A stretch of DNA of 64,000 nt. Origin: Desulfarculus sp. GTDB lineage: Bacteria; Desulfobacterota; Desulfarculia; Desulfarculales; Desulfarculaceae. The stretch spans positions 1 to 64,000 of the forward strand of contig QZKP01000001.1 of NCBI GenBank assembly GCA_003605055.1. Reading direction: 5' to 3'. The position numbers were made by a program, and so were the translations under genes. The notes below the pieces were generated by a model. The model searched no databases, was not told the origin of the DNA, and saw only the letters and a program-made list of their open reading frames with translations. Positions 1 to 64,000 of the stretch are shown here, one piece after another. How positions within the stretch are numbered: the first letter of the stretch is position 1; every line of letters starts with the position of its first letter.

Positions 1-84
1 CAAGGAGTCTGAATTCAGGTTCAATTACCGAGGGCAAAACCTGTATGCTATCCTACTCAAACTAATCAGGCAGAAACCCCTCAA

Positions 85-152
85 CTAGTCTAGGCCCTAA
101 GATTATTAGACGAGGTAGCGGTTGCAACCTCGTTTCCCGTATCCTAGACTAG
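85..152. repeat. Nested inverted repeats upstream of cbiB
   Basis: A perfect 10-base inverted repeat (CTAGTCTAGG at 85-94, its complement at 143-152) encloses a second one (CGAGGT at 111-116, ACCTCG at 127-132, extendable by about 3 pairs). CTAG, a rare tetranucleotide in many bacteria, recurs here. No gene was found in 1-278; the hairpin could be an RNA structure or the tail of an upstream unit. No cobalamin riboswitch box was recognised. Confidence 0.5.
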
Positions 153-278
153 GCGCGTCGCGCAACGATGTTTTTCAGCCGTTAGGATCAGGCAAAGCAT
201 GCTGCCCAGCATCCACCAGCACACTAGACGCGTCGCCGCCAGGAACTGTGTGCACAGCCTCCGGCCGGACCGCCGCCG

Positions 279-1235
279 GTGATCGCCGCCTTGCAACTGG
301 CCCTGGCCGCCCTGTTGGACGCGCTGATCGGCGACCCGCCCCATTGGCCCCACTCGGTGCGCCTTATGGGCCGGCTTTGCTCCTGGCTGGAGCCTCGCCT
401 GCGGGCGGCCCTGCACTCGCCCCAGGAGCTGCGCCTGGCTGGCTTGCTGCTGGTGCTGGCGGTGGCGGGCGGCTTTGGCCTGGCCGCCTGGCTCTTGCTG
501 GCCCTGGCCCAGTCCCTGGCCGCCCCCCTGGGCTGGCTGCTGGGCCTGCTGCTGAGTTTTCAGTGCCTGGCCGCCGGCCAGCTCTGGCGCGAGGCCCGGG
601 AGGTGGCCCGGCCCCTGCAACGCGGAGAGCTGGACCTGGCCCGCCGGCGTCTGGCCATGCTGGTGGGCCGCGACACCCAGGAACTGGACCGGGCCGGCCT
701 GCGGCGGGCCCTCCTGGAGACCCTGGCCGAAAACCTGAACGACGGGGTGGTGGCGCCCCTTTTCTACCTGGCCCTGGGCGGCCCGGCCTTGGCCGTGGCC
801 TACAAGGCCATCAACACCCTGGATTCCATGGTGGGCTATAACAACGAGCAGTACCGGGAGCTGGGGTTGGTGCCGGCCCGCCTGGACGACGTGGCCGGCT
901 GGGCGCCGGCCCGCCTCACCGCCTTGATCATGGTGGCGGCCTGCCCTCTGCTGGGCCTGAACGCCGGCCTGGCCTGGCGGGTGCTCTGCAAGGACCACGC
1001 CGCACACCAGAGCCCTAACGCCGGCTGGCCCGAGGCCGCCGCGGCCGGGGCCCTGGGGCTTCGCCTGGGCGGACCCAACTACTACGATGGCGAGCTGGTG
1101 GAAAAGCCTTGGCTGAATGCGGCCGGCCGCGACCCCATGGACTCGGACCTGGAGTTCGGGCTGCACCTGGCGCAGTTGTCCACGCTCATCGCCGTGCTGC
1201 TGGCCGGGTTGGCCGCCTGGTGGCTGCGCGGCTGA
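279..1235 (+). CDS. cbiB: Adenosylcobinamide-phosphate synthase CbiB/CobD
   Basis: Catalyses attachment of aminopropanol (or its phosphate) to adenosylcobyric acid in cobalamin biosynthesis, at the cytoplasmic membrane. The 318-residue length is normal for the family. The N-terminal segment with LIGDPPHWPHSVRLMG is the family hallmark, followed by several hydrophobic helices, the ETLAENLNDGVVAPLF stretch, and a GPNYYDGELVEKPWLN region near the C-terminus. The start chosen is GTG at 279; there is no strong Shine-Dalgarno and an upstream CTG at 246 is in frame. It stands alone here, without other cob genes next to it, but corrinoid enzymes are encoded at the right end of the window. Identification is confident; the exact start is not. 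Confidence 0.9.
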   Translation: MIAALQLALAALLDALIGDPPHWPHSVRLMGRLCSWLEPRLRAALHSPQELRLAGLLLVLAVAGGFGLAAWLLLALAQSLAAPLGWLLGLLLSFQCLAAGQLWREAREVARPLQRGELDLARRRLAMLVGRDTQELDRAGLRRALLETLAENLNDGVVAPLFYLALGGPALAVAYKAINTLDSMVGYNNEQYRELGLVPARLDDVAGWAPARLTALIMVAACPLLGLNAGLAWRVLCKDHAAHQSPNAGWPEAAAAGALGLRLGGPNYYDGELVEKPWLNAAGRDPMDSDLEFGLHLAQLSTLIAVLLAGLAAWWLRG

Positions 1236-1728
1236 GTCCCTTGCGCCCGGCCCTCGGCCCCCGGGGCGGCAAGCAGGCCTTTGGCAGATAGCTGCTGAGT
1301 TCAGGCACATCCGAAGATGTCGCCGCCAGCCAATCATTCATCGGCCTTAATATTAAAATTGGATGGATTTGCGACCCAACTATGGGAGCAAAGAACATCC
1401 AACCGCCGGCCTCTGTCTTTGGCTCATTGTATGTCCGCACTATTGTTACCAATCTTTTTATTCATAAAGACTCTTTTAGCAACCTCCGTTTTAACAACGC
1501 CAGCCCTTTGCGCGTCCTGCAAATCAGCCGGCAACCAACGACGTGCCTTAGTTGCGCCTCTTATATTTTCGGCCCTATAACAAGCAGCGGCTCTGCTGCC
1601 AGGGATGGCTTGCCTTTACCTCCCCGGCCGAATCTCAACCCCTGCCATGGTTGGCTTGGGTCGGCTAAGCGTGGTAAGCATAGAAAGCCCGGAGCGTGGC
1701 TCCGGGCCAGGCATATGCGGAGACGGGC
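1236..1728. other. Intergenic region, no gene seen
   Basis: About 490 bases, with an AT-richer core around 1330-1560. Short open frames on both strands show no recognisable protein and no ribosome binding site. No tRNA, riboswitch or clear terminator was recognised. It presumably holds the promoter of the acyltransferase gene that follows. Confidence 0.4.
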
Positions 1729-2424
1729 ATGACGGACCGACCGGTTTTCAACCGCTGGGATCGCCTTAAATACTGGCTGGTGGCCCGCTTGGCCGCCTGG
1801 CTGCTGCGCGCCCTGTTTTACACCTGCCGGGTGAAGATTCTGCGGGAAGACCTGGTGGAAAAGTACTTCCGGGCCGGCCGCGGCGCCATCGGCGTCACCT
1901 GGCACCGGGGGGCCATATTTTTCTTGTATTTCTTCGCCCCCCAAAAGCCAGCCATCATGATCAGCCGCTCCCGGGACGGCGAATACCTGGCCCGCTACCT
2001 GCAAGCCATGGGCGGGGTGCCGGTGCGCGGCTCCTCCGGCCGCGGCGGCCCCGCCGCGCTCAAGGAGATGGCCGCCTATCTGCTGGCCAACCCCGGGCGC
2101 TACGCCGCCACCGTGGCCGACGGCCCCCAAGGCCCGCGCTATGAGGCCAAGGCGGGCATGATCACCCTGGCCATGATGACCGGCCTGCCCCTGATACCCC
2201 TGATGTGGTCGGCCAAGCGGGTGTGGGTGCTGCGGCGGACCTGGGACCGCACCATGATCCCCAAGCCCTTTTCCCGGGTGTTGATCAGCGCCGGACCCGA
2301 GCTCAGCTACCCGCGGGAGATGAGCCCCGCGCAGCGGGAACAGGCCCGCTTGGAGCTGCAAAGGGCCCTGGACCGCCTCAGGCAAGACCTGGACGCTCTC
2401 AGCGGCTATCAGGACCCGCCTTGA
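1729..2424 (+). CDS. Lysophospholipid acyltransferase-like protein (DUF374 family)
   Basis: Predicted membrane-associated acyltransferase of the LPLAT superfamily, probably acting on lipid A precursors or phospholipids. The sequence shows a hydrophobic N-terminal segment, a TWHRG motif (the His-containing acyltransferase box, here lacking the classical HX4D spacing), a middle SRSRDGEYLARYL block and the VADGPQGPRYEAK block typical of DUF374. The start is ATG 1729, preceded by GGAG at suitable spacing, rather than GTG 1696, which would add 11 unconserved residues. Length is 231 residues. The substrate cannot be assigned from sequence. It stands before the helicase gene, 68 bases away. Confidence 0.75.
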   Translation: MTDRPVFNRWDRLKYWLVARLAAWLLRALFYTCRVKILREDLVEKYFRAGRGAIGVTWHRGAIFFLYFFAPQKPAIMISRSRDGEYLARYLQAMGGVPVRGSSGRGGPAALKEMAAYLLANPGRYAATVADGPQGPRYEAKAGMITLAMMTGLPLIPLMWSAKRVWVLRRTWDRTMIPKPFSRVLISAGPELSYPREMSPAQREQARLELQRALDRLRQDLDALSGYQDPP

Positions 2425-2492
2425 TTCTTAATTTCTGCGCGTTGCGTTCCCGGCCGGGGCTGTTGTAGCATGCTGCCCAGCCGGAGGACCTT

Positions 2493-5213
2493 TTGAAACG
2501 TCGTCCCGCCCAAAGAGGCAACCGCCGGAACGGTAAGCCCCGCCGCACGGCCCAGCCCAAAGGGATCCCCTTTCAACCCCGGGTGAACGCCCGCCTCAAG
2601 CCGGTGTTGGCCAACGTAGGGGTGCCGCAGGACGCTCCCTTTGTGCCGGACCCCTTTCAGAGCGAGGCGGTGGAGCTCTTGTCCACCAGGGACGTGGTGG
2701 TCAGCGCGCCCACCGGCAGCGGCAAGACCTGGATCGCCGAACAGGCCATCCAGATGGCCTTGTCCCAGGGCCAGCGGGCCTGGTACGCCAGCCCCTTGAA
2801 GGCCCTGTCCAACTCCAAGTACGCCGAGTTCGGCGAGCTCTTTGGCAAGGCCTCGGTGGGCATCCTCACCGGCGACCGCAAGGAGAACCTGGGCGCCCCG
2901 CTGATCGTGGGCACCACCGAGATACTGCGCAACCAGCTCTACGACGCCATGTACCGGGGCCAGGACCTGGACGCCGGCCTGGTGGTGTTGGACGAGGCCC
3001 ACTTTCTGGGCGACCCGGACCGGGGGGTGGTCTGGGAGGAGGTGATCATCTACCTGCCGGTGCGGGTGCGGCTGCTCTTGCTCTCGGCCACGGTGGCCAA
3101 CGCCGCCCAGATCGCCCGCTGGCTGGAGTACGTGCGCGACCTGCCCTGCGCCACGGTGACCAGCGACCAGCGTCCGGTGCCCCTGTACCCCCTGTTCCTG
3201 TTCCCGGACGGCGAGCTGGCGCCGTTGAAAACCACCCGCGGCCTTTTCGGCAAGGTGCGCCACTTCGTGGAGCGTCAGGGGCAGCGCAGGGGCCGGGGGC
3301 CCGCGTCGGCGCTGCCTCCTTTTGGACAGATACTGGCCGCCCTGGAGGACGCCGGCCTGCTGCCGACCATTTTCTTCTTGAAATCCCGCGCCGACTGCGA
3401 CGCGGCCTTGGGCCACGTGGCCGCGGCCCGGCTGGAGGAAGACCCCCAGCGCGGCCGGCTCCTGAATCAGGTGGTGGACCAGTTCCTGGAGCGCTACCCC
3501 TTCCTGGAAGACCACCCCCACCTGCACTACCTGCGCCAGCAGCGGGTGGCCGCGCACCACGCCGGGCACCTGCCCCACTGGAAGCTGATGGTGGAGCGCT
3601 GCATGCAAAAGGGCCTGCTCAAGGCCATCTTCAGCACCTCTACCATGGCCGCGGGGGTGAACTTCCCGGCCCGCACGGTGGTCATCACCCAGTCCGACCG
3701 CTTCAACGGCCACGAGTTCGTGGAGCTGTCGGCCACGGACCTGCTGCAAATGACCGGCCGGGCCGGGCGCCGGGGAATGGACAACATCGGCTTCGCCTGC
3801 GTGGTGCCCGGCCCCTTCCAGGAAGTGCCCCTGCTGGCGGCGCTGCTGGACTCTGAGCCCGAACCCATCCAGAGCCAGTTGTCCATCAACTTTTCCATGG
3901 TGCTCAACCTGCTCCTGTCCCAGCGGCCGGCCGAGGTCAAGCAGCTGCTGGGCCTCTCCCTGGCCACCTTTCAGCGCCTGGAGCTCAAGGGCGGCGCGCG
4001 GCGCAAGGACGGACCGCAGCAGGTGCTCAAGGCCCTGGCCGCCCAGTTGCAGGGCTCGGCCTGCCCCGGGCCCGAAGAGGCGGTTATCCGCCGCCGCCGC
4101 CGCCGCCAACTGGAGCGGTTGCGCCAGCGCCTGTCCCGCGAACTGGGCCAGGACTGGCAGCGGCAGGGCCTGTGGGCCGCCCTGCGCCGGGGCCGGGTGT
4201 TCATGGACATGTTCGGCACCCCCTGGGCCGTGCTGCGGCGGGAGGGCACCGAGGGCGAGGCCGGGGTGTTGGCCGTGCGCCTGGAGAGCGAGCGGCGGCT
4301 GCGCCGGGGCCACCCCCGCCTGGAGTTTGTGCCCCTGGACGAGGTGGCCGGGGTATTCGTCCAGAGCCTGAGCCTGCCCCAAGCCGGCGGCGGCCGGGCC
4401 CTGGCCCAGGCGGTGCTGGAGCAGATGCCGGCCGACCTGACCCCCCTGGGCGCGCCTGAGTTGGAGAACCTGGTGGCCCAGGAGGCCTCGGCCTTTCACG
4501 AGCGCCTTCTGCAGGTGGACGAGGAGATGGCCGGCCTGGCCTGCCAGGAGTGCCCGCTGGCCCAGACCTGCCTGGGAGACCAAGAGGGTTTGGCCCGCCT
4601 ATTGGACCGGGCCGAGGAGGTGATGGCCGAGGTGCAGGATCAGAGCCATGCCTTCTGGTACGACTTCGTGCGCCATTTGGAGTTCCTGCGCGCCGAGGGC
4701 TTCGCCGACGCCCAGGGCCGGCTGACCAGCGATGGCCTGTGGGCCAGCCAACTGCGGCTGGACCATCCGGTGCTCATCGCCGAGGCCATCCGCCGCCAGG
4801 TCCTGCCCGAGGACGACCCGGTGCTGTTGGCCGCGCTCCTGGCCCTGTTCGTGGAGGAGCGCGAGTTCGAAGGGGCCCATCCCCGGATGAGCCCCCGCCT
4901 CAAGGCGGCCGTGGGCGGCCTGAACGCGGCCCTGGCGCCCCTGATAGGCCGCCTGAAACAATGGGGCTTCAGCGCGCCGCCGCTGCCGCTCAACGCGGCC
5001 CAGGCCATTTTCGCCTGGTGCCAGGAGGCCGAGTTCAGCCAGGTGGTTCTGCTCTACGGCGGCGCCGAGGGCGACCTGGCCTCGCTCATCTACCGCACCG
5101 CCGACAACCTTAGACAGATCATCTCCCTGAGCCAAACCCATCCCCGACTCGCCGAGGCCACCCGGGAGGCGGTGGATCTCCTACTGCGGCCGCCGGTGGT
5201 GGTGCCTACCTAA
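2493..5213 (+). CDS. Ski2-like DEAD/DEAH-box helicase
   Basis: Superfamily 2 RNA/DNA helicase of the Ski2/Mtr4 type, 906 residues. Visible motifs in order: Walker A APTGSGKT near residue 70, DEAHFLGDPDRG (motif II) near 170, LLSATVAN (motif III), STSTMAAGVNFPART (motif IV-V region) and QMTGRAGRRGMD (motif VI). The C-terminal half is a helical region with a four-cysteine segment (CQECPLAQTC) that may bind metal. The N-terminus is strongly basic. The start is TTG 2493, supported by GGAGGA just upstream. A role in RNA processing or DNA repair is inferred from the family; nothing in the neighbourhood narrows it. Confidence 0.85.
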   Translation: MKRRPAQRGNRRNGKPRRTAQPKGIPFQPRVNARLKPVLANVGVPQDAPFVPDPFQSEAVELLSTRDVVVSAPTGSGKTWIAEQAIQMALSQGQRAWYASPLKALSNSKYAEFGELFGKASVGILTGDRKENLGAPLIVGTTEILRNQLYDAMYRGQDLDAGLVVLDEAHFLGDPDRGVVWEEVIIYLPVRVRLLLLSATVANAAQIARWLEYVRDLPCATVTSDQRPVPLYPLFLFPDGELAPLKTTRGLFGKVRHFVERQGQRRGRGPASALPPFGQILAALEDAGLLPTIFFLKSRADCDAALGHVAAARLEEDPQRGRLLNQVVDQFLERYPFLEDHPHLHYLRQQRVAAHHAGHLPHWKLMVERCMQKGLLKAIFSTSTMAAGVNFPARTVVITQSDRFNGHEFVELSATDLLQMTGRAGRRGMDNIGFACVVPGPFQEVPLLAALLDSEPEPIQSQLSINFSMVLNLLLSQRPAEVKQLLGLSLATFQRLELKGGARRKDGPQQVLKALAAQLQGSACPGPEEAVIRRRRRRQLERLRQRLSRELGQDWQRQGLWAALRRGRVFMDMFGTPWAVLRREGTEGEAGVLAVRLESERRLRRGHPRLEFVPLDEVAGVFVQSLSLPQAGGGRALAQAVLEQMPADLTPLGAPELENLVAQEASAFHERLLQVDEEMAGLACQECPLAQTCLGDQEGLARLLDRAEEVMAEVQDQSHAFWYDFVRHLEFLRAEGFADAQGRLTSDGLWASQLRLDHPVLIAEAIRRQVLPEDDPVLLAALLALFVEEREFEGAHPRMSPRLKAAVGGLNAALAPLIGRLKQWGFSAPPLPLNAAQAIFAWCQEAEFSQVVLLYGGAEGDLASLIYRTADNLRQIISLSQTHPRLAEATREAVDLLLRPPVVVPT

Positions 5214-5353
5214 GACGCCGGTCCGGGCCTACCGGGCGATCATAGCGTATTTAGCTTTTATATTAGCTGCTTATAACTAAAATCCTCGCCAAAGACCAGC
5301 TTTCCCGGGACCGCGTTCTTTTCAAGAGATTTATTTCACTTTCTTCTTTTGTT

Positions 5354-5370
5354 GCACACTGAAACTGTGC
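5354..5370. promoter_or_regulatory. Inverted repeat upstream of the transporter gene
   Basis: GCACA and TGTGC flank a 7-base spacer about 125 bases before the transporter start, in an otherwise featureless 5214-5496 gap. It resembles a small operator, but no regulator can be assigned. Confidence 0.3.
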
Positions 5371-5496
5371 TAAAAAGCCTGGCATGCCGTGAGAGGTTTC
5401 ATCGCCCTCTCCGGTGGGGTTTCCCGGGGCACTATCGCCGTCTTGTTAAAATCCGAGCCCTTGCATTCCCCGAGCGAGGAGTGGAGGACTGAGGTC

Positions 5497-7113
5497 ATGA
5501 GTCACGATCACGGTAACCGTGGAGCTTCTAAAGGCGCCCTGTCCAACAAACTTCTCTGGCTGGGCGGGGGGGTGGCCATTTTCATTCTGGTGGGCTTTGT
5601 TTTGCCCACGCCAGAGAGCGTTATTCAGATAGTGGATAAATACGGCTTTGCCAAGAAGATGATCACCTGGCACGTGGCCAAGGATCTGGCCGACGCCGCC
5701 CACAAGACCATGATCGTGCTGGGCATCATCCCCATGGCCGTGATCTTTTTCGCCACCGAGGCCATACCCATCGGCCTGACTGGCGTCCTGATGCCGATCC
5801 TGGCCTACTTCCTGGAGCTGTTGCCCCGCCAGGAGATCGGCAAGACCTTCGCCGGCGACGCCCCCATGTTCCTCCTGGGCGTGTTGGCCATGGGCGTGGC
5901 CGTGGTGGACGTGGGCCTGCACAAACGCCTGGCCTCCTGGCTCTTGGGCTGGACCAAGGGCTTTACGGCGCCAATATTCGTGCTGTGCATCTCCATGGCC
6001 GTGGTGGGCAGCTTTATTTCGGCCCACGCCATGTGCGCCTTCATGACGCCGGTGATGATGGCCGTGTACTTCGGCTCGGTGGCCGCCCGCGGCAAGCCCG
6101 GCGAGCCCATTCCCCATGACCCGGCCCTGGCCAAGTTCCTCCTGTTCTCTCTTTGTTTCGCCCTGAACGTGGGTGGCGTTGGCTCGCCGGCCGCCGGCGG
6201 CCGCAACGTGATCATGATGGGCTTCTGGTCCGAGTACAACGTGCCCATGGACTTCTTCACCTGGATGACCTACGGACTGCCCCTGGTGCCCGTCCTGGGC
6301 TTCCTGGTGGCCGTGTACATGCTGGTTTTGTTCAAGCGCAAGATCAAGACCAAGGACCTGACCCCGGGCCTAGCCGCCATCAAGGACGAGACCAGGAGGA
6401 TGGGCAAGATGACCTATCCCGAATACATCACCTTCGGGATGCTCTTGCTCATCCTGATCCTGTGGATCGTGGGCGGCGAGGAGTTGGGTCTGGGCGGCCC
6501 CTCTCTGCTGGCCTTGTTGGTCCCGGTTATCTTCCGCACCACTGACTGGCGCAAGATACTGGGGGGCATCTCCTGGGACGCCTGGCTCATGTACTGCGGC
6601 GCTTTGACCCTGGGCGCCCTGCTCAAGGACACCGGCGCGGCCATGTGGCTGGCCCAGACCTTCCTCACGGCCCTGCAAAGTGTGGGCATGGACAAGGGCT
6701 TCGGCCTCTGGGTGGGCATGAGCGGCCTGGCCGGCACCATCACCAACTTCATGTCCGACGCCGGCACCACCGCCCTGATCGGCCCCATCGCCATCCCCAT
6801 GGGCATCATGACCGGCGTGGCCGGCGAGCCTTGGGCGGTGGGCCTGGCCGTGGCCTTCGCCACCAGCTTCGCCCACTTCCTGATCGTGGGCACGCCCAAC
6901 AACGCCATCATCTACGGCCTGGGCATCTACCCCGACACCGGCGAGCGGGCCATCCACCCCATGGACTTCCTCAAGTACGGCTTCGTGCTCTGGATCATAT
7001 GTTTGCTGGTGACGTGGGTCATCGGTTTCCTGTTGATTTACAACGTGGTGGGCTTCCCCGCCGACATCCTGGAGACGGCCCGGAACGCCATGACCAAGGC
7101 GGCAATCAAATAG
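5497..7113 (+). CDS. DASS/SLC13-family anion transporter
   Basis: Integral membrane symporter of the divalent anion:sodium family, probably importing sulfate, a dicarboxylate or another organic anion. It has 538 residues with about a dozen hydrophobic helices, and FATEAIPIGLTGVLMP near residue 86 matches the family. The two positions where SNT motifs normally bind sodium and substrate read SAH (175-177) and SDA (420-422), so this is a diverged subfamily. The start chosen is ATG 5497 with a GAGG-rich leader; an in-frame upstream ATG at 5389 would add 36 unconserved residues. The CBS-domain gene follows by 117 bases and probably forms a unit with it. Substrate unknown. Confidence 0.85.
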   Translation: MSHDHGNRGASKGALSNKLLWLGGGVAIFILVGFVLPTPESVIQIVDKYGFAKKMITWHVAKDLADAAHKTMIVLGIIPMAVIFFATEAIPIGLTGVLMPILAYFLELLPRQEIGKTFAGDAPMFLLGVLAMGVAVVDVGLHKRLASWLLGWTKGFTAPIFVLCISMAVVGSFISAHAMCAFMTPVMMAVYFGSVAARGKPGEPIPHDPALAKFLLFSLCFALNVGGVGSPAAGGRNVIMMGFWSEYNVPMDFFTWMTYGLPLVPVLGFLVAVYMLVLFKRKIKTKDLTPGLAAIKDETRRMGKMTYPEYITFGMLLLILILWIVGGEELGLGGPSLLALLVPVIFRTTDWRKILGGISWDAWLMYCGALTLGALLKDTGAAMWLAQTFLTALQSVGMDKGFGLWVGMSGLAGTITNFMSDAGTTALIGPIAIPMGIMTGVAGEPWAVGLAVAFATSFAHFLIVGTPNNAIIYGLGIYPDTGERAIHPMDFLKYGFVLWIICLLVTWVIGFLLIYNVVGFPADILETARNAMTKAAIK

Positions 7114-7230
7114 CCGGGGCAATCGGCTGCTGCCGGTCCGGGTTTGCGATAGAATAGAGCTATAGAGGCGACCGCGGGTTTCACTCACACGGGGAAACTG
7201 TCGGTGCCCAGTCCAGATAAGAGGGAAGTC

Positions 7231-7785
7231 ATGCAGCAGATAAAAGTCAAGGACTTGATGGTCCCCCTGGCCGAGTACGTGACCGTGCCCCAAAACTCCA
7301 CCGTCTACCAGGCGGTGGAGGCCCTGGAGCAGTCCTGGGCCAAGGTAAGCAAGAGCGGGCACCGCCACCGGGCGGTGCTGGTGCTGGACCGCAAGAAAAA
7401 CGTGGTGGGCAAGCTCAGCCAGCACGCCATGATCCGGGTGCTGGAGCCCAAATACAGCGAGATCGGCGACCTGGACCGCCTGACCCACTTTGGCCTGAAC
7501 GTGGACTTCTTGCAGTCCATGGTGGAGAAGCAGGAACTGTGGACCGATCCGCTCAAGACCCTCTGCTCCCGGGCGGCCAACCTCAAGGTCAAGGACGTCA
7601 TGACCATCCCCGGCGAGGAGGATTACATCAAGCAGGACGAAACCCTGGGCCAGGCCTGCCACATGCTGGTAATGGGCCACAAGCTCTCGCTGTTGGTGAC
7701 CAAGGGCAAGCAGGTGGTGGGCATCCTGCGCCTGGTGGACGTATTCGACAAGATCCGCGAGTTAATCAAGACCTGCGCAATATAG
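7231..7785 (+). CDS. CBS-domain protein
   Basis: Small cytoplasmic protein of 184 residues made of two CBS motifs: VKDLMVPLAEYVTV near the N-terminus, and VKDVMTIPGEEDYI around residue 125 with VVGILRLVDVFDKI near the end. CBS pairs bind adenine nucleotides and usually regulate a partner. The preceding anion transporter is the likely partner, as such genes often sit beside transporters, but this is inference. The start is ATG 7231, preceded by GAGGGA; GTG 7204 is an alternative. A terminator follows immediately. Confidence 0.8.
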   Translation: MQQIKVKDLMVPLAEYVTVPQNSTVYQAVEALEQSWAKVSKSGHRHRAVLVLDRKKNVVGKLSQHAMIRVLEPKYSEIGDLDRLTHFGLNVDFLQSMVEKQELWTDPLKTLCSRAANLKVKDVMTIPGEEDYIKQDETLGQACHMLVMGHKLSLLVTKGKQVVGILRLVDVFDKIRELIKTCAI

Positions 7786-7802
7786 GGACCCTTTAGCCAG
7801 AC

Positions 7803-7845
7803 AAATAAAACCGGGGCCGCCGCCTGGGCAGCGCCCCGGTTTTTT
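7803..7845. terminator. Bidirectional intrinsic terminator
   Basis: Stem ACCGGGGC (7810-7817) pairs with GCCCCGGT (7833-7840) and is followed by T6 on the plus strand. An A-rich tract before the stem gives a weaker U-tail on the minus strand, so it can serve both the CBS gene and the convergent ftsY. Confidence 0.85.
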
Positions 7846-7878
7846 GCGCCGCGGCCAGGCCGCCGCGCCCCGTCTGCC

Positions 7879-8883
7879 CTAGAAAATGGCCTCCACGAAC
7901 TCATCCGGGCTGAAAGGCTTCAGGTCCTCCAGGCCCTCGCCCAGACCCACGAAGCAGATGGGCAGCCTTAGCTCGTCGGCGATGGCCACCACCACCCCGC
8001 CCTTGGCCGTGCCGTCCAGTTTGGTCAGGACCAGGCCCGTGAGCGGCACCGCCTGGTGGAACAGCCGGGCCTGCTGCAAGGCGTTCTGGCCGGTGGTGGC
8101 GTCCAGCACCAAGAGCACCTCCTGGGGCGCCCCGGGCAGCCGCTTGCCCAGCACGCGGTGTATCTTCTTCAGCTCCTCCATGAGGTTCACCTTGGTGTGC
8201 AGCCGGCCGGCGGTGTCTATGATCAGCAGGTCGCGTTCCCGCTTTATGGCCGCCTCCAGGGCGTCGTAGGCCACGGCCGAGGGGTCGGCGCCGTGCTTGC
8301 CCCCCACCAGGTCGCAGCCGGCCCGCTGAGCCCACACCGCCAACTGCTCGCCGGCCGCGGCCCGGAAGGTGTCGCCGGCGGCCAGCAGCACCGAGCGGCC
8401 CTCTTGCCGGAAGCGGTGGGCCAGCTTGCCGATGGTGGTGGTCTTGCCCACGCCGTTGACCCCCACCACCATGATTACGTGCGGCCGCTGGTCGCGCGCC
8501 GGCGCCGGGGCCGCCCCCGCCAGCACCTGGCCGATGCCCTGCTTCAAGGCGGCCTTGAGGGCCGCGGCGTCGCCCAGCTCCTTGCGCCGCACCCGGCCGC
8601 GCAGATCTTCGATCAGGCGCAGGGAGGTCTGCACCCCCAGGTCCGCGGTGACCAGCACCTCCTCCAGCTCCTCCAGCACCTGCTCGTCTATCTTGCGGCC
8701 CAGGGCCAGGCGGTCTATGGAGCCGCCGATGGCCTGGCGGGTGCCCTGGAGGCGCTCGGCCAGGCGGCCCCAAAGGCCGCGGCGGGGCTGGTCCGCGGCC
8801 GGCGGGGCGGGCTCGGGCTCCATGGCGGCCGGCCGGTTGCCTTCGCTCTGCTGCTTGTCCTGGCGGCGTTTGAAAAAGGCCAT
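7879..8883 (-). CDS. ftsY: Signal recognition particle receptor FtsY
   Basis: GTPase that receives SRP-ribosome complexes at the inner membrane for co-translational protein insertion. 334 residues: a short charged N-terminal A domain (much shorter than in E. coli), an N domain helix bundle, then the G domain with GVNGVGKTTTIGKLA (G1), AAGDTFRAAAGEQL (insertion box), DTAGRLH (G3), TKLDGTAKGG (G4) and GLGEGLEDLKPF at the closing helix. The start is ATG 8883; GTG 8889 two codons upstream is possible. It lies downstream of smc on the same strand, a common arrangement. Confidence 0.97.
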   Translation of the reverse strand: MAFFKRRQDKQQSEGNRPAAMEPEPAPPAADQPRRGLWGRLAERLQGTRQAIGGSIDRLALGRKIDEQVLEELEEVLVTADLGVQTSLRLIEDLRGRVRRKELGDAAALKAALKQGIGQVLAGAAPAPARDQRPHVIMVVGVNGVGKTTTIGKLAHRFRQEGRSVLLAAGDTFRAAAGEQLAVWAQRAGCDLVGGKHGADPSAVAYDALEAAIKRERDLLIIDTAGRLHTKVNLMEELKKIHRVLGKRLPGAPQEVLLVLDATTGQNALQQARLFHQAVPLTGLVLTKLDGTAKGGVVVAIADELRLPICFVGLGEGLEDLKPFSPDEFVEAIF

Positions 8884-9080
8884 GCTCACTCTTTAATCGG
8901 TCGCCTGCGCCCGCGCGCTGCGCAAAAAGGTTTCCAACCGCAATCCCATTCCGCCGCCGGCATCCGCACGCCGCCCGGCTTCGACCAGGCCCTGACCGCG
9001 GGCCGCGGGTCTTGCTTTCCTGATTCCTTTACCTGACTCCCCGGCCGGCCTCACCTTCCAACTATAACCTGCTCCCAAAA

Positions 9081-9110
9081 GACAGCCGGACGGGCCTGCA
9101 CCCGTCCGGC
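9081..9110 (-). terminator. Terminator after smc
   Basis: Perfect 10-bp stem (9085-9094 with 9101-9110) around a 6-base loop. Read on the minus strand it is followed by TGTCTTTTGG, a moderate U-tract. It separates smc from ftsY, so ftsY probably has its own promoter in 8890-9080 or depends on read-through. Confidence 0.65.
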
Positions 9111-9149
9111 CAAATCTATAAAGCGCTCCTTCTGGCGTCAAGCCCGGGC

Positions 9150-12100
9150 CTAAGCCGCCAGGGATTCGCCCTGCTCCAGGGTCACGGCCAGCAGCTTGCT
9201 CACGCCCCGCTCCTCCATGGTCACGCCGTAGAGCGTCTCCATGATCTCCATGGTGGAGCGGCTGTGGGTGATCATCAGTATCTGCGAGCGCCGGGCCAAT
9301 TGCTTGAGCAGGTCCAGGAAGCGGCCGGTGTTGGCCTCGTCCAGGGACGCGTCCACCTCGTCCAGGATGCAAAAGGGCGCCGGCCGGATGAGGAACAGGG
9401 CGAACAGCACCGCCACCGCGCTCATGGCCTTCTCCCCGCCGGACATGGCGTCCAGGTTCTTGACGTTCTTGCCCGGCAGCTCCACCATCAGGTGCAGGCC
9501 CGCGTCCAGGGGGTCCAGCCCCTCCTCCAGCACCAACTGGGCCCGGCCCCCGCCGAACAGCACCGCGAACACGCCGTCCAGCCGCTTGTTCACCTGCTCC
9601 AGGGTCTCGGTGAAGCGGCTGCGGCTGGTGCGGTTGATCTTGCGGATGGCCTGCTTGAGGTCCTCCAGCGAGGCATCCAGGTCCGCCTTCTGGGCGCTGA
9701 GAAAGCTGTGGCGCTCGGCCAGGGCCGCGTGTTCGCTGATGGCCTCCAGGTTCACCGGCCCCAGTCGTTGCAGGCGCTTGCGCAGGCTCTCCAGCTTCTC
9801 CTTGCTGACCGCGGGGTCAAAGGGGCCGCTGGGCAGGTGGCTGCCATGCACCCCGGCCAGCTCCACCTGGCAGCGCTCCTGCACCTGCTCACAGAGCTGC
9901 TCCCGGCGCAGACCCAGCTCCCGGAGGTTCCAGGTCAGCTCCTGGGAGGCGCCCTCGGCCCGCTTCAGCTCCACGCGGGCCTGCTTGATTTCGCTCTCCA
10001 GGCTCTGGGCCTGGCTTTGGGCCTGGCCCAGCACATCCTGGGCCCGCTTGAGGTCCGCCTCCTGCCGGTCCAACTCCGCGTAGAGCCCGCCCAGGCCCTG
10101 CTGCTGCCCGTCCCGGCGCTGGACCAGGGTGCGCAGGGACTCCTGGGTCTGCTCGATCTCCCGGCCCAGGGCCAGGACCCGGGCCGCGTCCCGGTCCATC
10201 TCCGCGCGCAGGCGCTGGGCCTCGCGCTGGGCCTGGACCGCCTCGCTGGCCAGGGCCGCAGCGCTCAGCTTGACCTCTCCCTCGGTGGCGCGGGCCTGCT
10301 CCAGGGCGGCCCGGGCCTGATTCAGGGCCTGGCGGGCGGACTCCAGGCGCGCCTCCAGGGCCTGGTCGCGGCCCTGTAGCTCCTCTAGCCGTTGCCGCAG
10401 TTGATGCACCTCGGCCGCCACCTGGGCCTGCTGATTGGCCACCTCGCCGACCTCGAACTGCAAGGCCTCCAGGCGGCGGCCGGCGGCCTGGGCCAGCTCC
10501 TGATGGCGCACCAGCTCCCGCTCGGCCTGGGCCAGGTCATGGGCCAGGCGTTGGTGGCCGGCGGCCAGGGAGGCCTGCTCCTGCTCGCTGGCGGCCACCT
10601 CCTGCTGGGCCTGCCCGCGCCGCCCGCCGGCCTGCTCCACCAGGTCTTCGGCCGCGGCCAACTCCTGGCGCAGGCGGGCCAACTCGTTGCGGCCGGCCAG
10701 CACCGAGGCGCCGTCTTCGGCCCGGCCCACGGTGGCCACGCCCGGCCGGTCCAGGCGCTGCCCGCCGAGGCTCACCAGGCTCTGTCCCGGCCGCAGCTCC
10801 CCACCGGCCCGCCAGGCCTCCTCCAGGTCTTCGCACCAGCCCGCGCCGGCCAGCAGGTGGGCCAGGGGCTCGCAGCCGGGCTCGGGCCGGGCCAGCTCCT
10901 CCAGGGGCCGGGCGCCGCTGGGCTCGCTGAGGCCGCGGGCGCTCAGCTCCTCCAGGGCCACCACCCGCAGCCGGCCCAAGCCCTGCTCCCCGGCCCAGGC
11001 GGCCAGGGCCAGGGCCTCCGAGCCGGTGCGGACGATCAGGGCCTGCAAATCCGGACCCAGGGCCGTCTCCACCAACTCCTCGCGGCCCGGCTGCACGCTC
11101 AGCTTCTCGGCCACCACGCCGATGAGCGGCACGGACAGGCTGCCCTCCTGGGCCGCCTGCAGGGCCTGGCGCACCGCAGCCCCGGCCCAGGCCAGGGAGC
11201 CCAGGCTCAGGCCCAGGGCGTCCGCCTGGGCGGCCAGGTCAAAGCGGCGGCGGGACGCCTCCTCCTCCTGGCGGCGGGCCGCGGCCAGGGTCTCTTGCTG
11301 CTGGCGGCGGCGGGCGGCCAGGCCGGCCATCTGGGCCGCGGCCTGCTCCAGGCGGGACCGCAGTTCCTCCACCTTGGCCTGGGCCTGGGCGAGTTGCCCG
11401 GCGGCCTGCCCCTGCTGCTGGGCCAGCTCGGCCCGCTGCCGCTCCACCTGCCCGACCCGGCGCTCCAACTCGGCCCGGCCGCGCTCCAGGTCGCTGAGGC
11501 GGTTGCGGGTCTGGCTGAGCAGGGACATGTGGTCCACCAGGTCGGCCTTGGCCTGGTCCACGGCCTGCTCGGCCGCCGACAGCCCCTCCTGCTGGCCGCT
11601 GACCCGCTGCCCGGCCTGGGTCACGGCCTCTTGGCTCTCCCGGGCGCGGGCCTCGCTCTGGGCCAGCACCCGCTGGGCCCGGTTCAGCTCCTGCTGGCTG
11701 CGGCCCAGGGCGGCCTTGAGCTGCTCCCGCTCCTGCCCCAGGCGTTCGGCCTGGCGCTTAAGGTTCTCGGCCTCCCGCCCCATGAGGATCAGCTCGTTCT
11801 CGGCCTTCTGGATGGCCCCCTGGGCCTCCAGGCGCCGCGACCCGGAGGAGCGTATCTCCTCCTCGGCCTCCAACAGCTCCAGCCGGGCGGTCTCCAGGTC
11901 CGCCTCCAGGGCGCTCATGCGCTGCTGGGCCAGTTCCAGGCCGGCGGCGGCGGCCTCCTCCTCGGCCACGGTCTGATCGATGCGCTGGCTGAGCTGGTCG
12001 TACTCGAAGCTGGCGATGGTCAGGTCCAGCTCGCGGATGCGGTCCCTGAGCTCCTTGTGCCGTTCGGCCTTCTTGGCCTGGCGGCGCAGGCGCTCCATCT

Positions 12101-12710
12101 GGGTGGTGACCTCCAGCAGGATGTCTTCCAGGCGGGAGAGGTTGTCGCGGGTGGCCTGCATCTTGCGCAGGCTGACCTTTTTCTGGTTCTTGTAGCGGGT
12201 GATGCCCGCCGCCTCCTCCACCCACAGGCGGCGCTCGTCGGGCTTGGCCTCGATAAAGGCGGCCACCCGGCCCTGCTCGATAATAGCGTAGGCCCGGTTG
12301 CCCAGGCCGGTGTCCATCAAAAGCTGCTGGATGTCCTTGAGGCGGCAGGACATGCGGTTGATCAGGTACTCGCTGTCGCCGTTGCGGTACAGGCGGCGGG
12401 TGACCATGATCTCCGACAGGCCGGCGTAGGCCGCGGCGCTGACGCTGCCGTCGTTCTCGAAGACCACGCTCACCTCGGCCAGGCCCGAGGCCTTGCGGGT
12501 GTCGGCACCGCCAAAAATCACGTCTTCCATGTTCTGGCCGCGCAACTGCCGGGCCGACTGCTCGCCCAGGACCCAGCGCACCGCGTCCACCACGTTGGAC
12601 TTGCCGCAGCCGTTGGGCCCCACCACCGCGCTGAGCCCCTGGGGGAAGTCCAGCACCGTGCGGTCGGCAAAGGACTTGAAGCCAGCAATATCCAGGCGTC
12701 GGACCTTCAT
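9150..12710 (-). CDS. smc: Chromosome partition protein SMC
   Basis: Chromosome condensation ATPase, acting as a ring-forming dimer with ScpA/ScpB. 1186 residues, the usual length. N-terminal head with GPNGCGKSNVVDAVRW (Walker A) and LRGQNMEDVIFGG; long coiled coil rich in E, Q, R and A; a hinge around residues 520-650 beginning near PLIGVVAEKLSV; a second coiled coil; and the C-terminal head with AMSGGEKAMSAVA (signature) and FCILDEVDASLDEANT (Walker B). The start is ATG 12710. scpA and scpB are not in the window. Confidence 0.97.
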   Translation of the reverse strand: MKVRRLDIAGFKSFADRTVLDFPQGLSAVVGPNGCGKSNVVDAVRWVLGEQSARQLRGQNMEDVIFGGADTRKASGLAEVSVVFENDGSVSAAAYAGLSEIMVTRRLYRNGDSEYLINRMSCRLKDIQQLLMDTGLGNRAYAIIEQGRVAAFIEAKPDERRLWVEEAAGITRYKNQKKVSLRKMQATRDNLSRLEDILLEVTTQMERLRRQAKKAERHKELRDRIRELDLTIASFEYDQLSQRIDQTVAEEEAAAAGLELAQQRMSALEADLETARLELLEAEEEIRSSGSRRLEAQGAIQKAENELILMGREAENLKRQAERLGQEREQLKAALGRSQQELNRAQRVLAQSEARARESQEAVTQAGQRVSGQQEGLSAAEQAVDQAKADLVDHMSLLSQTRNRLSDLERGRAELERRVGQVERQRAELAQQQGQAAGQLAQAQAKVEELRSRLEQAAAQMAGLAARRRQQQETLAAARRQEEEASRRRFDLAAQADALGLSLGSLAWAGAAVRQALQAAQEGSLSVPLIGVVAEKLSVQPGREELVETALGPDLQALIVRTGSEALALAAWAGEQGLGRLRVVALEELSARGLSEPSGARPLEELARPEPGCEPLAHLLAGAGWCEDLEEAWRAGGELRPGQSLVSLGGQRLDRPGVATVGRAEDGASVLAGRNELARLRQELAAAEDLVEQAGGRRGQAQQEVAASEQEQASLAAGHQRLAHDLAQAERELVRHQELAQAAGRRLEALQFEVGEVANQQAQVAAEVHQLRQRLEELQGRDQALEARLESARQALNQARAALEQARATEGEVKLSAAALASEAVQAQREAQRLRAEMDRDAARVLALGREIEQTQESLRTLVQRRDGQQQGLGGLYAELDRQEADLKRAQDVLGQAQSQAQSLESEIKQARVELKRAEGASQELTWNLRELGLRREQLCEQVQERCQVELAGVHGSHLPSGPFDPAVSKEKLESLRKRLQRLGPVNLEAISEHAALAERHSFLSAQKADLDASLEDLKQAIRKINRTSRSRFTETLEQVNKRLDGVFAVLFGGGRAQLVLEEGLDPLDAGLHLMVELPGKNVKNLDAMSGGEKAMSAVAVLFALFLIRPAPFCILDEVDASLDEANTGRFLDLLKQLARRSQILMITHSRSTMEIMETLYGVTMEERGVSKLLAVTLEQGESLAA

Positions 12711-12863
12711 GGGTACCCCGAGCTAGAGTTCACTAATAAGTAGCAAACCCTTGGCGCCAAGTCAACCCGAAACACTACATTCAGTGGTCCCCGCACCCCG
12801 ATACACCAACATATAGGGTAGTATTTGCCGGGCATTTGCCCGGAGAGTGCACCGCGGCGCAGC

Positions 12864-13574
12864 CTAAGGCCGGAGCGACAGCCCGCGCAGGACTAGCAGG
12901 GCGGCCGAGGCAGCGGCCAGGGGCCGGGCCAGGGGGCCCGTTGGCAGCCACACCTCCTGCGGGCTGGTCAGCTGCACCGCGCCCAGGTAGCGCTCCCCCT
13001 GCTGGAACAGGTAACCCGCGGCCGTCTCCTGGTCTGGGCCGAGTTTTCCCTGCACATACAGCGAGTTGCGCAGACCGTCGCTGAGCAGGCCGCTCAGGGC
13101 CCAGCCATTTCCGCCGGAGGACAGGGACAGGCGCCAGGCCAAACCCCGCCCCTCCGGCTGGAGCCGGCAGCCCAGGACCGTGCGCGCCCCGCGGGGAACG
13201 GCTATGGTGGGCACCACCCGCTCGCTGAGGTTGATGTCCTGCAAGGTAGTGGAGCTGCCCAGGGCGCAACGGCAGGCCCAGGGGCCGTGGGCCGGGGTTT
13301 CCAGGCGGAAGGCGAAGACTCGGGAGGGCGAGAAGTTCTTTATGCCCAGAAAGGCCCACTGGCCGGCCCTGGCCGGCCCCGCGGGTATGACCCGCGCCTG
13401 GTAGGAACCAAAGCGGAGGTACTGGCCGCCCTCCCCTGCCCCGGCGCGCTCCACCGTCAGGGCCGGGGCCTGGCCCGCGAGCCCCGGCGGCAGGGCCAGG
13501 CCCGCGGGCTGGCAGGCGGCCAGCAGGCCGGCCAGCCAGACCAAGACCAGCGCGCGAACTAGATAGCGGGGCAT
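12864..13574 (-). CDS. Hypothetical lipoprotein
   Basis: Not recognised as a known family. The N-terminus is a clear type II signal peptide: a short basic start, a hydrophobic stretch and the lipobox LLAAC ending near residue 20, so the mature protein should be membrane-anchored by a lipidated Cys. The rest is rich in beta-prone segments, with two close cysteines (CRC) in the middle. The start is ATG 13574, supported by GGAGGG; a longer frame to 13694 would bury the signal peptide. 236 residues. It lies between glyS and smc without an obvious functional link. Confidence 0.65.
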   Translation of the reverse strand: MPRYLVRALVLVWLAGLLAACQPAGLALPPGLAGQAPALTVERAGAGEGGQYLRFGSYQARVIPAGPARAGQWAFLGIKNFSPSRVFAFRLETPAHGPWACRCALGSSTTLQDINLSERVVPTIAVPRGARTVLGCRLQPEGRGLAWRLSLSSGGNGWALSGLLSDGLRNSLYVQGKLGPDQETAAGYLFQQGERYLGAVQLTSPQEVWLPTGPLARPLAAASAALLVLRGLSLRP

Positions 13575-13637
13575 AGCGCCCTCCACGCGGTGGAGCACGA
13601 AAAGCAGGCACCCTGATTGTGGCACATCCCTGGCGAA

Positions 13638-13672
13638 CAAAAAAAGCCCAGGGGCCGGCTGGGTCCCTGGGC
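13638..13672 (-). terminator. Terminator after glyS
   Basis: Stem GCCCAGGG / CCCTGGGC (13646-13653 and 13665-13672) is followed on the minus strand by a run of seven T. It ends the glyQ-glyS transcript. Confidence 0.8.
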
Positions 13673-13696
13673 GGGGTTGACTACAGACAGACACGC

Positions 13697-15798
13697 CTAG
13701 ACCAGTTGCAGGTACTCGAAGCGGGCGAAGCCGCCGAAAAGCCGGGCCATCTGGTTGAGCAGGGCCAGGCGGTTGCGGCGCACCCCCTCGTCCTCCACCA
13801 TGACCATCACGTCGTCAAAGAAGCGGTCTATGGGGTCCTTGAGGGCCGAGACCCGGCCTAAAAAGGCCGCAAAATCCCCGCGCTCGAAAAGCTCGGCCGC
13901 CTCCTGGGCCAAGCCGGAAAAGGCCTGGTGCAGGGCCTGCTCGGCCGGCTCGCTCATCAGGCTCGGCTCCGGCGGGCCTTGAGGCACCTGGGCCGCCTCC
14001 TTCTTGAGGATGTTCATCACCCGCTTGAGGCCGATGGCCAGGGGCGCGAACTCGGGCGTGTCCTTGACCGCGGCCAGGGCCCGGGCCCGGGCCACGGTGG
14101 CGGTCAGGTCGTCCAGGCCCGCGGCCAGCACCGCGCTGGCCACGTCCGTGGGCACGCCCTGCTCGGCCAGGATGCCGGCCAGGCGGGCGCTGAAGAACTG
14201 CGTCACCTCCTGCCTGACTTCGGACGTTTCGCGCCCCAGCCGCCCGGCCAGGCCTTGCAGGGCCTGGTCCAGCAGGCGCTCCAGAGACAGCGCCAGGCCC
14301 TTCTCGCTGATCAAGCGTATCACCGCGATGGCCGCCCGGCGCAGGCCGTAGGGGTCGGCGGCGCCGGTGGGCACCTCGCCGATGCCGAACAGGCCGCAGA
14401 TGGTGTCCAGGCGGTCGGCCAGGCCCACCAGCACGCCGGTAAGCTCCATGGGCAGGGGCGAGTCCGCCCCGGCCGGCAAATAGTGTCCGGCGATGCCCGC
14501 GGCCACCTCGGCCGGCTCGTTGTCCAGATGGGCGTACTCGCCGCCCACCACGCCCTGCAGGCTGGGGAACTCGCCCACCATGCCCGTTACCAGGTCGCAC
14601 TTGGCCAGGCGGGCGGTGCGCTGCACGGCCGCCACCCGCGCCGGCGGCAGGCCCAGCTCCTGGGCCAGGAACCCGGCCAGGGCCGTGAAGCGCTCCACCT
14701 TGTCCAGGCTGCTGCCCAGCTTGGCGTGATAGGTGACGTCCTTCAGCTTGTCCAGAAAGCTGATCAGCGGCTGCCGGCGGTCCTCCTCGAAGAAGAAGCG
14801 GGCGTCGGCCAGGCGGGCCCGCAGCACCCGCTGGTGGCCCCGGGTGACCACGGCCAGGTTCCGGGGCCGGGTGTTGTTCACGGCGATGAAGTTGGGCAGC
14901 AGGTTGCCGTCCGCGTCTTGCAGGGCGAAGTAGCGCTGGTGCTCGGCCATGGCCGCGATGATCACCGGCCGGGGCACGGCCAGGAACTCGGCGTCAAAGG
15001 AGCCGCAGCAGGCCGTGGCCTGCTCCACCAGGTCCGTGTTCTCCTCGATCAGGGCCTGGCGGGTCTCCTCGGCCAGGCGGCCCTGCACCTGCTGGGCGGC
15101 CGCCGCCACCTGCTGGATGACCAAGTCCCGCCGCTGGTCCCGGTCGGCGATGACCGAGGCCGCGCGCAGCTTGTCCAGGTACTCGCCGGCCCCCTTTATC
15201 TCGATGGCCTGCGGCGCCAGGAAGCGGTGGCCGTAGGTGAGGTTGCCACTCTCTATGCCGGCCAGGGTGAAGGACACCACCTGGCCCTCCAGCAGGGCCA
15301 GCAGCCAGTGGATGGGCCGGGCGAAACGGAATTTCTCGCGCCCCCAGCGCATGGTTTTGGGGAAGTGCAGGGCTTCTACAAAGTAAGGAAGAAGTTCAGC
15401 GAGAACACCCATAGCCGGCCTGCCAGGCACCACCTTGCGGACCGCAACCCGTTGACCTTTTTCCGTATCTACAGTCAGCAGATCGCCAACCCCTACGCCC
15501 TGACTCTTGGCGAAACCTACGGCAGCCTTGGTGGGGTTGCCTTTGGCATCATACGCAGCGCGAACTGGAGGACCGAGCGATTCTTCTTCCCTGTCTCCCT
15601 GCTTATCCTTCAAGCCTTTTACGATCAAGGCCAGGCGGCGGGGAGTCCCATAAACGAATCGTTGCTCATATTGTTCCCGGTCGTGCAAGCCTTGTTTTTC
15701 AAGATGCACTTGGGCCAAGTAACGTAGTTGTTCGATAGCCGGCAGCACGAAGCGGGCCGGCATCTCCTCGCAGCCGATCTCAAAGATTAGCTCGGCCA

Positions 15799-15799
<1 letters not shown>
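13697..15799 (-). CDS. glyS: Glycyl-tRNA synthetase beta subunit
   Basis: Beta subunit of the bacterial alpha2-beta2 glycyl-tRNA synthetase, needed for tRNA recognition and activity. 700 residues, the normal length. The N-terminal ELIFEIGCEEMPARF block and TPRRLALIVKGL are diagnostic; MRWGREKFRFARPIHW and GHRFLAPQAIEI follow, and the C-terminal part contains the anticodon-binding-like helical region ending FDDVMVMVEDEGVRRNRLALL. The start ATG 15799 overlaps the glyQ stop by one base (TGATG), indicating translational coupling; an in-frame extension to 15964 lies inside glyQ and is not used. Confidence 0.97.
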
Positions 15800-16695
<896 letters not shown>

Positions 16696-16810
16696 GCGGG
16701 GATCTCCAGGTTATTAGCAACGATACGGGCCGGTTATCGCGGCGGCTTTCGAGCTAGTCATGCTATCACCGCCAGCTAAGCCTTGCAAGGCCGAGGGGCC
16801 GCTCCACGCA

Positions 16811-16836
16811 AAAGCGCCGGCGTGGCTGCCGGCGCT
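16811..16836 (-). terminator. Terminator after the barrel gene
   Basis: Perfect 9-bp stem AGCGCCGGC / GCCGGCGCT (16813-16821 and 16828-16836). On the minus strand it is followed by TTTTGCG, ending the outer-membrane protein transcript before glyQ. Confidence 0.75.
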
Positions 16837-16861
16837 TGCTTACGGTCAACAGGCCCGCGGG

Positions 16862-17536
16862 TCAGAAGGTCCAGGTTACGCCCACGGCGGCCACGGGGTA
16901 GTATTGCAAAAAGTCCAGCTTGCTCTCCAGGTCCGACTCCTCCTTGCGCAGGGAGTCGCGCAGCCCGGGCACCGAGTCCGGGTTGCTGGCGGTCAGGCTC
17001 ACGTCCGGCGCGCCCCAGAACATCACGCCCAGCTCAAAGGTGAAGAACAGGTTGCCCACCTGGCGGAAGGCGCCGTTGTAGCCGATGCCCAGGTAGGGAG
17101 CCAGCTTGTTGAAGTCGGCCTTAGCGTCCAGGGTGCCCAGTTGCGCGCCGGTGAAGCTGGCCCCGCCGATGTTGAAGGTCTGGTTGGGGTCGGGCGTGAC
17201 CCTGGACTTGATGTCGTGGCTGTTGAAAATCAGCCCGCCGCTGAAGCGGAAGCCGCTGGCGCCGGGGTGCCAGTCCAGAAAGGCTCCCAGGGTGTACAGG
17301 TGCATCTGGAAGTCGTAGGTCAGGTCGCTGACGTCGGCGTTGAAGCTCCAGGAGGGCAGCACGCCCAGGCCCAGGCGGGCGCTGAAGTGCCTGTTGAGAG
17401 GGGCCACGGCCATGGCCTGCAGGCCCAGGGTCCCTATCTGGGCGCCCACCCCTACCTCTGCGGAGGCCGGGGCAGCCAGGCCCCAAAGCAGGCCGGCTAT
17501 CATCACTACCCTAGTCAACCGTGACAACCTGGGCAT
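16862..17536 (-). CDS. Predicted outer-membrane beta-barrel protein
   Basis: A signal peptide with hydrophobic core and an APASA cleavage site near residue 26 is followed by alternating polar/hydrophobic strands rich in Gly and aromatic residues. The chain ends in VTWTF, the terminal Phe expected for BAM-inserted barrels. 224 residues. A charged loop (DSLRKEESDLESKLD) lies before the last strands. The start ATG 17536 has AGGAGG at ideal spacing. Function is unknown; small porin or structural barrel are possible. Confidence 0.65.
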   Translation of the reverse strand: MPRLSRLTRVVMIAGLLWGLAAPASAEVGVGAQIGTLGLQAMAVAPLNRHFSARLGLGVLPSWSFNADVSDLTYDFQMHLYTLGAFLDWHPGASGFRFSGGLIFNSHDIKSRVTPDPNQTFNIGGASFTGAQLGTLDAKADFNKLAPYLGIGYNGAFRQVGNLFFTFELGVMFWGAPDVSLTASNPDSVPGLRDSLRKEESDLESKLDFLQYYPVAAVGVTWTF

Positions 17537-17707
17537 CTCAACCTCCTGCCAGCCGCACCCCCGGCTGTAGAGCAAATAGTGGTCAAGAGCCCAACCCAGA
17601 CACGGTCCCCATGCCCAGGGCCTATGTAATTACCCGATAACCTAATATATTGCGGTGGTGACTGTCAACAGGCGGTGAGTTGTTTTTTTTAAACCCTCCT
17701 GCCGGCG

Positions 17708-17731
17708 AAAAAAACCCCGCCGCAGACGGGG
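17708..17731 (-). terminator. Terminator after the flavodoxin gene
   Basis: Stem CCCCG / CGGGG (17715-17719 and 17727-17731), followed on the minus strand by a run of seven T. Confidence 0.7.
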
Positions 17732-17751
17732 CCTTGCCTTGTGCGCGGGGG

Positions 17752-18186
17752 CTATCCCACCAGGCGGGCGATGTCTTTGCCGTAGGTCTGGGCCATGACC
17801 ACGCCGCCCTCCAGGGCCGCGGATTTAAGGCGCAGGCAATCGCCGCCCATGTTCATCTTGAAGATGTGCTTCATGGTGTCATAGATGCGCTGGGGGGCCT
17901 CGCCGCTCCAGCCGTAGGAGCCGAAGGAGCCGCCGCACTTGCCCTCCAGGCCGGCCTTCTCGGCCAGGAACAGCACCTGCTTCATGCTGGCCATCATCTC
18001 GCCGTGGTAGGTGGCCGATCCCAGCAGATAGGCGTCGTAGCCCTGCAGGTCCTCGGGCTTGGCGATGTCGCCGGCTTTTTTCAAATCCACCTCGGAGCCG
18101 GCCATGCGCAGCCCCTCGGCGATGAATTCGGCGATGCGCTGGGTGTTGTTGGTGCGGCTGGCGTAAACGATAAGCGCCTTGGGCAT
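17752..18186 (-). CDS. Flavodoxin
   Basis: Small FMN-binding electron carrier of the cytoplasm, 144 residues. The phosphate-binding loop SRTNNTQRIAEFI near residue 10, the SATYHGEMMAS segment around residue 58 and the GSYGWSGEAP loop near residue 90 are the three FMN-contact regions. Last gene of a minus-strand set with an FMN-reductase-like flavoprotein and two rubredoxin-type proteins, which together look like an electron-transfer module. Confidence 0.9.
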   Translation of the reverse strand: MPKALIVYASRTNNTQRIAEFIAEGLRMAGSEVDLKKAGDIAKPEDLQGYDAYLLGSATYHGEMMASMKQVLFLAEKAGLEGKCGGSFGSYGWSGEAPQRIYDTMKHIFKMNMGGDCLRLKSAALEGGVVMAQTYGKDIARLVG

Positions 18187-18213
18187 AACTGCACCCTCCT
18201 CTCTGGGCGGCCC

Positions 18214-18798
18214 TCAGGCGGCCGTTTGTGCGATGCGTCGGCCCAACTCACGGGCCTGGTCCATGACATCCGGGCTGCCGGCGGCGGCGCCTTTGGCTTC
18301 CAGGCCCCGGATGAGCAGGCCAGGCTCATAGCTCATGTCCAGGGCGTCGAAGAAGTAGCGGGCGGTCAGCTCCATGCAGTCGAACATGCGCGGGCCCTTG
18401 GTGGCCCCCACCGCGATCAGGTATCCCCGGCCCGCGTCGTGGCGCTTGCGCTCCTCGGGCGTGGTCTTGGCCAGCAGCCGGCCGGACCAGCAGGCCTGGC
18501 TGCGGTCCACCAGGGCCTTGCACTGGGCGGGCAGGCCGTAGAAGAACACCGGCGCCGAGAGCACGATGGCCCGGGCCGACTTGAGCAGGGGGTAGACCTG
18601 CTGCATGTCGTCCTCCACCACGCACTGGCCGGTCTCATCGCAGCCGCCGCACTCCAGGCAGCCGGAGATATTCAGGCGGCGGCAGTAAATTTTTTCCGTC
18701 TGAACGCCGGCCGCGCCGGCCTCGACCAGGACCGCGTCCAGCAACAGATCGCTGTTGCCCCCCTGGCGGGGGCTGCCGTAGATTCCCAGAACCATCAT
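18214..18798 (-). CDS. FMN reductase / iron-sulfur-flavoprotein-like protein
   Basis: Flavodoxin-fold redox protein of the NADPH-dependent FMN reductase family, 194 residues. N-terminal GIYGSPRQGGNSDLLLDA binds FMN phosphate. A compact cysteine cluster (CLECGGC then C after five residues, about residues 47-58) resembles the [4Fe-4S] site of iron-sulfur flavoproteins; SAPVFFYGLPAQCK is the second FMN segment. The start is the first of two tandem ATG codons at 18798; a long upstream extension is the antisense of the neighbouring small gene. It follows that gene by 11 bases. Confidence 0.8.
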   Translation of the reverse strand: MMVLGIYGSPRQGGNSDLLLDAVLVEAGAAGVQTEKIYCRRLNISGCLECGGCDETGQCVVEDDMQQVYPLLKSARAIVLSAPVFFYGLPAQCKALVDRSQACWSGRLLAKTTPEERKRHDAGRGYLIAVGATKGPRMFDCMELTARYFFDALDMSYEPGLLIRGLEAKGAAAGSPDVMDQARELGRRIAQTAA

Positions 18799-18809
18799 GT
18801 GCCGGCGGC

Positions 18810-18980
18810 CTAGACCAGTCGGTCGTCGGTGCCGGGTCCGGCGCAGTCCGGGGTGTAGCAGGACACGTCCACGAACTCGCACCTCTCGTGGCAGGCGGGG
18901 CACTCGTCGGCCGGCTGGGCAGCGGTGTAGGTGTAACCGCACTTGACGCACTTCCAGGTAATTTGGGGCAACTGGGTCAT
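18810..18980 (-). CDS. Small rubredoxin-like zinc/iron protein, 56 residues
   Basis: Found by translating the minus strand directly. The peptide starts MTQLPQITWKC and has seven cysteines: C11 and C14 (CVKC), C27 and C30 (CPAC), C34, C41 and C46. The first four form a rubredoxin-type CX2C...CX2C knuckle with a short insert; the three extra cysteines in the C-terminal CYTPDC region are unusual for rubredoxin. Start ATG 18980 has GGGAGAGA upstream, and TAG ends at 18810. Position between a rubredoxin and a flavoprotein supports an electron-transfer or metal-binding role. Confidence 0.75.
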   Translation of the reverse strand: MTQLPQITWKCVKCGYTYTAAQPADECPACHERCEFVDVSCYTPDCAGPGTDDRLV

Positions 18981-19074
18981 TTATCTCTCCCTGTGAATGA
19001 TGAGCCGGACCTGGGTTGACCGCGGCCCCGCGGCCAGGCCTGGTTTTATTATAGAGTAGGCGGCGCGGCCCTGG

Positions 19075-19284
19075 CTATGCGCCCCGCTCGCGCGTGGAGC
19101 CAGGGCCGGCCAGAGGGCGGAACATCTTCTTGGTGGCGCCGCAGACCGGGCATTTGTAATCCGCGGGCATATCCGCCCAGCAGGTGCCCTTGGCCACTTT
19201 GCCCTTTTTGCATCCCCGGTCCGGGTTATAGATGTAGCCGCAGTTGTTGGTCTGACATTGGTACATCTCTTGTGGGTTGGCCAC
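19075..19284 (-). CDS. Rubredoxin with CX4C first knuckle
   Basis: Small Fe(Cys)4 electron carrier, 69 residues. Second knuckle CPVC at 45-48 and the GYIYNPDRG / ADMPADYKCPVCG pattern are rubredoxin. The first knuckle reads C10-QTNN-C15, that is CX4C instead of CX2C, a variant known from the second rubredoxin of Desulfovibrio desulfuricans. Two extra cysteines occur at 25 and 35. Start GTG 19284 follows AGGAGAGGGG; ATG at 19266 is possible. It heads the minus-strand rubredoxin-flavoprotein-flavodoxin set. Confidence 0.88.
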   Translation of the reverse strand: MANPQEMYQCQTNNCGYIYNPDRGCKKGKVAKGTCWADMPADYKCPVCGATKKMFRPLAGPGSTRERGA

Positions 19285-19650
19285 TTCCCCTCTCCTTATT
19301 TCGGTCTCCGCCGAGTCCCCTGGCCGTCAATTGCTGGCCCATGTATCGCCGATAATCATTCTTGTTTATTATTTTACGTCCCTCTCGCCGGGTGTCAACT
19401 GATCCATTATATCTACTAAATTAACCGGTAATTGGGTGTATTTGTCTGACGCCTCAGCAAGCTATTATATATAGGGCTTTTATATATATGGAACCACAAT
19501 ATAGGTTATATTTATCTATACATATATAAAAATATCATTGAATTTTCCTTTGACTTCAACCACCTCCCCGGCTACTATTTTTCAACCATCATTCTCAGTA
19601 AAACAGTCCCCTATTGAAACATATCTCCCCCAGGCAAGCGGAGGAAAACA
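19285..19650. other. AT-rich divergent intergenic region
   Basis: A 366-base gap between the divergent rubredoxin and selenoprotein genes. It is markedly AT-rich around 19430-19550 (several TATATA tracts) and holds the plus-strand promoter at 19550-19578. No regulator site could be assigned. Confidence 0.6.
19550..19578 (+). promoter_or_regulatory. Predicted sigma-70 promoter of the rhodanese selenoprotein gene
   Basis: TTGACT (19550-19555), a 17-base spacer and TACTAT (19573-19578), giving a start near 19585 and a leader of about 65 bases before the GTG at 19651. Confidence 0.65.
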
Positions 19651-21024
19651 GTGAAAATCGCAACCACCATCATCAGGCCGGCCCTGGGTCTGTGGGTTGC
19701 AGCCGGGGCCCTGACCCTGCTGCTGGCCGCTCCCCAGCCGGCCGCGGCCAAACTCATGGCCGACCAGAAGTGCCTGAAATGCCACAGCGAGGTCAAGGGC
19801 ATGCAGAGCACGGTGGCCGGCGAGTTCCAGAGCCGGTCCAACAAGGCCATGTCTTTGGTGGTAAACGTGGGCGGTGAGAAAAACATCGTCCTCAAGTACA
19901 CCAAGGACACCACGGTGGCCAACGTGCCTAACATCAAGGCCCTGAAAAAACCCATCCCGGTGCGGGTGAGCTACGTGGCCAAAGGCAGCGACCTGGTGGC
20001 CACCAAGATCGTGGCCAAACCCACCATCAAGGTGCCTGAGAAGCAGCTTATCGGGGTCAAGGATCTGGCCGCCTTGGTGGCCAAGGGGCCCCAGGCCGGC
20101 GGTTTCATGCTCCTGGATTCGCGGCCGCCCATCCGCTACAACGAGGGCCACATCCCCGGCGCGGTGATGATGCCCTTCCCCAAGATGCCCGAGATGATGG
20201 GCAAGCTGCCCAAGGACAAGAGCAAGCTCCTGATCTTCTACTGCGAAGGCTTCAGATGAGTGCTTTCGCCTCTCGCCGCCAGGTTGGCGGAAAAGAACGG
20301 CTACAAGAACGTGCGCGTGTTCCACGCGGGCCTGCCCGCCTGGAGACAGGCCGGCCTGCCGGTCCTGACCACCACCGAGTTCGTCAAGAAGCGCCTGGGC
20401 TACATCGTGGTGATTGACACCCGCGGCCCCCAGGCGGCCAAGGCCGGCCACATCCAGGGAGCGGTGGCCATCCCCCGGGACCAGGTGGTTAAGGAGCGGG
20501 AGCAGTTCCCCCTGGACCACAAGGCCTTCCTGGTCTTCTACGCGGACCAGACCGACATGAACAAGCTAAACCAGGTGACCAAGCAGGTGACCAGTTGGGG
20601 CTACCAGAGCGTCCATATCCTGGACGGCGGCTACCAGGGCTGGCTCAAGGCCCAGGGGCCTATCCAAAAGGACATGGTGAGCACCAAGATCTTCTACCTG
20701 CCCCGGCCCCACCCGGGCGAGATCACCGGCGACGAGTTCATGAATATCGTGCGCAACAAGCCCGCGGGCAAGCTGATCCTGGACGTGCGCACCACGGCTG
20801 AGGCCGCCGGCGGCGTGCTGCCCGGCGCCAAGAACATCCCCGTGGATGAGCTCTCCACCCGCCTGAAGGAGCTGCCCAAGGACAAGGAGATCGTCGCCCA
20901 CTGCCTCACCGGCCTGCGTGCGGAGATGGGCTACAACATCCTGCGCAACGCCGGGTTCAACGCCCGCTTCCTCAACGACAAGGTGGCCATCCTCAAGGAC
21001 CAGGTCTTCTGTTGCTATAAGTAG
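19651..21024 (+). CDS. Periplasmic triple-rhodanese selenoprotein with a c-type heme site
   Basis: Predicted exported sulfurtransferase, 457 residues if the in-frame TGA at 20257-20259 is read as selenocysteine (residue 203). Order: signal peptide (1-33), a single heme motif CLKCH (41-45), an unrecognised beta-rich segment, rhodanese domain 1 (about 144-234), domain 2 (about 240-335) and domain 3 (about 355-440), then a CC pair near the end. Domain 1 reads FYCEGFR-TGA-VLSP, placing the TGA at the active-site Cys of the C-x-G-x-x-C-x-L-S rhodanese loop. Domain 2 lacks a catalytic Cys (FYADQTDMN); domain 3 has C418 (AHCLTGLR). The frame continues in perfect rhodanese homology after the TGA, and a SECIS-like hairpin follows. 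Start GTG 19651 has GGAGG. Conventional calling would split it into two genes, 19651-20259 and 20260-21024. Confidence 0.8.
20257..20290 (+). promoter_or_regulatory. Sec codon and bacterial SECIS-like hairpin
   Basis: The TGA at 20257-20259 is followed, 16 bases on, by a perfect 5-bp stem CCGCC (20276-20280) / GGCGG (20286-20290) closing an AGGTT loop. A GGU-bearing apical loop about 20 nt after UGA is what SelB recognises in bacterial SECIS elements, such as that of E. coli fdhF. Only visual folding was done. Confidence 0.7.
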
Positions 21025-21416
21025 GACCTCGCTGAAGGGCCTCACCGCCCTCTGCCTCGGGGGCCGCCTTCGGGCGGCCCCCACTCCTTTTTTACCCCCC
21101 GCCTTCTCCTCAAACCCTAATTCTGGACCTGGCAATATTTCCAGCAGGAATGAATATTTTTTAAGTCCTGTTCATAATAACCCGACAATTTTTGGGTGTT
21201 TTAAGGTAAGGAAATTAAAAAAATTTTATCTCCGCCGCTGGTGATCCGAAACAATGCGAAAACTAAAATTAATTTAAAAAAACAATTAGATGGGTATTGC
21301 AATTTAAATTTTCGCTCCCGCATACTTTTTACTAGCAGGCAGGTGAATGGAGCGGCCCGCCAAGACCGGGGTGAACCAGGAGGCAGGCGGGCCTCCAACG
21401 AGGGATCGGGGAGGAG
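21025..21416. other. Intergenic: terminator then AT-rich leader
   Basis: Holds the terminator at 21059-21093 and an AT-rich stretch (about 21120-21340), probably the regulatory region of the cytochrome genes. No FNR- or HcpR-type palindrome was recognised. Confidence 0.5.
21059..21093 (+). terminator. Strong intrinsic terminator after the selenoprotein gene
   Basis: Perfect 10-bp stem (21059-21068 with 21073-21082), a TTCG tetraloop and T6 at 21088-21093. Confidence 0.92.
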
Positions 21417-21968
21417 ATGCCAGAATCAGTGATCGCCAGGACCTGGCGAATCAAAGGGGTGAAGCCGGCCTTTTTCGTCTTGTTGGGCCTGCTGCTGGCC
21501 TTCCCCCTGTTCAGCCTGACCTACTACAGCATGTACCGCACCTCCACCCCGGCCTTCTGCGCCTCCTGCCACGAAATCCAGGACGCCTACAACGACTGGA
21601 AAACCTCGCGCCACGCGGTCAACGCCAAGGGCTTTGTGGCCGACTGCATGGACTGTCACCTGCCCGCCCCGCACGACACGGTGGAGTTTTTCTACGCCAA
21701 GACCTTCCACGGCATAAAAGATATCGTGGTCCACTTCATGGGCAAGCAATACGACCGCGCCAAGGCCCGCGAGTTGGCCTGGGCCACCATCAAGAACGAC
21801 CAGTGCCTCAAGTGCCACCGCAACCTGCTCTACATACCCAACCAGCGCGGGGCCATGCTGGCCCACCGCACGGTGCTCTACCCCCGGCCTGGCTACGAGA
21901 AGCAATGCCTGGATTGCCACCGGCCCTTGGTGCACAAGCCCAAGCCGCTTTACGCCTACGGAAGTTAA
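21417..21968 (+). CDS. NapC/NirT-type tetraheme cytochrome c (HaoC-like)
   Basis: Membrane-anchored quinol dehydrogenase that passes electrons to a periplasmic partner. 183 residues: one N-terminal uncleaved helix (about 18-38), then four heme motifs CASCH (48), CMDCH (77), CLKCH (130) and CLDCH (164). The layout matches the NapC/NrfH family. Immediately downstream is an octaheme HAO-like cytochrome, so it fits the haoC-haoA pairing described in Campylobacterota. Start ATG 21417 directly abuts GGGGAGGAG, an unusually short spacing. Confidence 0.88.
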   Translation: MPESVIARTWRIKGVKPAFFVLLGLLLAFPLFSLTYYSMYRTSTPAFCASCHEIQDAYNDWKTSRHAVNAKGFVADCMDCHLPAPHDTVEFFYAKTFHGIKDIVVHFMGKQYDRAKARELAWATIKNDQCLKCHRNLLYIPNQRGAMLAHRTVLYPRPGYEKQCLDCHRPLVHKPKPLYAYGS

Positions 21969-22021
21969 GAACCGGCCGTGAGGCTGAAATTCGTCTTTTG
22001 CTTGCAAGGAGGGATGAGGGG

Positions 22022-23440
22022 ATGAGGAAAAGCCTACTCTGGCTGGGGGCCGCCGCGCTTCTGGCCCTGGCCTGGGGCCTGACGCCGGGCCCGGCCCAGG
22101 CCCAAAAGCCGGTGCCCGCTCCCAACCAGCCGCTGCAAAAAGAGTTCCGCATCGTACGCAGCATGTCCAAGCAGGCGGTGGCCTGCATCCAGTGCCACAA
22201 GCTGGTCAGCCCGGGCATCTTCTCCGACTGGGCCCACAGCCGGCACGCCAGCGCCAACATCACCTGCCTGGACTGCCACAAGGCCGAGGAGTTCGACCCG
22301 GACGTGGCCAAGGAACACTACAAGGTCTACGAGAAGGGCGACAACCCCTGGGCCAAGGCCGCGTACCGGGTGCCCATCTCCGGGGTGGTCACGCCCAAGG
22401 ACTGCTCCCGCTGCCACCCGGACGAGGCCAAGCAGTACTCGGTCTCCAAACACGCCAACACCCTGCAGATCATCTGGCAGATCGACCCTTGGCTCAACTT
22501 CGGGCTCAACAGCGACTTTGAGCGCACCAACGGCTGCTTCACCTGCCACGGCACGGTGCTCAAGGTGGACAAGAACGGCAAGCTGGACCCGCAGACCTGG
22601 CCCAACGTGGGCGTGGGCCGCCTGAACCTGGACGGCTCCCGCGGCTCCTGCTCGGCCTGCCACACCCGGCACCGCTTCAGCGTGGCCGAGGCCCGCAAGC
22701 CCGACACCTGCGGCCAGTGCCACTTGGGCCCGGACCACCCGCAGTGGGAGATATACAACGAGTCCAAGCACGGCTCCATCATGCGCAGCCAAGGGGAGAA
22801 GTGGAACTGGAACGCCGCGCCCGGCACCTGGACGCCGGGGGTGGACTATCGCACGCCCACCTGCGCGGCCTGCCACATGTCCGGCTCGGGCGTGGAGCTT
22901 ACCACCCACGACGTGACCCGGCGCCTGTCCTGGGAGATGCAGGCGCCCCTGACCATACGGCCCCAGGACTTCAAGCCCTGGCCTTCCCAGACCAGTTGGC
23001 AGGAGGAGCGCACGCGCATGCGCAACATCTGCCTGCAGTGCCACAGCCAGGCCTGGGCGGACAGCCACTTCACGCAGATGGACGGCGCAGTCAAGGAATA
23101 CAACAACGTGTACTACCAGCCGGCGCTGAAAAAGCTGGATGAGCTGTACAAGAAGGGCCTGTTGCCCAAGGACGCCTTCTTCAAGGCGCCGCTGTGGGTG
23201 CAGTTCTATGAACTGTGGCACCACGAGGGACGCCGGGCGCGCATGGGCGCGGCCATGATGGCCCCGGACTACTCCTGGTGGCACGGCTTCTACGAGTGCA
23301 AGAAGCGCTACCTGGAGTTCATGCGCGAGGCCGACGAGCTGATCAAGCATCATCAGAAGGCCTACGTGGCGCCCTATTTCCCGGCCGCCACCGGCAGCAC
23401 CCAGAAGCCGCCCCAGATATTCGGGCCCAGGAAGAAATAG
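22022..23440 (+). CDS. Octaheme HAO-family cytochrome c (HaoA-like)
   Basis: Exported octaheme cytochrome of the hydroxylamine oxidoreductase family, 472 residues. A signal peptide ending PAQA precedes eight CXXCH motifs: CIQCH, CLDCH, CSRCH, CFTCH, CSACH, CGQCH, CAACH and CLQCH. The block CHLGPDHPQWEIYNESKHG and the later WHHEGRRARMGAAMM are HAO-family signatures. Family members oxidise hydroxylamine or hydrazine, or reduce nitrite or hydroxylamine. With a NapC-type partner, reduction driven by quinol is likely, but the substrate is inferred. Start ATG 22022 has AAGGAGGG. The frame is open upstream to 21347, but that overlaps the haoC-like gene and has no homology. Confidence 0.9.
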   Translation: MRKSLLWLGAAALLALAWGLTPGPAQAQKPVPAPNQPLQKEFRIVRSMSKQAVACIQCHKLVSPGIFSDWAHSRHASANITCLDCHKAEEFDPDVAKEHYKVYEKGDNPWAKAAYRVPISGVVTPKDCSRCHPDEAKQYSVSKHANTLQIIWQIDPWLNFGLNSDFERTNGCFTCHGTVLKVDKNGKLDPQTWPNVGVGRLNLDGSRGSCSACHTRHRFSVAEARKPDTCGQCHLGPDHPQWEIYNESKHGSIMRSQGEKWNWNAAPGTWTPGVDYRTPTCAACHMSGSGVELTTHDVTRRLSWEMQAPLTIRPQDFKPWPSQTSWQEERTRMRNICLQCHSQAWADSHFTQMDGAVKEYNNVYYQPALKKLDELYKKGLLPKDAFFKAPLWVQFYELWHHEGRRARMGAAMMAPDYSWWHGFYECKKRYLEFMREADELIKHHQKAYVAPYFPAATGSTQKPPQIFGPRKK

Positions 23441-23462
23441 GCCTTCCCTGATCACAGCCAAT

Positions 23463-23488
23463 CCCCGCCTTGCCTAGGCAAGACGGGG
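23463..23488. terminator. Intercistronic hairpin
   Basis: A 12-bp near-perfect inverted repeat (one mismatch) between the two octaheme genes. There is no T-run, so it may be an attenuator or mRNA-stability element rather than a full terminator. Confidence 0.5.
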
Positions 23489-23504
23489 ATTGTATTGTGG
23501 TGCC

Positions 23505-25736
23505 ATGTTTAGCCCCAGCGCCCACAACCGCCGCCGCGCGGGCCTGTCCGGCGGAGGAGCCGCCACGCTGCTGGCCCTGCTGCTGATCCTGGCCCTGGCC
23601 GGGCCCGCCTGGGCCACGCCCTTCTTCTCGGCCCAGACCGAAAAGGCCTGCTCGTTCTGCCACGAGGACGCCCACGGCGGCGGCACCCTCACCCCCCAGG
23701 GCTACGCCTTCCGGGCGGCCGGCTTCTACCTGGACCAGAAAGCCCAGCCCATCGCCTGGCGGGCCTGGCTGAACCTGGCCGCCGGCTTCGTGCACATCAC
23801 CACGGCCATCATCTGGTTCGGGGCCATCTTCTACATCCACCTGTTCATCAAGCCCCGGGCCCTGGTCCGGGGGGTGCCCCGGGGCGAGCGCCTGCTGGGC
23901 CTGGGCAGCATGACCCTGTTAGCCGTCAGCGGCGGGGTGCTCACCTGGCTGCGGGTACCCAGCCTGGAGGCCCTGCTGCACACCACCTTTGGCATAGTGT
24001 GGATGGTGAAGGTGTTCTTCTTCCTGGTCATGCTGGCCATCGGCATCCTGGTCAACACCTGGCTGCACCGCCGGCTGCAGGCCGACGCCGAGGCCGCCAG
24101 CCGCGACCCCCTGGCCCAGTTCGACGGCCAGGAGGGCCGGCCGGCCCACATCGCCTATGCCGGCCAACTCTACGACGTGGGCCACAGCAAGCTCTGGCCC
24201 GGCGGCGCGCACATGCGGCGGCACCAGGCCGGCCGCGACCTCACCGCCGACCTGGCGGCCGCGCCCCACGGCCCGGAGGTGCTGGAGCGCCTGCCCAAGC
24301 TGGGGCCGGCGCCCGCGCCCCCGGACCCCGAATCCCTGGGCCCCAGCGCCCGCCTGCTGATGGCGCTGGCCTACCTGGTGCTGGGCTGCATGCTGGTGAT
24401 TCTGCTCTGCCTGGCCTGGTGGAACTGGGGGCCGCCCCTGGCCCGGGCCGCGGAGCCGTTTGATCCGCAGCGGGCCCAGGCCTGCCTGGGCTGCCACCAG
24501 AATGCCACCCCGGCCGTCTTTCACGACTGGGGCCGGAGCGCCCATGCCCGGGCCCGGGTGAGCTGCCTGCACTGCCACCAGGCCGGGCCCCGGGACCAGG
24601 ACCGGGACCAACGGCACCAACGCCACTTCGTCCAGGGTCAGGGCCCCTGGGCCCAGGCCCGCTATGCGGCCCCGGTGGCCGCGGTGGTCACGCCCAAGGA
24701 CTGCTCCCGCTGCCACCTGCGCCAGGGCCAACAGTACGCCCGCAGCAAGCACGCGGGCACCCTGAGCATCATCCAGCAGACCTCCCCCTGGCTCAGCCAA
24801 GGCCTTAGCTCGCCGCTAGAGCGCGCCACGGGCTGCTTTAAGTGCCATGGCTCGGTGCTCAAGGTGGACGCCCAGGGCCGGCTGGACCCCCTGACCTGGC
24901 CCAACATGGGCGTGGGACGCCTGAACCTGGACCACAGCCGGGGCTCCTGCTCGGCCTGCCACGGCCAACACGGCTTCAGCCTGGCCCAGGCCCGCCGGCC
25001 CGAGGCCTGCGGCGTGTGCCACCTGGGGCCGGACCACCCCCAGATGGAGATCTACGCCGAGTCCAAGCACGGGGCCATCTACCGCGCCCAGGGCCGCGCC
25101 TGGCGCTGGGACGCGCCGCCCGAGACCTGGACGCCGGGGGTGGACTATCGCACGCCCACCTGCGCGGCCTGCCACATGTCCGCCGCCGGCCAGACGCCCT
25201 CCACGCACGACGTGGGCCGGCGCCTGTCCTGGGAGTTGCAGGCCCCCCTGACCGTGCGGCCGCAGGAGTTCGGCCCCTGGCCCTCGGCCAGGCCCTGGCG
25301 GGAGGCCCGGCAGGAGATGCGGCGGGTCTGCCTGGCCTGCCACAGCCCCCAGTGGGTGGACAGCCACTTCCGGCAACTGGACGCCGCGGTTCAGGAGTAC
25401 AACGACCTCTATTTCCGGCCCGTGCAGGCAAAGCTGGAGGTCCTGCACGACAAAGGCCTCTTGCCGCGGGAGGCCTTTTTCCGCTCGCCTCTGTGGACCA
25501 GCTACTACGAGCTGTGGCACCACGAAGGCCGCCGGGCCCGCATGGGCGCGGCCATGATGGCCCCGGACTACGTTTGGTGGCGCGGGTTCTATGAATTGAA
25601 GCAACGCTACGTCAAATTCATGCGCCGGGCCGACCGCCTGCTGGCCAGCGGGCAGAAGGCCTACGTGGCGCCCCTTTACCCGGCGGCCGCGGGCAGCCGC
25701 CAGGCCCCGCCCCGGCCCTCCGGCCCGCCCCGCTAG
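23505..25736 (+). CDS. Fusion: heme c + four-helix membrane module + cytochrome-b5-like domain + octaheme HAO-like domain
   Basis: 743 residues. A signal peptide (about 15-37, ending PAWA) precedes a single CSFCH (49-53). Three helices follow (about 88-114, 130-150, 160-187), with His residues at 97, 112 and 159 in a CopD/HemJ-like arrangement. A cytochrome-b5-like domain (about 212-266; WPGG, HMRRHQAGRDLT, APHG) comes next, then a fourth helix (283-307), then an HAO-family region with eight CXXCH motifs (CLGCH to CLACH). If the signal is cleaved, topology puts the b5 domain in the cytoplasm and all nine c-hemes in the periplasm, so the protein could carry electrons across the membrane. The octaheme part is closely similar to the preceding gene. 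The start ATG 23505 has no good ribosome site; TTG 23490 is in frame. Confidence 0.85.
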   Translation: MFSPSAHNRRRAGLSGGGAATLLALLLILALAGPAWATPFFSAQTEKACSFCHEDAHGGGTLTPQGYAFRAAGFYLDQKAQPIAWRAWLNLAAGFVHITTAIIWFGAIFYIHLFIKPRALVRGVPRGERLLGLGSMTLLAVSGGVLTWLRVPSLEALLHTTFGIVWMVKVFFFLVMLAIGILVNTWLHRRLQADAEAASRDPLAQFDGQEGRPAHIAYAGQLYDVGHSKLWPGGAHMRRHQAGRDLTADLAAAPHGPEVLERLPKLGPAPAPPDPESLGPSARLLMALAYLVLGCMLVILLCLAWWNWGPPLARAAEPFDPQRAQACLGCHQNATPAVFHDWGRSAHARARVSCLHCHQAGPRDQDRDQRHQRHFVQGQGPWAQARYAAPVAAVVTPKDCSRCHLRQGQQYARSKHAGTLSIIQQTSPWLSQGLSSPLERATGCFKCHGSVLKVDAQGRLDPLTWPNMGVGRLNLDHSRGSCSACHGQHGFSLAQARRPEACGVCHLGPDHPQMEIYAESKHGAIYRAQGRAWRWDAPPETWTPGVDYRTPTCAACHMSAAGQTPSTHDVGRRLSWELQAPLTVRPQEFGPWPSARPWREARQEMRRVCLACHSPQWVDSHFRQLDAAVQEYNDLYFRPVQAKLEVLHDKGLLPREAFFRSPLWTSYYELWHHEGRRARMGAAMMAPDYVWWRGFYELKQRYVKFMRRADRLLASGQKAYVAPLYPAAAGSRQAPPRPSGPPR

Positions 25737-25819
25737 CCTTGGCCTTGAAAGCAGTTTAAAATCTAGCCCATCAGGGCCGTGCGTCCGGCCGCCAGAGTTC
25801 CCGCCGCAGGAGCCAGGTC

Positions 25820-26479
25820 ATGAGTATAGTGCTGCTCTTATTTGTGGTGACGGTCTCCCTGTTGATCATCAAGGCCGGCACCGTGGCCCTGGAGATGACC
25901 GGCCTGGACCGGCCCACGGCCTTGTTCCAGGCCGTGTCCTCCTTCAGCAACACCGGCTTCACCACCCGGGAGTCCGAGCGCATCGTCAACCACCCCCGCC
26001 GCCGGCGCATCGTCACCTATTTGATCATCACCGGCAACATAGGCTTCGTATCCGCGGTCTCCACCACGGTGCTCACCCTGCGCCACGAGAACGACCTGGT
26101 CAACGCCGTCCGGCTGCTGGTGGTGATCCTGGCCCTGATCCTCATCTACAAGCTGCTCAGCCATCTCGGCTCCGTGCAGAAGATAAACCAGAGAGCGCGC
26201 CTGTATCTGCGCAAGAAGCTGGGCTTCGAGGACGTACACATAGAGGAAATCCTGCACCAGGCCGAGGGCACCGGCCTGGTGGAGGTGCTGGTGGAGAACA
26301 GCTCGCAGCTCATTGACAAGACCCTGCAGGAGTGCGGCATGACCCACAAGGGCCTGATCGTGCTGTCCGTGGAGCGGGAGGGCGTCCTGACCCCTGTGCC
26401 GCCGGCCGACACGGCCATCAAGAAAGGCGACCGCCTGCTTATCTACGGTAAAATGGACAACATCAAGCAGGTGGTGTAA
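25820..26479 (+). CDS. Membrane protein with TrkH-like pore segment and TrkA_C domain
   Basis: 219 residues. An N-terminal helix, then SSFSNTGFTT (about 40-49) that resembles the TrkH/KtrB potassium-selectivity loop, a second and third hydrophobic segment (about 65-85 and 97-112), and a C-terminal RCK_C/TrkA_C-like domain (about 140-219; LVEVLVENSSQLIDKTLQE, AIKKGDRLLIYG). TrkA_C binds regulatory ligands in K+ transporters. The protein has one pore motif rather than the usual four, so it would have to oligomerise or serve another role. Start ATG 25820 follows an AGGAG. Specific ion unknown. Confidence 0.7.
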   Translation: MSIVLLLFVVTVSLLIIKAGTVALEMTGLDRPTALFQAVSSFSNTGFTTRESERIVNHPRRRRIVTYLIITGNIGFVSAVSTTVLTLRHENDLVNAVRLLVVILALILIYKLLSHLGSVQKINQRARLYLRKKLGFEDVHIEEILHQAEGTGLVEVLVENSSQLIDKTLQECGMTHKGLIVLSVEREGVLTPVPPADTAIKKGDRLLIYGKMDNIKQVV

Positions 26480-26544
26480 TCGTCTCACTGGCCGGCCCGG
26501 CCACGGCCGCGGCAACCCCCACCCCCTCCGGCAAAGAGGCACCC

Positions 26545-27570
26545 ATGCCCATACCCGGCAACCTGCTGACCACGGCCATGGCCGTAATGCCCCACCGCGA
26601 CGTGGACCGGGCCCTGGAGATGGCCCTGAGCCTGGACATCCCCTTCTGGCCCCAGCTCCCGCTTCTCAGCTACTACGAGGACATGTACGTGCAGGCCTCG
26701 GAGCACTTCCCGGGCATGGTGCTGGACCTGGAGGGCCGCACCCTGTCCTTCTCCAGCCAGAAGTTCATGGACGAGTTGGAACAGACCCTGGCCCACCTGG
26801 AGGAGCCGGAGTACTTTGACATCTCGCCCCAGTACTCGGCGGTGTACCATAAGTTCCTGGAGCTGAACCTGGCCGGCCGCCCGGCCATCCGCGGCCAGTT
26901 GGAGGGGCCCATCAGCTTCGGCCTCAACGTCAAGGACGAGAACGACCGGCCCATACTCTTTGACGACACGGTGCGGCCCTTTCTGCTGGAGGTGATGGCC
27001 CGCCGGGTCAACGTGCAACTGGCCCGCCTCAAGCGCATGAACCCCAACGCCTTCATGTTCATTGACGAGCCGGGGCTCCAGTTCATCTTCAGCGCCCTGA
27101 GCGGCTACAGCGACCGGCAGGCCCACCAGGACCTGGAGGGCTTCTTCGCGGCCATAGAGCGGCCGCGGGGGGTGCACCTGTGCGGCAACCCGGACTGGGA
27201 CTTCCTGCTCAGCCTGGACATAGACGTGCTGTCGCTGGACGTGTACACCAACCACGAGGTGTTCGCGGCCTACGCCGGGTCCATCAAGCGCTTCCTGGAA
27301 CGCGGCGGGGTGCTGGTCTGGGGAGTGGCGCCCACCAACTTCGAGCCCTTTGCCAAGGAGAGCCTGGGCAGCCTGCGCGACCTCTTGCTGGACACCTGGA
27401 CCTACCTGGAGCGCCACGGCCTGGACCGGGACCTGATGCTGGCCCAGAGCCTGCTCTCGCCCGCCACCTGCTGCCTGGTGAATCCTGACGGGGCGGTGAC
27501 CGTGGAAAAGGCCTTTGGGGTGGTGCGGGAGCTGTCGGGGCGGCTAAGGGAGGAGTTGGGGCTGGGGTGA
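26545..27570 (+). CDS. MetE-C / UROD-superfamily methyltransferase-like protein
   Basis: 341 residues with a TIM-barrel pattern like short cobalamin-independent methionine synthases (core-MetE). Possible zinc ligands H211 and C213 (VHLCGNPDW) and C309/C310 (SPATCCLVNP) match the His-Cys...Cys arrangement; FIDEPGLQF (about 172-180) matches the conserved DEP segment. Core-MetE enzymes transfer a methyl group, probably from a methylcorrinoid, to homocysteine; that role is inferred here, and a different thiol acceptor is possible. Start ATG 26545 has AGAGG. It follows the TrkA_C protein by 65 bases. Confidence 0.65.
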   Translation: MPIPGNLLTTAMAVMPHRDVDRALEMALSLDIPFWPQLPLLSYYEDMYVQASEHFPGMVLDLEGRTLSFSSQKFMDELEQTLAHLEEPEYFDISPQYSAVYHKFLELNLAGRPAIRGQLEGPISFGLNVKDENDRPILFDDTVRPFLLEVMARRVNVQLARLKRMNPNAFMFIDEPGLQFIFSALSGYSDRQAHQDLEGFFAAIERPRGVHLCGNPDWDFLLSLDIDVLSLDVYTNHEVFAAYAGSIKRFLERGGVLVWGVAPTNFEPFAKESLGSLRDLLLDTWTYLERHGLDRDLMLAQSLLSPATCCLVNPDGAVTVEKAFGVVRELSGRLREELGLG

Positions 27571-27596
27571 AGTTTCCGTTTTGACTTTAAAGAAAG

Positions 27597-28322
27597 CTAG
27601 GGAGCTAATGCTCCCCACTTCCTGAGATCCTGAGTACCACTCTTCAACCAATCATTCAGGGAGGCACACACGGGCGTCACCGAGGCATATGGTAATGCAT
27701 CCTGAATCCGCCTACATGATGCTACCAATGCAGATTTATTGCGGTTGACAACGACCCAGTACGACTCGCCGATAGGCATCTCATCTTCCACACGCCCCAA
27801 AGCCCTCAAAAGGAACTTATCTGTTTCACACTCAAACGACATCCCCACCACCACAAAGTATTTATCACAAATCATTTTGTTATAAGCTTCATTCGCCTCC
27901 TGCGTATTCGTCCTACACGTGCCTGAGTCCTCTTCAAGCAAAAAAGGACTTCGCCTAGAGTTGTCTTCGAGAATCTCAACAGTACCGTTGAGGTGGAACA
28001 CGTGACTGGTGTCCAACCACTGCGGCAGGTAAGAGAGATCAAATTTTTCAATTTCACGCTGGAGCAAAAAATCCCAGTTCGTGGTTATAAACCGGTGACG
28101 CCACCCAGGCCGGGTGTTTTCCGAAAGGAGCCCCAAAAAAAATCGGATGACACTGCAATCAATATCTGGCCGATCCATTTCTTTGGGCAAGGCAGCCTTA
28201 ATGAGCGCAATTGCTTCGACTCGCGGAAGTCTGCGCCATTCGTCGGGAACTACCCATGAAAGGTTGCATCCAATCGAGAGCCCTCGCCCAAAAAACCAGT
28301 TAATGCATTTTGACCTTGCCAC
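27597..28322 (-). CDS. SIR2-like domain protein, orphan, low GC
   Basis: About 241 residues. Motifs of the SIR2-like NAD-binding fold: GRGLSIGCN near the N-terminus (glycine-rich loop), ITTNWDFLLQ, HLNGTVE (putative catalytic His) and YFVVVGMSF. Such domains occur as NAD-consuming effectors in antiphage systems, but no partner gene is adjacent, so defence is only a possibility. Base composition is clearly AT-richer than both neighbours, suggesting recent transfer. Start taken as GTG 28322 with GGAGG 11 bases upstream; TTG 28340 is the alternative. Confidence 0.6.
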   Translation of the reverse strand: MARSKCINWFFGRGLSIGCNLSWVVPDEWRRLPRVEAIALIKAALPKEMDRPDIDCSVIRFFLGLLSENTRPGWRHRFITTNWDFLLQREIEKFDLSYLPQWLDTSHVFHLNGTVEILEDNSRRSPFLLEEDSGTCRTNTQEANEAYNKMICDKYFVVVGMSFECETDKFLLRALGRVEDEMPIGESYWVVVNRNKSALVASCRRIQDALPYASVTPVCASLNDWLKSGTQDLRKWGALAP

Positions 28323-28435
28323 GGTTTCACCAACCTCCAAGTTGAACCAGCCCAGCTAACGCCCGATATAATATACCTGCTTAGTAACCGTGGAAGATTC
28401 GTCGGGCGATAGGTTAACGGTACTTCTTCGCTTTA

Positions 28436-28464
28436 TTGACGCCTCCCGCGCCCTTGGGTATATT
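28436..28464 (+). promoter_or_regulatory. Predicted sigma-70 promoter of trpS
   Basis: TTGACG (28436-28441), a 17-base spacer and TATATT (28459-28464), about 40 bases before the trpS start. Confidence 0.75.
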
Positions 28465-28503
28465 GCCTGGGTGATCCGCCAAGGCCGCTAGGGAGGTTTT
28501 TGC

Positions 28504-29469
28504 ATGCGCGTCCTGTCCGGCATACAGCCCTCGGGCACCCTGCACATCGGCAACTATTTCGCCATGATGAAGCCCATGATCCAGTTTCAGCGGGAGCACA
28601 CCCTGTTCTGCTTCGTGGTCAACTACCACGCCCTGACCACGGTGACCAACGCCGACAGCCTGCGCGGGGACACCCTGGCCGCCTGCCTGGACTTTCTGGC
28701 CCTGGGCCTGGACCCGGACAAGTCCATATTCTGGGTGCAGGGCGACGTGCCCGAGGTCTGCGAGCTGACCTGGATACTGAACAACCAGACCCCGGTGGGG
28801 CTCCTGGAGCGGGCCCACTCCTACAAGGACAAGCTGGCCAAGGGCTTCCAGCCCCACAACGGCCTGTTCTCCTACCCGGTCTTGATGGCCGCGGACATCC
28901 TGCTCTACCAGGCCGACGCGGTTCCGGTGGGCAAGGACCAGAAGCAGCACCTGGAGATGACCCGGGACATCGCCATCAAGTTCAACTTCGCCTACGGGGA
29001 CACCTTCGTGGTGCCCGAGCCCTGGATAGACGAGCACACCGCGGTGGTGCCGGGCATTGACGGCCAGAAGATGTCCAAGAGCTACGGCAACACCCTGGAG
29101 ATATTCAGCGAGGAGGGGGAGCTGAAGAAAAAGGTGATGCGCATCGTCACCGACTCCACGCCCCTGGAGGAGCCCAAGGACCCGGACAAGTGCAACGTCT
29201 TCGCCCTGGTCAGCCTCTTCCTGGGGGATGAGGAGAAGAACGAGCTGGCCGACCGCTACCGGGCCGGCGGCCTGGGCTACGGCGAGGTCAAGAAGATGCT
29301 CTTCGAGCGCATGTGGGAGTACTTCGCGCCCTACCGCCAAAAGCGGGCCGAGTTGGCCGCGGACCTGGGCCAGGTGCGCCGCATCATGGCCATGGGCGCG
29401 GACAAGGCCCGGGCCATCGCCGGCCAGACCCTGGAGCTGGTGCGCTCCCGGGTGGGGCTCAACTATTAG
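28504..29469 (+). CDS. trpS: Tryptophanyl-tRNA synthetase
   Basis: Class I aminoacyl-tRNA synthetase charging tRNA-Trp. 321 residues, the usual length. SGIQPSGTLHIGNYF near the N-terminus contains the HIGH-type signature (HIGN), and GQKMSKSYGN is the KMSKS loop; PVGKDQKQHLEMTRD is typical of TrpRS. Start ATG 28504 follows GGGAGG. A second small gene begins right at its stop codon. Confidence 0.97.
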   Translation: MRVLSGIQPSGTLHIGNYFAMMKPMIQFQREHTLFCFVVNYHALTTVTNADSLRGDTLAACLDFLALGLDPDKSIFWVQGDVPEVCELTWILNNQTPVGLLERAHSYKDKLAKGFQPHNGLFSYPVLMAADILLYQADAVPVGKDQKQHLEMTRDIAIKFNFAYGDTFVVPEPWIDEHTAVVPGIDGQKMSKSYGNTLEIFSEEGELKKKVMRIVTDSTPLEEPKDPDKCNVFALVSLFLGDEEKNELADRYRAGGLGYGEVKKMLFERMWEYFAPYRQKRAELAADLGQVRRIMAMGADKARAIAGQTLELVRSRVGLNY

Positions 29470-29470
29470 C

Positions 29471-29965
29471 CTGCAGCACTTCCCCTTCAGCCGCCGCGCC
29501 TGGAGGCGCAGCCTGCGGCGCCTGGCCGCGGAGCTGGCCGAACCCAGCCAGGCGCAATCCCGGCGAATAGCCGCTGAGCTGGAGGCCTGCTGCGCCCCGG
29601 CGCGCGAGGCATTCGCCCGGCTCTGCCCGGAGCTGTGCCCCCTCTGCGCCCGGCCCTGCTGCCTGCGCATCAGCCGGCGGGGCCTGCTGGACCTGGCGGA
29701 CCTGATCTTCTTCGCGGCCCTGGGCGAGAGCGACCTGCCCTATCCCAGCGGCCCGCGCCTGCAGGGTTGCCCGTTCCTGGACGCGGGCGGCTGCGCCCTG
29801 CCCTGGCGGGCGCGGCCCTTTGCCTGCCTGCACTACGTCTGCCCGCATTTGCAGCGGGCCCTGAGCCCGGCCGAGCTGCGGGTCGTGGAGCAGGCCCTGG
29901 CGCGGGCCGCGGAGATCAGGGCCGAGTTGGTGGGGGCCTTCACCGAGGCGCGGGGCAAGGCCTAG
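29471..29965 (+). CDS. Cysteine-cluster protein (YkgJ-like), noncanonical start
   Basis: About 164 residues with clustered cysteines: CPELCPLCARPCC near residue 55, GCPFLDAGGC near 98 and RPFACLHYVCP near 115, resembling the zinc/iron-chelating YkgJ-type domain. No ATG, GTG or TTG lies near the beginning of the conserved region. The first plausible codons are CTG 29471 or ATT 29465, just past the trpS stop; the frame stays open upstream to 29228 but only as trpS antiframe. Translation is probably coupled to trpS. Function unknown. Confidence 0.55.
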   Translation: MQHFPFSRRAWRRSLRRLAAELAEPSQAQSRRIAAELEACCAPAREAFARLCPELCPLCARPCCLRISRRGLLDLADLIFFAALGESDLPYPSGPRLQGCPFLDAGGCALPWRARPFACLHYVCPHLQRALSPAELRVVEQALARAAEIRAELVGAFTEARGKA

Positions 29966-29974
29966 TCGGCGGGT

Positions 29975-30011
29975 AAAAAAACCAGGCCCCGGCGCAAGGC
30001 CGAGGCCTGGT
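29975..30011 (-). terminator. Terminator after the OYE gene
   Basis: Stem ACCAGGCC / GGCCTGGT (29981-29988 and 30004-30011) with extra inner pairs, followed on the minus strand by a run of seven T. Confidence 0.8.
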
Positions 30012-30053
30012 GAATTAATCAGCCTGCCGTCTGATCGGCGGCCGCGGCCGAGG

Positions 30054-31166
30054 CTACTGGCCCTCTTTCGCCTGCTCCTTCAGCTCCTGGGCGCAGCCCA
30101 GGCCCTGGGTCATGTTCACCTTGAAGCAGCCGTTGCAGGAGATGCAGGCGGCCTGGGTCTCGCCGGCCTGCCAGCGCTTGGCCAGGTCCGGCTGGCGGAT
30201 GAAGGGCCGGCTCATGGACACCGCGTCCACGTGCTCCAGGGCCTTCTCCACCTGGGCCCGGCTGCGCCAGCCGCCCACCGAGATCACCGGACAGGCCACC
30301 ACCTGCTTGACGGCAACGGCGTTGTCCAGGAAGTAGCCCTCCTGGTCCGGCTCCTTGACCTTGCGGGCCGAGCCCAGCTTGCCCGCGGCCGGCTGGCCGC
30401 CGCTGACCTCGATGGCGTCCAGGCCCATGTCCGACAGGCGTTGGGCCACCTTCAGGGCGTCTGAGAGCTCCAGGCCGTTGTCCACGTAATCAGCGGTGTT
30501 GAGCTTGATGAAGACCGGATAATGGGGCCCCACCAAGTCCCGCGCCGCCCGGCACATCTCGAAAACGAAGCGGCCGCGGCCCTGCCAGTCGCCGCCGTAC
30601 TCGTCTTGGCGCTGGTTGCAGAAGGGGCTCAGGAACTGGTTGGCCAGGTAGCCGTGGGCGGCGTGCAGCTCCACCGCGTCGAAGCCGGCGGCCTTGCCCC
30701 GGCCGGCGGCCAGGGCAAAGGCCTCGATGATGTCCGCGATCTGGTCCTTGCTCAGCTCCTGCACCGGGCCGAAGGCCGGGTGCTGGATGGCCGAGGGCCC
30801 CACCGGCCGGTGCCCGGTCCACTCTTGCTTGGTCTGGCCGCCGGCGTGGGCGATCTGCAGGGCCACCAGCCCGCCGCATTTGTGCACCGCGTCGGAGATG
30901 CGGGTCAGGGGGCCGATCATGGCGTCTATGTGCGCCCCGGTCTGTTTGGGCAGGGCCTTGCCCTCGGGGGAGATGAAGGCGAAGCCGGTGATGATCAGCC
31001 CCACCCCGCCCTCGGCCAGGGCGGCCAGGACGTTGACCAGCTCATAGGTGGGCGTGCCGTCCGCTTCGGCCAGGCCCTCCCAGGTGGCGCTGCGCACCAG
31101 ACGGTTGGGGATGGTCAGGTCCTTGAGCTTCCAGGGGGTGAAGATGCCGGCCATGTCGTCACTCAT
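30054..31166 (-). CDS. Old yellow enzyme family NADH:flavin oxidoreductase
   Basis: FMN-dependent ene-reductase or dehydrogenase, 370 residues, TIM barrel. N-terminal FTPWKLKDLTIPNRLVRSA, the catalytic-type segment LQIAHAGGQT, FDAVELHAAHGYLANQFLSP and CPVISVGGW are the family blocks. The C-terminus has CISCNGC plus a fourth Cys ten residues on (CX2CX2CX10C), matching the [4Fe-4S] site of 2,4-dienoyl-CoA-reductase-type members, but the extra flavin domains of those enzymes are absent. ATG 31166 was chosen; ATG 31154 is possible. It follows the membrane protein and GntR genes on the same strand. Confidence 0.88.
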   Translation of the reverse strand: MSDDMAGIFTPWKLKDLTIPNRLVRSATWEGLAEADGTPTYELVNVLAALAEGGVGLIITGFAFISPEGKALPKQTGAHIDAMIGPLTRISDAVHKCGGLVALQIAHAGGQTKQEWTGHRPVGPSAIQHPAFGPVQELSKDQIADIIEAFALAAGRGKAAGFDAVELHAAHGYLANQFLSPFCNQRQDEYGGDWQGRGRFVFEMCRAARDLVGPHYPVFIKLNTADYVDNGLELSDALKVAQRLSDMGLDAIEVSGGQPAAGKLGSARKVKEPDQEGYFLDNAVAVKQVVACPVISVGGWRSRAQVEKALEHVDAVSMSRPFIRQPDLAKRWQAGETQAACISCNGCFKVNMTQGLGCAQELKEQAKEGQ

Positions 31167-31199
31167 TGTCCGTGATGGTTAAAGGCCAAGAGGCGTTTC

Positions 31200-31589
31200 T
31201 CAGCGGCCCGCCTGCAACAGGGGGTAGGCGTAGGCCGCCATGGTCAGGATGAAGAACAGGATCAGCACCAGGGAGGCCGGGTGCGCGGCCTTGAAGAAGC
31301 GGAACTGCAGGCCCAGGCGCAGCAGCCAGAAGGCGGTGAAGATGGCCAGGAGCTTCTTGCCCAAGGGGCCGGCCAGCAGCTCCGGGGCAAAGGCCAGGGA
31401 TAGATAGGCGGCCACCGCAAAGTAAAAGGTCAGGCAGAGGTTGAGCACCTGCATGATGCTGCGATTGACCGAATCCAGCCCAGCCAGGCGTTGGGGCCAC
31501 TGGAAGATGCGGGGGAAGAAAAAGTGAAACACGGCCCAGCCCGCGTGCAGCACCCCGCCGGCGTAGATGAAGTAAAGCGCCTTGGACAT
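31200..31589 (-). CDS. Small four-helix membrane protein
   Basis: 129 residues, about four hydrophobic helices, with HAGWAVFHFFFPRIFQWP after the first helix. No family was recognised with confidence. It lies 3 bases after the GntR regulator stop and before the OYE gene, so all three probably form one operon controlled by that regulator. Confidence 0.6.
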   Translation of the reverse strand: MSKALYFIYAGGVLHAGWAVFHFFFPRIFQWPQRLAGLDSVNRSIMQVLNLCLTFYFAVAAYLSLAFAPELLAGPLGKKLLAIFTAFWLLRLGLQFRFFKAAHPASLVLILFFILTMAAYAYPLLQAGR

Positions 31590-31592
31590 GTC

Positions 31593-32291
31593 CTATAGCT
31601 CCAGCTTCTCGTCGTGCATGCGCGAGATTATCCACTGCGCGCCGTGGGCCACGTGGCGCCGGGCCAGCTCCGCGGCCTGCCCGGCCCGGCCGGCCCGGAT
31701 CGCCTCGATCATGCGGCGGTGGTCGTCCGTGGACCAGAGGCCGGCGTCCATGTTGGAGTATATGGCCCGCGAGATGCGCTCCACGATCTCCTGCAGCTCG
31801 CCCAGCATGCGGGTCAGCAGGGGCGAGCCGGCCGCCTGGTAGAGCAGCAGATGGAACTGGCTGTTCAGGGAGATCAGGGCCTTTTCGTCGCGTTGGGCCA
31901 CGGCTCGCTCGAAGTCGCCCACATTGGCCTCCAGCCGCGCCAGCACCGGGGCCAGGGCCCGGCGGGCGGCCAGCTCGGCGGCGTAGCCTTCCAGGGCCGC
32001 GCGCACGCCCAGGGCGTCCTCCACCTCCTGGGCCGTCAGGGGCCGCACCAGGTAGCCGCCCCGGGTGCGCTTGGTCAACAGGCCCTCCTGCTCCAGTCGG
32101 TGCAGGGCCTCGCGCACCGGCGTGCGGCTGATGCCCAGGTCCCGGGCCAGGCGCTCCTCCACCAGCCGGTGGCCGGGCTTGATCTCCCCGGCCACCACCA
32201 GGCGCTTCAGGTGCTGGGTCACCTCCTGCCCCAAAGAGCGCCGCTTGAAGGGATTGGGGTCTGTCTTGTCCGCAGCCATGAGCCGCCCCAT
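31593..32291 (-). CDS. GntR-family (FadR/FCD) transcriptional regulator
   Basis: About 233 residues. N-terminal winged helix (VTQHLKRLVVAGEIKPGHRLVEERLARDLGISRTPVREALHRLEQEGL, shown in part) followed by an all-helical FCD ligand domain with FHLLLYQAAGSPLL and the metal-binding-type His near DDHRRMIEAI. FCD regulators usually sense carboxylic acids. The start is taken at ATG 32291 (ATG 32279 also possible); an upstream start at 32372 would overlap the operator at 32326-32342 and is disfavoured. It likely regulates itself, the small membrane protein and the OYE gene. Confidence 0.88.
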   Translation of the reverse strand: MGRLMAADKTDPNPFKRRSLGQEVTQHLKRLVVAGEIKPGHRLVEERLARDLGISRTPVREALHRLEQEGLLTKRTRGGYLVRPLTAQEVEDALGVRAALEGYAAELAARRALAPVLARLEANVGDFERAVAQRDEKALISLNSQFHLLLYQAAGSPLLTRMLGELQEIVERISRAIYSNMDAGLWSTDDHRRMIEAIRAGRAGQAAELARRHVAHGAQWIISRMHDEKLEL

Positions 32292-32325
32292 TGTTGCCTG
32301 CCCGCCACCGGGGCGGGCCGTGACG

Positions 32326-32342
32326 TTGTATGCCGTATACAA
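32326..32342. promoter_or_regulatory. Putative GntR operator
   Basis: Perfect palindrome TTGTAT-N5-ATACAA located 35 bases before the GntR gene start. It fits the TNGTNNNACNA-type consensus of FCD regulators and suggests autoregulation. Confidence 0.75.
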
Positions 32343-32481
32343 CAAATTAGTCCGGCCCACGGTTCCTGTCAAGGCCAGGCCGGCCCTGGCCGCCCGAGCA
32401 GGGCCGGCCGCCGAGGCTTGCAGATAATTATTACCTGATTAAGGATGCTTAGCCTGTGCGGATTAAATAGCGGCCTGTCCT

Positions 32482-33132
32482 TCACAGCCGGGCCAGGGCT
32501 CGGGCCGCCAAGTCAGCCACCGTGGTCAGCATCGGCTCGCCGTCTTGGCCCATCTCCACCTGGCCCTGGTCGCCCAGGAGCGCGGCCAGCCGGTCCCTGG
32601 CCTCGCCCGCCCCCAGCAGCCCCAAGGCCCAAACGGCCAGGCCGCGCACCCCGGGGTCGAGCCAGTCCAGCAGGGGCAGCAGGTGCCCCACCGCGCCCAG
32701 GGAGCGCAGCAGTTCGGGCTGGGCCTGCGCCAGCCGCCCCAGGGCCCAGACCGCGCCCCGCTGCAGGGGCGCGAACGCCAGCAGCCGGCCCTCGGGCCAG
32801 ACGTGGCACACCAGCAGGCAGGCGTACTCCTGGGCCAGGGCCGGCACCCTGGCCAGCGTCTCGCCCAGGCCCTCGGCCATGCCCCAGGGCACGGCCCCGC
32901 TCTCTTCGTTCAGGGCCCAGAGCAGGCGGCGCACGAAGTTCCGCAGCGACTCAATATCTCGGGCGGCCAGGTCCGGGGCCAACTGTCCCAGGGCCTGGAC
33001 CGCCCGCCATTTGATTCGGGGGTCGCTGGAAGGCAGGCAGGCCTGCAGTTGCCTGAGCGCCTGCGCCGGGGGCAAGCCCTTCAAATCTTGCAGGGCAGCG
33101 GGCCAATCCCTGGCCTGCAGCAGGCGGCGCAC
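32482..33132 (-). CDS. HEAT-repeat protein
   Basis: 216 residues, helical and leucine/alanine-rich. Repeated helix pairs such as RIKWRAVQALGQLAP, GVRGLAVWALGLLGAG and QRGAVWALGRLAQ are HEAT-like scaffolds for protein contacts. GTG 33132 lies 40 bases after the flavodiiron gene, so it is probably the last gene of the oxidative-stress operon. No enzymatic motif was seen. Confidence 0.65.
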   Translation of the reverse strand: MRRLLQARDWPAALQDLKGLPPAQALRQLQACLPSSDPRIKWRAVQALGQLAPDLAARDIESLRNFVRRLLWALNEESGAVPWGMAEGLGETLARVPALAQEYACLLVCHVWPEGRLLAFAPLQRGAVWALGRLAQAQPELLRSLGAVGHLLPLLDWLDPGVRGLAVWALGLLGAGEARDRLAALLGDQGQVEMGQDGEPMLTTVADLAARALARL

Positions 33133-33172
33133 CCGGCGCCGGGAGCCGGCGCCGGCGGCCGATTTAGGGCCG

Positions 33173-34402
33173 CTAGTCTCCGCAGTAAACCTCGTCGCAG
33201 GCCGGCGGCAGGTTCAGGGCCGCCACCATCTGGCCTATCTTCTGGCCCAGCTCGCGGCAGGGGGCCAGGGCCTCGTGGTCGGGCACGTAGTTCACGCGCA
33301 GGGGCTCGGCCACCAGCTCCAATTTAATCTCGCTGAGGATTTGGGCCATCATCTTGGGCGCCTCGCCGCTCCAGCCGTAGGAGCCGAAGGTGGCGCAGAG
33401 TTTGCCCGCGGGCTTGAGTCCGCGCAGATAGTGCAGCAGGTCGGCCATGCGCGGCAGCATGCCGTTGTTCAGGGTGGGCGAGCCGAAGACCAGGGCCTTG
33501 GCGTCCAGGACCTCTGTCATCACTTCGCTGCGGTCGTTGCAAGCCAGGTTGAGCAGCTTGACCGAGACGCCCTGATCCAGGGCTCCGTCGTAGATGGCCT
33601 TGGCCATCATCTCGGTGCTGTGCCACATGGTGTCGTAGATCACCAGGACCTTGCTGGCCGCCTTGTGCTGGCTCCAGGCGTCGTAGGCCCGGATGATGGT
33701 GGCCGGGTTCCGGCGCCAGATCAGGCCGTGGTCCGGAGCGATCATGTCAATGTCCAGGCCCAGCTCAGCCACCTTGGCCAGCAGCTTCTGGATCAGGGGC
33801 GAGTACAAGAGCAGGATATTGGCGTAATACTTGGCCGCGTGGCGCATCAGCTCTGACTGGTTCACCTGGTCGTCGAAGCGCTCGCTGGTGGCCCAGTGCA
33901 GGCCGAAGCCGTCGCTGGAGATCAGCAGCTTCTCCTGGGGAATGTAGGAGAACATGCTGTCGGGCCAGTGCACCATGCGGGTTTCCAGGAAATTCACAGT
34001 GCGCGAGCCCAGCTCCAGGTGATCGCCGGTCTTGACCACCTGCAGGGGCCAGCCCTGGGGGTGGAAGTGGGCGTTGATGGCCTTCAGGGCCATGGGCGAG
34101 CAGAATATCTTCTCCGGCTGGATCAGCTCGATGGCCTCGCGCAGGGAGCCGGAGTGGTCCATCTCCACGTGGTTCACCACCAGGTAGTCTATCTGCTTGG
34201 GGTCCATCAGGTTGTAGATGCGGTGCATCATGTCCCCGAAGAACCCCTTCTTCACCGTGTCAAAGAGCACGGTCTTCTGGTCTTTGATCAGATAGCTGTT
34301 ATAGGAGCTGCCCTTTTCCGTGGAGTAGCCGTGGAAGTCGCGGATGTTCCAATCCACCGCCCCCACCCAGTAGATGTCCCTTTTCAGTTCAACAGGCTTC
34401 AT
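33173..34402 (-). CDS. Flavodiiron protein (rubredoxin:oxygen/NO oxidoreductase)
   Basis: Reduces O2 to water or NO to N2O with electrons from rubredoxin. 409 residues: N-terminal metallo-beta-lactamase domain with the diiron ligand motif H78-x-E80-x-D82-H83, then MVHWPDSMF and LISSDGFG, and a C-terminal flavodoxin domain with YDTMWHSTEMMA and GSYGWSGEAPK. Start ATG 34402; the frame runs open to 35044 across other genes but without homology. A rubredoxin gene, its expected electron donor, lies just upstream with a terminator-like hairpin in between. Confidence 0.95.
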   Translation of the reverse strand: MKPVELKRDIYWVGAVDWNIRDFHGYSTEKGSSYNSYLIKDQKTVLFDTVKKGFFGDMMHRIYNLMDPKQIDYLVVNHVEMDHSGSLREAIELIQPEKIFCSPMALKAINAHFHPQGWPLQVVKTGDHLELGSRTVNFLETRMVHWPDSMFSYIPQEKLLISSDGFGLHWATSERFDDQVNQSELMRHAAKYYANILLLYSPLIQKLLAKVAELGLDIDMIAPDHGLIWRRNPATIIRAYDAWSQHKAASKVLVIYDTMWHSTEMMAKAIYDGALDQGVSVKLLNLACNDRSEVMTEVLDAKALVFGSPTLNNGMLPRMADLLHYLRGLKPAGKLCATFGSYGWSGEAPKMMAQILSEIKLELVAEPLRVNYVPDHEALAPCRELGQKIGQMVAALNLPPACDEVYCGD

Positions 34403-34457
34403 CTCTGCCCCCACCTCACTTGGGGCCCGCCGAACAGGCCCGCCCAAGCGCGGTTGG

Positions 34458-34484
34458 AAAAAAGCCGGCCCCGGGGAGCCGGCT
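34458..34484 (-). terminator. Internal terminator between rubredoxin and flavodiiron genes
   Basis: Stem AGCCGGC / GCCGGCT (34463-34469 and 34478-34484), followed on the minus strand by T6. It may attenuate transcription so that upstream genes are expressed more than the flavodiiron gene. Confidence 0.7.
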
Positions 34485-34497
34485 CGCCGTGGTCGCG

Positions 34498-34659
34498 CTA
34501 GCCCTCGGGCTCGAACTGGTCTTTGGCGGCGCCGCAGACCGGGCAGGTCCAGTCGGCCGGCAGGTCCGCAAAGGCGGTGCCCGGCGCTATGCCGCCGTCG
34601 GCGTCGCCCTTGGCCGGGTCGTACACGTAACCGCACACGCTGCAGACGTACTTCTTCAT
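34498..34659 (-). CDS. Rubredoxin
   Basis: Found by direct translation: 53 residues with CSVC (6-9) and CPVC (39-42) knuckles, [10 protein letters not shown] and [12 protein letters not shown], a canonical Fe(Cys)4 rubredoxin. Start ATG 34659, stop TAG ending at 34498. It sits between superoxide reductase and the flavodiiron protein and should supply electrons to both. Confidence 0.95.
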
Positions 34660-34689
34660 CGCAACAGTCTCCTTCGCGCTGGAATTGAG

Positions 34690-35070
34690 CTAGGCTTGGG
34701 CCTTCCAATGGCCGTGCAGGTTGCAGTATTCCCGGGCAATGACCGAGCCCGCCTTTAGCGAGAACTCGGCCTCCGGGGCCTGGCCGGGGTTCAAGAACTC
34801 CATATAGGCCTTGTCGCCGGCGATCAGCTCGATCCACTGGATCCAATGGGTGTCTATCATGGGGTGCGGCACGCTGCCCACCTTGACCTTGTAGCCGGTG
34901 GCGGTCTTCTCGATCACCGGCACGTGCTTCTCCTGGGCCGCGTCGGTGGTGTTCTCCTTCTGCAGCACCATGGGCTGACCGCAGCAGACCAACTCCCCTC
35001 CACCCACGATCACCAGTTCCACGATGTTTCCGCAGACCTCGCATTTGTAAACCGAAAGTCTTTCAGCCAT
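34690..35070 (-). CDS. Desulfoferrodoxin (superoxide reductase, two iron centres)
   Basis: Reduces superoxide to hydrogen peroxide. 126 residues. N-terminal desulforedoxin-type domain with C10, C13, C29, C30 (centre I) and a C-terminal catalytic domain with [20 protein letters not shown] and CNLHGHW, which supply the four His and one Cys of centre II. Start ATG 35070. Between rubrerythrin and rubredoxin in the stress operon. Confidence 0.96.
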
Positions 35071-35137
35071 GATTCGCCTCCCTGGGCTGTCCGCCCAGCG
35101 CAGTATAAAAAACAGCCTTGACTTTATTTATACACCA

Positions 35138-35713
35138 CTACCAATTTTCGCAAAGCAGCTCGTAGTGCGCCCGGGGATGGGCGCAGGCCGGGCAGGAGTC
35201 CGGGGCCACCGGGCCGTGGTGCAAATAGCCGCAGTTGCGGCAGCGCCAGACCACCGGCTGGTCGCGCTGGAAGACCCGGCCGGCCTCGATGTTGGCCGCC
35301 AGGCCCAGGTAACGCTTCTCGTGGAACTGCTCGGCCACGGCGATGCTCTCGAAGACCTTGGCGATGTCGTTAAAGCCCTCCTGGCGGGCCACCTTGGCGA
35401 AACCGGGATACATCTCGGTCCACTCGTAGTGCTCGCCGCCCGCGGCCGCGCGCAGATTGTCCAGGGTGCCGCCGATTACGCCGGCCGGGAAGGCGGCCGT
35501 CACCTGGGCCTCGCCGCCGGGCAGGAACTTGAACAGGCGCTTGGCGTGCTCCTTCTCCTGGTCCGCGGTCTCGGAAAAGATGGCGCACATCTGCATGTAG
35601 CCGTCCTTCTGGGCCTGGGCGGAGAAGTAGGTGTAGCGGTTACGGGCCTGGGACTCGCCGGCAAAGGCGGTGAGCAGGTTCTTTTCGGTCTGGGAGCCCT
35701 TGAGATTGGGCAT
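35138..35713 (-). CDS. Rubrerythrin
   Basis: Peroxide reductase of anaerobes, 191 residues. N-terminal four-helix diiron domain with the ligands in FAGESQARNRY, ETADQEKEHAKRL and ESIAVAEQFHEKRY, and a C-terminal rubredoxin domain with CRNC and CPAC. Start ATG 35713. It follows the regulator genes on the minus strand. Confidence 0.96.
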   Translation of the reverse strand: MPNLKGSQTEKNLLTAFAGESQARNRYTYFSAQAQKDGYMQMCAIFSETADQEKEHAKRLFKFLPGGEAQVTAAFPAGVIGGTLDNLRAAAGGEHYEWTEMYPGFAKVARQEGFNDIAKVFESIAVAEQFHEKRYLGLAANIEAGRVFQRDQPVVWRCRNCGYLHHGPVAPDSCPACAHPRAHYELLCENW

Positions 35714-35769
35714 AAATCTCCTCTCTTTTTTTACGGGGAAGATGCTCAGGCGGCCTGGGGCCGCAGGGG

Positions 35770-35988
35770 TTAGATTTTCTTTTTGCCGGCGGCGGTGATG
35801 CCGTATTTGCAGCGCGCCGGGCAGTCCACCAGCCCGGCCTGCTTCAGGTCCTTGACGGCCGCGCTGACCTGCTTGGCGTCCAGGCCCGCGGCCGCGGCCA
35901 GTTGCTTGTTGGGCAGGGGCTCCTTGGCCTTGGCCAAGGCCCGCAGGACTTTTTTGGCCTCGGGTGTCACCTTGACTGCTGTGGCCAT
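35770..35988 (-). CDS. Small winged-helix protein
   Basis: 72 residues, basic at the N-terminus. The pattern LPNKQLAAAAGLDAKQVSAAVKDLKQAGLV is a helix-turn-helix with wing-like end; a CPARC motif follows. It may be a DNA-binding regulator, possibly redox-sensing through the two cysteines (inference). It lies between the Fur-family regulator and rubrerythrin. Confidence 0.65.
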   Translation of the reverse strand: MATAVKVTPEAKKVLRALAKAKEPLPNKQLAAAAGLDAKQVSAAVKDLKQAGLVDCPARCKYGITAAGKKKI

Positions 35989-36016
35989 AACTTCCGCTCC
36001 CGATTTTAAGATTCCG

Positions 36017-36424
36017 CTAGTTGGCTCTCTTGTCCCGCCGGCAGGACGGGCAGCGGCCCACGAACTCCAGGCGGTGTCCCAGCACCTCGAACCCCGAGGC
36101 CTTCTCCACCTCCTGGTCTATGTCCGTGAGCAGGGCCATCTCGACGTCGGAAACGCCGCCGCATTCCAGACAGCGCAGGTGGTAATGGTCCCGAATGTCG
36201 CCGTCAAAGCGCATCTCCTGGCCGGCCACGTCCAGCTTTTGGATCAGGCCGGACCGGGAAAGGATGTCCAGGTTGCGGTAAACCGTGCCCAGACTTATGC
36301 GGGGCAGGCGCCTCCGCACCATCTGGCACAGCTCCCCGGCCGTGGGATGGCTCTTGACCTTGTGCAACTCCTCCATGATCACTTGGCGCTGAGTGGTCAT
36401 GCGGAGCTTGGGCGTGGGATCCAT
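36017..36424 (-). CDS. Fur/PerR-family regulator
   Basis: Metal-dependent repressor, 135 residues. N-terminal winged helix (TTQRQVIMEELHKVKSHPTA, SLGTVYRNLDIL), metal-site segment DHYHLRCLECGGV and a C-terminal CPSC pair for structural zinc. Position at the head of a rubrerythrin/SOR/rubredoxin operon suggests a PerR-like peroxide-sensing role. Start ATG 36424 with AGAAGGA; the upstream frame to 36484 overlaps the presumed operator. Confidence 0.88.
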   Translation of the reverse strand: MDPTPKLRMTTQRQVIMEELHKVKSHPTAGELCQMVRRRLPRISLGTVYRNLDILSRSGLIQKLDVAGQEMRFDGDIRDHYHLRCLECGGVSDVEMALLTDIDQEVEKASGFEVLGHRLEFVGRCPSCRRDKRAN

Positions 36425-36438
36425 GATCCTTCTCCCAT

Positions 36439-36458
36439 GATAATGATTCCTAGTTAAT
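36439..36458. promoter_or_regulatory. Possible Fur/PerR box
   Basis: GATAATGATTCCTAGTTAAT, just before the regulator gene; its first half matches the Fur consensus GATAATGAT and the second half is weak. Confidence 0.4.
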
Positions 36459-36670
36459 TTACTACGCCAGACCCCCTTTGTCAACCTGGCGAGATGCTTC
36501 CGGGTCCCATCTGCTCCGTGGCCAGGCGGGTGAGAAATCCGGATGAATTTTCATAACTTCTATTAGTAATACTGAATGCTGGGTGCCAACGTGTCAATAT
36601 ACTCCTGCCGCGGTGCTCCTTATAGGGCGTAGCTGCGCGTTTATCAAACGAAAACGCCACTGGGCCACAC

Positions 36671-37207
36671 TTAGGCCAGGCGCTCCAAGGCCTCGGCATA
36701 GGCCTGATAGGCCTGGCTGCCAAAGAGCACGAAGCGCACCTCGTCAAAGGCCCCGGGGTGCTCGGCTATGGCCTGCTTGACCGCAGCCAGGGCCACGGGC
36801 GCCGCCTCCGGCAAGGGGTAGCCATAGACCCCGGTGGAGATGCTGGGGAAGGCCACGCTGCGCAGGCCTTGGGCCGCGGCCAGGTCCAGGGAGTTCCGGT
36901 AGCAGTTGGCCAGCAGGCGGGCGTCCTCGGGCCGGCCGCGAAAGATGGGCCCCACGGTGTGGATCACCTGCTTGGCCTTGAGCCGGCCGCCGGTGGTGAT
37001 CACCGCCTCGCCGGTGGGGCAGTGGCCGATCTGGCGGCACTCGGCCATGATCTCCGGCCCGCCGGCCCGGTGGATGGCCCCGTCCACCCCCCCGCCGCCG
37101 GCCAGGCGGCTGTTGGCCGCGTTGACGACGGCCTCGGTGTCGGCCTGGGTGATATCCCCCTCCACCAGCACCAATCGGGTGCCATTGACCAGCTTCTCCG
37201 CGCCCAC
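36671..37207 (-). CDS. Macro-domain protein (ADP-ribose / O-acetyl-ADP-ribose hydrolase type)
   Basis: 178 residues forming a whole macro domain. VEGDITQADTEAVVNAANSRL, GGGGVDGAIHRAGG (ribose-binding Gly-rich loop) and SISTGVYGYPLPEAA (diphosphate loop) are diagnostic. Such enzymes remove O-acetyl-ADP-ribose or mono-ADP-ribose. The start is taken at GTG 37207, preceded by GGGAGG; TTG 37231 is the longer alternative. It lies downstream of mltA on the same strand. Confidence 0.9.
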   Translation of the reverse strand: MGAEKLVNGTRLVLVEGDITQADTEAVVNAANSRLAGGGGVDGAIHRAGGPEIMAECRQIGHCPTGEAVITTGGRLKAKQVIHTVGPIFRGRPEDARLLANCYRNSLDLAAAQGLRSVAFPSISTGVYGYPLPEAAPVALAAVKQAIAEHPGAFDEVRFVLFGSQAYQAYAEALERLA

Positions 37208-37247
37208 CGGAAACCTCCCCTCTTTGGCCAACCGCCCGCGCCCGTGC

Positions 37248-38459
37248 TCAGGGGTTGCGCGGGAAAAAGAAGAACAGCCGCCCCGGGTAGTTCATGCGGC
37301 CGGCCAACTCGCCGGCCTCGGCCCCGGAGCCGAAGAACATATCCAGCCGCCCGGGCCCCCGGATGGCCCCGCCGGTGTCCTGGTTGAACACGAAGCGGTT
37401 CAGCGGCGCCGCCCCGCCGCCGGCCGCCGGCATCTGCCCTTGCACGTAGCCCAGGGCCAGGCCCGGGAACAGCCGGCGATCAAGGGCCACCGAGCGCCCG
37501 GCAGTGAGCGGGGCCTCGAAGCAGCCCAGGGGCCCGCCGGTGGGGGCCAGGGGCCGGAAGAACACATAGGAGGGGTTGTGACTCAGCACCCGCTGCATCT
37601 GCTGGGGGTGGGCGGCCAGGAAGGCCTTGATGCCCTGCATGGACATGCTCCCCGGCTCCATGAGCCCCTCCTGCAGCAAAAACCTGCCGATGGAGCGGTA
37701 GGGCTGGCCGTTGCTGGCCGCGTAGCCCACCCGCAGCCGCCGGCCGTCCTCAAACTCCAACTGCCCCGAACCCTGGATGTGCAGGAAGAACACCTCCACC
37801 GGATCGGCCACGTAGCCCAGCACCTCGGCCCGGCCGGCCAGGGCCCGCTGAAAGTCAATGGCCTTGCGGTCCGGATAGGGCCGCACCCGCCGGCCCTGCA
37901 CCTGGCCCACCAGCCGTCGGTTGGGCAGCTCCGGGTTGAAGTCCTTGAGGTTGATGTACACCAGGTCCGAGGGGATGGCGTACACCGGATGGGTGAACGG
38001 GGCTTGGGGCTGGGCCTGGGCCTTGAGGATGGGCTCATAGTAGCCGGTGAACAGCACCCGGCCCTGGCCGTCGCTGCCCACGGACTCCAGCAGGATGAAC
38101 TCGCGCTTGAGGGCCTGGCTGCGCTGGGACGGGTCTGGCAGGCGGTAGAGCAGATCCTTGACCCGCTCCAAAGAGGCCGCCATCTGTCCGGCGCTGGCCC
38201 GGTAGGGTCCGAAGGTGAAGAGCTTGTCCGGATTGATCTTGCGCAGATAGGCCAGGGAGGCCTCGGCCGCCTCGAACAGGCTCTTGGCCGAAAGGTCGTC
38301 CAGGAGCAGGGGCCAGTCGCCGTCCGGCACCTCGCGCAGGGCCTGGGGCGCGGTCAGCTTGGCCGGCGGCTGCACGATGCAGCCGGCCGGCAGGAGCAGG
38401 GCCAGGGCCGCGGCCAGGACCAGGAGAAACAGGCGCAATCTGCACAGGCGGGCGTTCAT
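37248..38459 (-). CDS. mltA: Membrane-bound lytic murein transglycosylase A
   Basis: Outer-membrane lipoprotein that cleaves peptidoglycan glycan strands, forming 1,6-anhydro ends. 403 residues: signal peptide with lipobox LPAGC, the MltA domain with FTGYYEPILKA and HIQGSGQLEFEDG, and a C-terminal 3D domain with NQDTGGAIRGPGRLDMFFG, which carries the catalytic Asp region. Start ATG 38459; an upstream open frame to 38687 overlaps the cupin gene. Confidence 0.93.
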   Translation of the reverse strand: MNARLCRLRLFLLVLAAALALLLPAGCIVQPPAKLTAPQALREVPDGDWPLLLDDLSAKSLFEAAEASLAYLRKINPDKLFTFGPYRASAGQMAASLERVKDLLYRLPDPSQRSQALKREFILLESVGSDGQGRVLFTGYYEPILKAQAQPQAPFTHPVYAIPSDLVYINLKDFNPELPNRRLVGQVQGRRVRPYPDRKAIDFQRALAGRAEVLGYVADPVEVFFLHIQGSGQLEFEDGRRLRVGYAASNGQPYRSIGRFLLQEGLMEPGSMSMQGIKAFLAAHPQQMQRVLSHNPSYVFFRPLAPTGGPLGCFEAPLTAGRSVALDRRLFPGLALGYVQGQMPAAGGGAAPLNRFVFNQDTGGAIRGPGRLDMFFGSGAEAGELAGRMNYPGRLFFFFPRNP

Positions 38460-38509
38460 AGCTTGATCTAACCTCAGGTTCCGGGCCAAGTCAATGCGCA
38501 CCGGCCGGC

Positions 38510-38824
38510 TCAAACCTCCTCCACCAGGACCAGAAGGGCGGTGTCTGTCAGGGCCGCGGCCTTGTGCCTGTGCTCCGGGCCGGCGGGGATGTAGATGCCC
38601 TCGCCCGGGCCATAGCTGACCTTGGCGCCCAGAAAATTTATCTCCAGCCTCCCCTCCAGCAGGTAGCCCAGGTGGCCCCTGGCGCACCAGTCAGGCTCCA
38701 CGAAGCCGCGCGCGAACTCCAGCAGGCGTATCTGTCTGTCGCCCTGGCGATAGACCTTCTGGCGCAGTCCGGGGGCCGGACTCTGCCAGGCCAGGGCAGC
38801 GAAATCAATCTTGTATTCATTCAT
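38510..38824 (-). CDS. Small cupin-domain protein
   Basis: 104 residues forming one cupin barrel: HLGYLLEGRLEINFLG (motif 1 region) and GPGEGIYIPAGPEHRHKA (motif 2 region). Metal-binding His/Glu positions are partly present (GH, E, HRH). Its start overlaps the helicase-nuclease stop by 8 bases. Function unknown; metal-binding or sugar-related roles are typical. Confidence 0.75.
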   Translation of the reverse strand: MNEYKIDFAALAWQSPAPGLRQKVYRQGDRQIRLLEFARGFVEPDWCARGHLGYLLEGRLEINFLGAKVSYGPGEGIYIPAGPEHRHKAAALTDTALLVLVEEV

Positions 38825-41714
38825 GGCTCCGCCTCTCTCTGAGCGCCGGCCAGGCCCAGCACACCGGCACCCGCAGCCGGTTGCCGTCCTTGCGCTCGTA
38901 GATCAGGTGCCCCTCCCGCTGGCCGAAGCAAAAAAGCTCGTGGGTCAGCTCCACGTCGTGCCGGCAATAGGCGGCCAGGTCCCTTAGGTTGCCCGCCCGC
39001 CACCAGGCCACGGCCTGCAAGCCGTCGGCGGACTTGGCCGCGCCCAGGGTGGCCCCGGCCAGGGCGTCCAGGCTCAGGCGGTGGCCCAGCACCCCCTGCA
39101 CCTCCAGCAGCAGGTCCAGGGTGGGCAGGCGGCCCAGGTCTTGGGTGGTGTAGGCGCTGAGCACCCCGTAGTCGAAGCGCAGCAGGTTGAAGCCCACCAC
39201 CAGCTCCAGCTCCTGGAGCCGCTTCAGCAGGGCCGGCACCTCCTTTTCGCTGTAAGGGACGTACTCGTCGCGCTGGCTGTCGTAGAGCACGGCCACGCTG
39301 ACCCGCATAAGGTGGGTGTTGTTCCAGCCGCCCACCTCCTCGGCCAGGCGCTGGGTCTCCAGGTCCAGCACCCCGTAGCGCATGCGGCCGCTGCGGGCCG
39401 TGGGCGCGGCCGGCGAGATCACCTCCGGCACAGGCCCCGCCGGGGCCGCGGCCAGCTCCTGCTTGCCCAACAGCAGCCGGGTCAGAAGCAGGGCGCCCTG
39501 TTTGTCTAGGGGCTTGTTGCCCGAGCCGCACTTGGGCGAGAACACGCAGGCCGGGCAGCCGGCCTCGCAGGCGCAGGTGTCCAGCAGCTCCTCCACCCTG
39601 GCCAGCAGCTCCTCGATGACCGCGTAGCCCTGCTCGGCCAGGCCCACCCCGCCGGGCACCCCGTCGTAGATGAACACCGCGGCCTTGCCGGTCTGGGGGT
39701 GCAGGGGGATGGAGATGCCGCCGATGTCGTCCCGGTCGCAAAGCGCGAACAGGGGGAACATGCTGATGGCCGCGTGCTCCAGGGCGTGGATGGAGCCCAT
39801 GAAGTGCCGTCCGGCCCGCTCCACCTCTTTGCGCAGGGCGTCCTCGATGTCCAGCCACAGGCCGTGGGTCTCGAAGGTCAGCGGCGGCAGCTCCAGGGGG
39901 TAGACGCCAAGCAGGTCGCCGCCGGAGATGCGCCGCCGCTCGTAGCCGGTGACCACCTCGGTCACCTTGAGCCGGCCCTGGCGCAGCAGGAAGTTGGCCA
40001 CCGGCCGCCGGCCGGTCTCCTCCAGGATCTCGGTCTCCTTCTCGCTGCGGGCGTGGGTGTAGTAGTCGGCCCGGACCGGGCGTACCGAGACCTTGCGGTG
40101 CTCCAGGTCCAGGGCCTGCACCTGATAGGAGCGGCCTTTGTGCAGGTAGATGGCCCCGGGGTAGCCCTCTTTGTAGGCCCGCACCCCGTCCAGGGAACCC
40201 ACCACCTGGCCCTGGGGGCCCAGGATGGCCATGCTCTCGCCGGCCCCGCGCAGGTCCACCCGGCGCTGGGGCTGCTTGAAGGGCGTGAAGTAGCGGTCGC
40301 CCTCGGCGCTAAGCAGCAGATCCCCGGCCGCGCTCAGTTGGGCCAAGGCCTCCTGGTGGCGGGAGAGGTCGAAGAACTCGTCGTGTACGCTGAGCGGCTC
40401 CTCGGCCGCAGCGCACAAGAGGTGCTGGGCCACTATGGGCTGGTTGTCCGCGTCCAGCACCGCCGCCTCCACCGGCCGGGCGAAGAACTCGGCGGGGTGG
40501 CTGATGAGCCACTGGTCCAGGGCATCCGGGCGGGCCACCATGAACACGGCGCTGTGCCGGCCGGCCCGCCCCACCCGGCCGCCCCGCTGCCAGGTGTTGA
40601 TCTGGCTGCCGGGGTAGCCCACCAGGATGCACAAGTCCAGGCCGCCGATGTCTATGCCCATCTCCAGGGCGCTGGTGGTCACCACGCCCGCCAGGCGGCC
40701 CGCGGCCAGGTCGGCCTCGATCTGGCGGCGCTCCTCGGGCAGAAAACCGGCCCTATAGCCGGCGATGAGCCCGGCCAGCTCCGGGTGCGAGCGGGTGACC
40801 CAGGCGTGGATCAGCTCGGTGTGCAGCCGGCTCTTGGTGAAGCATATGGTGGCCAGGCCGCTCTTGACCGCCTGGGCCAGGAGGTAGGAAGCGGTGGTGG
40901 AGGCCGCGCCAATCGGGTTGACCAGCACGAAGCTGCGGCCCGCGGCCGGCGCGCCGCACAGGCTCACCACCTGCTCGGGCGCGAACTCCCGGCCGGTCAG
41001 GGCCCGGGCGTGCTGGCCGGGGTTGGCGATGGTGGCCGAAGAGAGCACGAAGCAGGGCCGGCTGCCCCGGGCCGCGGCCAGGCGCAGCAGCCGCCGCAGC
41101 ACCTGGGCCACGTGGCTGCCGAACACCCCCCGGTAGGTGTGCACCTCGTCTATGACCAGGAAGCGGAGCTGGCCCAGAAAGCGGTCCCAGGCCTGGGGAA
41201 AGGCGCAGACGGCCGCGTGCACCATGTCCGGGTTGGAGATGAGGACCGGCGGCGGCTTCTGGCGCAGGCGGCGGCGCAACCCGGGCGGGGTGTCGCCGTC
41301 GTAGATCTCGGCCACCGGCCCCAGGCCGGCGGCCTGGGCCAGGCCGTTGATGGCCGTGAGCTGGTCCTGCTCCAGGGCCTTCAGGGGAAACAGGAACAGG
41401 GCCTTGGCCTCGGGGTCCGCGGCCAGGCGCTCCAGCACCGGCAGGGTGTAGACCAGGCTCTTGCCCGAGGCCGTCGGGGTGGCCACCACCGCGTCGCGGC
41501 CGGCCCGCACCAGTTCCAGGGCCGCGGCCTGGTGGGAGTAGAGCCGCTGCACCCCCTGGCCGGCCAGGGCCCGGGCCAGGTCCGCGGCCAGGGGCGGGTT
41601 GGGCTCCGCGTAATGGGCCGGCCGGGGCGGTATCTGTTGGGTATGCACCACCTCGGCGGCCAGGTGGGCGCCCCGGCCCAACGCGGCCAGGAAGCTCTTG
41701 AGGTCCGCGGCCAT
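38817..41714 (-). CDS. MrfA-type DEAH helicase fused to a DEDDy exonuclease
   Basis: 965 residues. N-terminal SF2 helicase with ATPTASGKS (about 78-86), DEVH (189-192), LSSATIANP, TTSALEMGIDIGG and QRGGRVGRAGR. A middle DUF1998-type region ends in a four-cysteine cluster (CACEAGCPACVFSPKC), as in MrfA/YprA. From about 778 to the end there is an RNase-H-like fold with D784, E786, D848 and D920 (AYCRHD), a DEDDy exonuclease like MrfB/YprB. In Bacillus these are two adjacent genes in mitomycin-C lesion repair; here they form one polypeptide. Cellular role in DNA repair is inferred. Confidence 0.88.
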   Translation of the reverse strand: MAADLKSFLAALGRGAHLAAEVVHTQQIPPRPAHYAEPNPPLAADLARALAGQGVQRLYSHQAAALELVRAGRDAVVATPTASGKSLVYTLPVLERLAADPEAKALFLFPLKALEQDQLTAINGLAQAAGLGPVAEIYDGDTPPGLRRRLRQKPPPVLISNPDMVHAAVCAFPQAWDRFLGQLRFLVIDEVHTYRGVFGSHVAQVLRRLLRLAAARGSRPCFVLSSATIANPGQHARALTGREFAPEQVVSLCGAPAAGRSFVLVNPIGAASTTASYLLAQAVKSGLATICFTKSRLHTELIHAWVTRSHPELAGLIAGYRAGFLPEERRQIEADLAAGRLAGVVTTSALEMGIDIGGLDLCILVGYPGSQINTWQRGGRVGRAGRHSAVFMVARPDALDQWLISHPAEFFARPVEAAVLDADNQPIVAQHLLCAAAEEPLSVHDEFFDLSRHQEALAQLSAAGDLLLSAEGDRYFTPFKQPQRRVDLRGAGESMAILGPQGQVVGSLDGVRAYKEGYPGAIYLHKGRSYQVQALDLEHRKVSVRPVRADYYTHARSEKETEILEETGRRPVANFLLRQGRLKVTEVVTGYERRRISGGDLLGVYPLELPPLTFETHGLWLDIEDALRKEVERAGRHFMGSIHALEHAAISMFPLFALCDRDDIGGISIPLHPQTGKAAVFIYDGVPGGVGLAEQGYAVIEELLARVEELLDTCACEAGCPACVFSPKCGSGNKPLDKQGALLLTRLLLGKQELAAAPAGPVPEVISPAAPTARSGRMRYGVLDLETQRLAEEVGGWNNTHLMRVSVAVLYDSQRDEYVPYSEKEVPALLKRLQELELVVGFNLLRFDYGVLSAYTTQDLGRLPTLDLLLEVQGVLGHRLSLDALAGATLGAAKSADGLQAVAWWRAGNLRDLAAYCRHDVELTHELFCFGQREGHLIYERKDGNRLRVPVCWAWPALRERRSHE

Positions 41715-41804
41715 GGCTGGTGGTGTACCACGGCCAACTGCGGGCGTCCAGGCCGGGGCCAGGGCGGTTTTCGGGACCGCGCCCTAAAATCTGGCCGCGA
41801 ATCC

Positions 41805-41833
41805 TTGACAAATCGGGGCTGTATTTGTTAAGT
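41805..41833 (+). promoter_or_regulatory. Possible promoter of the pyr operon
   Basis: TTGACA (41805-41810), a 17-base spacer and a weak TTAAGT (41828-41833), giving a leader of about 165 bases before pyrB. Confidence 0.55.
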
Positions 41834-41875
41834 ATTTCTGTCAGGAAAAGCGAAGCGCGGCAGGTAAAAAAATAC

Positions 41876-42010
41876 ATGGCTGCAAACCCTTGTCAAGGGG
41901 TCTCCGACCCGGGGGTTGACTCCGGGACGGCCTCCACACCTCAGAAGGTGCCTGGAGGTTTTTTTTGGGCCCAATTCCAGCCTCCTGGGCCGGCTGAGGC
42001 CCGGCCATGA
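41876..42010 (+). CDS. Putative 44-residue pyr leader peptide
   Basis: Open frame beginning [10 protein letters not shown] and ending EARP, with stop TGA overlapping the pyrB ATG (ATGA). It runs straight through the intrinsic terminator at 41931-41966, so translating ribosomes would interfere with hairpin folding. A weak AGG-containing site lies about 10 bases before ATG. Its arrangement, including the length of 44 codons, recalls the E. coli pyrBI leader, though no sequence similarity is claimed. Confidence 0.5.
41931..41966 (+). terminator. Intrinsic terminator/attenuator before pyrB
   Basis: Stem CCTCCA-CACC (41931-41940) pairs with GGTG-CC-TGGAGG (41947-41958, two unpaired bases), followed by eight T at 41959-41966. 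It ends 40 bases before pyrB, hence a transcription attenuator. Confidence 0.85.
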
Positions 42011-42933
42011 GCCTGGCCCGGCGCCACTTGCTGGGCCTGGAGGGCGTCTCCGCCCAGGAGATAACCACCATCCTGGACACCGCCGAGTCGCTCAAAGAGA
42101 TTAGCGCCCGGCCCATCAAGAAGGTGCCCACCCTGCGCGGCAAGACCGTGGTGCACTTCTTCTACGAGGCCTCCACCCGCACCCGCACCTCCTTTGAACT
42201 GGCCGCCAAACGCCTGAGCGCCGACACCGTGTCGCTCTCGGCCAGCACCAGTTCCCTGACCAAGGGCGAGACCCTGATCGACACGGCCAAGAACCTGCAG
42301 GCCATGTCCCCAGACCTGATCGTCATGCGCCACTCCATGAGCGGCGCGCCGCACCTGCTGGCCCGGCACATCCCCTGCTCCATCATCAACGCCGGCGACG
42401 GCACCCACGAGCACCCCACCCAGGGCCTGCTGGACCTCTTGACCATCCGCCAGGTCAAGGGCCGCCTGGACGGGCTCAAGGTCTCCATTATCGGCGACAT
42501 ATCCCACTCCCGGGTGGCCCGCTCGGGCATCATCGGCCTGAACACCATGGGCAGCGCGGTGACGGTCTACGGCCCCAACACCCTGCTGCCGCCGCAGGTG
42601 CAGAGCCTGGGCGTGTCCGTGGCCGGCTCCATGGATGAGGCCATCGCGGAGGCCGACGTGGTGATGATGCTGCGGGTGCAGAAGGAGCGGCTCAGCGACG
42701 TGCTCTTCCCCAGCCTGCGCGAGTACGCCCAGCGCTTTGGCCTGGGGATGCGGCACTTAGCCCAGGCCAAGCCCGACGTGGTGGTCATGCACCCCGGCCC
42801 CATCAACCGGGGGGTGGAGATATCGCCCCAGGTGGCCGACGGACCCTGGTCGGTGATCCTGGACCAGGTGGCCAACGGCGTGGCCGTGCGCATGGCCCTG
42901 CTGTATTTGCTCATCGGACAGGAGGCGGCTTGA
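42007..42933 (+). CDS. pyrB: Aspartate carbamoyltransferase catalytic chain
   Basis: Condenses carbamoyl phosphate and aspartate in pyrimidine synthesis. 308 residues. [19 protein letters not shown] is the carbamoyl-phosphate site, [17 protein letters not shown] the conserved middle block, and [11 protein letters not shown] the C-terminal block. No regulatory pyrI follows; pyrC does, suggesting a PyrB-PyrC complex type. Start ATG 42007. Confidence 0.97.
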
Positions 42934-44228
42934 GCCCCCGAGGCGACATACTGCTCAAGGGCGGCCGCCTGCTCTGCCCGGCCACGGGACTGGACCAGAC
43001 CGGCGATTTGTTGATCTCCCGGGGCCGCATCGCGGCCCTGGGCGGAAAACTGGCCGCCGAGGGCGCCCTGGCGATCCCCTGCGCGGGCCTGACCGTGGCC
43101 CCGGGGCTGATCGACCTGCACGTGCACCTGCGCGAACCCGGCCACGAGTATAAGGAGACCATCGTCAGCGGCACGGCCGCGGCCGCGGCCGGCGGCTTCA
43201 CCGCCGTGTGCTCTATGCCCAACACCAAGCCGGTGAACGACTGCCGGGCCGTGACCGAGATGATTTTGGAGCGGGCGGCCAAGGAGGGCTCGGCCCGGGT
43301 CTATCCGGTGGGGGCCATCACGCCCGGGCTCCTGGGCCAGGGCCTGACCGAGATGGCCGAGCTGGCCGAGGCCGGCTGCGTGGCGGTCACTGACGACGGC
43401 CGGCCGGTGGCCGACGCCCGCCTGCTGCGGCGGGCCATGGAGTACGCCACCGGCTTCGGCCTGCCCGTGATCTGCCACAGCGAGGAGGGGAGCCTGTCCG
43501 CCGGCGGAGTCATGCACGAAGGGCCCACCGCCACCCGCCTGGGCCTGGCCGGCATCCCGGCCGAGGCCGAGGTGATCGCCATCGAGCGCGACTTGGCCCT
43601 GGCCGGCCTCACCGGCGCCCGGGTGCACATCGCCCACGTGTCCTGCGCGGGCAGTGTCAGGGCCATCGCCCGGGCCAAACAGGCCGGGCTGCGGGTCAGC
43701 GCCGAGACCGCCCCGCACTACCTGACCCTCTGCGACCAGGACGTGGGCGAGTACGACACCCATTGCAAGATGAACCCTCCCCTGCGCTCGGCCGCGGACC
43801 GCGAGGCCGTGCGCCGGGCCCTGGCCGAGGGCGTCCTGGACGCGGTGGCCACGGACCACGCCCCGCACTCGGTGCTGGAAAAGGAGCTGGAGTTCGACCA
43901 GGCCGCCTTCGGCGTGGTGGGCCTGGAGACCGCCCTGGGGGTGATGCTGGAGCTGGTGGCCGAGGGTGTGCTGACTCTGCCCCAGGTGGTACAGCTCCTG
44001 AGCGCGGCGCCGGCGGCCTTGCTGGGCCTGCCCGGCGGCCGGCTGGCCAAGGGCGGTCCGGCCGACGTCACGGTCATCGCCACGGACTCGCCCTGGGTGG
44101 TGGAGCCTGGTAAGTTTAGATCATTGTCGGCCAACACCCCCTTTGCTGGCCGCAGCCTGCCCGGCCGGGCCGCGGTCACCATCTGCGGCGGCCGCATCAC
44201 CCACCGCCTGGACCAGGAGGGTTCATGA
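42930..44228 (+). CDS. pyrC: Dihydroorotase
   Basis: Cyclises carbamoyl aspartate to dihydroorotate. 432 residues, type I amidohydrolase. [16 protein letters not shown] (metal-binding HxH), [31 protein letters not shown] and ATDHAPHS (metal Asp/His) are all present, so it appears active. TTG 42930 overlaps the pyrB stop, with GGAGG just upstream. The next gene overlaps its stop by 4 bases. Confidence 0.96.
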
Positions 44229-44569
44229 GCCGCACCCGCGCCCTGATAAGCTCCGAAGCCCTGGCTCTGTTGGCGGTGGTGTGCATCGCGGCCATCTTCC
44301 TGGTGGCCTCCCTGGACCGCGATGTGGACCGCAACGACCGGCAGGCCCAGGAGCTGGCCCGCCAGGTGCAGGAGATGGTGCAGGGACCGGCGGCCGCGCC
44401 GCCCCTGACCCTGGAGCGCCTTAAGTCCCGGGGCCTGAAGATGCCCCCGGGCCTGCACCTGGAGGTGCAGGCCCCCGAACGCGGCGAGTGGCAAATCAGC
44501 GTCTGGCACCAGGAGGGGGTCAAACGCTACCTGGTCACCGCCAAGGGCGTCTTGGAGCAGATGCGCTAA
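44225..44569 (+). CDS. Single-pass membrane protein of unknown function
   Basis: 114 residues: one N-terminal helix (about 12-30) followed by a charged segment and a short soluble domain. ATGA overlap with pyrC indicates translational coupling. No family was recognised. Confidence 0.6.
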   Translation: MSRTRALISSEALALLAVVCIAAIFLVASLDRDVDRNDRQAQELARQVQEMVQGPAAAPPLTLERLKSRGLKMPPGLHLEVQAPERGEWQISVWHQEGVKRYLVTAKGVLEQMR

Positions 44570-44574
44570 CGCCG

Positions 44575-45327
44575 GTGTCCCGCCAGCAAGCCCACAAGGA
44601 ACAAGCCCTGGTCAAGATGCTGCGCTACGTGCTGGGCGTGGCCCCGGCCGAGTTCGGCCTGCTGCCCGACGAGGCGGGCTGGGTGAGCGTCAAGGAGCTG
44701 CTGGCGGCCCTGCACCAGGAAGAGGGCTGGCGGCACCTGCGCCAGGGCATGCTGGCCGACGCGGCCAACCGCCTGGCCCCGGAGCTGATCGAGCTGGCCG
44801 ATAACCGGCTGCGCTGCGCCCAGCGCTCCTACCCGCCCCCGGACTACGAGGCCCAGCCGCCGGCGCACCTGTATTTAGGGGCCCGGCGCAAGGCCTGGCC
44901 GGTGATGCACAAGCGGGGCCTGGAGGCCGGGCCCGGCGGCCGGCCCTGGCTCCTGGCCGCGGACCCGGACCGGGCCCTTTCCCTGGGCCGGCGCCGCGAC
45001 CCGGAGCCGATGCTGGTGACCGTGCAGGCCCAGCCTGCCGCGGAGCAGGGCGCCGCCTTCGCGGCCTGGGGGGAGTACTTCCTGTGCGAGTGGGCCCCGG
45101 CCGCTTGCCTCATGGGCCCGCCGGTGGAGGAGGCCCCGCCTGCCAAAAAGCCCGTTGCCAAGGCCCCGCCGGCCAAGGAGGCCGGCCCGGCCCTGCCCCC
45201 GCCCGGCACCTTGCCCGGCTCCTTCATCCTCACCGCCGAGGACGTGGAAAAGCCCTACAAGCGCAAAGGCATATCCAAGGACATCGCCTGGAAGCGCGAG
45301 CGCCGCAAGGGGCGAAAGCGAGGCTAG
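44575..45327 (+). CDS. KptA/Tpt1-like protein, catalytic residues diverged
   Basis: 250 residues. The N-terminal winged-helix-like block (LVKMLRYVLGVAPAEFGLLPDEAGWVSVKELL, shown in part) matches RNA 2'-phosphotransferases, and LYLGARRKAWPVMHKRGL aligns with their ADP-ribosyltransferase-like core. The catalytic Arg-His of the family's LRH motif reads Gly-Val (21-22) here, and the GT of LYHGT reads GA, so activity may be lost or changed. A Pro/Ala/Lys-rich linker and a basic tail follow. Start GTG 44575. Confidence 0.65.
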   Translation: MSRQQAHKEQALVKMLRYVLGVAPAEFGLLPDEAGWVSVKELLAALHQEEGWRHLRQGMLADAANRLAPELIELADNRLRCAQRSYPPPDYEAQPPAHLYLGARRKAWPVMHKRGLEAGPGGRPWLLAADPDRALSLGRRRDPEPMLVTVQAQPAAEQGAAFAAWGEYFLCEWAPAACLMGPPVEEAPPAKKPVAKAPPAKEAGPALPPPGTLPGSFILTAEDVEKPYKRKGISKDIAWKRERRKGRKRG

Positions 45328-45330
45328 GGG

Positions 45331-46140
45331 ATGTCTCTGGGCAACACCCTCAAGGTCCTGTGGCGCTCGCGCTCGCTGCGCTTCACCCGCCACCTCCTGG
45401 GCCGGCCGGGCCGGGACCAGGGACTGGCCAGCTACAGCCTGCACGGCCGACCCATACACTACCGTCCCGGCACCAGCGACTCCTACGACCTGTACAACAT
45501 CCTGCTCAAGGGCGGGCACAAGGCGGCCTACTGGCTGCCCGCGGCGGTGCAGCCCCGGGTGATCCTGGACATTGGGGGCAACATCGGCCTGAGCGCCATC
45601 TACTTCGCCATCCGCTATCCCCAGGCCGTGATCCACAGCTTCGAGCCGGTGCCGGACAACTTCGCCCTGCTCACCAAAAACCTGGCCCCATACCCCCAGG
45701 CCCGGGCCCACGGCGTGGCCCTGGGCAACCGGGACGGCACCGAGGAGATCGCCCTGTCCGATCATCCGGCCAACTACGCGGGGGCCTCGTTCTATGGATT
45801 GGGGGTCAACCCGGCCCGCAAGGCGACGGTCCAGCTCCGCCGGGCCGGGGAGTACCTGGCCCAGCAGGGCATCCAGGGGGCCGACCTCATCAAGATCGAC
45901 ACCGAGGGCGCGGAGTACGACATCCTGACCAGCCTGGACCCGGCCATGCTCAGCCAGGCCCAGTGGGTCTTCGGCGAGCTGCACGGGGTCAAGGACTTCC
46001 TGGTGCTGGACCTGCTGGCCCGGCACTTCGAGGTGGACGTCAAGCGCAGCCTGGGCCGCCGGCTGTTCAGCTTCCATGCCTGCCGCAAAGACCTGGCCCC
46101 CCGCCTGTCCCGGGCCGACATACGCCGCCTGCAGTATTAG
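45331..46140 (+). CDS. FkbM-family methyltransferase
   Basis: SAM-dependent methyltransferase, 269 residues. ILDIGGNIGLSAIYFA is the SAM-binding loop, HSFEPVPDNFALLTKNL the acidic motif, and IKIDTEGAEYDIL the FkbM signature. Typical substrates are sugar or polyketide hydroxyls, unknown here. Starts 4 bases after the KptA-like gene. Confidence 0.85.
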   Translation: MSLGNTLKVLWRSRSLRFTRHLLGRPGRDQGLASYSLHGRPIHYRPGTSDSYDLYNILLKGGHKAAYWLPAAVQPRVILDIGGNIGLSAIYFAIRYPQAVIHSFEPVPDNFALLTKNLAPYPQARAHGVALGNRDGTEEIALSDHPANYAGASFYGLGVNPARKATVQLRRAGEYLAQQGIQGADLIKIDTEGAEYDILTSLDPAMLSQAQWVFGELHGVKDFLVLDLLARHFEVDVKRSLGRRLFSFHACRKDLAPRLSRADIRRLQY

Positions 46141-46146
46141 CCGCCC

Positions 46147-47274
46147 TCAGCCCACCCGCTCCAGGAGCTGACAGAGCACCTGCAGCGACTCCAGGTTGTA
46201 AAAAGGCAAAAGGTGGTCCACCTGGGGCAAGAGCTCCTGGGCACCCCGGCTCAGGGGCCGGTACTCCGGGTTGGCCAGCAGGGGATTGAGCCAGATGATC
46301 CGGCGGCAGTGGAAGCGCAACAGGCGCATGGCCTGCCGCAACTGCTCCACCTGGCCGCGGTCCCAGCCGTCGCTCACCAGGATCAGGACGTTGCGCGAGT
46401 AGCCGGCGGGCAGTATGTGCTCGCGCAGGAGCTGGGTTAAGGACCGGCCCATATCCGTGCCGCCCGACCAGTTCACGTCCAGGCCCAGGATGCCCTGGAA
46501 GGCCGGCCGCAGGGGGAGGCTGCGTAGCAGGGGGGTGACCATGGTCAAGCGGGTGCTGAACAGGTAGGAGCGCACCCGGCGGAAGCGGGTCTGCAATCCG
46601 TACATGAACACCAGGAAAAAGTAGCCGTAGATGTCCATGGAGCCGCTGACGTCCAGCACCAAGTGCAAGTGGCTGGGTTTTACCTTGCGCCGGCGGTGCT
46701 CCAGGCTCACCAACTCGCCCCCTCTCTTCAGCGCCTGGCGCAGGCTGCGGCGCAGGTCCACCCGGCCCCGCTTGGCCGAGCTGGCGTAGCGGCGGCTCAT
46801 CCGCTGGCCCAGCTTGAGGGCCAGGCGCCGGATGGCCGCTTCCATCTCCTCCACCTGGGCCGGGCTGAGCTCGGCGAAATCCTTCTGGCGCCAGGCCTCC
46901 TCCAGTCCGGCCTGGACCCGCTCAGGGTCCTGAGGCCCGTTCTGCGTCTCCGCCAGGGCCTCCAGCGGGCCCTCGCCCCCCAAGGCCTCCAGCTTGGGCC
47001 CCTCCTCTGGCTCCTCCTTCACCCAGGGGCCGCCTGGGCGCTCCCAGAACTGGCGGAACAACTGGGTGAACAGCGCGAACTCGCTGGGATTGGAGACCAG
47101 GGCCGCGCGCAGCAGGACCTGGAACTGCCACTTGTTGTGCAGGCGGATGAACTGCAGGCCCCTGACCACGTCCGCCAGATGGGCGGTGGTCACCTTGAAC
47201 CCGTGCCTGCGCAGCAGATCGCCGAAGAGGATCAGGGCGTTGATCAGGCTCCGGCTGACAGGGTCGGGCGGCAT
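46147..47274 (-). CDS. VWA-domain protein, CoxE-like
   Basis: 375 residues. The C-terminal half is a von Willebrand factor A domain with MIDAS motif DVSGSMD; GTDMGRSL and VSDGWDRGQ supply further MIDAS residues. CoxE-type proteins act with a MoxR/CoxD ATPase in maturing molybdenum hydroxylases. The adjacent ATPase and the hydroxylase genes across the divergent gap support this. Confidence 0.85.
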   Translation of the reverse strand: MPPDPVSRSLINALILFGDLLRRHGFKVTTAHLADVVRGLQFIRLHNKWQFQVLLRAALVSNPSEFALFTQLFRQFWERPGGPWVKEEPEEGPKLEALGGEGPLEALAETQNGPQDPERVQAGLEEAWRQKDFAELSPAQVEEMEAAIRRLALKLGQRMSRRYASSAKRGRVDLRRSLRQALKRGGELVSLEHRRRKVKPSHLHLVLDVSGSMDIYGYFFLVFMYGLQTRFRRVRSYLFSTRLTMVTPLLRSLPLRPAFQGILGLDVNWSGGTDMGRSLTQLLREHILPAGYSRNVLILVSDGWDRGQVEQLRQAMRLLRFHCRRIIWLNPLLANPEYRPLSRGAQELLPQVDHLLPFYNLESLQVLCQLLERVG

Positions 47275-47287
47275 GCCTGGCCGGGGC

Positions 47288-48172
47288 CTATAGGGCGGAC
47301 AGGAAGGTGTTGCAGCCGTCCAGGAATCGCTGCTGGTCCTGACGGTGTTTGAACAGGCAGCCCCGGGTCTCCAGGACGGTTCGCTCGTCCAGGTGGTCCC
47401 GGTGCAGCAGGATCAAGGCCTCGGCCCAGTCCAGGGTCTCGGCCACGCCGGGGGTCTTCAAAAAGCCCTCCTGCCGCACCCGGTGCATGAAACGGCATAT
47501 CTCCTCGGTGAGCAGGCCGCCAATCCCCGGCACCTTGGTTTTGAGTATCTGGCTCTCCTTCTCAATGCTGGGGTAGTCTATCCAGTGGTACAGACAGCGG
47601 CGCTTGGTAGCTTCGTGTACCTCCCGCGATCGGTTGGAGCTGATGACCACCACCGGGATATCCTTGGCCCGCAGGGTGCCGATCTCGGGGATGGTCACCT
47701 GAAAGTCGGACAACAGCTCCAGCAGGAAGGCCTCGAACTCCTCGTCGGCCCGGTCCAGCTCGTCTATGAGCAGTACCACCGGCTCGCCCTGGGACTCGGA
47801 CTGGATGGCCTGCAACAAGGGGCGCTTGACCAGGAACTCCTCGCTGAAGATGTCGCCCAGGGCCTCGGGCGCGCAGCGCTGCACCTCCCGCCGCTTGATC
47901 TCCAGCAGTTGCTTGGAGTAATTCCATTCATACAGCGAGGTGTTCACGTCCAGGCCCTCGTAGCACTGCAGCCGGATCAATCGGTAGCCCAGGCCTTGGG
48001 CCAGGGCCTTGGCCACCTCGGTCTTGCCCACCCCGGCGGCGCCCTCCAGAAACAGCGGTTTTTCCATCTTCAGGGCCAAAAAAACGATAAGAGCCAACTC
48101 CGGGTCGCAGACGTAGTCCTGCCGTCCCATCAATTCCGCTACGTCCTTGACGCTCTCCAGATTAACTCTCAT
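47288..48172 (-). CDS. MoxR-family AAA ATPase, CoxD-like
   Basis: 294 residues. Walker A GAAGVGKTEVAKALA, Walker B LLIDELDRADEE, sensor-type ISSNRSREV and arginine-finger-like RRCLYHWIDYP. Partner of the VWA protein; in carboxidotrophs CoxD/CoxE help insert the active-site cofactor. Start ATG 48172; an upstream frame to 48289 has no homology. Confidence 0.88.
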   Translation of the reverse strand: MRVNLESVKDVAELMGRQDYVCDPELALIVFLALKMEKPLFLEGAAGVGKTEVAKALAQGLGYRLIRLQCYEGLDVNTSLYEWNYSKQLLEIKRREVQRCAPEALGDIFSEEFLVKRPLLQAIQSESQGEPVVLLIDELDRADEEFEAFLLELLSDFQVTIPEIGTLRAKDIPVVVISSNRSREVHEATKRRCLYHWIDYPSIEKESQILKTKVPGIGGLLTEEICRFMHRVRQEGFLKTPGVAETLDWAEALILLHRDHLDERTVLETRGCLFKHRQDQQRFLDGCNTFLSAL

Positions 48173-48731
48173 GTGCTTTCCCGGGTGGATTGAAGTTGCA
48201 GGCTTAGGTCTCCCGCCGCCGGCACGGCCCTGGGCCTGGCCTTGGCCAAACCTATGCTCCATGATGTCAATTTTGACCGCGAAAAGCAATTAAACCAGCC
48301 GGCCGCGGCCGGCCATCGCCCCCTGGAGGACGGACGCCCAGGGCCCGAACCAAAGACAGCTCCAGTTAGACTCAGAATTATGCCCTGCGTTTTATGGATG
48401 ACAGGGGCCGGTGTGATCTATGATATTATTTACACATTTTCAGGGCCGCGGATCATCGTTTTCGCCATAAATGCCGCACGCCATGGCTCCGCCCCGGGCA
48501 GCCGCAACCCGGGGCGCAGAGGTGCAGCTAAGCATGCTGTGCAATCGTTTACACGAATTGGGAAGATGGCACCTGGGCCGGGGCGCCAACCGAAGAGCCC
48601 TCGCGTACATGCTCATTGATGCTAGCTAGGCCAAAAGTGACATAAAACGACTGGCCGAACGAGCCGGGAGGAGTCCAGCGCGAGCCTAGGCTGACTAGGT
48701 AAGGGGCAGCCGTCAAACCAGGGGAGAGCAC
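48173..48731. other. Divergent regulatory region of the molybdenum hydroxylase cluster
   Basis: 559 bases without a gene. It contains two copies of TTTACAC (48429-48435, 48548-48554) in AT-richer surroundings, which may be regulator sites, and promoters for both directions are expected here. No regulator gene is adjacent. Confidence 0.4.
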
Positions 48732-49586
48732 ATGAAGGAATTCGCCTTATACGAACCGACCTCCTTGAAGGAGGCCTGCGCCCTGCTGGCCCAGCACGGG
48801 GACCAGGCCAAGGCCCTGGCCGGCGGGACCGACCTGCTGGTGGGTATGAAGGCGGGGTGGCTCAGGCCGGAGGTGGTGGTCAACCTCAAGAAGATCGACG
48901 GCCTGCGGGACATATCCTTTTCCGAGCGCAGGGGCCTGAGCATCGGCGCCCTGGTCACCTGGACCCAGATCCTGGAGCATCCCCAGGTGGCCGAGCACTA
49001 CCCCGCGCTGCACCAGGCCGCGGCCAGCATGGGCTCCTATCAGGTGCGCAACCTGGGCACCCTGGCCGGCAACCTCTGCCACGCCTCGCCGGCGGCCAAT
49101 GGACCAGTGCCCTTGTTGATCTACGAGGCGAGCTGCCTGATCCAGGGGCCGCGCTCCAAGCGCACCCTGGATTTGTCCGGGCTTTTCGCCGGCCCGCAGA
49201 AAAACGCCCTGGCCCCGGGCGAGTTGCTCAGCGAGATATTCCTGCCCGTCCCCCCGGCCGGCAGCAAGAGCCTCTACCTCAAGTTCGCCCAGCGCAAGGC
49301 CATGGAGCTGGCCACGGTGGCCGTGGGTAGCCTGGTGCAGGTCAAGAAGGACAAGTTCAAGCTGGTCCGCCTGGCCCTGGGGGCGGTGGGGCCGGTCCCC
49401 TTCCGGGCCCATAAGGCGGAGAAGGTCCTGTTGGACCAGGCGGCGTCCGAGGAGATCATGCGCCGGGCGGCTCAGGTGGCGATGGAAGAGTCCGCGCCCA
49501 TCAGCGACCTGCGGGCCTCGGCCGAATACCGCCGGGGACTGCTGGAGGAGCTCACCTACCGCGCCCTGCGCGATTGCCTGGCCTAG
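48732..49586 (+). CDS. Molybdenum hydroxylase FAD-binding subunit (CoxM/XdhB type)
   Basis: FAD subunit passing electrons from the 2Fe-2S subunit to the acceptor. 284 residues. AGGTDLLVGMKAGWLRP and TLAGNLCHASPAANG are the two FAD-binding segments; the C-terminal ISDLRASAEYRRGLLEELTYRAL is typical. No extra 4Fe-4S insert (as in 4-hydroxybenzoyl-CoA reductase HcrB) is visible. First gene of the plus-strand set; start ATG 48732 has GGGGAGAG. Confidence 0.92.
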   Translation: MKEFALYEPTSLKEACALLAQHGDQAKALAGGTDLLVGMKAGWLRPEVVVNLKKIDGLRDISFSERRGLSIGALVTWTQILEHPQVAEHYPALHQAAASMGSYQVRNLGTLAGNLCHASPAANGPVPLLIYEASCLIQGPRSKRTLDLSGLFAGPQKNALAPGELLSEIFLPVPPAGSKSLYLKFAQRKAMELATVAVGSLVQVKKDKFKLVRLALGAVGPVPFRAHKAEKVLLDQAASEEIMRRAAQVAMEESAPISDLRASAEYRRGLLEELTYRALRDCLA

Positions 49587-49598
49587 AGGGGGTGCAAG

Positions 49599-50072
49599 AT
49601 GAAAAAGATGATCAGCCTGAACATCAACGGCGAGAGCTACCAGGTGGCGGTGGAGAACCGGCGCACCTTGCTGGAGGTGCTGCGCGAGGACCTGAAGCTC
49701 ACCGGCACCCGGGTGATGTGCAACCAGGGCGACTGCGGCTCCTGCACCGTGCTCCTGGACGGCGTGGCGGTCAACTCCTGCCTGGTGCTGGCCAGCGACG
49801 CGGTGGGCAAGCAGGTTGAGACCATCGAGGGCGTGGCCCAGGGCGGGGCGCTGCACCCCATCCAGGAGGAGTTCATCGCCAAGGGGGCCATCCAGTGCGG
49901 GTTCTGCACGCCGGCCATGGTCCTGACCACCAAGGCCCTGCTGGCGGCCAACCCCGACCCCACTGAAGAGGACATCAAGCAGACCGTCGCCGGCACGCTT
50001 TGCCGCTGCACAGGCTATGTGCGCATCATTGACGCCATCAAGGGCGCCGCGGCCCGCAGGAAGGAGTCATAG
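49599..50072 (+). CDS. Molybdenum hydroxylase 2Fe-2S subunit (CoxS/XdhC type)
   Basis: 157 residues. Plant-type cluster ligands C41, C46, C49, C61 and the second cluster ligands C100, C103, C135, C137 are complete. The N-terminal beta-grasp domain and a helical C-terminal domain match the family. It follows the FAD subunit by 12 bases. Confidence 0.95.
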   Translation: MKKMISLNINGESYQVAVENRRTLLEVLREDLKLTGTRVMCNQGDCGSCTVLLDGVAVNSCLVLASDAVGKQVETIEGVAQGGALHPIQEEFIAKGAIQCGFCTPAMVLTTKALLAANPDPTEEDIKQTVAGTLCRCTGYVRIIDAIKGAAARRKES

Positions 50073-50075
50073 CCC

Positions 50076-52361
50076 ATGGCGGAGCTAAGATACGTAGGCA
50101 AGGGCCTGCCCCGGGTGGACGCCTTGGAAAAGGTCACCGGCCAGGCCATGTACACCCTGGACCTTACCCTGCCCAACATGCTCTACGGCGGCCTGCTGCG
50201 CAGCCCCCTGCCCCACGCCCGCATCCTGAGCATAGACACCGGCAAGGCCGAGCGCCTGCTGGGCGTCAAGGCGGTGATCACCGGCAAGGACACGCCCTAC
50301 ACCTTCGGCGTCTCGCACATGGACCAGACCCCGCTGCAGACCGAGAAGGTGCGCTACGTGGGCGACGCGGTGGCCGCGGTGGCCGCGGTGGACCAGGACG
50401 TGCTGGCCGAGGCGCTGTCGCTGATCCAGGTGGAGTACCAGGAGCTGCCCGCGGTGTTCGACCCGCACGAGGCCATGCAGGAAGGCGCGCCCCTGGTGCA
50501 CGAGGACAAGCCGGGCAACATCGCCTCCAACCCACGCTACGACATCGGCGACGTGGAAAAGGCCTTCCGCGAAGCGGACTACGTGTTCGAGGACCACTTC
50601 GAGACCCAGCGGGTGGCCCACGTCTGCCCAGAGCCCCACAACAACCTGGCAGTATGGGACGCCAGCGGCAAGCTGACCTTCTACTACTGCTCCCAGATGC
50701 CCAGCGTCACCCGGGTGCAACTGTCCAAGGCCTTCAACCTGCCCGAGAGCCGTATCCGGGTGGTCACCAACACCGTGGGCGGCGGCTTCGGCAGCCGGGC
50801 CACCAGCAAGTTCCCCATGGACTTCGCCGCCATCGTGCTGGCCAAAAAATCCGGCCGCCCGGTCAAGATCGCTTACAACCGAGCCGACGAGTTCATCCAC
50901 TCCACCTTCCGCCACAAGTTCATCATGACCGTCAAGACCGGCATCAACAGGGACGGCACCATCACCGGCCGGCACGTGACCAACATCTGCGACAACGGCG
51001 CCTACAGCGACTACGGGCCGGTGGTCACCAACGTGGGCGGGGCCCTGCAGGGCACGCTGTACAAGTTCATGAACTACAAGTACGACGGCTACTGCGTGTA
51101 CACCAACCTGCCCTACGGCGGGGCCATGCGCGGCATCGGCAACCCACAGGTGCACTACGCCTGCGAGGCCCAGTTGAGCATGATCGCCGAGCGCATCGGC
51201 CTGGACCCTCTGGAGTTGCGCCTGAAGAACGCGGTGGAAACCGGCGACGAGACCGCCTCCGGCGCGATTTTGCAGAGCTGCGGGCTCAAGGAGTGCCTGA
51301 CTCAGGCGGCGGAGAAGATCGGTTGGAAGGAGAAAAAGGCCAACCCCGAGCCCAACCGCGGCCTGGGTATAGCCTGTGGCGTACACTTCACCGGCGTGCG
51401 CCTGTCCCCGGGCATCGACGCCGACTTCGCCGGGGCCACCATCACGGTCAACGACGACGGCAGCGTGAACCTGGCCACCTCCTGCGTGGAGATCGGCTCC
51501 GGCTCCTCCACGGTGCTCAGCCAGATCTGCGCCGAGGTGCTGGGCATCGGCCTGGACAAGATCAACATCATCTGCGGCGACACTGAGACCTGCCCCATGG
51601 GCTGGGGCTCCCGGGCCAGCCGCAATACCGCCGTGGGCGGCATGGCCGTGCAAAAGGCGGCCGAGGACGCCCGCACCCAGATACTGGCCCTGGCCAGCCA
51701 GAAGCTGGAGATACACCCGGACGACCTGGAGATAAAAGAAGGGGTGATCACGGCCAAGGGCGCGCCGGACCGCTCCCTGACCGTGGCTGAGGCGGTGCGC
51801 TTCGGCCGCTACCGCCAGGGCGGCACCGCGGTCATGGCCAAGGCCCACTGGGACGCCCCCAGCACCCTGGCCGACCCCAAGACCGGCCGGGGCAACTTCT
51901 CCATGGCCTTCTCCTTCGGGGCCAAGGCCCTGGAGGTGGAGGTGGACCCGGCCACCGGCCGCATCAATGTGCTGGGCGTGGCCGCCAGCCAGGACCTGGG
52001 CAAGGCCGTCAACCCCCTGGCGGTCAAGGGCCAAGTGGAGGGCGGGGTGCACATGGGCCTTGGTTTCGCCATGTACGAGCAGATCATGCTCGACGAGCAG
52101 GGGCGCATGAAGAACCCCTATCTGCTGGACTATCGCATCCCCACGGTCATGGACATGCCGCCGGTCATCCCCATCCTGGTGGAGTCTCAGGACCCCGTCG
52201 GCCCCTTCGGGGCCAAGGGCGTGGGCGAGATGGCCACCATCGGCATGCCCGAGGCCCTGATCGCCGCCGTGGCCGAGGCCACGGGCCTGTGGATCACGGA
52301 CCTGCCCATCACCCCGGAGAAGGTCTTCCTGGGCCTGAAGGCCAAAAAAGCCGCCGAGTAG
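50076..52361 (+). CDS. Molybdopterin-binding subunit of xanthine-dehydrogenase-family enzyme
   Basis: Catalytic subunit, 761 residues, hydroxylating an unknown aromatic, N-heterocyclic or aldehyde-type substrate with water. GGGFGSRATSKFPMD and PYGGAMRGIGNPQ are cofactor-binding segments, and the catalytic Glu sits in GVGE (E718). The CoxL AYRCSFR loop of CO dehydrogenase is absent, so CO is not the substrate. It follows the 2Fe-2S gene by 3 bases. Confidence 0.93.
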   Translation: MAELRYVGKGLPRVDALEKVTGQAMYTLDLTLPNMLYGGLLRSPLPHARILSIDTGKAERLLGVKAVITGKDTPYTFGVSHMDQTPLQTEKVRYVGDAVAAVAAVDQDVLAEALSLIQVEYQELPAVFDPHEAMQEGAPLVHEDKPGNIASNPRYDIGDVEKAFREADYVFEDHFETQRVAHVCPEPHNNLAVWDASGKLTFYYCSQMPSVTRVQLSKAFNLPESRIRVVTNTVGGGFGSRATSKFPMDFAAIVLAKKSGRPVKIAYNRADEFIHSTFRHKFIMTVKTGINRDGTITGRHVTNICDNGAYSDYGPVVTNVGGALQGTLYKFMNYKYDGYCVYTNLPYGGAMRGIGNPQVHYACEAQLSMIAERIGLDPLELRLKNAVETGDETASGAILQSCGLKECLTQAAEKIGWKEKKANPEPNRGLGIACGVHFTGVRLSPGIDADFAGATITVNDDGSVNLATSCVEIGSGSSTVLSQICAEVLGIGLDKINIICGDTETCPMGWGSRASRNTAVGGMAVQKAAEDARTQILALASQKLEIHPDDLEIKEGVITAKGAPDRSLTVAEAVRFGRYRQGGTAVMAKAHWDAPSTLADPKTGRGNFSMAFSFGAKALEVEVDPATGRINVLGVAASQDLGKAVNPLAVKGQVEGGVHMGLGFAMYEQIMLDEQGRMKNPYLLDYRIPTVMDMPPVIPILVESQDPVGPFGAKGVGEMATIGMPEALIAAVAEATGLWITDLPITPEKVFLGLKAKKAAE

Positions 52362-52391
52362 GCTGTCCCTCGGCCCGGCCTAAAACGCGAG

Positions 52392-52429
52392 GCAGCGGCC
52401 TCCGCTCGTGGCGGAGGCCGCTGCTTTTT
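52392..52429 (+). terminator. Strong terminator ending the plus-strand hydroxylase operon
   Basis: Perfect 14-bp stem (52392-52405 with 52411-52424), 5-base loop, then T5. Confidence 0.93.
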
Positions 52430-52511
52430 CATACCCCCGGCCGTCCCCAGCCCAAGCCCAGGCCCAAAAGGTGGTCAAGTCTGGCCTGGATTGACAAAAA
52501 GTGCGCCCCCA

Positions 52512-52610
52512 CCTGACGGTGTTGTCTTCTTGGCGCCATCTCTCGATTAGCGCCTGAGCCTCCTTGAGGGTGTAGAAGATTTCACTGCTTAAAAGCTCGT
52601 TAATACCGAA
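52512..52610 (-). pseudogene. IS3-type transposase remnant
   Basis: A short minus-strand frame reads INELLSSEIFYTLKEAQ and continues IERWRQEDNTVR, closely like the C-terminal integrase-core end of IS3-group OrfB (normally ELLNGEIFYTLKEAQVLIE...NTVRPHSSLGY). After NTVR it diverges, and no upstream transposase part exists, so it is a decayed fragment. It marks an old insertion at the edge of the low-GC cluster. Confidence 0.75.
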
Positions 52611-52662
52611 AGGCCTCAATCTTAATCATGGTGCAGATTCCGGAAAAGGGTCCCTAGCGTGA

Positions 52663-53301
52663 CTAACCTAGTTGTGCCAACAAGGACTTTGCCTTGGGCG
52701 GCGCCTCACCAGCGTCTTCGCAGTACGCATCGGCGCCCATTTTCAGAGCCAGCGACTCGTTGACCGCAGCCCCGCCGGCCAGGATTTTCACTTGCTCCCG
52801 CAAGCCGCTTTCCTTTATGGCTTCAATAGTGCGTCGAATGTTCTCCACTACTGTGGTAAGTATGGCTGACATCCCCAGCAATTGAGCACCATCCTTTATG
52901 GCCTGGATGAATTTCTCCGGGGGGCAATCAATGCCCAGGTCGATCACCTCAAACCCCGCGCCCTGCATCATCGAGATAACAATGTTTTTGCCTATGTCAT
53001 GCAAATCGTCCTTGACGGTGCCAATGGCAAATCGCCCGACATTGCTGGTGATGTCTCCCACCATCAGGGGCTTTAGCACGTCCAGGGACTTTTGCATCAC
53101 CTTGGCTGAGACCATCATCTCGGGGATAAAGATGTCCCCTGCTGAGAACATGGCGCCCACCATCTCCATGGCCGGCACCAGGGCCTGATCCAGTATTTGC
53201 CGGGGCGTGGAACCATCCTCCAAGGCTTGGCGGGTCAACTGTTCGATCTCTTTGAACCTGCCCTTTGTCACCGCCTGCTTGAGAATATCCAGATCCATCA
53301 C
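52663..53301 (-). CDS. Corrinoid (cobalamin-binding) methyl-carrier protein
   Basis: 212 residues in two domains: an N-terminal helical cap (GDIFIPEMMVSAKVM) and a Rossmann-like B12-binding domain with the DxHxxG motif DDLHDIGKNIV (His101 as lower cobalt ligand), then GMSAILTT and KILAGGAAVN. Like MtaC/MtbC/MttC it carries a methyl group between methyltransferases. Last gene of the large minus-strand cluster, with a UROD-fold methyltransferase and RdhA-like protein upstream. Confidence 0.93.
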   Translation of the reverse strand: MMDLDILKQAVTKGRFKEIEQLTRQALEDGSTPRQILDQALVPAMEMVGAMFSAGDIFIPEMMVSAKVMQKSLDVLKPLMVGDITSNVGRFAIGTVKDDLHDIGKNIVISMMQGAGFEVIDLGIDCPPEKFIQAIKDGAQLLGMSAILTTVVENIRRTIEAIKESGLREQVKILAGGAAVNESLALKMGADAYCEDAGEAPPKAKSLLAQLG

Positions 53302-53351
53302 CCGCTCCTTTCTCTCAGACGCTACTCCAATGGCCGATTCAATTAGAGGAC

Positions 53352-54413
53352 CTAGTACCTGCCGTACCTCGCGGTGGCCTCGATCATGGCCTCTATGTTC
53401 TGATCCGGAGTGCCTTCATCCATGTAGCCGCCAGGTGCTATGATCAAGCCTCCGCCCTTTGCCGCTTTCTTAATTATGTCCTTTACAGAGGCTTCCACAT
53501 CCTGGCGCGTGCCGTTGCGCAGCACCTTCAGCGGCGGAACGTTGCCCATCAACGCCACCCTGCCCCTGAGCTTCTCCTTGGCAAAGGCCATGTCCACCTC
53601 ATCACCCAGGTGGAAGCACTTTACGCCGGCCTCGGCAAGGCCCTCCAGAATATTGGTGGCATTGGCGTCGTTGTGATACCAGCGCTCACACTCAGGAAAA
53701 GCACCATAAAGTTCCTCGTAGACAGGGAGTATGAATTCCCTAAAATGGTCCAAGCTAACGAAAGACGACAGGTCGTCCCAGATAAGGATGCGCTTGAATG
53801 TGCCGGCTGGCACCGATTTCTCCATATTCCTGAGCCACATCAGCCCTAGGTCCGTAGTCTTGCGCAGCAGGGCTCTCACCAGCTCAGGATCCATGATTAC
53901 ATCGGCCATGAAATCGCTAGTTCCTCGCATCAAGGCTGCCACCCCCCAAGGGGAGTGGGTAGTGCCGAAGCTCACTGGTATATCCCCGCCTACTTGCTGG
54001 TACATGTAATGATAAGTTTCCAGGGATTTGGTCATGTAGCCGGCATTAGCAACATCTGGAATTTCTAGCCGCTCCACGTCCTCCATCGAGTGTATGCAGG
54101 GGATTACCCATGGGGTGCCATCTTTGGTCCAGGTAATCTCAGCCCCCATAGCCGACGGTTCTGGGGCAATGCTCATGTCCGGAAACACGCCGGTTAGGCC
54201 CCAGAAGCGCTCACGTACAGCCAATTGGGCTTTCAACATCAGCTCGGGGGAATGGTAGTAGTCGTATGGGCTGACGTTGTAATAGCTCGCAATGTATGGG
54301 CCGTTGACATTGAGAAAAACCGGCAGCTGGTCCGGCTCTTGGTATGAGACGGCCACCGCTACGCGCTCGAAGTTTTTCTGTGCAAATCCCTCGCGCATCA
54401 TATTCTCCATCAA
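53352..54413 (-). CDS. UROD-fold methyltransferase (MtaA-like)
   Basis: 353 residues of the uroporphyrinogen-decarboxylase superfamily, not HemE. LNVNGPYIASYYN, LIWDDLSSFVS, HNDANATNILEGLAEAGVKCFHLGDEVD and IIAPGGYMDEGTPDQNIEAM follow the superfamily fold. Members near corrinoid proteins transfer methyl groups to or from cobalamin. The start overlaps the preceding RdhA-like gene stop by 4 bases (ATGA). Substrate unknown. Confidence 0.85.
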   Translation of the reverse strand: MMENMMREGFAQKNFERVAVAVSYQEPDQLPVFLNVNGPYIASYYNVSPYDYYHSPELMLKAQLAVRERFWGLTGVFPDMSIAPEPSAMGAEITWTKDGTPWVIPCIHSMEDVERLEIPDVANAGYMTKSLETYHYMYQQVGGDIPVSFGTTHSPWGVAALMRGTSDFMADVIMDPELVRALLRKTTDLGLMWLRNMEKSVPAGTFKRILIWDDLSSFVSLDHFREFILPVYEELYGAFPECERWYHNDANATNILEGLAEAGVKCFHLGDEVDMAFAKEKLRGRVALMGNVPPLKVLRNGTRQDVEASVKDIIKKAAKGGGLIIAPGGYMDEGTPDQNIEAMIEATARYGRY

Positions 54414-55606
54414 TCTTCTAAGTTAACGCGCTTCTTTATACTCTTCTTGCGGTGATAGGCGACCTTGTCTCCCCACACTAAAAATTTCTTGAGAGGCTTC
54501 GGTCCATGAATAGCCAGCCAGCGTACCGTGTTGTGGAAAGGTACTCGGGGCTTGTTCCAAGGGCACACTGCTATGCAACGGCCGCCGCAGCTTAGCCACT
54601 TCTTTTTGTTCATGGCCCAAAAAGTCAGGCAGCGGTCTGCCCGCACCCACCACTTGCGAAACCCAGGGTTGTTGTGGATTGTAGGGGGCTTTTCAGTGGG
54701 CTCGCCAAAGGGAATCGCGTTTGTCGGGCAATAGATTGCGCAATGCTCGCAGGACATGCAGAAATCATGAGTCCCGAATGAAATAGGTTTGTCAGGCTCC
54801 AAAGGCAGGTCAGTTGTCACCGGCTTGGTCCGCATGTTTATGCCGAATTCGGGGGACAGCACCCTGCCGTTGCGGGCGAACTCACCAACCCCTGCGTCTA
54901 TAGCCAGGGGCACCATGAGCACCTCAGGGTTCCAGCCCAACGTCTCTCGGTACATGGCTTCATACCCTAGGCCGCAGATGAAGTCGGCCAGTTGGGTTGT
55001 TATGAACTTGAGCCGGGAATAGGTGTCCACCGCTGAAAGCCAAGAGAGGTGGTCAGGTGCGGTGGCATTCATGCTGCGTGCATGTGAGACAACAACTACG
55101 ATGGCGTACTTATGAGGAATATTTATGCCTTTATAAACCCAGCGTTGATCCAGCTCAGTGATCCGAACCAACTCTGCCCCAAAAAACATGGCCACTTTTT
55201 TGATGAGCCGGGAGTTCCACTTGGGATCTGAAAGTTCCACCTTGCCCTCCGGAGGCGTTACCGGCAGGGCCTTTGGGAAATATTCATTACACAGACGCCA
55301 GCCGGCGGCAGACAGACTTTGACCTATACGGTCCTCAGTATCCAGTTCTTTGTATGGGAGGGGATCGCGCCAGTGATCATGGCCGGTGCGAGCCTTGAAG
55401 CTCCGGCGGAACTCCTCCCCATATGGGTTGTCCGGGTTAAGGCACATAAAAGCATTGCGCTTTCGGTCGAAGCGCTCAATAGGCCCTGTGATGTAGCGGC
55501 AGTAGGTAGGCTGGTCTACCTCCTTGACCCCCAGCCTGCGCCGGAAGCGCTCCTGGGTGCGCAGCATCCTTTCTTGGGGCTGCAGTGCCTTCTCAATCTT
55601 CTTCAT
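54410..55606 (-). CDS. Reductive-dehalogenase-like corrinoid/iron-sulfur protein, cytoplasmic
   Basis: 398 residues. Two Fe-S motifs near the C-terminus: C283, C286, C289, C293 (CX2CX2CX3C) and a second with C340, C344, C348 plus C326, ending VCPWNKP. The N-terminal part matches the nitroreductase-like cobalamin-binding core of RdhA. No Tat signal is present, unlike respiratory RdhA, so it should act in the cytoplasm. QueG is shorter and differs in context. With a corrinoid carrier and methyltransferase next to it, it could dehalogenate, or serve as a corrinoid reductase/demethylase component. Start ATG 55606; TTG 55621 is possible. Confidence 0.75.
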   Translation of the reverse strand: MKKIEKALQPQERMLRTQERFRRRLGVKEVDQPTYCRYITGPIERFDRKRNAFMCLNPDNPYGEEFRRSFKARTGHDHWRDPLPYKELDTEDRIGQSLSAAGWRLCNEYFPKALPVTPPEGKVELSDPKWNSRLIKKVAMFFGAELVRITELDQRWVYKGINIPHKYAIVVVVSHARSMNATAPDHLSWLSAVDTYSRLKFITTQLADFICGLGYEAMYRETLGWNPEVLMVPLAIDAGVGEFARNGRVLSPEFGINMRTKPVTTDLPLEPDKPISFGTHDFCMSCEHCAIYCPTNAIPFGEPTEKPPTIHNNPGFRKWWVRADRCLTFWAMNKKKWLSCGGRCIAVCPWNKPRVPFHNTVRWLAIHGPKPLKKFLVWGDKVAYHRKKSIKKRVNLED

Positions 55607-55653
55607 TTCCAACCGGCACAACCTTTCCTCGTCCCCCCGAATGACACAGTAGA

Positions 55654-56376
55654 CTAAACCCCCAGATAGCGTTTGCTGATCTCAGGTTGACAGGCAACCT
55701 CCTGTGCGGTTCCTTCGTAACAAATGGAGCCTTTTTCCATGAAAAGAATTCTAGTAGAGACGCTAAACGCCAGCTTTGTTTCTTGAGTTACCAGCAGCAT
55801 GGATACCTTCTGTCTTTGAAGCTGTTCAATCGTCTCGTGTATTCGCGCTACGATCACTGGCGCTAGGCCCTCGGTGGGCTCATCCAACATCAAAAGACGT
55901 GGGTTGCTTCCCATGGCCCGGGCAATGGCCAGCATCTGCTGCTCTCCCCCGCTTAGTTGATTGCCCTTGTTCTTTATTCGCTGTTCCAATCGAGGGAACA
56001 TATCTAGGACATAGGCCAGATACTGCTCAAAAGACCTGTGGTCAATGTCGCCCTTTTTCTTTCCAATATAGCCCATCTTCAAGTTTTCCAACACCGTCAG
56101 CTTGGGGAAAATGTGCCGGCCTTCCGGTACGAGGCCTATACCCCTCTGGAGAACCTGATAAGCTGGCATGCCGGCTAGTTCCTCCCCCTGGAACTTTATC
56201 GAGCCCTGAATCTGGCGGTGCGCTCCCATGATGCTGAGCAGGGTGGTGGTCTTTCCGGCGCCGTTGCGGCCCAATAAGGCTAGGGTTTCGCCCTCCTCCA
56301 AAGCGAGGCAAACTCTGCGCAGCGCTTGGCTAGGGCCGTAAAAGGAGTCTAGGTTACTGACTGTCAGCACAAACAA
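55654..56376 (-). CDS. livF: Branched-chain-amino-acid-type ABC transporter ATPase LivF
   Basis: 240 residues, ATPase of an HAAT-family importer. LLGRNGAGKTTTLLSIMG (Walker A), LSGGEQQMLAIARAM (signature), LLMLDEPTEGLAP (Walker B). Start TTG 56376 immediately after livG, with GTG 56370 as alternative. Confidence 0.93.
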   Translation of the reverse strand: MFVLTVSNLDSFYGPSQALRRVCLALEEGETLALLGRNGAGKTTTLLSIMGAHRQIQGSIKFQGEELAGMPAYQVLQRGIGLVPEGRHIFPKLTVLENLKMGYIGKKKGDIDHRSFEQYLAYVLDMFPRLEQRIKNKGNQLSGGEQQMLAIARAMGSNPRLLMLDEPTEGLAPVIVARIHETIEQLQRQKVSMLLVTQETKLAFSVSTRILFMEKGSICYEGTAQEVACQPEISKRYLGV

Positions 56377-57141
56377 TCACTCCCTGAGATAACACCTTTG
56401 CACTTCCGGGTTGATCCTGATCTCGCTGGGGGGCTGGCAGGCGATAATCCTGCCTTCGTGCATACAGGTCACTTCATCAGAGATGTTCATAACCACCTCC
56501 ATGTCGTGCTCCACCAAGATGATATCAACCCGTTCCGAGAGCTCCCGGATAAAATCCGCAGTCCGCCGGCTCTCCTCAGGGCTCATGCCTGCAGTGGGCT
56601 CGTCTAGCAAGAGCAAAGAGGGATCCCGGGCCAAAGCTATGCCTATCTCCAAATAGCGCTGATCTCCGTAAGCCAGCGTATTAGCAACAATATCGCGTTT
56701 GTCCGCTAGGCCTACATTTTCCAAAATGTGCAGGGTTTTTTCATTGATATCTTGGTAGGAACTAGCAGAGAACCAACAGCTAAAGGTTGTATGGCGGGCT
56801 TGGGACGCGACTCGGACATTCTCAAAGACACTCAGCTCCGGGAACAGATTGGTGAGTTGAAATGAGCGGCCCATACCCAAGCGCGTACGTTCAAAGTTGG
56901 GAAGCTTCTCAATCTCTCTGTCCTTAAAATAGATTTTGCCGTATGTGGGAGTCAGATGGCCCGAAAGCAGGTTGAAGAAAGTGGTTTTACCTGCCCCATT
57001 GGGGCCGATTATGGACATAAGTTGTCCTTTGCGCGCCCTAAAATCCACCGAGTCAACTGCGCGTAGTCCTCCAAAATCTTTGGTTATATTAAAAGTTTCT
57101 AGAATAACAGTCCCCGATTCATTAGCTGGTTTTTCTGTCAT
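56377..57141 (-). CDS. livG: ABC transporter ATPase LivG
   Basis: 254 residues. IIGPNGAGKTTFFNLLSG (Walker A), LAYGDQRYLEIGIALA (signature variant typical of LivG), LLLLDEPTAGMSPEE (Walker B). Overlaps livM by 4 bases. Confidence 0.94.
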   Translation of the reverse strand: MTEKPANESGTVILETFNITKDFGGLRAVDSVDFRARKGQLMSIIGPNGAGKTTFFNLLSGHLTPTYGKIYFKDREIEKLPNFERTRLGMGRSFQLTNLFPELSVFENVRVASQARHTTFSCWFSASSYQDINEKTLHILENVGLADKRDIVANTLAYGDQRYLEIGIALARDPSLLLLDEPTAGMSPEESRRTADFIRELSERVDIILVEHDMEVVMNISDEVTCMHEGRIIACQPPSEIRINPEVQRCYLRE

Positions 57142-58166
57142 CGCTGCACCTGCTCTTCTGTAATGGATGTAGCCGGATCCGCTGCTGGTCTAGATGCCTT
57201 TGGCCTAAGCTTATCCATCAAAGAGCCCAGAATACCTTTTGGCAGGAAAAGGACAATCGCAACGAAAAAAAGCCCAGTAAACACTTCCCAGTGCTCGATG
57301 TAAAGGCTCAGGTTATCCCGCATCAAGGTGAACACAAGTGCCCCTACAAAAGGGCCCAGGAAAACTCGGGTGCCGCCGAACAGAGTGATGACCAGTACGG
57401 TGCCTGACATCAGCCAATACAGTATATAGACATCGCAAAACTCCAAAAACACCAAGAACAAGGCTCCCGCCACTCCTGAAAACAGGGCGGAAATCACAAA
57501 CGACCACCACATAATCCAGTAAGTGTTGTAGCCGCAAGTTTGAGACCGCTGCTCATTTTCGCGCACAGCCACCATTGCTTTTCCAAATGGAGAGTTGACC
57601 AGTCGCCATAGCAAATAGATGCATATTAAAAATATTGCGAGTATGAAATAATACTTGTTGATCAGGTTATTAGTTAAGGTTACTCCCAATGTGAGCTTCA
57701 ATGTGGGTATACCGGTCAATCCGTCGTGTCCGCCGGTCAAACTCACCCACACTTGGGAGATGTAATAAAACACCATGGACATGGCCAGTGTGATGATAAG
57801 GCGGTAGGCTCCGGTGGCCTGGAAGGCCAAGATAGCCACGAGCATGCCCGCCAGAACTGCTGCGGTCACTCCGGCCAACATGCTTACTTCCAGAGGCCAG
57901 CCGTATAACTTCAGGCAGATGCCAGTGGTGTAGGCCCCCACTCCGAAAAAGGCCGCATGTCCCAGCGACATAACACCCGTGTAACCCAAGGCGATGTTGA
58001 AGCCCATGGCGAAAAGACCAAATATGAGGATCTCGCACATCAAGGGCACCGATAGCGGGACCACGCGCGAAACCATGGGCCAGAACACGAGAAGGCCAAC
58101 GCAGCCGGCAACAGCCGCCCGGAATTTCCAGTGCGCCGCTATTATGTTTAAAGAATCGAGTTGCAC
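57138..58166 (-). CDS. livM: ABC transporter permease LivM
   Basis: 342 residues with about ten hydrophobic helices; ALGYTGVMSLGHAAFFGVGAY is the family signature, with the coupling region NSPFGKAMVAVRENEQRS. Start GTG 58166. Pairs with LivH as the channel. Confidence 0.93.
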   Translation of the reverse strand: MQLDSLNIIAAHWKFRAAVAGCVGLLVFWPMVSRVVPLSVPLMCEILIFGLFAMGFNIALGYTGVMSLGHAAFFGVGAYTTGICLKLYGWPLEVSMLAGVTAAVLAGMLVAILAFQATGAYRLIITLAMSMVFYYISQVWVSLTGGHDGLTGIPTLKLTLGVTLTNNLINKYYFILAIFLICIYLLWRLVNSPFGKAMVAVRENEQRSQTCGYNTYWIMWWSFVISALFSGVAGALFLVFLEFCDVYILYWLMSGTVLVITLFGGTRVFLGPFVGALVFTLMRDNLSLYIEHWEVFTGLFFVAIVLFLPKGILGSLMDKLRPKASRPAADPATSITEEQVQR

Positions 58167-58174
58167 GAAGCCCC

Positions 58175-59089
58175 CTAATCCTGGCCAAACAAACCTTGGG
58201 GTCGGGTAAGAAGCACCATCGCCGCCAAAGCGAAAATGACCACGTCACCCAGTCTGCTGCAGTGGGGCAACAGGGGGAACAGTGTCAAAATCTGGCCTAC
58301 CCCAAACCCGGCTACGACCGCACCCCAGAAGCTGCCTAGGCCACCTATGATGACCACAATGAAGCACTGGACCAGTATCTCCACGCCCATTATGGGTTGT
58401 ACTGCCAGGATAGGTCCCACTAAGACACCAGCAAAGGAAGCTATAGCAACACCTATGGAAAAGGTCAGGGTCCATACCCGGCGTACGTCAATGCCCAGTA
58501 TTTCCACCATGGGTGAGTCCGAAGTGCCGGCCCTAATGATCATGCCCAGATTAGTCTTCTGTAAAAGCCACCAGAAGCAAAAGCAAAGTGTCATAGCCAC
58601 CACGATCAAAAAAAACCGATATTGGCTGAATGGAATATTCCCGATGGTGAACATCGGATCGGGGAGTGGTTTGACATAAGGGAGCCCTAAGTTGCCATAG
58701 ATCCAGCGAACCAAGTCCGGAGCCGCCAGCCCCAATCCGAAAGTAATCAATATGCCTAGGAAATCGGCATCCTTTTTACGATAGGTTGGTGCCAGCAGGA
58801 ACCGCTCTACCACGAGCCCCATCATCGCCCCCACCAGTGGGACCACTGCCATGGCCACCCAAAAGTTGCCGATCAATCTCAGCAGGGACCAGCCGACATA
58901 AGCGCCCAGCATATAGAATGCCCCGTGGGCGAAATTGGTGATCCCCAAAAGGCCAAAGATGATGGTCAGTCCCAGGGCCATTAAGACCAACACGGAGCCA
59001 TTGACCAAACCTAGGTAGCTCTGCTGGAGCCAGATCAAACCCGGTATGGCCGCGACATCTCCAAACCATTGTACGAAGGCTTCTATCAA
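58175..59089 (-). CDS. livH: ABC transporter permease LivH
   Basis: 304 residues, multi-helix permease. GLTIIFGLLGITNFAHGAFYMLGAY is the family signature (shown in part as ITNFAHGAFYMLGAY), and GLGSFWGAVVAGFGVGQ lies near the end. 8 bases before livM. Confidence 0.93.
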   Translation of the reverse strand: MIEAFVQWFGDVAAIPGLIWLQQSYLGLVNGSVLVLMALGLTIIFGLLGITNFAHGAFYMLGAYVGWSLLRLIGNFWVAMAVVPLVGAMMGLVVERFLLAPTYRKKDADFLGILITFGLGLAAPDLVRWIYGNLGLPYVKPLPDPMFTIGNIPFSQYRFFLIVVAMTLCFCFWWLLQKTNLGMIIRAGTSDSPMVEILGIDVRRVWTLTFSIGVAIASFAGVLVGPILAVQPIMGVEILVQCFIVVIIGGLGSFWGAVVAGFGVGQILTLFPLLPHCSRLGDVVIFALAAMVLLTRPQGLFGQD

Positions 59090-59135
59090 TGCTAAACACC
59101 CTCCCTACCTACGGACTAGGGGATAGGATAGGGCA

Positions 59136-59171
59136 TGGCCCCCGCCGAGATCCAGAGGCATCCCGGCGGGG
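59136..59171. repeat. Intercistronic hairpin between livK and livH
   Basis: 10-bp perfect inverted repeat (59136-59145 with 59162-59171), without a T-run. Such hairpins after binding-protein genes often stabilise the upstream message. Confidence 0.6.
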
Positions 59172-59188
59172 GCACTTACTTTACTTCA

Positions 59189-60412
59189 TTATCCCAGGCC
59201 TTTCAGAGCGCAGGATTCCAGAAGATCATCGCCACCTACAGATTGCTCGACGGTAAAGAAGTCGAACCTATTGCTCATATCCGTCTTTGACTTACCCTTC
59301 ATGAAGTAACATTCTTGTACTGCTGCATGGTCACAAGGCCTGATGACCGTGGGACTCTTGAGGTACTGCACCTTACGCCCTTCCAGGGCCTTACGCAGCT
59401 TAGCTGGATCCATGCTCTTGACCTCGTTGGTTACCTCTGCCAGTAGCTTGGGCGTCTCGTAAGCGGTTTGCCCATATGCCGCGGCCATGCGCTTGGTTTT
59501 GGCAAAGAACTTTTTGTTGAATTCTTTTGATGCAGCGTACTTGTCCTCAAGCTTCCAGTACCAGGGCATTCCGGCGTACATTCCCTCAAATGACCCTGCT
59601 CCAGCAGCCATGGCCCAGGGGATGTCGCTTACTCCGAAGAGCACCTTAGTTTGCTTGGCCATGCCAAACTCGTGCATTTGCTTGATGAGGTTTATCTGTC
59701 CGGATCCCCAGGTTACGGTGAACAAAACATCTGGATTTTTGGCCCTGACCTGGGGGATGTAGGTGGAGTAGTCATTGGTGGGGAACGGAGCCCATGTGAC
59801 TCCAGTAAAGTTCTTGTGGGCTACTTTGGCCCAGTGCTCATAGGCGGGAACCCACATCTTGGGCCAGGAATAATTATCGGCCAAGAGGTGCCAACGATCA
59901 CCTTTAACATGGTTGGCCGCCCACTTTGCGCCGGCTGCCGCAGTCTGGAAGGGAGTTAAGTTGAGGCCAAAGCTGTACTTCCAGAAGTTCTTCTTGTTGT
60001 CCAACATGAACTGAGGGAGGTTGAAGTATAGAATTCCTCGCTTCTTAGCTAGATCGGCGAAGGTCATCTCCTCGAAGCCGCTGCAAGCCCCAGTAAAGTA
60101 GTTAATTTTGTCCCTCTCCAGTGCCTCAATCGCCTTTCGCCGGGCTACCGCTGCGTTGAACTCGGTGTCCCTGAGCACCAGTTCCACCGACCGGCCCAAT
60201 ATGCCGCCGCTCGCGTTGATTTCCTCAATGGCAATTTCGGTGGCTACTTTCTGGTCGGCAGCCAGTTCGGCTAAACCGCCGGTCAGGGGTATAAGAACCC
60301 CATACTTGATGGGAGACTCTGCCAGTCCGTGCCGCAGGAACCAAGGGCCGGTACTCACTGCCAAACCCGCGCCCGCCGCCAAGGCGGTCTTTAAAAAGGT
60401 CCTCCTTTTCAT
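59189..60412 (-). CDS. Periplasmic substrate-binding protein of the Liv-type transporter
   Basis: 407 residues, type I periplasmic-binding fold (LivK/AmiC/UrtA family). The N-terminus has a Tat-type signal (KRRTFLKTALAAGAGLAVS). IKYGVLIPLTGGLAELA and AIEEINASGGILGRSVEL start the domain; FTVTWGSGQINLIKQMHEF lies in the second lobe. The ligand is not predictable; homologues bind amino acids, amides, urea or aromatic acids. Confidence 0.9.
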   Translation of the reverse strand: MKRRTFLKTALAAGAGLAVSTGPWFLRHGLAESPIKYGVLIPLTGGLAELAADQKVATEIAIEEINASGGILGRSVELVLRDTEFNAAVARRKAIEALERDKINYFTGACSGFEEMTFADLAKKRGILYFNLPQFMLDNKKNFWKYSFGLNLTPFQTAAAGAKWAANHVKGDRWHLLADNYSWPKMWVPAYEHWAKVAHKNFTGVTWAPFPTNDYSTYIPQVRAKNPDVLFTVTWGSGQINLIKQMHEFGMAKQTKVLFGVSDIPWAMAAGAGSFEGMYAGMPWYWKLEDKYAASKEFNKKFFAKTKRMAAAYGQTAYETPKLLAEVTNEVKSMDPAKLRKALEGRKVQYLKSPTVIRPCDHAAVQECYFMKGKSKTDMSNRFDFFTVEQSVGGDDLLESCALKGLG

Positions 60413-60445
60413 TCTGCCCTCCCTTTGCCCAATAATGGAAAACGC

Positions 60446-61012
60446 CTATCGATCACCCGCCGTTAGGCGGGGGTTGGGACATCTCTCTGCCCAGGACGGG
60501 GACGACAAAATCAGCTCTACAGCCATCCTAGCGCCTTTTTGATAGACGTATTCGCAGGTGTGGTTATCACTGATTGGGACGTACTTCTGGCGTATCTCCC
60601 GGCAGAGCTTGGTGCCGAACTTCTCTTCGAACCGGCGGTGCAGTTCGTTGGCCAACTCGTCCGGGCAGGTTAGATCGTCGGTGGGCTTCCTGCGCCCGAA
60701 CAACAAACCTATACACATAACCCCCGAGGCCAGGGCGCCGCAGATGTGGCCGGTGACTTCCACCGGCCACTGATCCGGAGGCCGCCGCTCCCGCCCGGAG
60801 GCTACCTCCTCCAAGAACACGGTGAGGTCCACTTCCTTGTCCTTGCGCCGCGCCCCGCCGCCGCCGTGAAAGCCGGTGGCGATGCGCACCATCTCTGGAT
60901 CGATGATGCCAAGCGTCTCATTTATGGCCGCGAACACCGATTCGCTACAATGGAAACCCTTGCTCCGGTTCTCCAGAGCTAGCCTTTCCGCCTTTTCTAA
61001 TAGTTCCTGCAT
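60446..61012 (-). CDS. C_GCAxxG_C_C-family redox protein
   Basis: 188 residues with the family pattern: GFHCSESVFAAINE, FHGGGGARRKDKEVD, HICGALASGVMCIGLLFG and a C-terminal TCEYVYQKGA. These small proteins are predicted to bind Fe-S or other redox cofactors. Start ATG 61012 has AAGGA; a longer frame to 61153 overlaps the hydroxylase gene. Confidence 0.8.
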   Translation of the reverse strand: MQELLEKAERLALENRSKGFHCSESVFAAINETLGIIDPEMVRIATGFHGGGGARRKDKEVDLTVFLEEVASGRERRPPDQWPVEVTGHICGALASGVMCIGLLFGRRKPTDDLTCPDELANELHRRFEEKFGTKLCREIRQKYVPISDNHTCEYVYQKGARMAVELILSSPSWAERCPNPRLTAGDR

Positions 61013-61092
61013 GTGAGGTTCCTTTGGTATGCTCCCGTATTCGTGTAATGCAATGGCCCGTTGTTGCCAGACCTCTGGATCTAAATCTCCAT

Positions 61093-63342
61093 TTACCTGT
61101 CTCTCAAGGCGGAGAGCAATTTTTCGGCGGTGATAGGAAGGTCTGTGATCCACTGGCCGCAGGCGTCGAACACCGCACCTGCCACCGCGTCCGGAGTGCC
61201 TATCATCGCCATTTCGCCAACCCCCTTGGCCCCGAATGGCCCCACTGGGTCGTTGGACTCCACCAATATTGACTTGATGGGAGGCACATCCAGGGCGGTG
61301 GGGGCGCGGTAGTCAAGGAAGTTGGCGTTTTGCATGCGCCCCTGTTCGTCCAACAGGATTGCCTCACCCAAGGCCGCGCCCAGCCCCATGTAGACTCCCC
61401 CCTCTATCTGGCCTACGGCGCCCAGAGGATTTATGGCTTTGCCCAGATCATTGGCTGCAACTACCTCCAGCACCTTCACCCGCCCAGTGCCCGGATCCAC
61501 CTCCAGCTCCACGGCCTTGGCCCCGAAACTAAAGGCGAAGGAGGTATTGCCGTGGCTGGGGGCGTCCCAGTGGCAACTGGTCATGATGGCCTGGCCATTG
61601 CTGCGGTAGCGGTGGAAGCGCACTATTTCGGCGATGTCGTGGCCCTCCTCAGGGCGGGACCTGAGATACACCCGCCCCCAGCCCGCTTCCAGCTCCCTGG
61701 GGTCGGTGTTCATCTTCTGGGCCGCGGCCTTCAGCAAGTGCTCCTTGGCCTCCAGGGCCGCATTCATCACAGCCTTGCCCCCTATGGCCGTGTTGCGGCT
61801 GGCCCTGGTGCCGAAGCCCATGGGGCAGTTTTCGGTGTCGCCGTAGACCACGTGTATGCACTCCAGGTCCACCCCCAGCACCTCGGCGGCAATCTGGCTG
61901 AGGACCGTAGAGGTGCCCGGGCCGATGTCCACGCAGGAGGTGGCTAGGTTCACCGAACCGTCGTCGTTAAAGCGGATTGCAGCCCCTGCGAAGTCGGCGT
62001 CCGGGGAGCCGGGGTAACGGATGCCGGTGAAGTGCACTCCGCAGCCCACCCCCAGGCCACGGTTGGGGCGGGGATCAGCCTTCTTTTCCTTCCACCCGAT
62101 CTCGTGGGCGACCTTTTCCAGGCACTCTGCAAGGCCGCAGCTGTGCACCACCGCTCCTACCGCGGTCTTGTCCCCAGTGCGAGTGGCGTTGTGGATGCGA
62201 AGCTCCACCGGGTCCAGACCCAACTCTGCGGCAATCATGTTAAGCTGGGCCTCCCCGGCGAAATGTATCTGGGTGCTGCCCACGCTGCGCAGGGCCCCGC
62301 CGTAGGGTAGGTTGGTGTACACCGCGGTGCCTTCGTAGAGATAATTCTGGTAGCGATATAGCACGCCCTGCAGAGCACCATCCACCGATGTCACCGCCGG
62401 CACGTAGCTAGCGTAGCCCCCGCAGTCGCTTATCACCTGGAAGTGCCGGCCGGTTATAGTCCCGTCCCGCTTGACGCCGGTTTTCACATTGATCTCATAG
62501 GCGGGCTGGAAGGAGGAGTAAATAAACTCCTCGGCACGGGAATGGCCCATCTTAACGGGCCGGCCGGTCCTTTTAGCTAGGATGGGGGCCACGTAATCCA
62601 TGGGGAAGCGGCTCAGGGTCTTACTGCCGAACCCTCCCCCCACATGGTTGGTGACCACGCGTACTTTGCTGGAGGGCAGGCCAAATGCCTGGGCCAGCAT
62701 ATTGCTGGCCAGTGAGGGCATTTGGGAACTCAGATATAAGGTCAGCCTATCCTGGTCCTCCCACACAGCCAGGCAGTTGTGCGGTTCAGGGCAGAGATGG
62801 GCCATCCTTTGGGTGTGGAAGGTGTGCTGGCACACATAGTCCGCCTCGGCAAAGGCCTGCTCTACTGAGCCGTTCTGGTAGCGGCAGCGTCCGGCCACGT
62901 TGTCTGGTGCATCTTGGTGGATCTGCGGCGCCCCAGGTGCTAAGGCCCGGCGGGGCTCGAAGACCGCCGGCAGCTCCTGGTAATCCACCTTGATGCGGCT
63001 GAGTGCCTCTCGGACCGTGTCCATGTCTACCGCAGCCACCGCAGCCACCGCGTCTCCTACATGACGAACCTTGTGTCGGGCCAGAGGCGTCTGGTCCTGC
63101 TTGGACACACCAAAAGACATTGGCGTGTCTTGGCCAGTGATAACTGCCTTTACTCCGGGCAGCTTCTGGGCCCGGGAGGTGTCGATGTTCAAGATGCGGG
63201 CATGAGGATGGGGGCTACGCAGCAAATCGGCCCAGAGCATGGTGGGGAAGCTCAAGTCGCTGGTGTAGCGCGCGGAGCCGGTGGCCTTCAACCGGCCGTC
63301 TACCTTGGGCACGCTTCGGCCCACGTACCGAAAATCAGGCAT
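61093..63342 (-). CDS. Molybdopterin-binding subunit of a second xanthine-dehydrogenase-family enzyme
   Basis: 749 residues, collinear with the plus-strand copy at 50076-52361. GGGFGSKTLSRFPMD, PYGGALRSVGSTQ and the catalytic Glu in GVGE (E710) are present. Start ATG 63342 overlaps the 2Fe-2S gene by 8 bases and aligns with the other copy's start; GTG 63357 is possible. It belongs to the minus-strand cluster with the transporter and corrinoid genes. Confidence 0.92.
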   Translation of the reverse strand: MPDFRYVGRSVPKVDGRLKATGSARYTSDLSFPTMLWADLLRSPHPHARILNIDTSRAQKLPGVKAVITGQDTPMSFGVSKQDQTPLARHKVRHVGDAVAAVAAVDMDTVREALSRIKVDYQELPAVFEPRRALAPGAPQIHQDAPDNVAGRCRYQNGSVEQAFAEADYVCQHTFHTQRMAHLCPEPHNCLAVWEDQDRLTLYLSSQMPSLASNMLAQAFGLPSSKVRVVTNHVGGGFGSKTLSRFPMDYVAPILAKRTGRPVKMGHSRAEEFIYSSFQPAYEINVKTGVKRDGTITGRHFQVISDCGGYASYVPAVTSVDGALQGVLYRYQNYLYEGTAVYTNLPYGGALRSVGSTQIHFAGEAQLNMIAAELGLDPVELRIHNATRTGDKTAVGAVVHSCGLAECLEKVAHEIGWKEKKADPRPNRGLGVGCGVHFTGIRYPGSPDADFAGAAIRFNDDGSVNLATSCVDIGPGTSTVLSQIAAEVLGVDLECIHVVYGDTENCPMGFGTRASRNTAIGGKAVMNAALEAKEHLLKAAAQKMNTDPRELEAGWGRVYLRSRPEEGHDIAEIVRFHRYRSNGQAIMTSCHWDAPSHGNTSFAFSFGAKAVELEVDPGTGRVKVLEVVAANDLGKAINPLGAVGQIEGGVYMGLGAALGEAILLDEQGRMQNANFLDYRAPTALDVPPIKSILVESNDPVGPFGAKGVGEMAMIGTPDAVAGAVFDACGQWITDLPITAEKLLSALRDR

Positions 63343-63820
63343 CTTCCTGCGCTCCACTCAGCCTTTGGGCCGAGGAGCGGATAGCCTCAACTATGCGCGC
63401 GTAGCCGGTGCAGCGGCAGAAGTTCCCCTCTATGGCCCCTCGGATCTGCTCCTCATCGGGAGAGGGGTGGCTGGCCAGAAAGGCCTTGGCGGTCATTATC
63501 ATGCCCGAGGTGCAGTAACCGCACTGGATGGCCCCCTTGGCGATGAACTCCTGTTGAATGGGATGCAGCCGACCTTCTGGGGCCAAGCCCTCGATGGTCT
63601 CCACTTGGCGTCCGTTGACGTCTACGGCCAGCACCAGGCATGAGTTCACGGGTACACCGTCCAGGAGCACGGTGCAGGCCCCGCACTCCCCCTCCCCGCA
63701 GATTTCCCTGGTCCCCAGCAGATGCAGGTCCTCGCGCAGCACCTCCAGCAGGGTGCGTCGGCTTTCGGCGAATATCTCATGGCTCTCGCCGTTGACGGTT
63801 ATGGTCAGCCTGTGTTTCAC
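63335..63820 (-). CDS. 2Fe-2S subunit of the second molybdenum hydroxylase
   Basis: 161 residues with both cluster sets at the same positions as the other copy: C41, C46, C49, C61 and C100, C103, C135, C137. Start GTG 63820 follows GGAGG at good spacing; the longer frame to 63862 lacks support. Confidence 0.94.
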   Translation of the reverse strand: MKHRLTITVNGESHEIFAESRRTLLEVLREDLHLLGTREICGEGECGACTVLLDGVPVNSCLVLAVDVNGRQVETIEGLAPEGRLHPIQQEFIAKGAIQCGYCTSGMIMTAKAFLASHPSPDEEQIRGAIEGNFCRCTGYARIVEAIRSSAQRLSGAQEDA

Positions 63821-63865
63821 CAGGCACCTCCTCCAGTAAATCCTCTGCGGGGCCCAGCCCATGAA

Positions 63866-64000
63866 TTATTCGAGGCCACAGCACTCCTTAAGGGCCCGGC
63901 CGGTCAACTCCTCCACCAGCCAACGCCGGTATTGCTGCGAGGCCCTGAGGTCAGAAATGGGGGTGCACCCGCGGGAGGCCATGTGGGCCGCTTCCTCGAT
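63866..64000 (-). CDS. FAD-binding subunit of the second molybdenum hydroxylase (partial)
   Basis: C-terminal 44 residues only; the gene continues beyond the right edge. ISDLRASQQYRRWLVEELTGRAL closely matches the end of the plus-strand FAD subunit, showing the same gene order. Confidence 0.85.
   Translation of the reverse strand: MEEAAHMASRGCTPISDLRASQQYRRWLVEELTGRALKECCGLE

Follow-up and report, generated by a model that had tools for sequence, protein, structure and literature searches.

A predicted exported selenoprotein with a heme c motif and three rhodanese domains encoded in a Desulfarculus genome

A protein-coding gene in Desulfarculus sp. carries an in-frame UGA codon that, judged from sequence comparison, almost certainly specifies selenocysteine (Sec) at residue 203. 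The gene lies at positions 19651–21024 (+ strand) of the 64,000-nucleotide stretch of DNA analyzed here, which we call the window. We lean toward the view that this UGA-recoded product, which combines a single heme c motif with three rhodanese domains and is predicted to be exported to the periplasm, is a carrier and reductase of sulfane sulfur. Automatic calling of open reading frames cuts the gene in two at the UGA, which conceals the active-site half of the protein. It also hints that sulfate reducers may have a sulfur step linked to heme.

Gene and domain organization

The gene begins with a GTG codon at 19651, encodes 457 residues, and ends with a TAG stop codon. A Shine–Dalgarno-like GGAGG (19640–19644, +) is located 6 nt ahead of the start. 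An earlier note, made from the DNA letters alone, had described one frame interrupted only by TGA at 20257–20259, and translation of 19651–21021 yields exactly this arrangement. The same note had listed a signal peptide, one CXXCH motif and three rhodanese domains, and all of these were recovered on the + strand. Residues ∼1–34 (19651–19752) resemble a signal peptide with cleavage near AAA-K, as judged by eye on the translation, and a single heme c attachment motif, CLKCH, occupies residues 41–45 (19771–19785). With a CXXCH downstream of an export signal (the latter assigned by eye), the protein has the sequence layout of a c-type cytochrome.

The profile for the rhodanese domain (PF00581) matches three stretches of the protein with 138.7 bits against a curated cut-off of 22.2 (E 1e-40). 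Domain 1 (residues 140–233; 20068–20349) is delimited by this profile and carries Cys198 and the predicted Sec203. Profile matches combined with alignment place domain 2 at about residues 245–340 (20383–20670), where the active-site Cys has been lost, and domain 3 at about residues 357–442 (20719–20976), where Cys418 is found in HCLTGLRA (codon 20902–20904). An AlphaFold2 model based on 32 homologues has a pLDDT of 89.8 and a pTM of 0.78. Its N-terminal part is rich in strands and is followed by helices alternating with strands, and confidence falls below 50 at model residues 1–13, which correspond to protein residues 20–32.

Location of the UGA codon in the active-site loop

In domain 1 the loop has the sequence FYC-EGFR-U-VLSP. 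Translation and family alignments place the TGA (20257–20259, +) at residue 203, five residues past Cys198 (20242–20244, +), which occupies the canonical rhodanese active-site position. Both Cys198 and Cys418 are invariant in a 32-row alignment (numbered there C179 and C399). One exception is known beyond these rows, family member L082, which reads FYD at the position of Cys198. Homologues carry a second Cys where the window gene has TGA (FYCxGxxC). The predicted Sec203 is therefore at the second, resolving-type position of the loop and not at the catalytic Cys, where the earlier note had put it. The equivalent loop of domain 2, FYADQTD, has no active-site Cys, so that this residue is kept in domains 1 and 3 only.

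Ten of the 12 near orthologues use AGA for Arg202, the codon directly 5′ of the TGA (20254–20256). AGA is rare in these genes, with 11 occurrences in total across residues 34–457 of all 12. The codon preceding Sec may itself be under selection.

Distribution of Sec and Cys at residue 203

Homologues were collected by a class-wide search of 63 genomes (threshold 1e-10), which gave matches in 17, of which 13 were full-length with exactly one TGA, and by a phylum search of 395 genomes (threshold 1e-35), which gave matches at 41 places in 37 genomes. Thirty of the 41 places became loci. Eight of the other 11 were covered as neighborhoods, with the loop read at a later stage, and these eight stand outside the alignment, the stem counts and the tree; the last three (in G176, the second place in G340 and a partial one in G352) were left unread. 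Duplicate rows were merged (L024 and L029 with L021 and L022; L043 and L050 with L035 and L045; L090 with L022).

With the window gene included, TGA is present in 34 members and Cys in nine. The culturable relative Desulfocarbo indianensis has an orthologue (L022). The aligned Sec-type members with TGA at residue 203 number 28, with identities down to 34%, and the eight places read later contributed six TGA and two Cys (L132 and L135). Like L132 and L135, the aligned Cys members span all three rhodanese domains; they are L073, L077, L079 and L080, which have CxxCH, and L084, L085 and L087, which do not. In two more CxxCH members, L081 and L082, the residue-203 column is filled by Gly, and a Cys is adjacent to it in a shortened loop. 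Cys is also found at this position in six distinct paralogues, and the FYCxGxxC paralogues have Cys where L035 has Sec. No TAA or TAG occurs inside the match in any row of the class and phylum searches or in the eight stretches read later. These observations bear on two checks proposed in the earlier note, and both favor recoding: Cys replaces the TGA in nine family members, and no search row has a TAA or TAG at the site.

Twenty-four members are listed as heme-type, having been chosen for CxxCH. Four others (L071, L072, L074 and L075) have the variant CX4CH, and seven further members are without the motif. A tree of 44 rows, seven of them paralogues, requires at least five changes between U and C, paralogues included, at this one loop position next to a conserved Cys (long branches were flagged by the tree program for L034, L035 and L085). 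Such a family lends itself to studying what Sec contributes to sulfane-sulfur chemistry.

Selenium machinery in the source genome

The source draft genome (G000; 3.6 Mb, 93.9% complete) encodes selB (383 bits) and selA (606 bits), both over their cut-offs. It also encodes selD (372 bits, over cut-off), which contains a TGA of its own, located by eye within the active-site stretch GUAAK. Thus selA and selB, which the earlier note had asked for together with selC, are present; a search of the draft for selC, the gene for tRNA-Sec, gave no match.

Across the taxonomic family, selC was found in 12 of 20 genomes. Eleven genomes of the family have a full-length TGA gene; selC was found in seven of them (G043, G044, G045, G046, G048, G049 and G050) and not in G000, G047, G051 and G055, which are 93.9, 82, 92 and 70% complete, respectively. 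In G045, G046, G048 and G049, selC adjoins a CCA-adding-enzyme-like gene (named by eye); G050 has them on separate contigs. Of the eight genomes in the genus, six have this neighbor (G051 just a fragment of it, at the end of a contig), and it was not found in the source genome or G047. Because the neighbor of selC is missing from the draft as well, the pattern fits a gap in the assembly. The simplest reading is that such a gap explains the absent tRNA-Sec. The view that this is a Sec-containing, heme-motif, triple-rhodanese protein, as first suggested in the earlier note, is supported by the Cys homologues, by selA, selB and selD, and by the lack of TAA or TAG at the site.

A candidate SECIS hairpin downstream from the UGA

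The upper stem-loop of a candidate SECIS element, CCGCC-AGGTT-GGCGG (20276–20290, +), begins 16 nt past the TGA, just as the earlier note had reported. Published rules for bacterial SECIS elements (bSECIS) call for a G in the first two loop positions, a spacing of 16–37 nt and an MFE of no more than −7.5 (PMC13188914, available text). The hairpin, for which the earlier note had proposed a SECIS prediction as a check, fits these rules, with 6 bp, the loop GGT, a distance of 22 nt from the TGA and −8.6 kcal/mol. We rejected the prediction by itself as evidence, since hairpins that fit the rules also follow 198 of the window's 1507 TGA triplets, 139 of them at least as stable (the window scan used a minimum stem of 5 bp and the member-by-member run one of 4 bp). 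Given how often chance sites pass, the argument is carried by the comparison of Sec with Cys sequences.

Hairpins that conform to the bSECIS rules are present in 25 of 28 Sec members (L076, L078 and L083 fail) and in one of 13 Cys sequences, there at a different spacing. Among the 24 distinct rows of the Sec set, 94.4% of the pair cells are standard pairs and the covariation score is 0.215 versus 0.096 for shuffled rows; none of 500 shuffles was as high on either measure. Compensatory changes convert C–G to G–C and U–A at one pair and A–U to C–G at another; 63 of 500 shuffles had at least as many pairs (two) altered on both sides. In the Cys set (seven family members and six paralogues), 56.4% of the cells are paired, which does not exceed the level of shuffled rows (162 of 500 shuffles as high). 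The outer pair 20–34 is formed in none of the 13, and a covariation score of 0.197 was equalled or exceeded in 29 of 500 shuffles.

The coding sequence over the hairpin is also constrained. Codons 209–213 (GCC GCC AGG TTG GCG) are identical in all 12 near orthologues, and synonymous differences affect 0.087 of pairs at codons 208–215 versus a gene mean of 0.283. The value is lower still around codons 357–364 and about as low at 116–122, and therefore synonymous constraint at the hairpin is not unique in the gene. The AGG at codon 211 accounts for 12 of the 17 AGG codons present in residues 34–457 of the 12 near orthologues.

Other rhodanese selenoprotein genes were encountered during this work. 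Contig C12 of the source genome encodes a TsoB double selenoprotein (L002, 1321–3111, +; 957 bits, cut-off 805) whose loop reads FYUAGLAU; residue 203 corresponds in the alignment to the second Sec of this loop, and a hairpin lies 22 nt past the second TGA. A second rhodanese family, [IV]YCRSF[RK][U/C]LR, alternates between TGA and Cys in closely related genomes, with U in L041, L045/L050 and L048 and C in L040, L042, L044, L046 and L047. No hairpin conforming to the bSECIS rules was found past the TGA in its three Sec copies. Two more rhodaneses, L003 in the source genome (AYUALGARS) and L038 (AYUAAGVRS), carry TGA in place of the catalytic Cys itself, and the hairpin of L038 conforms to the rules.

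Gene neighborhood and regulation

Next to the gene, as the earlier note had remarked, are two genes for HAO-like cytochromes (21347–23437 and 23490–25733). We rejected a link to them as conserved partners, because homologues recur at only one of the 22 loci searched with the window neighbors (L094), where they are ∼5 kb away on the opposite strand, and this is weak evidence for a shared pathway. The protein encoded at 23490–25733 (+) combines CopD-like membrane, cytochrome b5-like and multiheme domains in a single chain, and the adjoining 21347–23437 encodes a second multiheme cytochrome. Divergent from the selenoprotein gene are flavodoxin-like and NADPH-dependent FMN reductase-like genes (∼17750–18951, −; named by eye), a stretch that was also matched beside the orthologue in L094. 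Elsewhere in the window, 50076–52361 (+) and 61093–63357 (−) encode large subunits of Mo hydroxylases that resemble 4-hydroxybenzoyl-CoA reductase and xanthine dehydrogenase. Both subunits score below the curated cut-offs.

A different neighborhood is seen at L104–L107, which have CxxCH and Cys at residue 203. Within the flanks examined, these loci carry a PhsA-like Mo enzyme and NrfD; the PhsA-like copy at L104 has a Tat signal and scores 520 bits, under the cut-off of 694. A DUF3373 protein is present in three of the four, and L105 also encodes ExtM (1010.6 bits, cut-off 800) and an ExtN/ExtO-type cytochrome (654–661 bits, cut-off 200). No PhsA/PsrA-type Mo enzyme was found among the scanned window neighbors or beside near orthologues, and no close PhsA/NrfD operon was found at any Sec locus examined. 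Distant PhsA matches occur at L133 (39% identity) and L131 (25% identity). The loci L127 and L129, which hold the CxxCH members with the shortened loop (L081 and L082), have no PhsA/NrfD, DUF3373, ExtM or ExtN/ExtO.

In six near orthologues, a PAS/sigma-54 activator with 83–100% identity to that of L093 lies beside the gene, and four further loci have one at 52–59% identity. Sites matching sigma-54 promoters at 10–11 of 11 positions occur within ∼350 nt upstream of the aligned or called start at L021, L022, L088, L089, L091, L092, L093, L097, L132, L133 and L137, compared with a total of 32 such sites in 1.42 million strand-bases. At L021, L088, L089, L091, L092 and L093 the activator is divergent and sigma-54-like sites face both genes. 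For the window copy no sigma-54 promoter was found, the best candidates matching 8 of 11 positions. The regulator of the sister genomes has no match in the window, and in G000 near full-length matches reach at best 43–44% identity.

A possible role in sulfane-sulfur chemistry

Three lines of evidence suggest a role in sulfur metabolism: the active-site loop, the PhsA/NrfD genes found beside the Cys clade, and a published triple-rhodanese protein of a Psr operon. The last has a signal peptide and is described in the available text of PMC12142623 as upregulated in sulfur disproportionation. A similar operon of rhodanese, molybdopterin oxidoreductase and polysulfide reductase genes is highly expressed in D. 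alkaliphilus, according to the part of PMC5516251 at hand. None of the Sec loci examined lies close to a PhsA/NrfD operon, so that a role of the Sec proteins in sulfur reduction is extrapolated from Cys relatives.

On these grounds the protein probably transfers sulfane sulfur. Cys198 would accept sulfane sulfur from polysulfide or thiosulfate to form a persulfide. Sec203 in the same loop could then attack the Cys198 persulfide, releasing HS− and leaving a Cys–Sec bridge; we propose this resolving step tentatively, as somewhat less probable than the transfer itself. The heme or a partner cytochrome would re-reduce the bridge, although direct coupling to the heme seems rather unlikely. Sulfane sulfur might be loaded onto either Cys418 or Cys198, with domain 3 providing a second sulfur-carrying site and domain 2 serving as a structural element. 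No conserved distal Met or His for the heme was seen. Lys123 is present in all 24 listed heme-motif members and in three of the seven others.

A bolder version of this scheme, which we regard as improbable, is a Mo-free persulfide reductase in a single polypeptide. Electrons would pass from the heme, with no conserved distal Met or His, to the Cys–Sec couple and yield periplasmic sulfide, with domain 3 as the loading site. If true, this would be a new route for the reduction of polysulfide or thiosulfate that replaces Psr/Phs in Sec-using lineages.

Alternative interpretations

It is highly improbable that the TGA is a genuine stop codon, which would leave a pair of genes, a product reinitiated at GTG 20260 or a pseudogene. 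A GTG does follow the TGA directly in the window gene, and tRNA-Sec is missing from the draft. However, 12 of the 28 aligned Sec members have GCC, ATT, GCG or GGC as the next codon, none of which is a usual start codon, and TAA and TAG are absent from the search rows and the later-read stretches. On these two findings we rejected the idea of two separate genes. A break at this site would also cut the active-site loop, and the Cys relatives are continuous; the SECIS hairpin and the synonymous constraint likewise speak against a stop.

If the UGA is read as Sec, the protein might still do something other than carry sulfur. A Cys and a Sec or Cys five residues apart are able to form a redox couple, and Cys198/Sec203 might therefore reduce periplasmic disulfides or peroxides on a rhodanese fold that serves only as a scaffold. 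The loss of the Cys from domain 2 fits this proposal, as does TsoB, in which UxxxxU in the same loop belongs to a rhodanese/DsbD fusion. We nevertheless judge such a thiol–disulfide function to be unlikely, given that Cys198 and Cys418 are invariant in the 32 rows, that the loop of domain 3 is canonical, and that four CxxCH/Cys members have PhsA/NrfD-type neighbors. A comparably low probability is assigned to a role with selenium in place of sulfur, in which the protein would carry selenite-derived or perselenide selenium in the periplasm and take part in selenite or tellurite reduction like the Ext operon. The Cys member at L105 adjoins ExtM and an ExtN/ExtO-type cytochrome, and ExtH of Geobacter sulfurreducens is a 49.0-kDa rhodanese-like protein of the ext cluster, in which deletion of extI impairs the reduction of selenite and tellurite (PMC5877670 and PMC6148476, available text). 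However, L105 is the only one of 42 loci (41 places) with an ExtM/ExtN match, and it has the PhsA/NrfD pair too. Sulfane-sulfur transfer thus remains the reading that we prefer.

Comparison with known systems

A close published parallel is RS06465, the sulfurtransferase of the Psr operon of Desulfurivibrio dismutans, which like the window protein has three PF00581 domains and is exported (PMC12142623, available text). Its setting resembles that of the CxxCH/Cys relatives at L104–L107, beside a PhsA-like enzyme and NrfD, whereas the Sec loci are without Psr-type genes. Unlike the window protein, RS06465 is a predicted lipoprotein, and the section of PMC12142623 that describes it mentions neither Sec nor heme.

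ExtH is similar in size to the window protein, and ext-type neighbors occur at L105. As described in the available text of PMC6148476 and PMC5877670, ExtH is a lipoprotein, whereas no lipobox is seen by eye in the window protein; the predicted selenoprotein of the ext cluster is ExtKL and not ExtH. No match to the NCBIfam models named Ext was obtained with the window protein or six relatives. TsoB (NF045694) resembles the window protein in a rhodanese domain whose loop has Sec at the place of Sec203, but differs in having two Sec residues and a DsbD-like part. The window protein scores 86.4 bits against this model, under the cut-off of 805, and 71 bits against rhodanese_LYCAU (NF041203), under the cut-off of 115.

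Rhodanese selenoproteins have already been catalogued in five forms (PMC13188914, available text). Form 1 (PF00581, UxxS, WP_010941598.1) has a motif that U-V-L-S of the window protein fits, a likeness by motif alone; it could belong to this family or to another one. The earlier note had suggested that the combination may be undescribed. A heme-bearing rhodanese selenoprotein, or a heme together with the Cys198/Sec203 pair, was not found in the mainly open-access literature searched. Secreted triple-rhodanese partners of Psr and rhodanese selenoproteins have both been published, and within the searched literature it is the joining of a heme motif with CxxxxU that is new.
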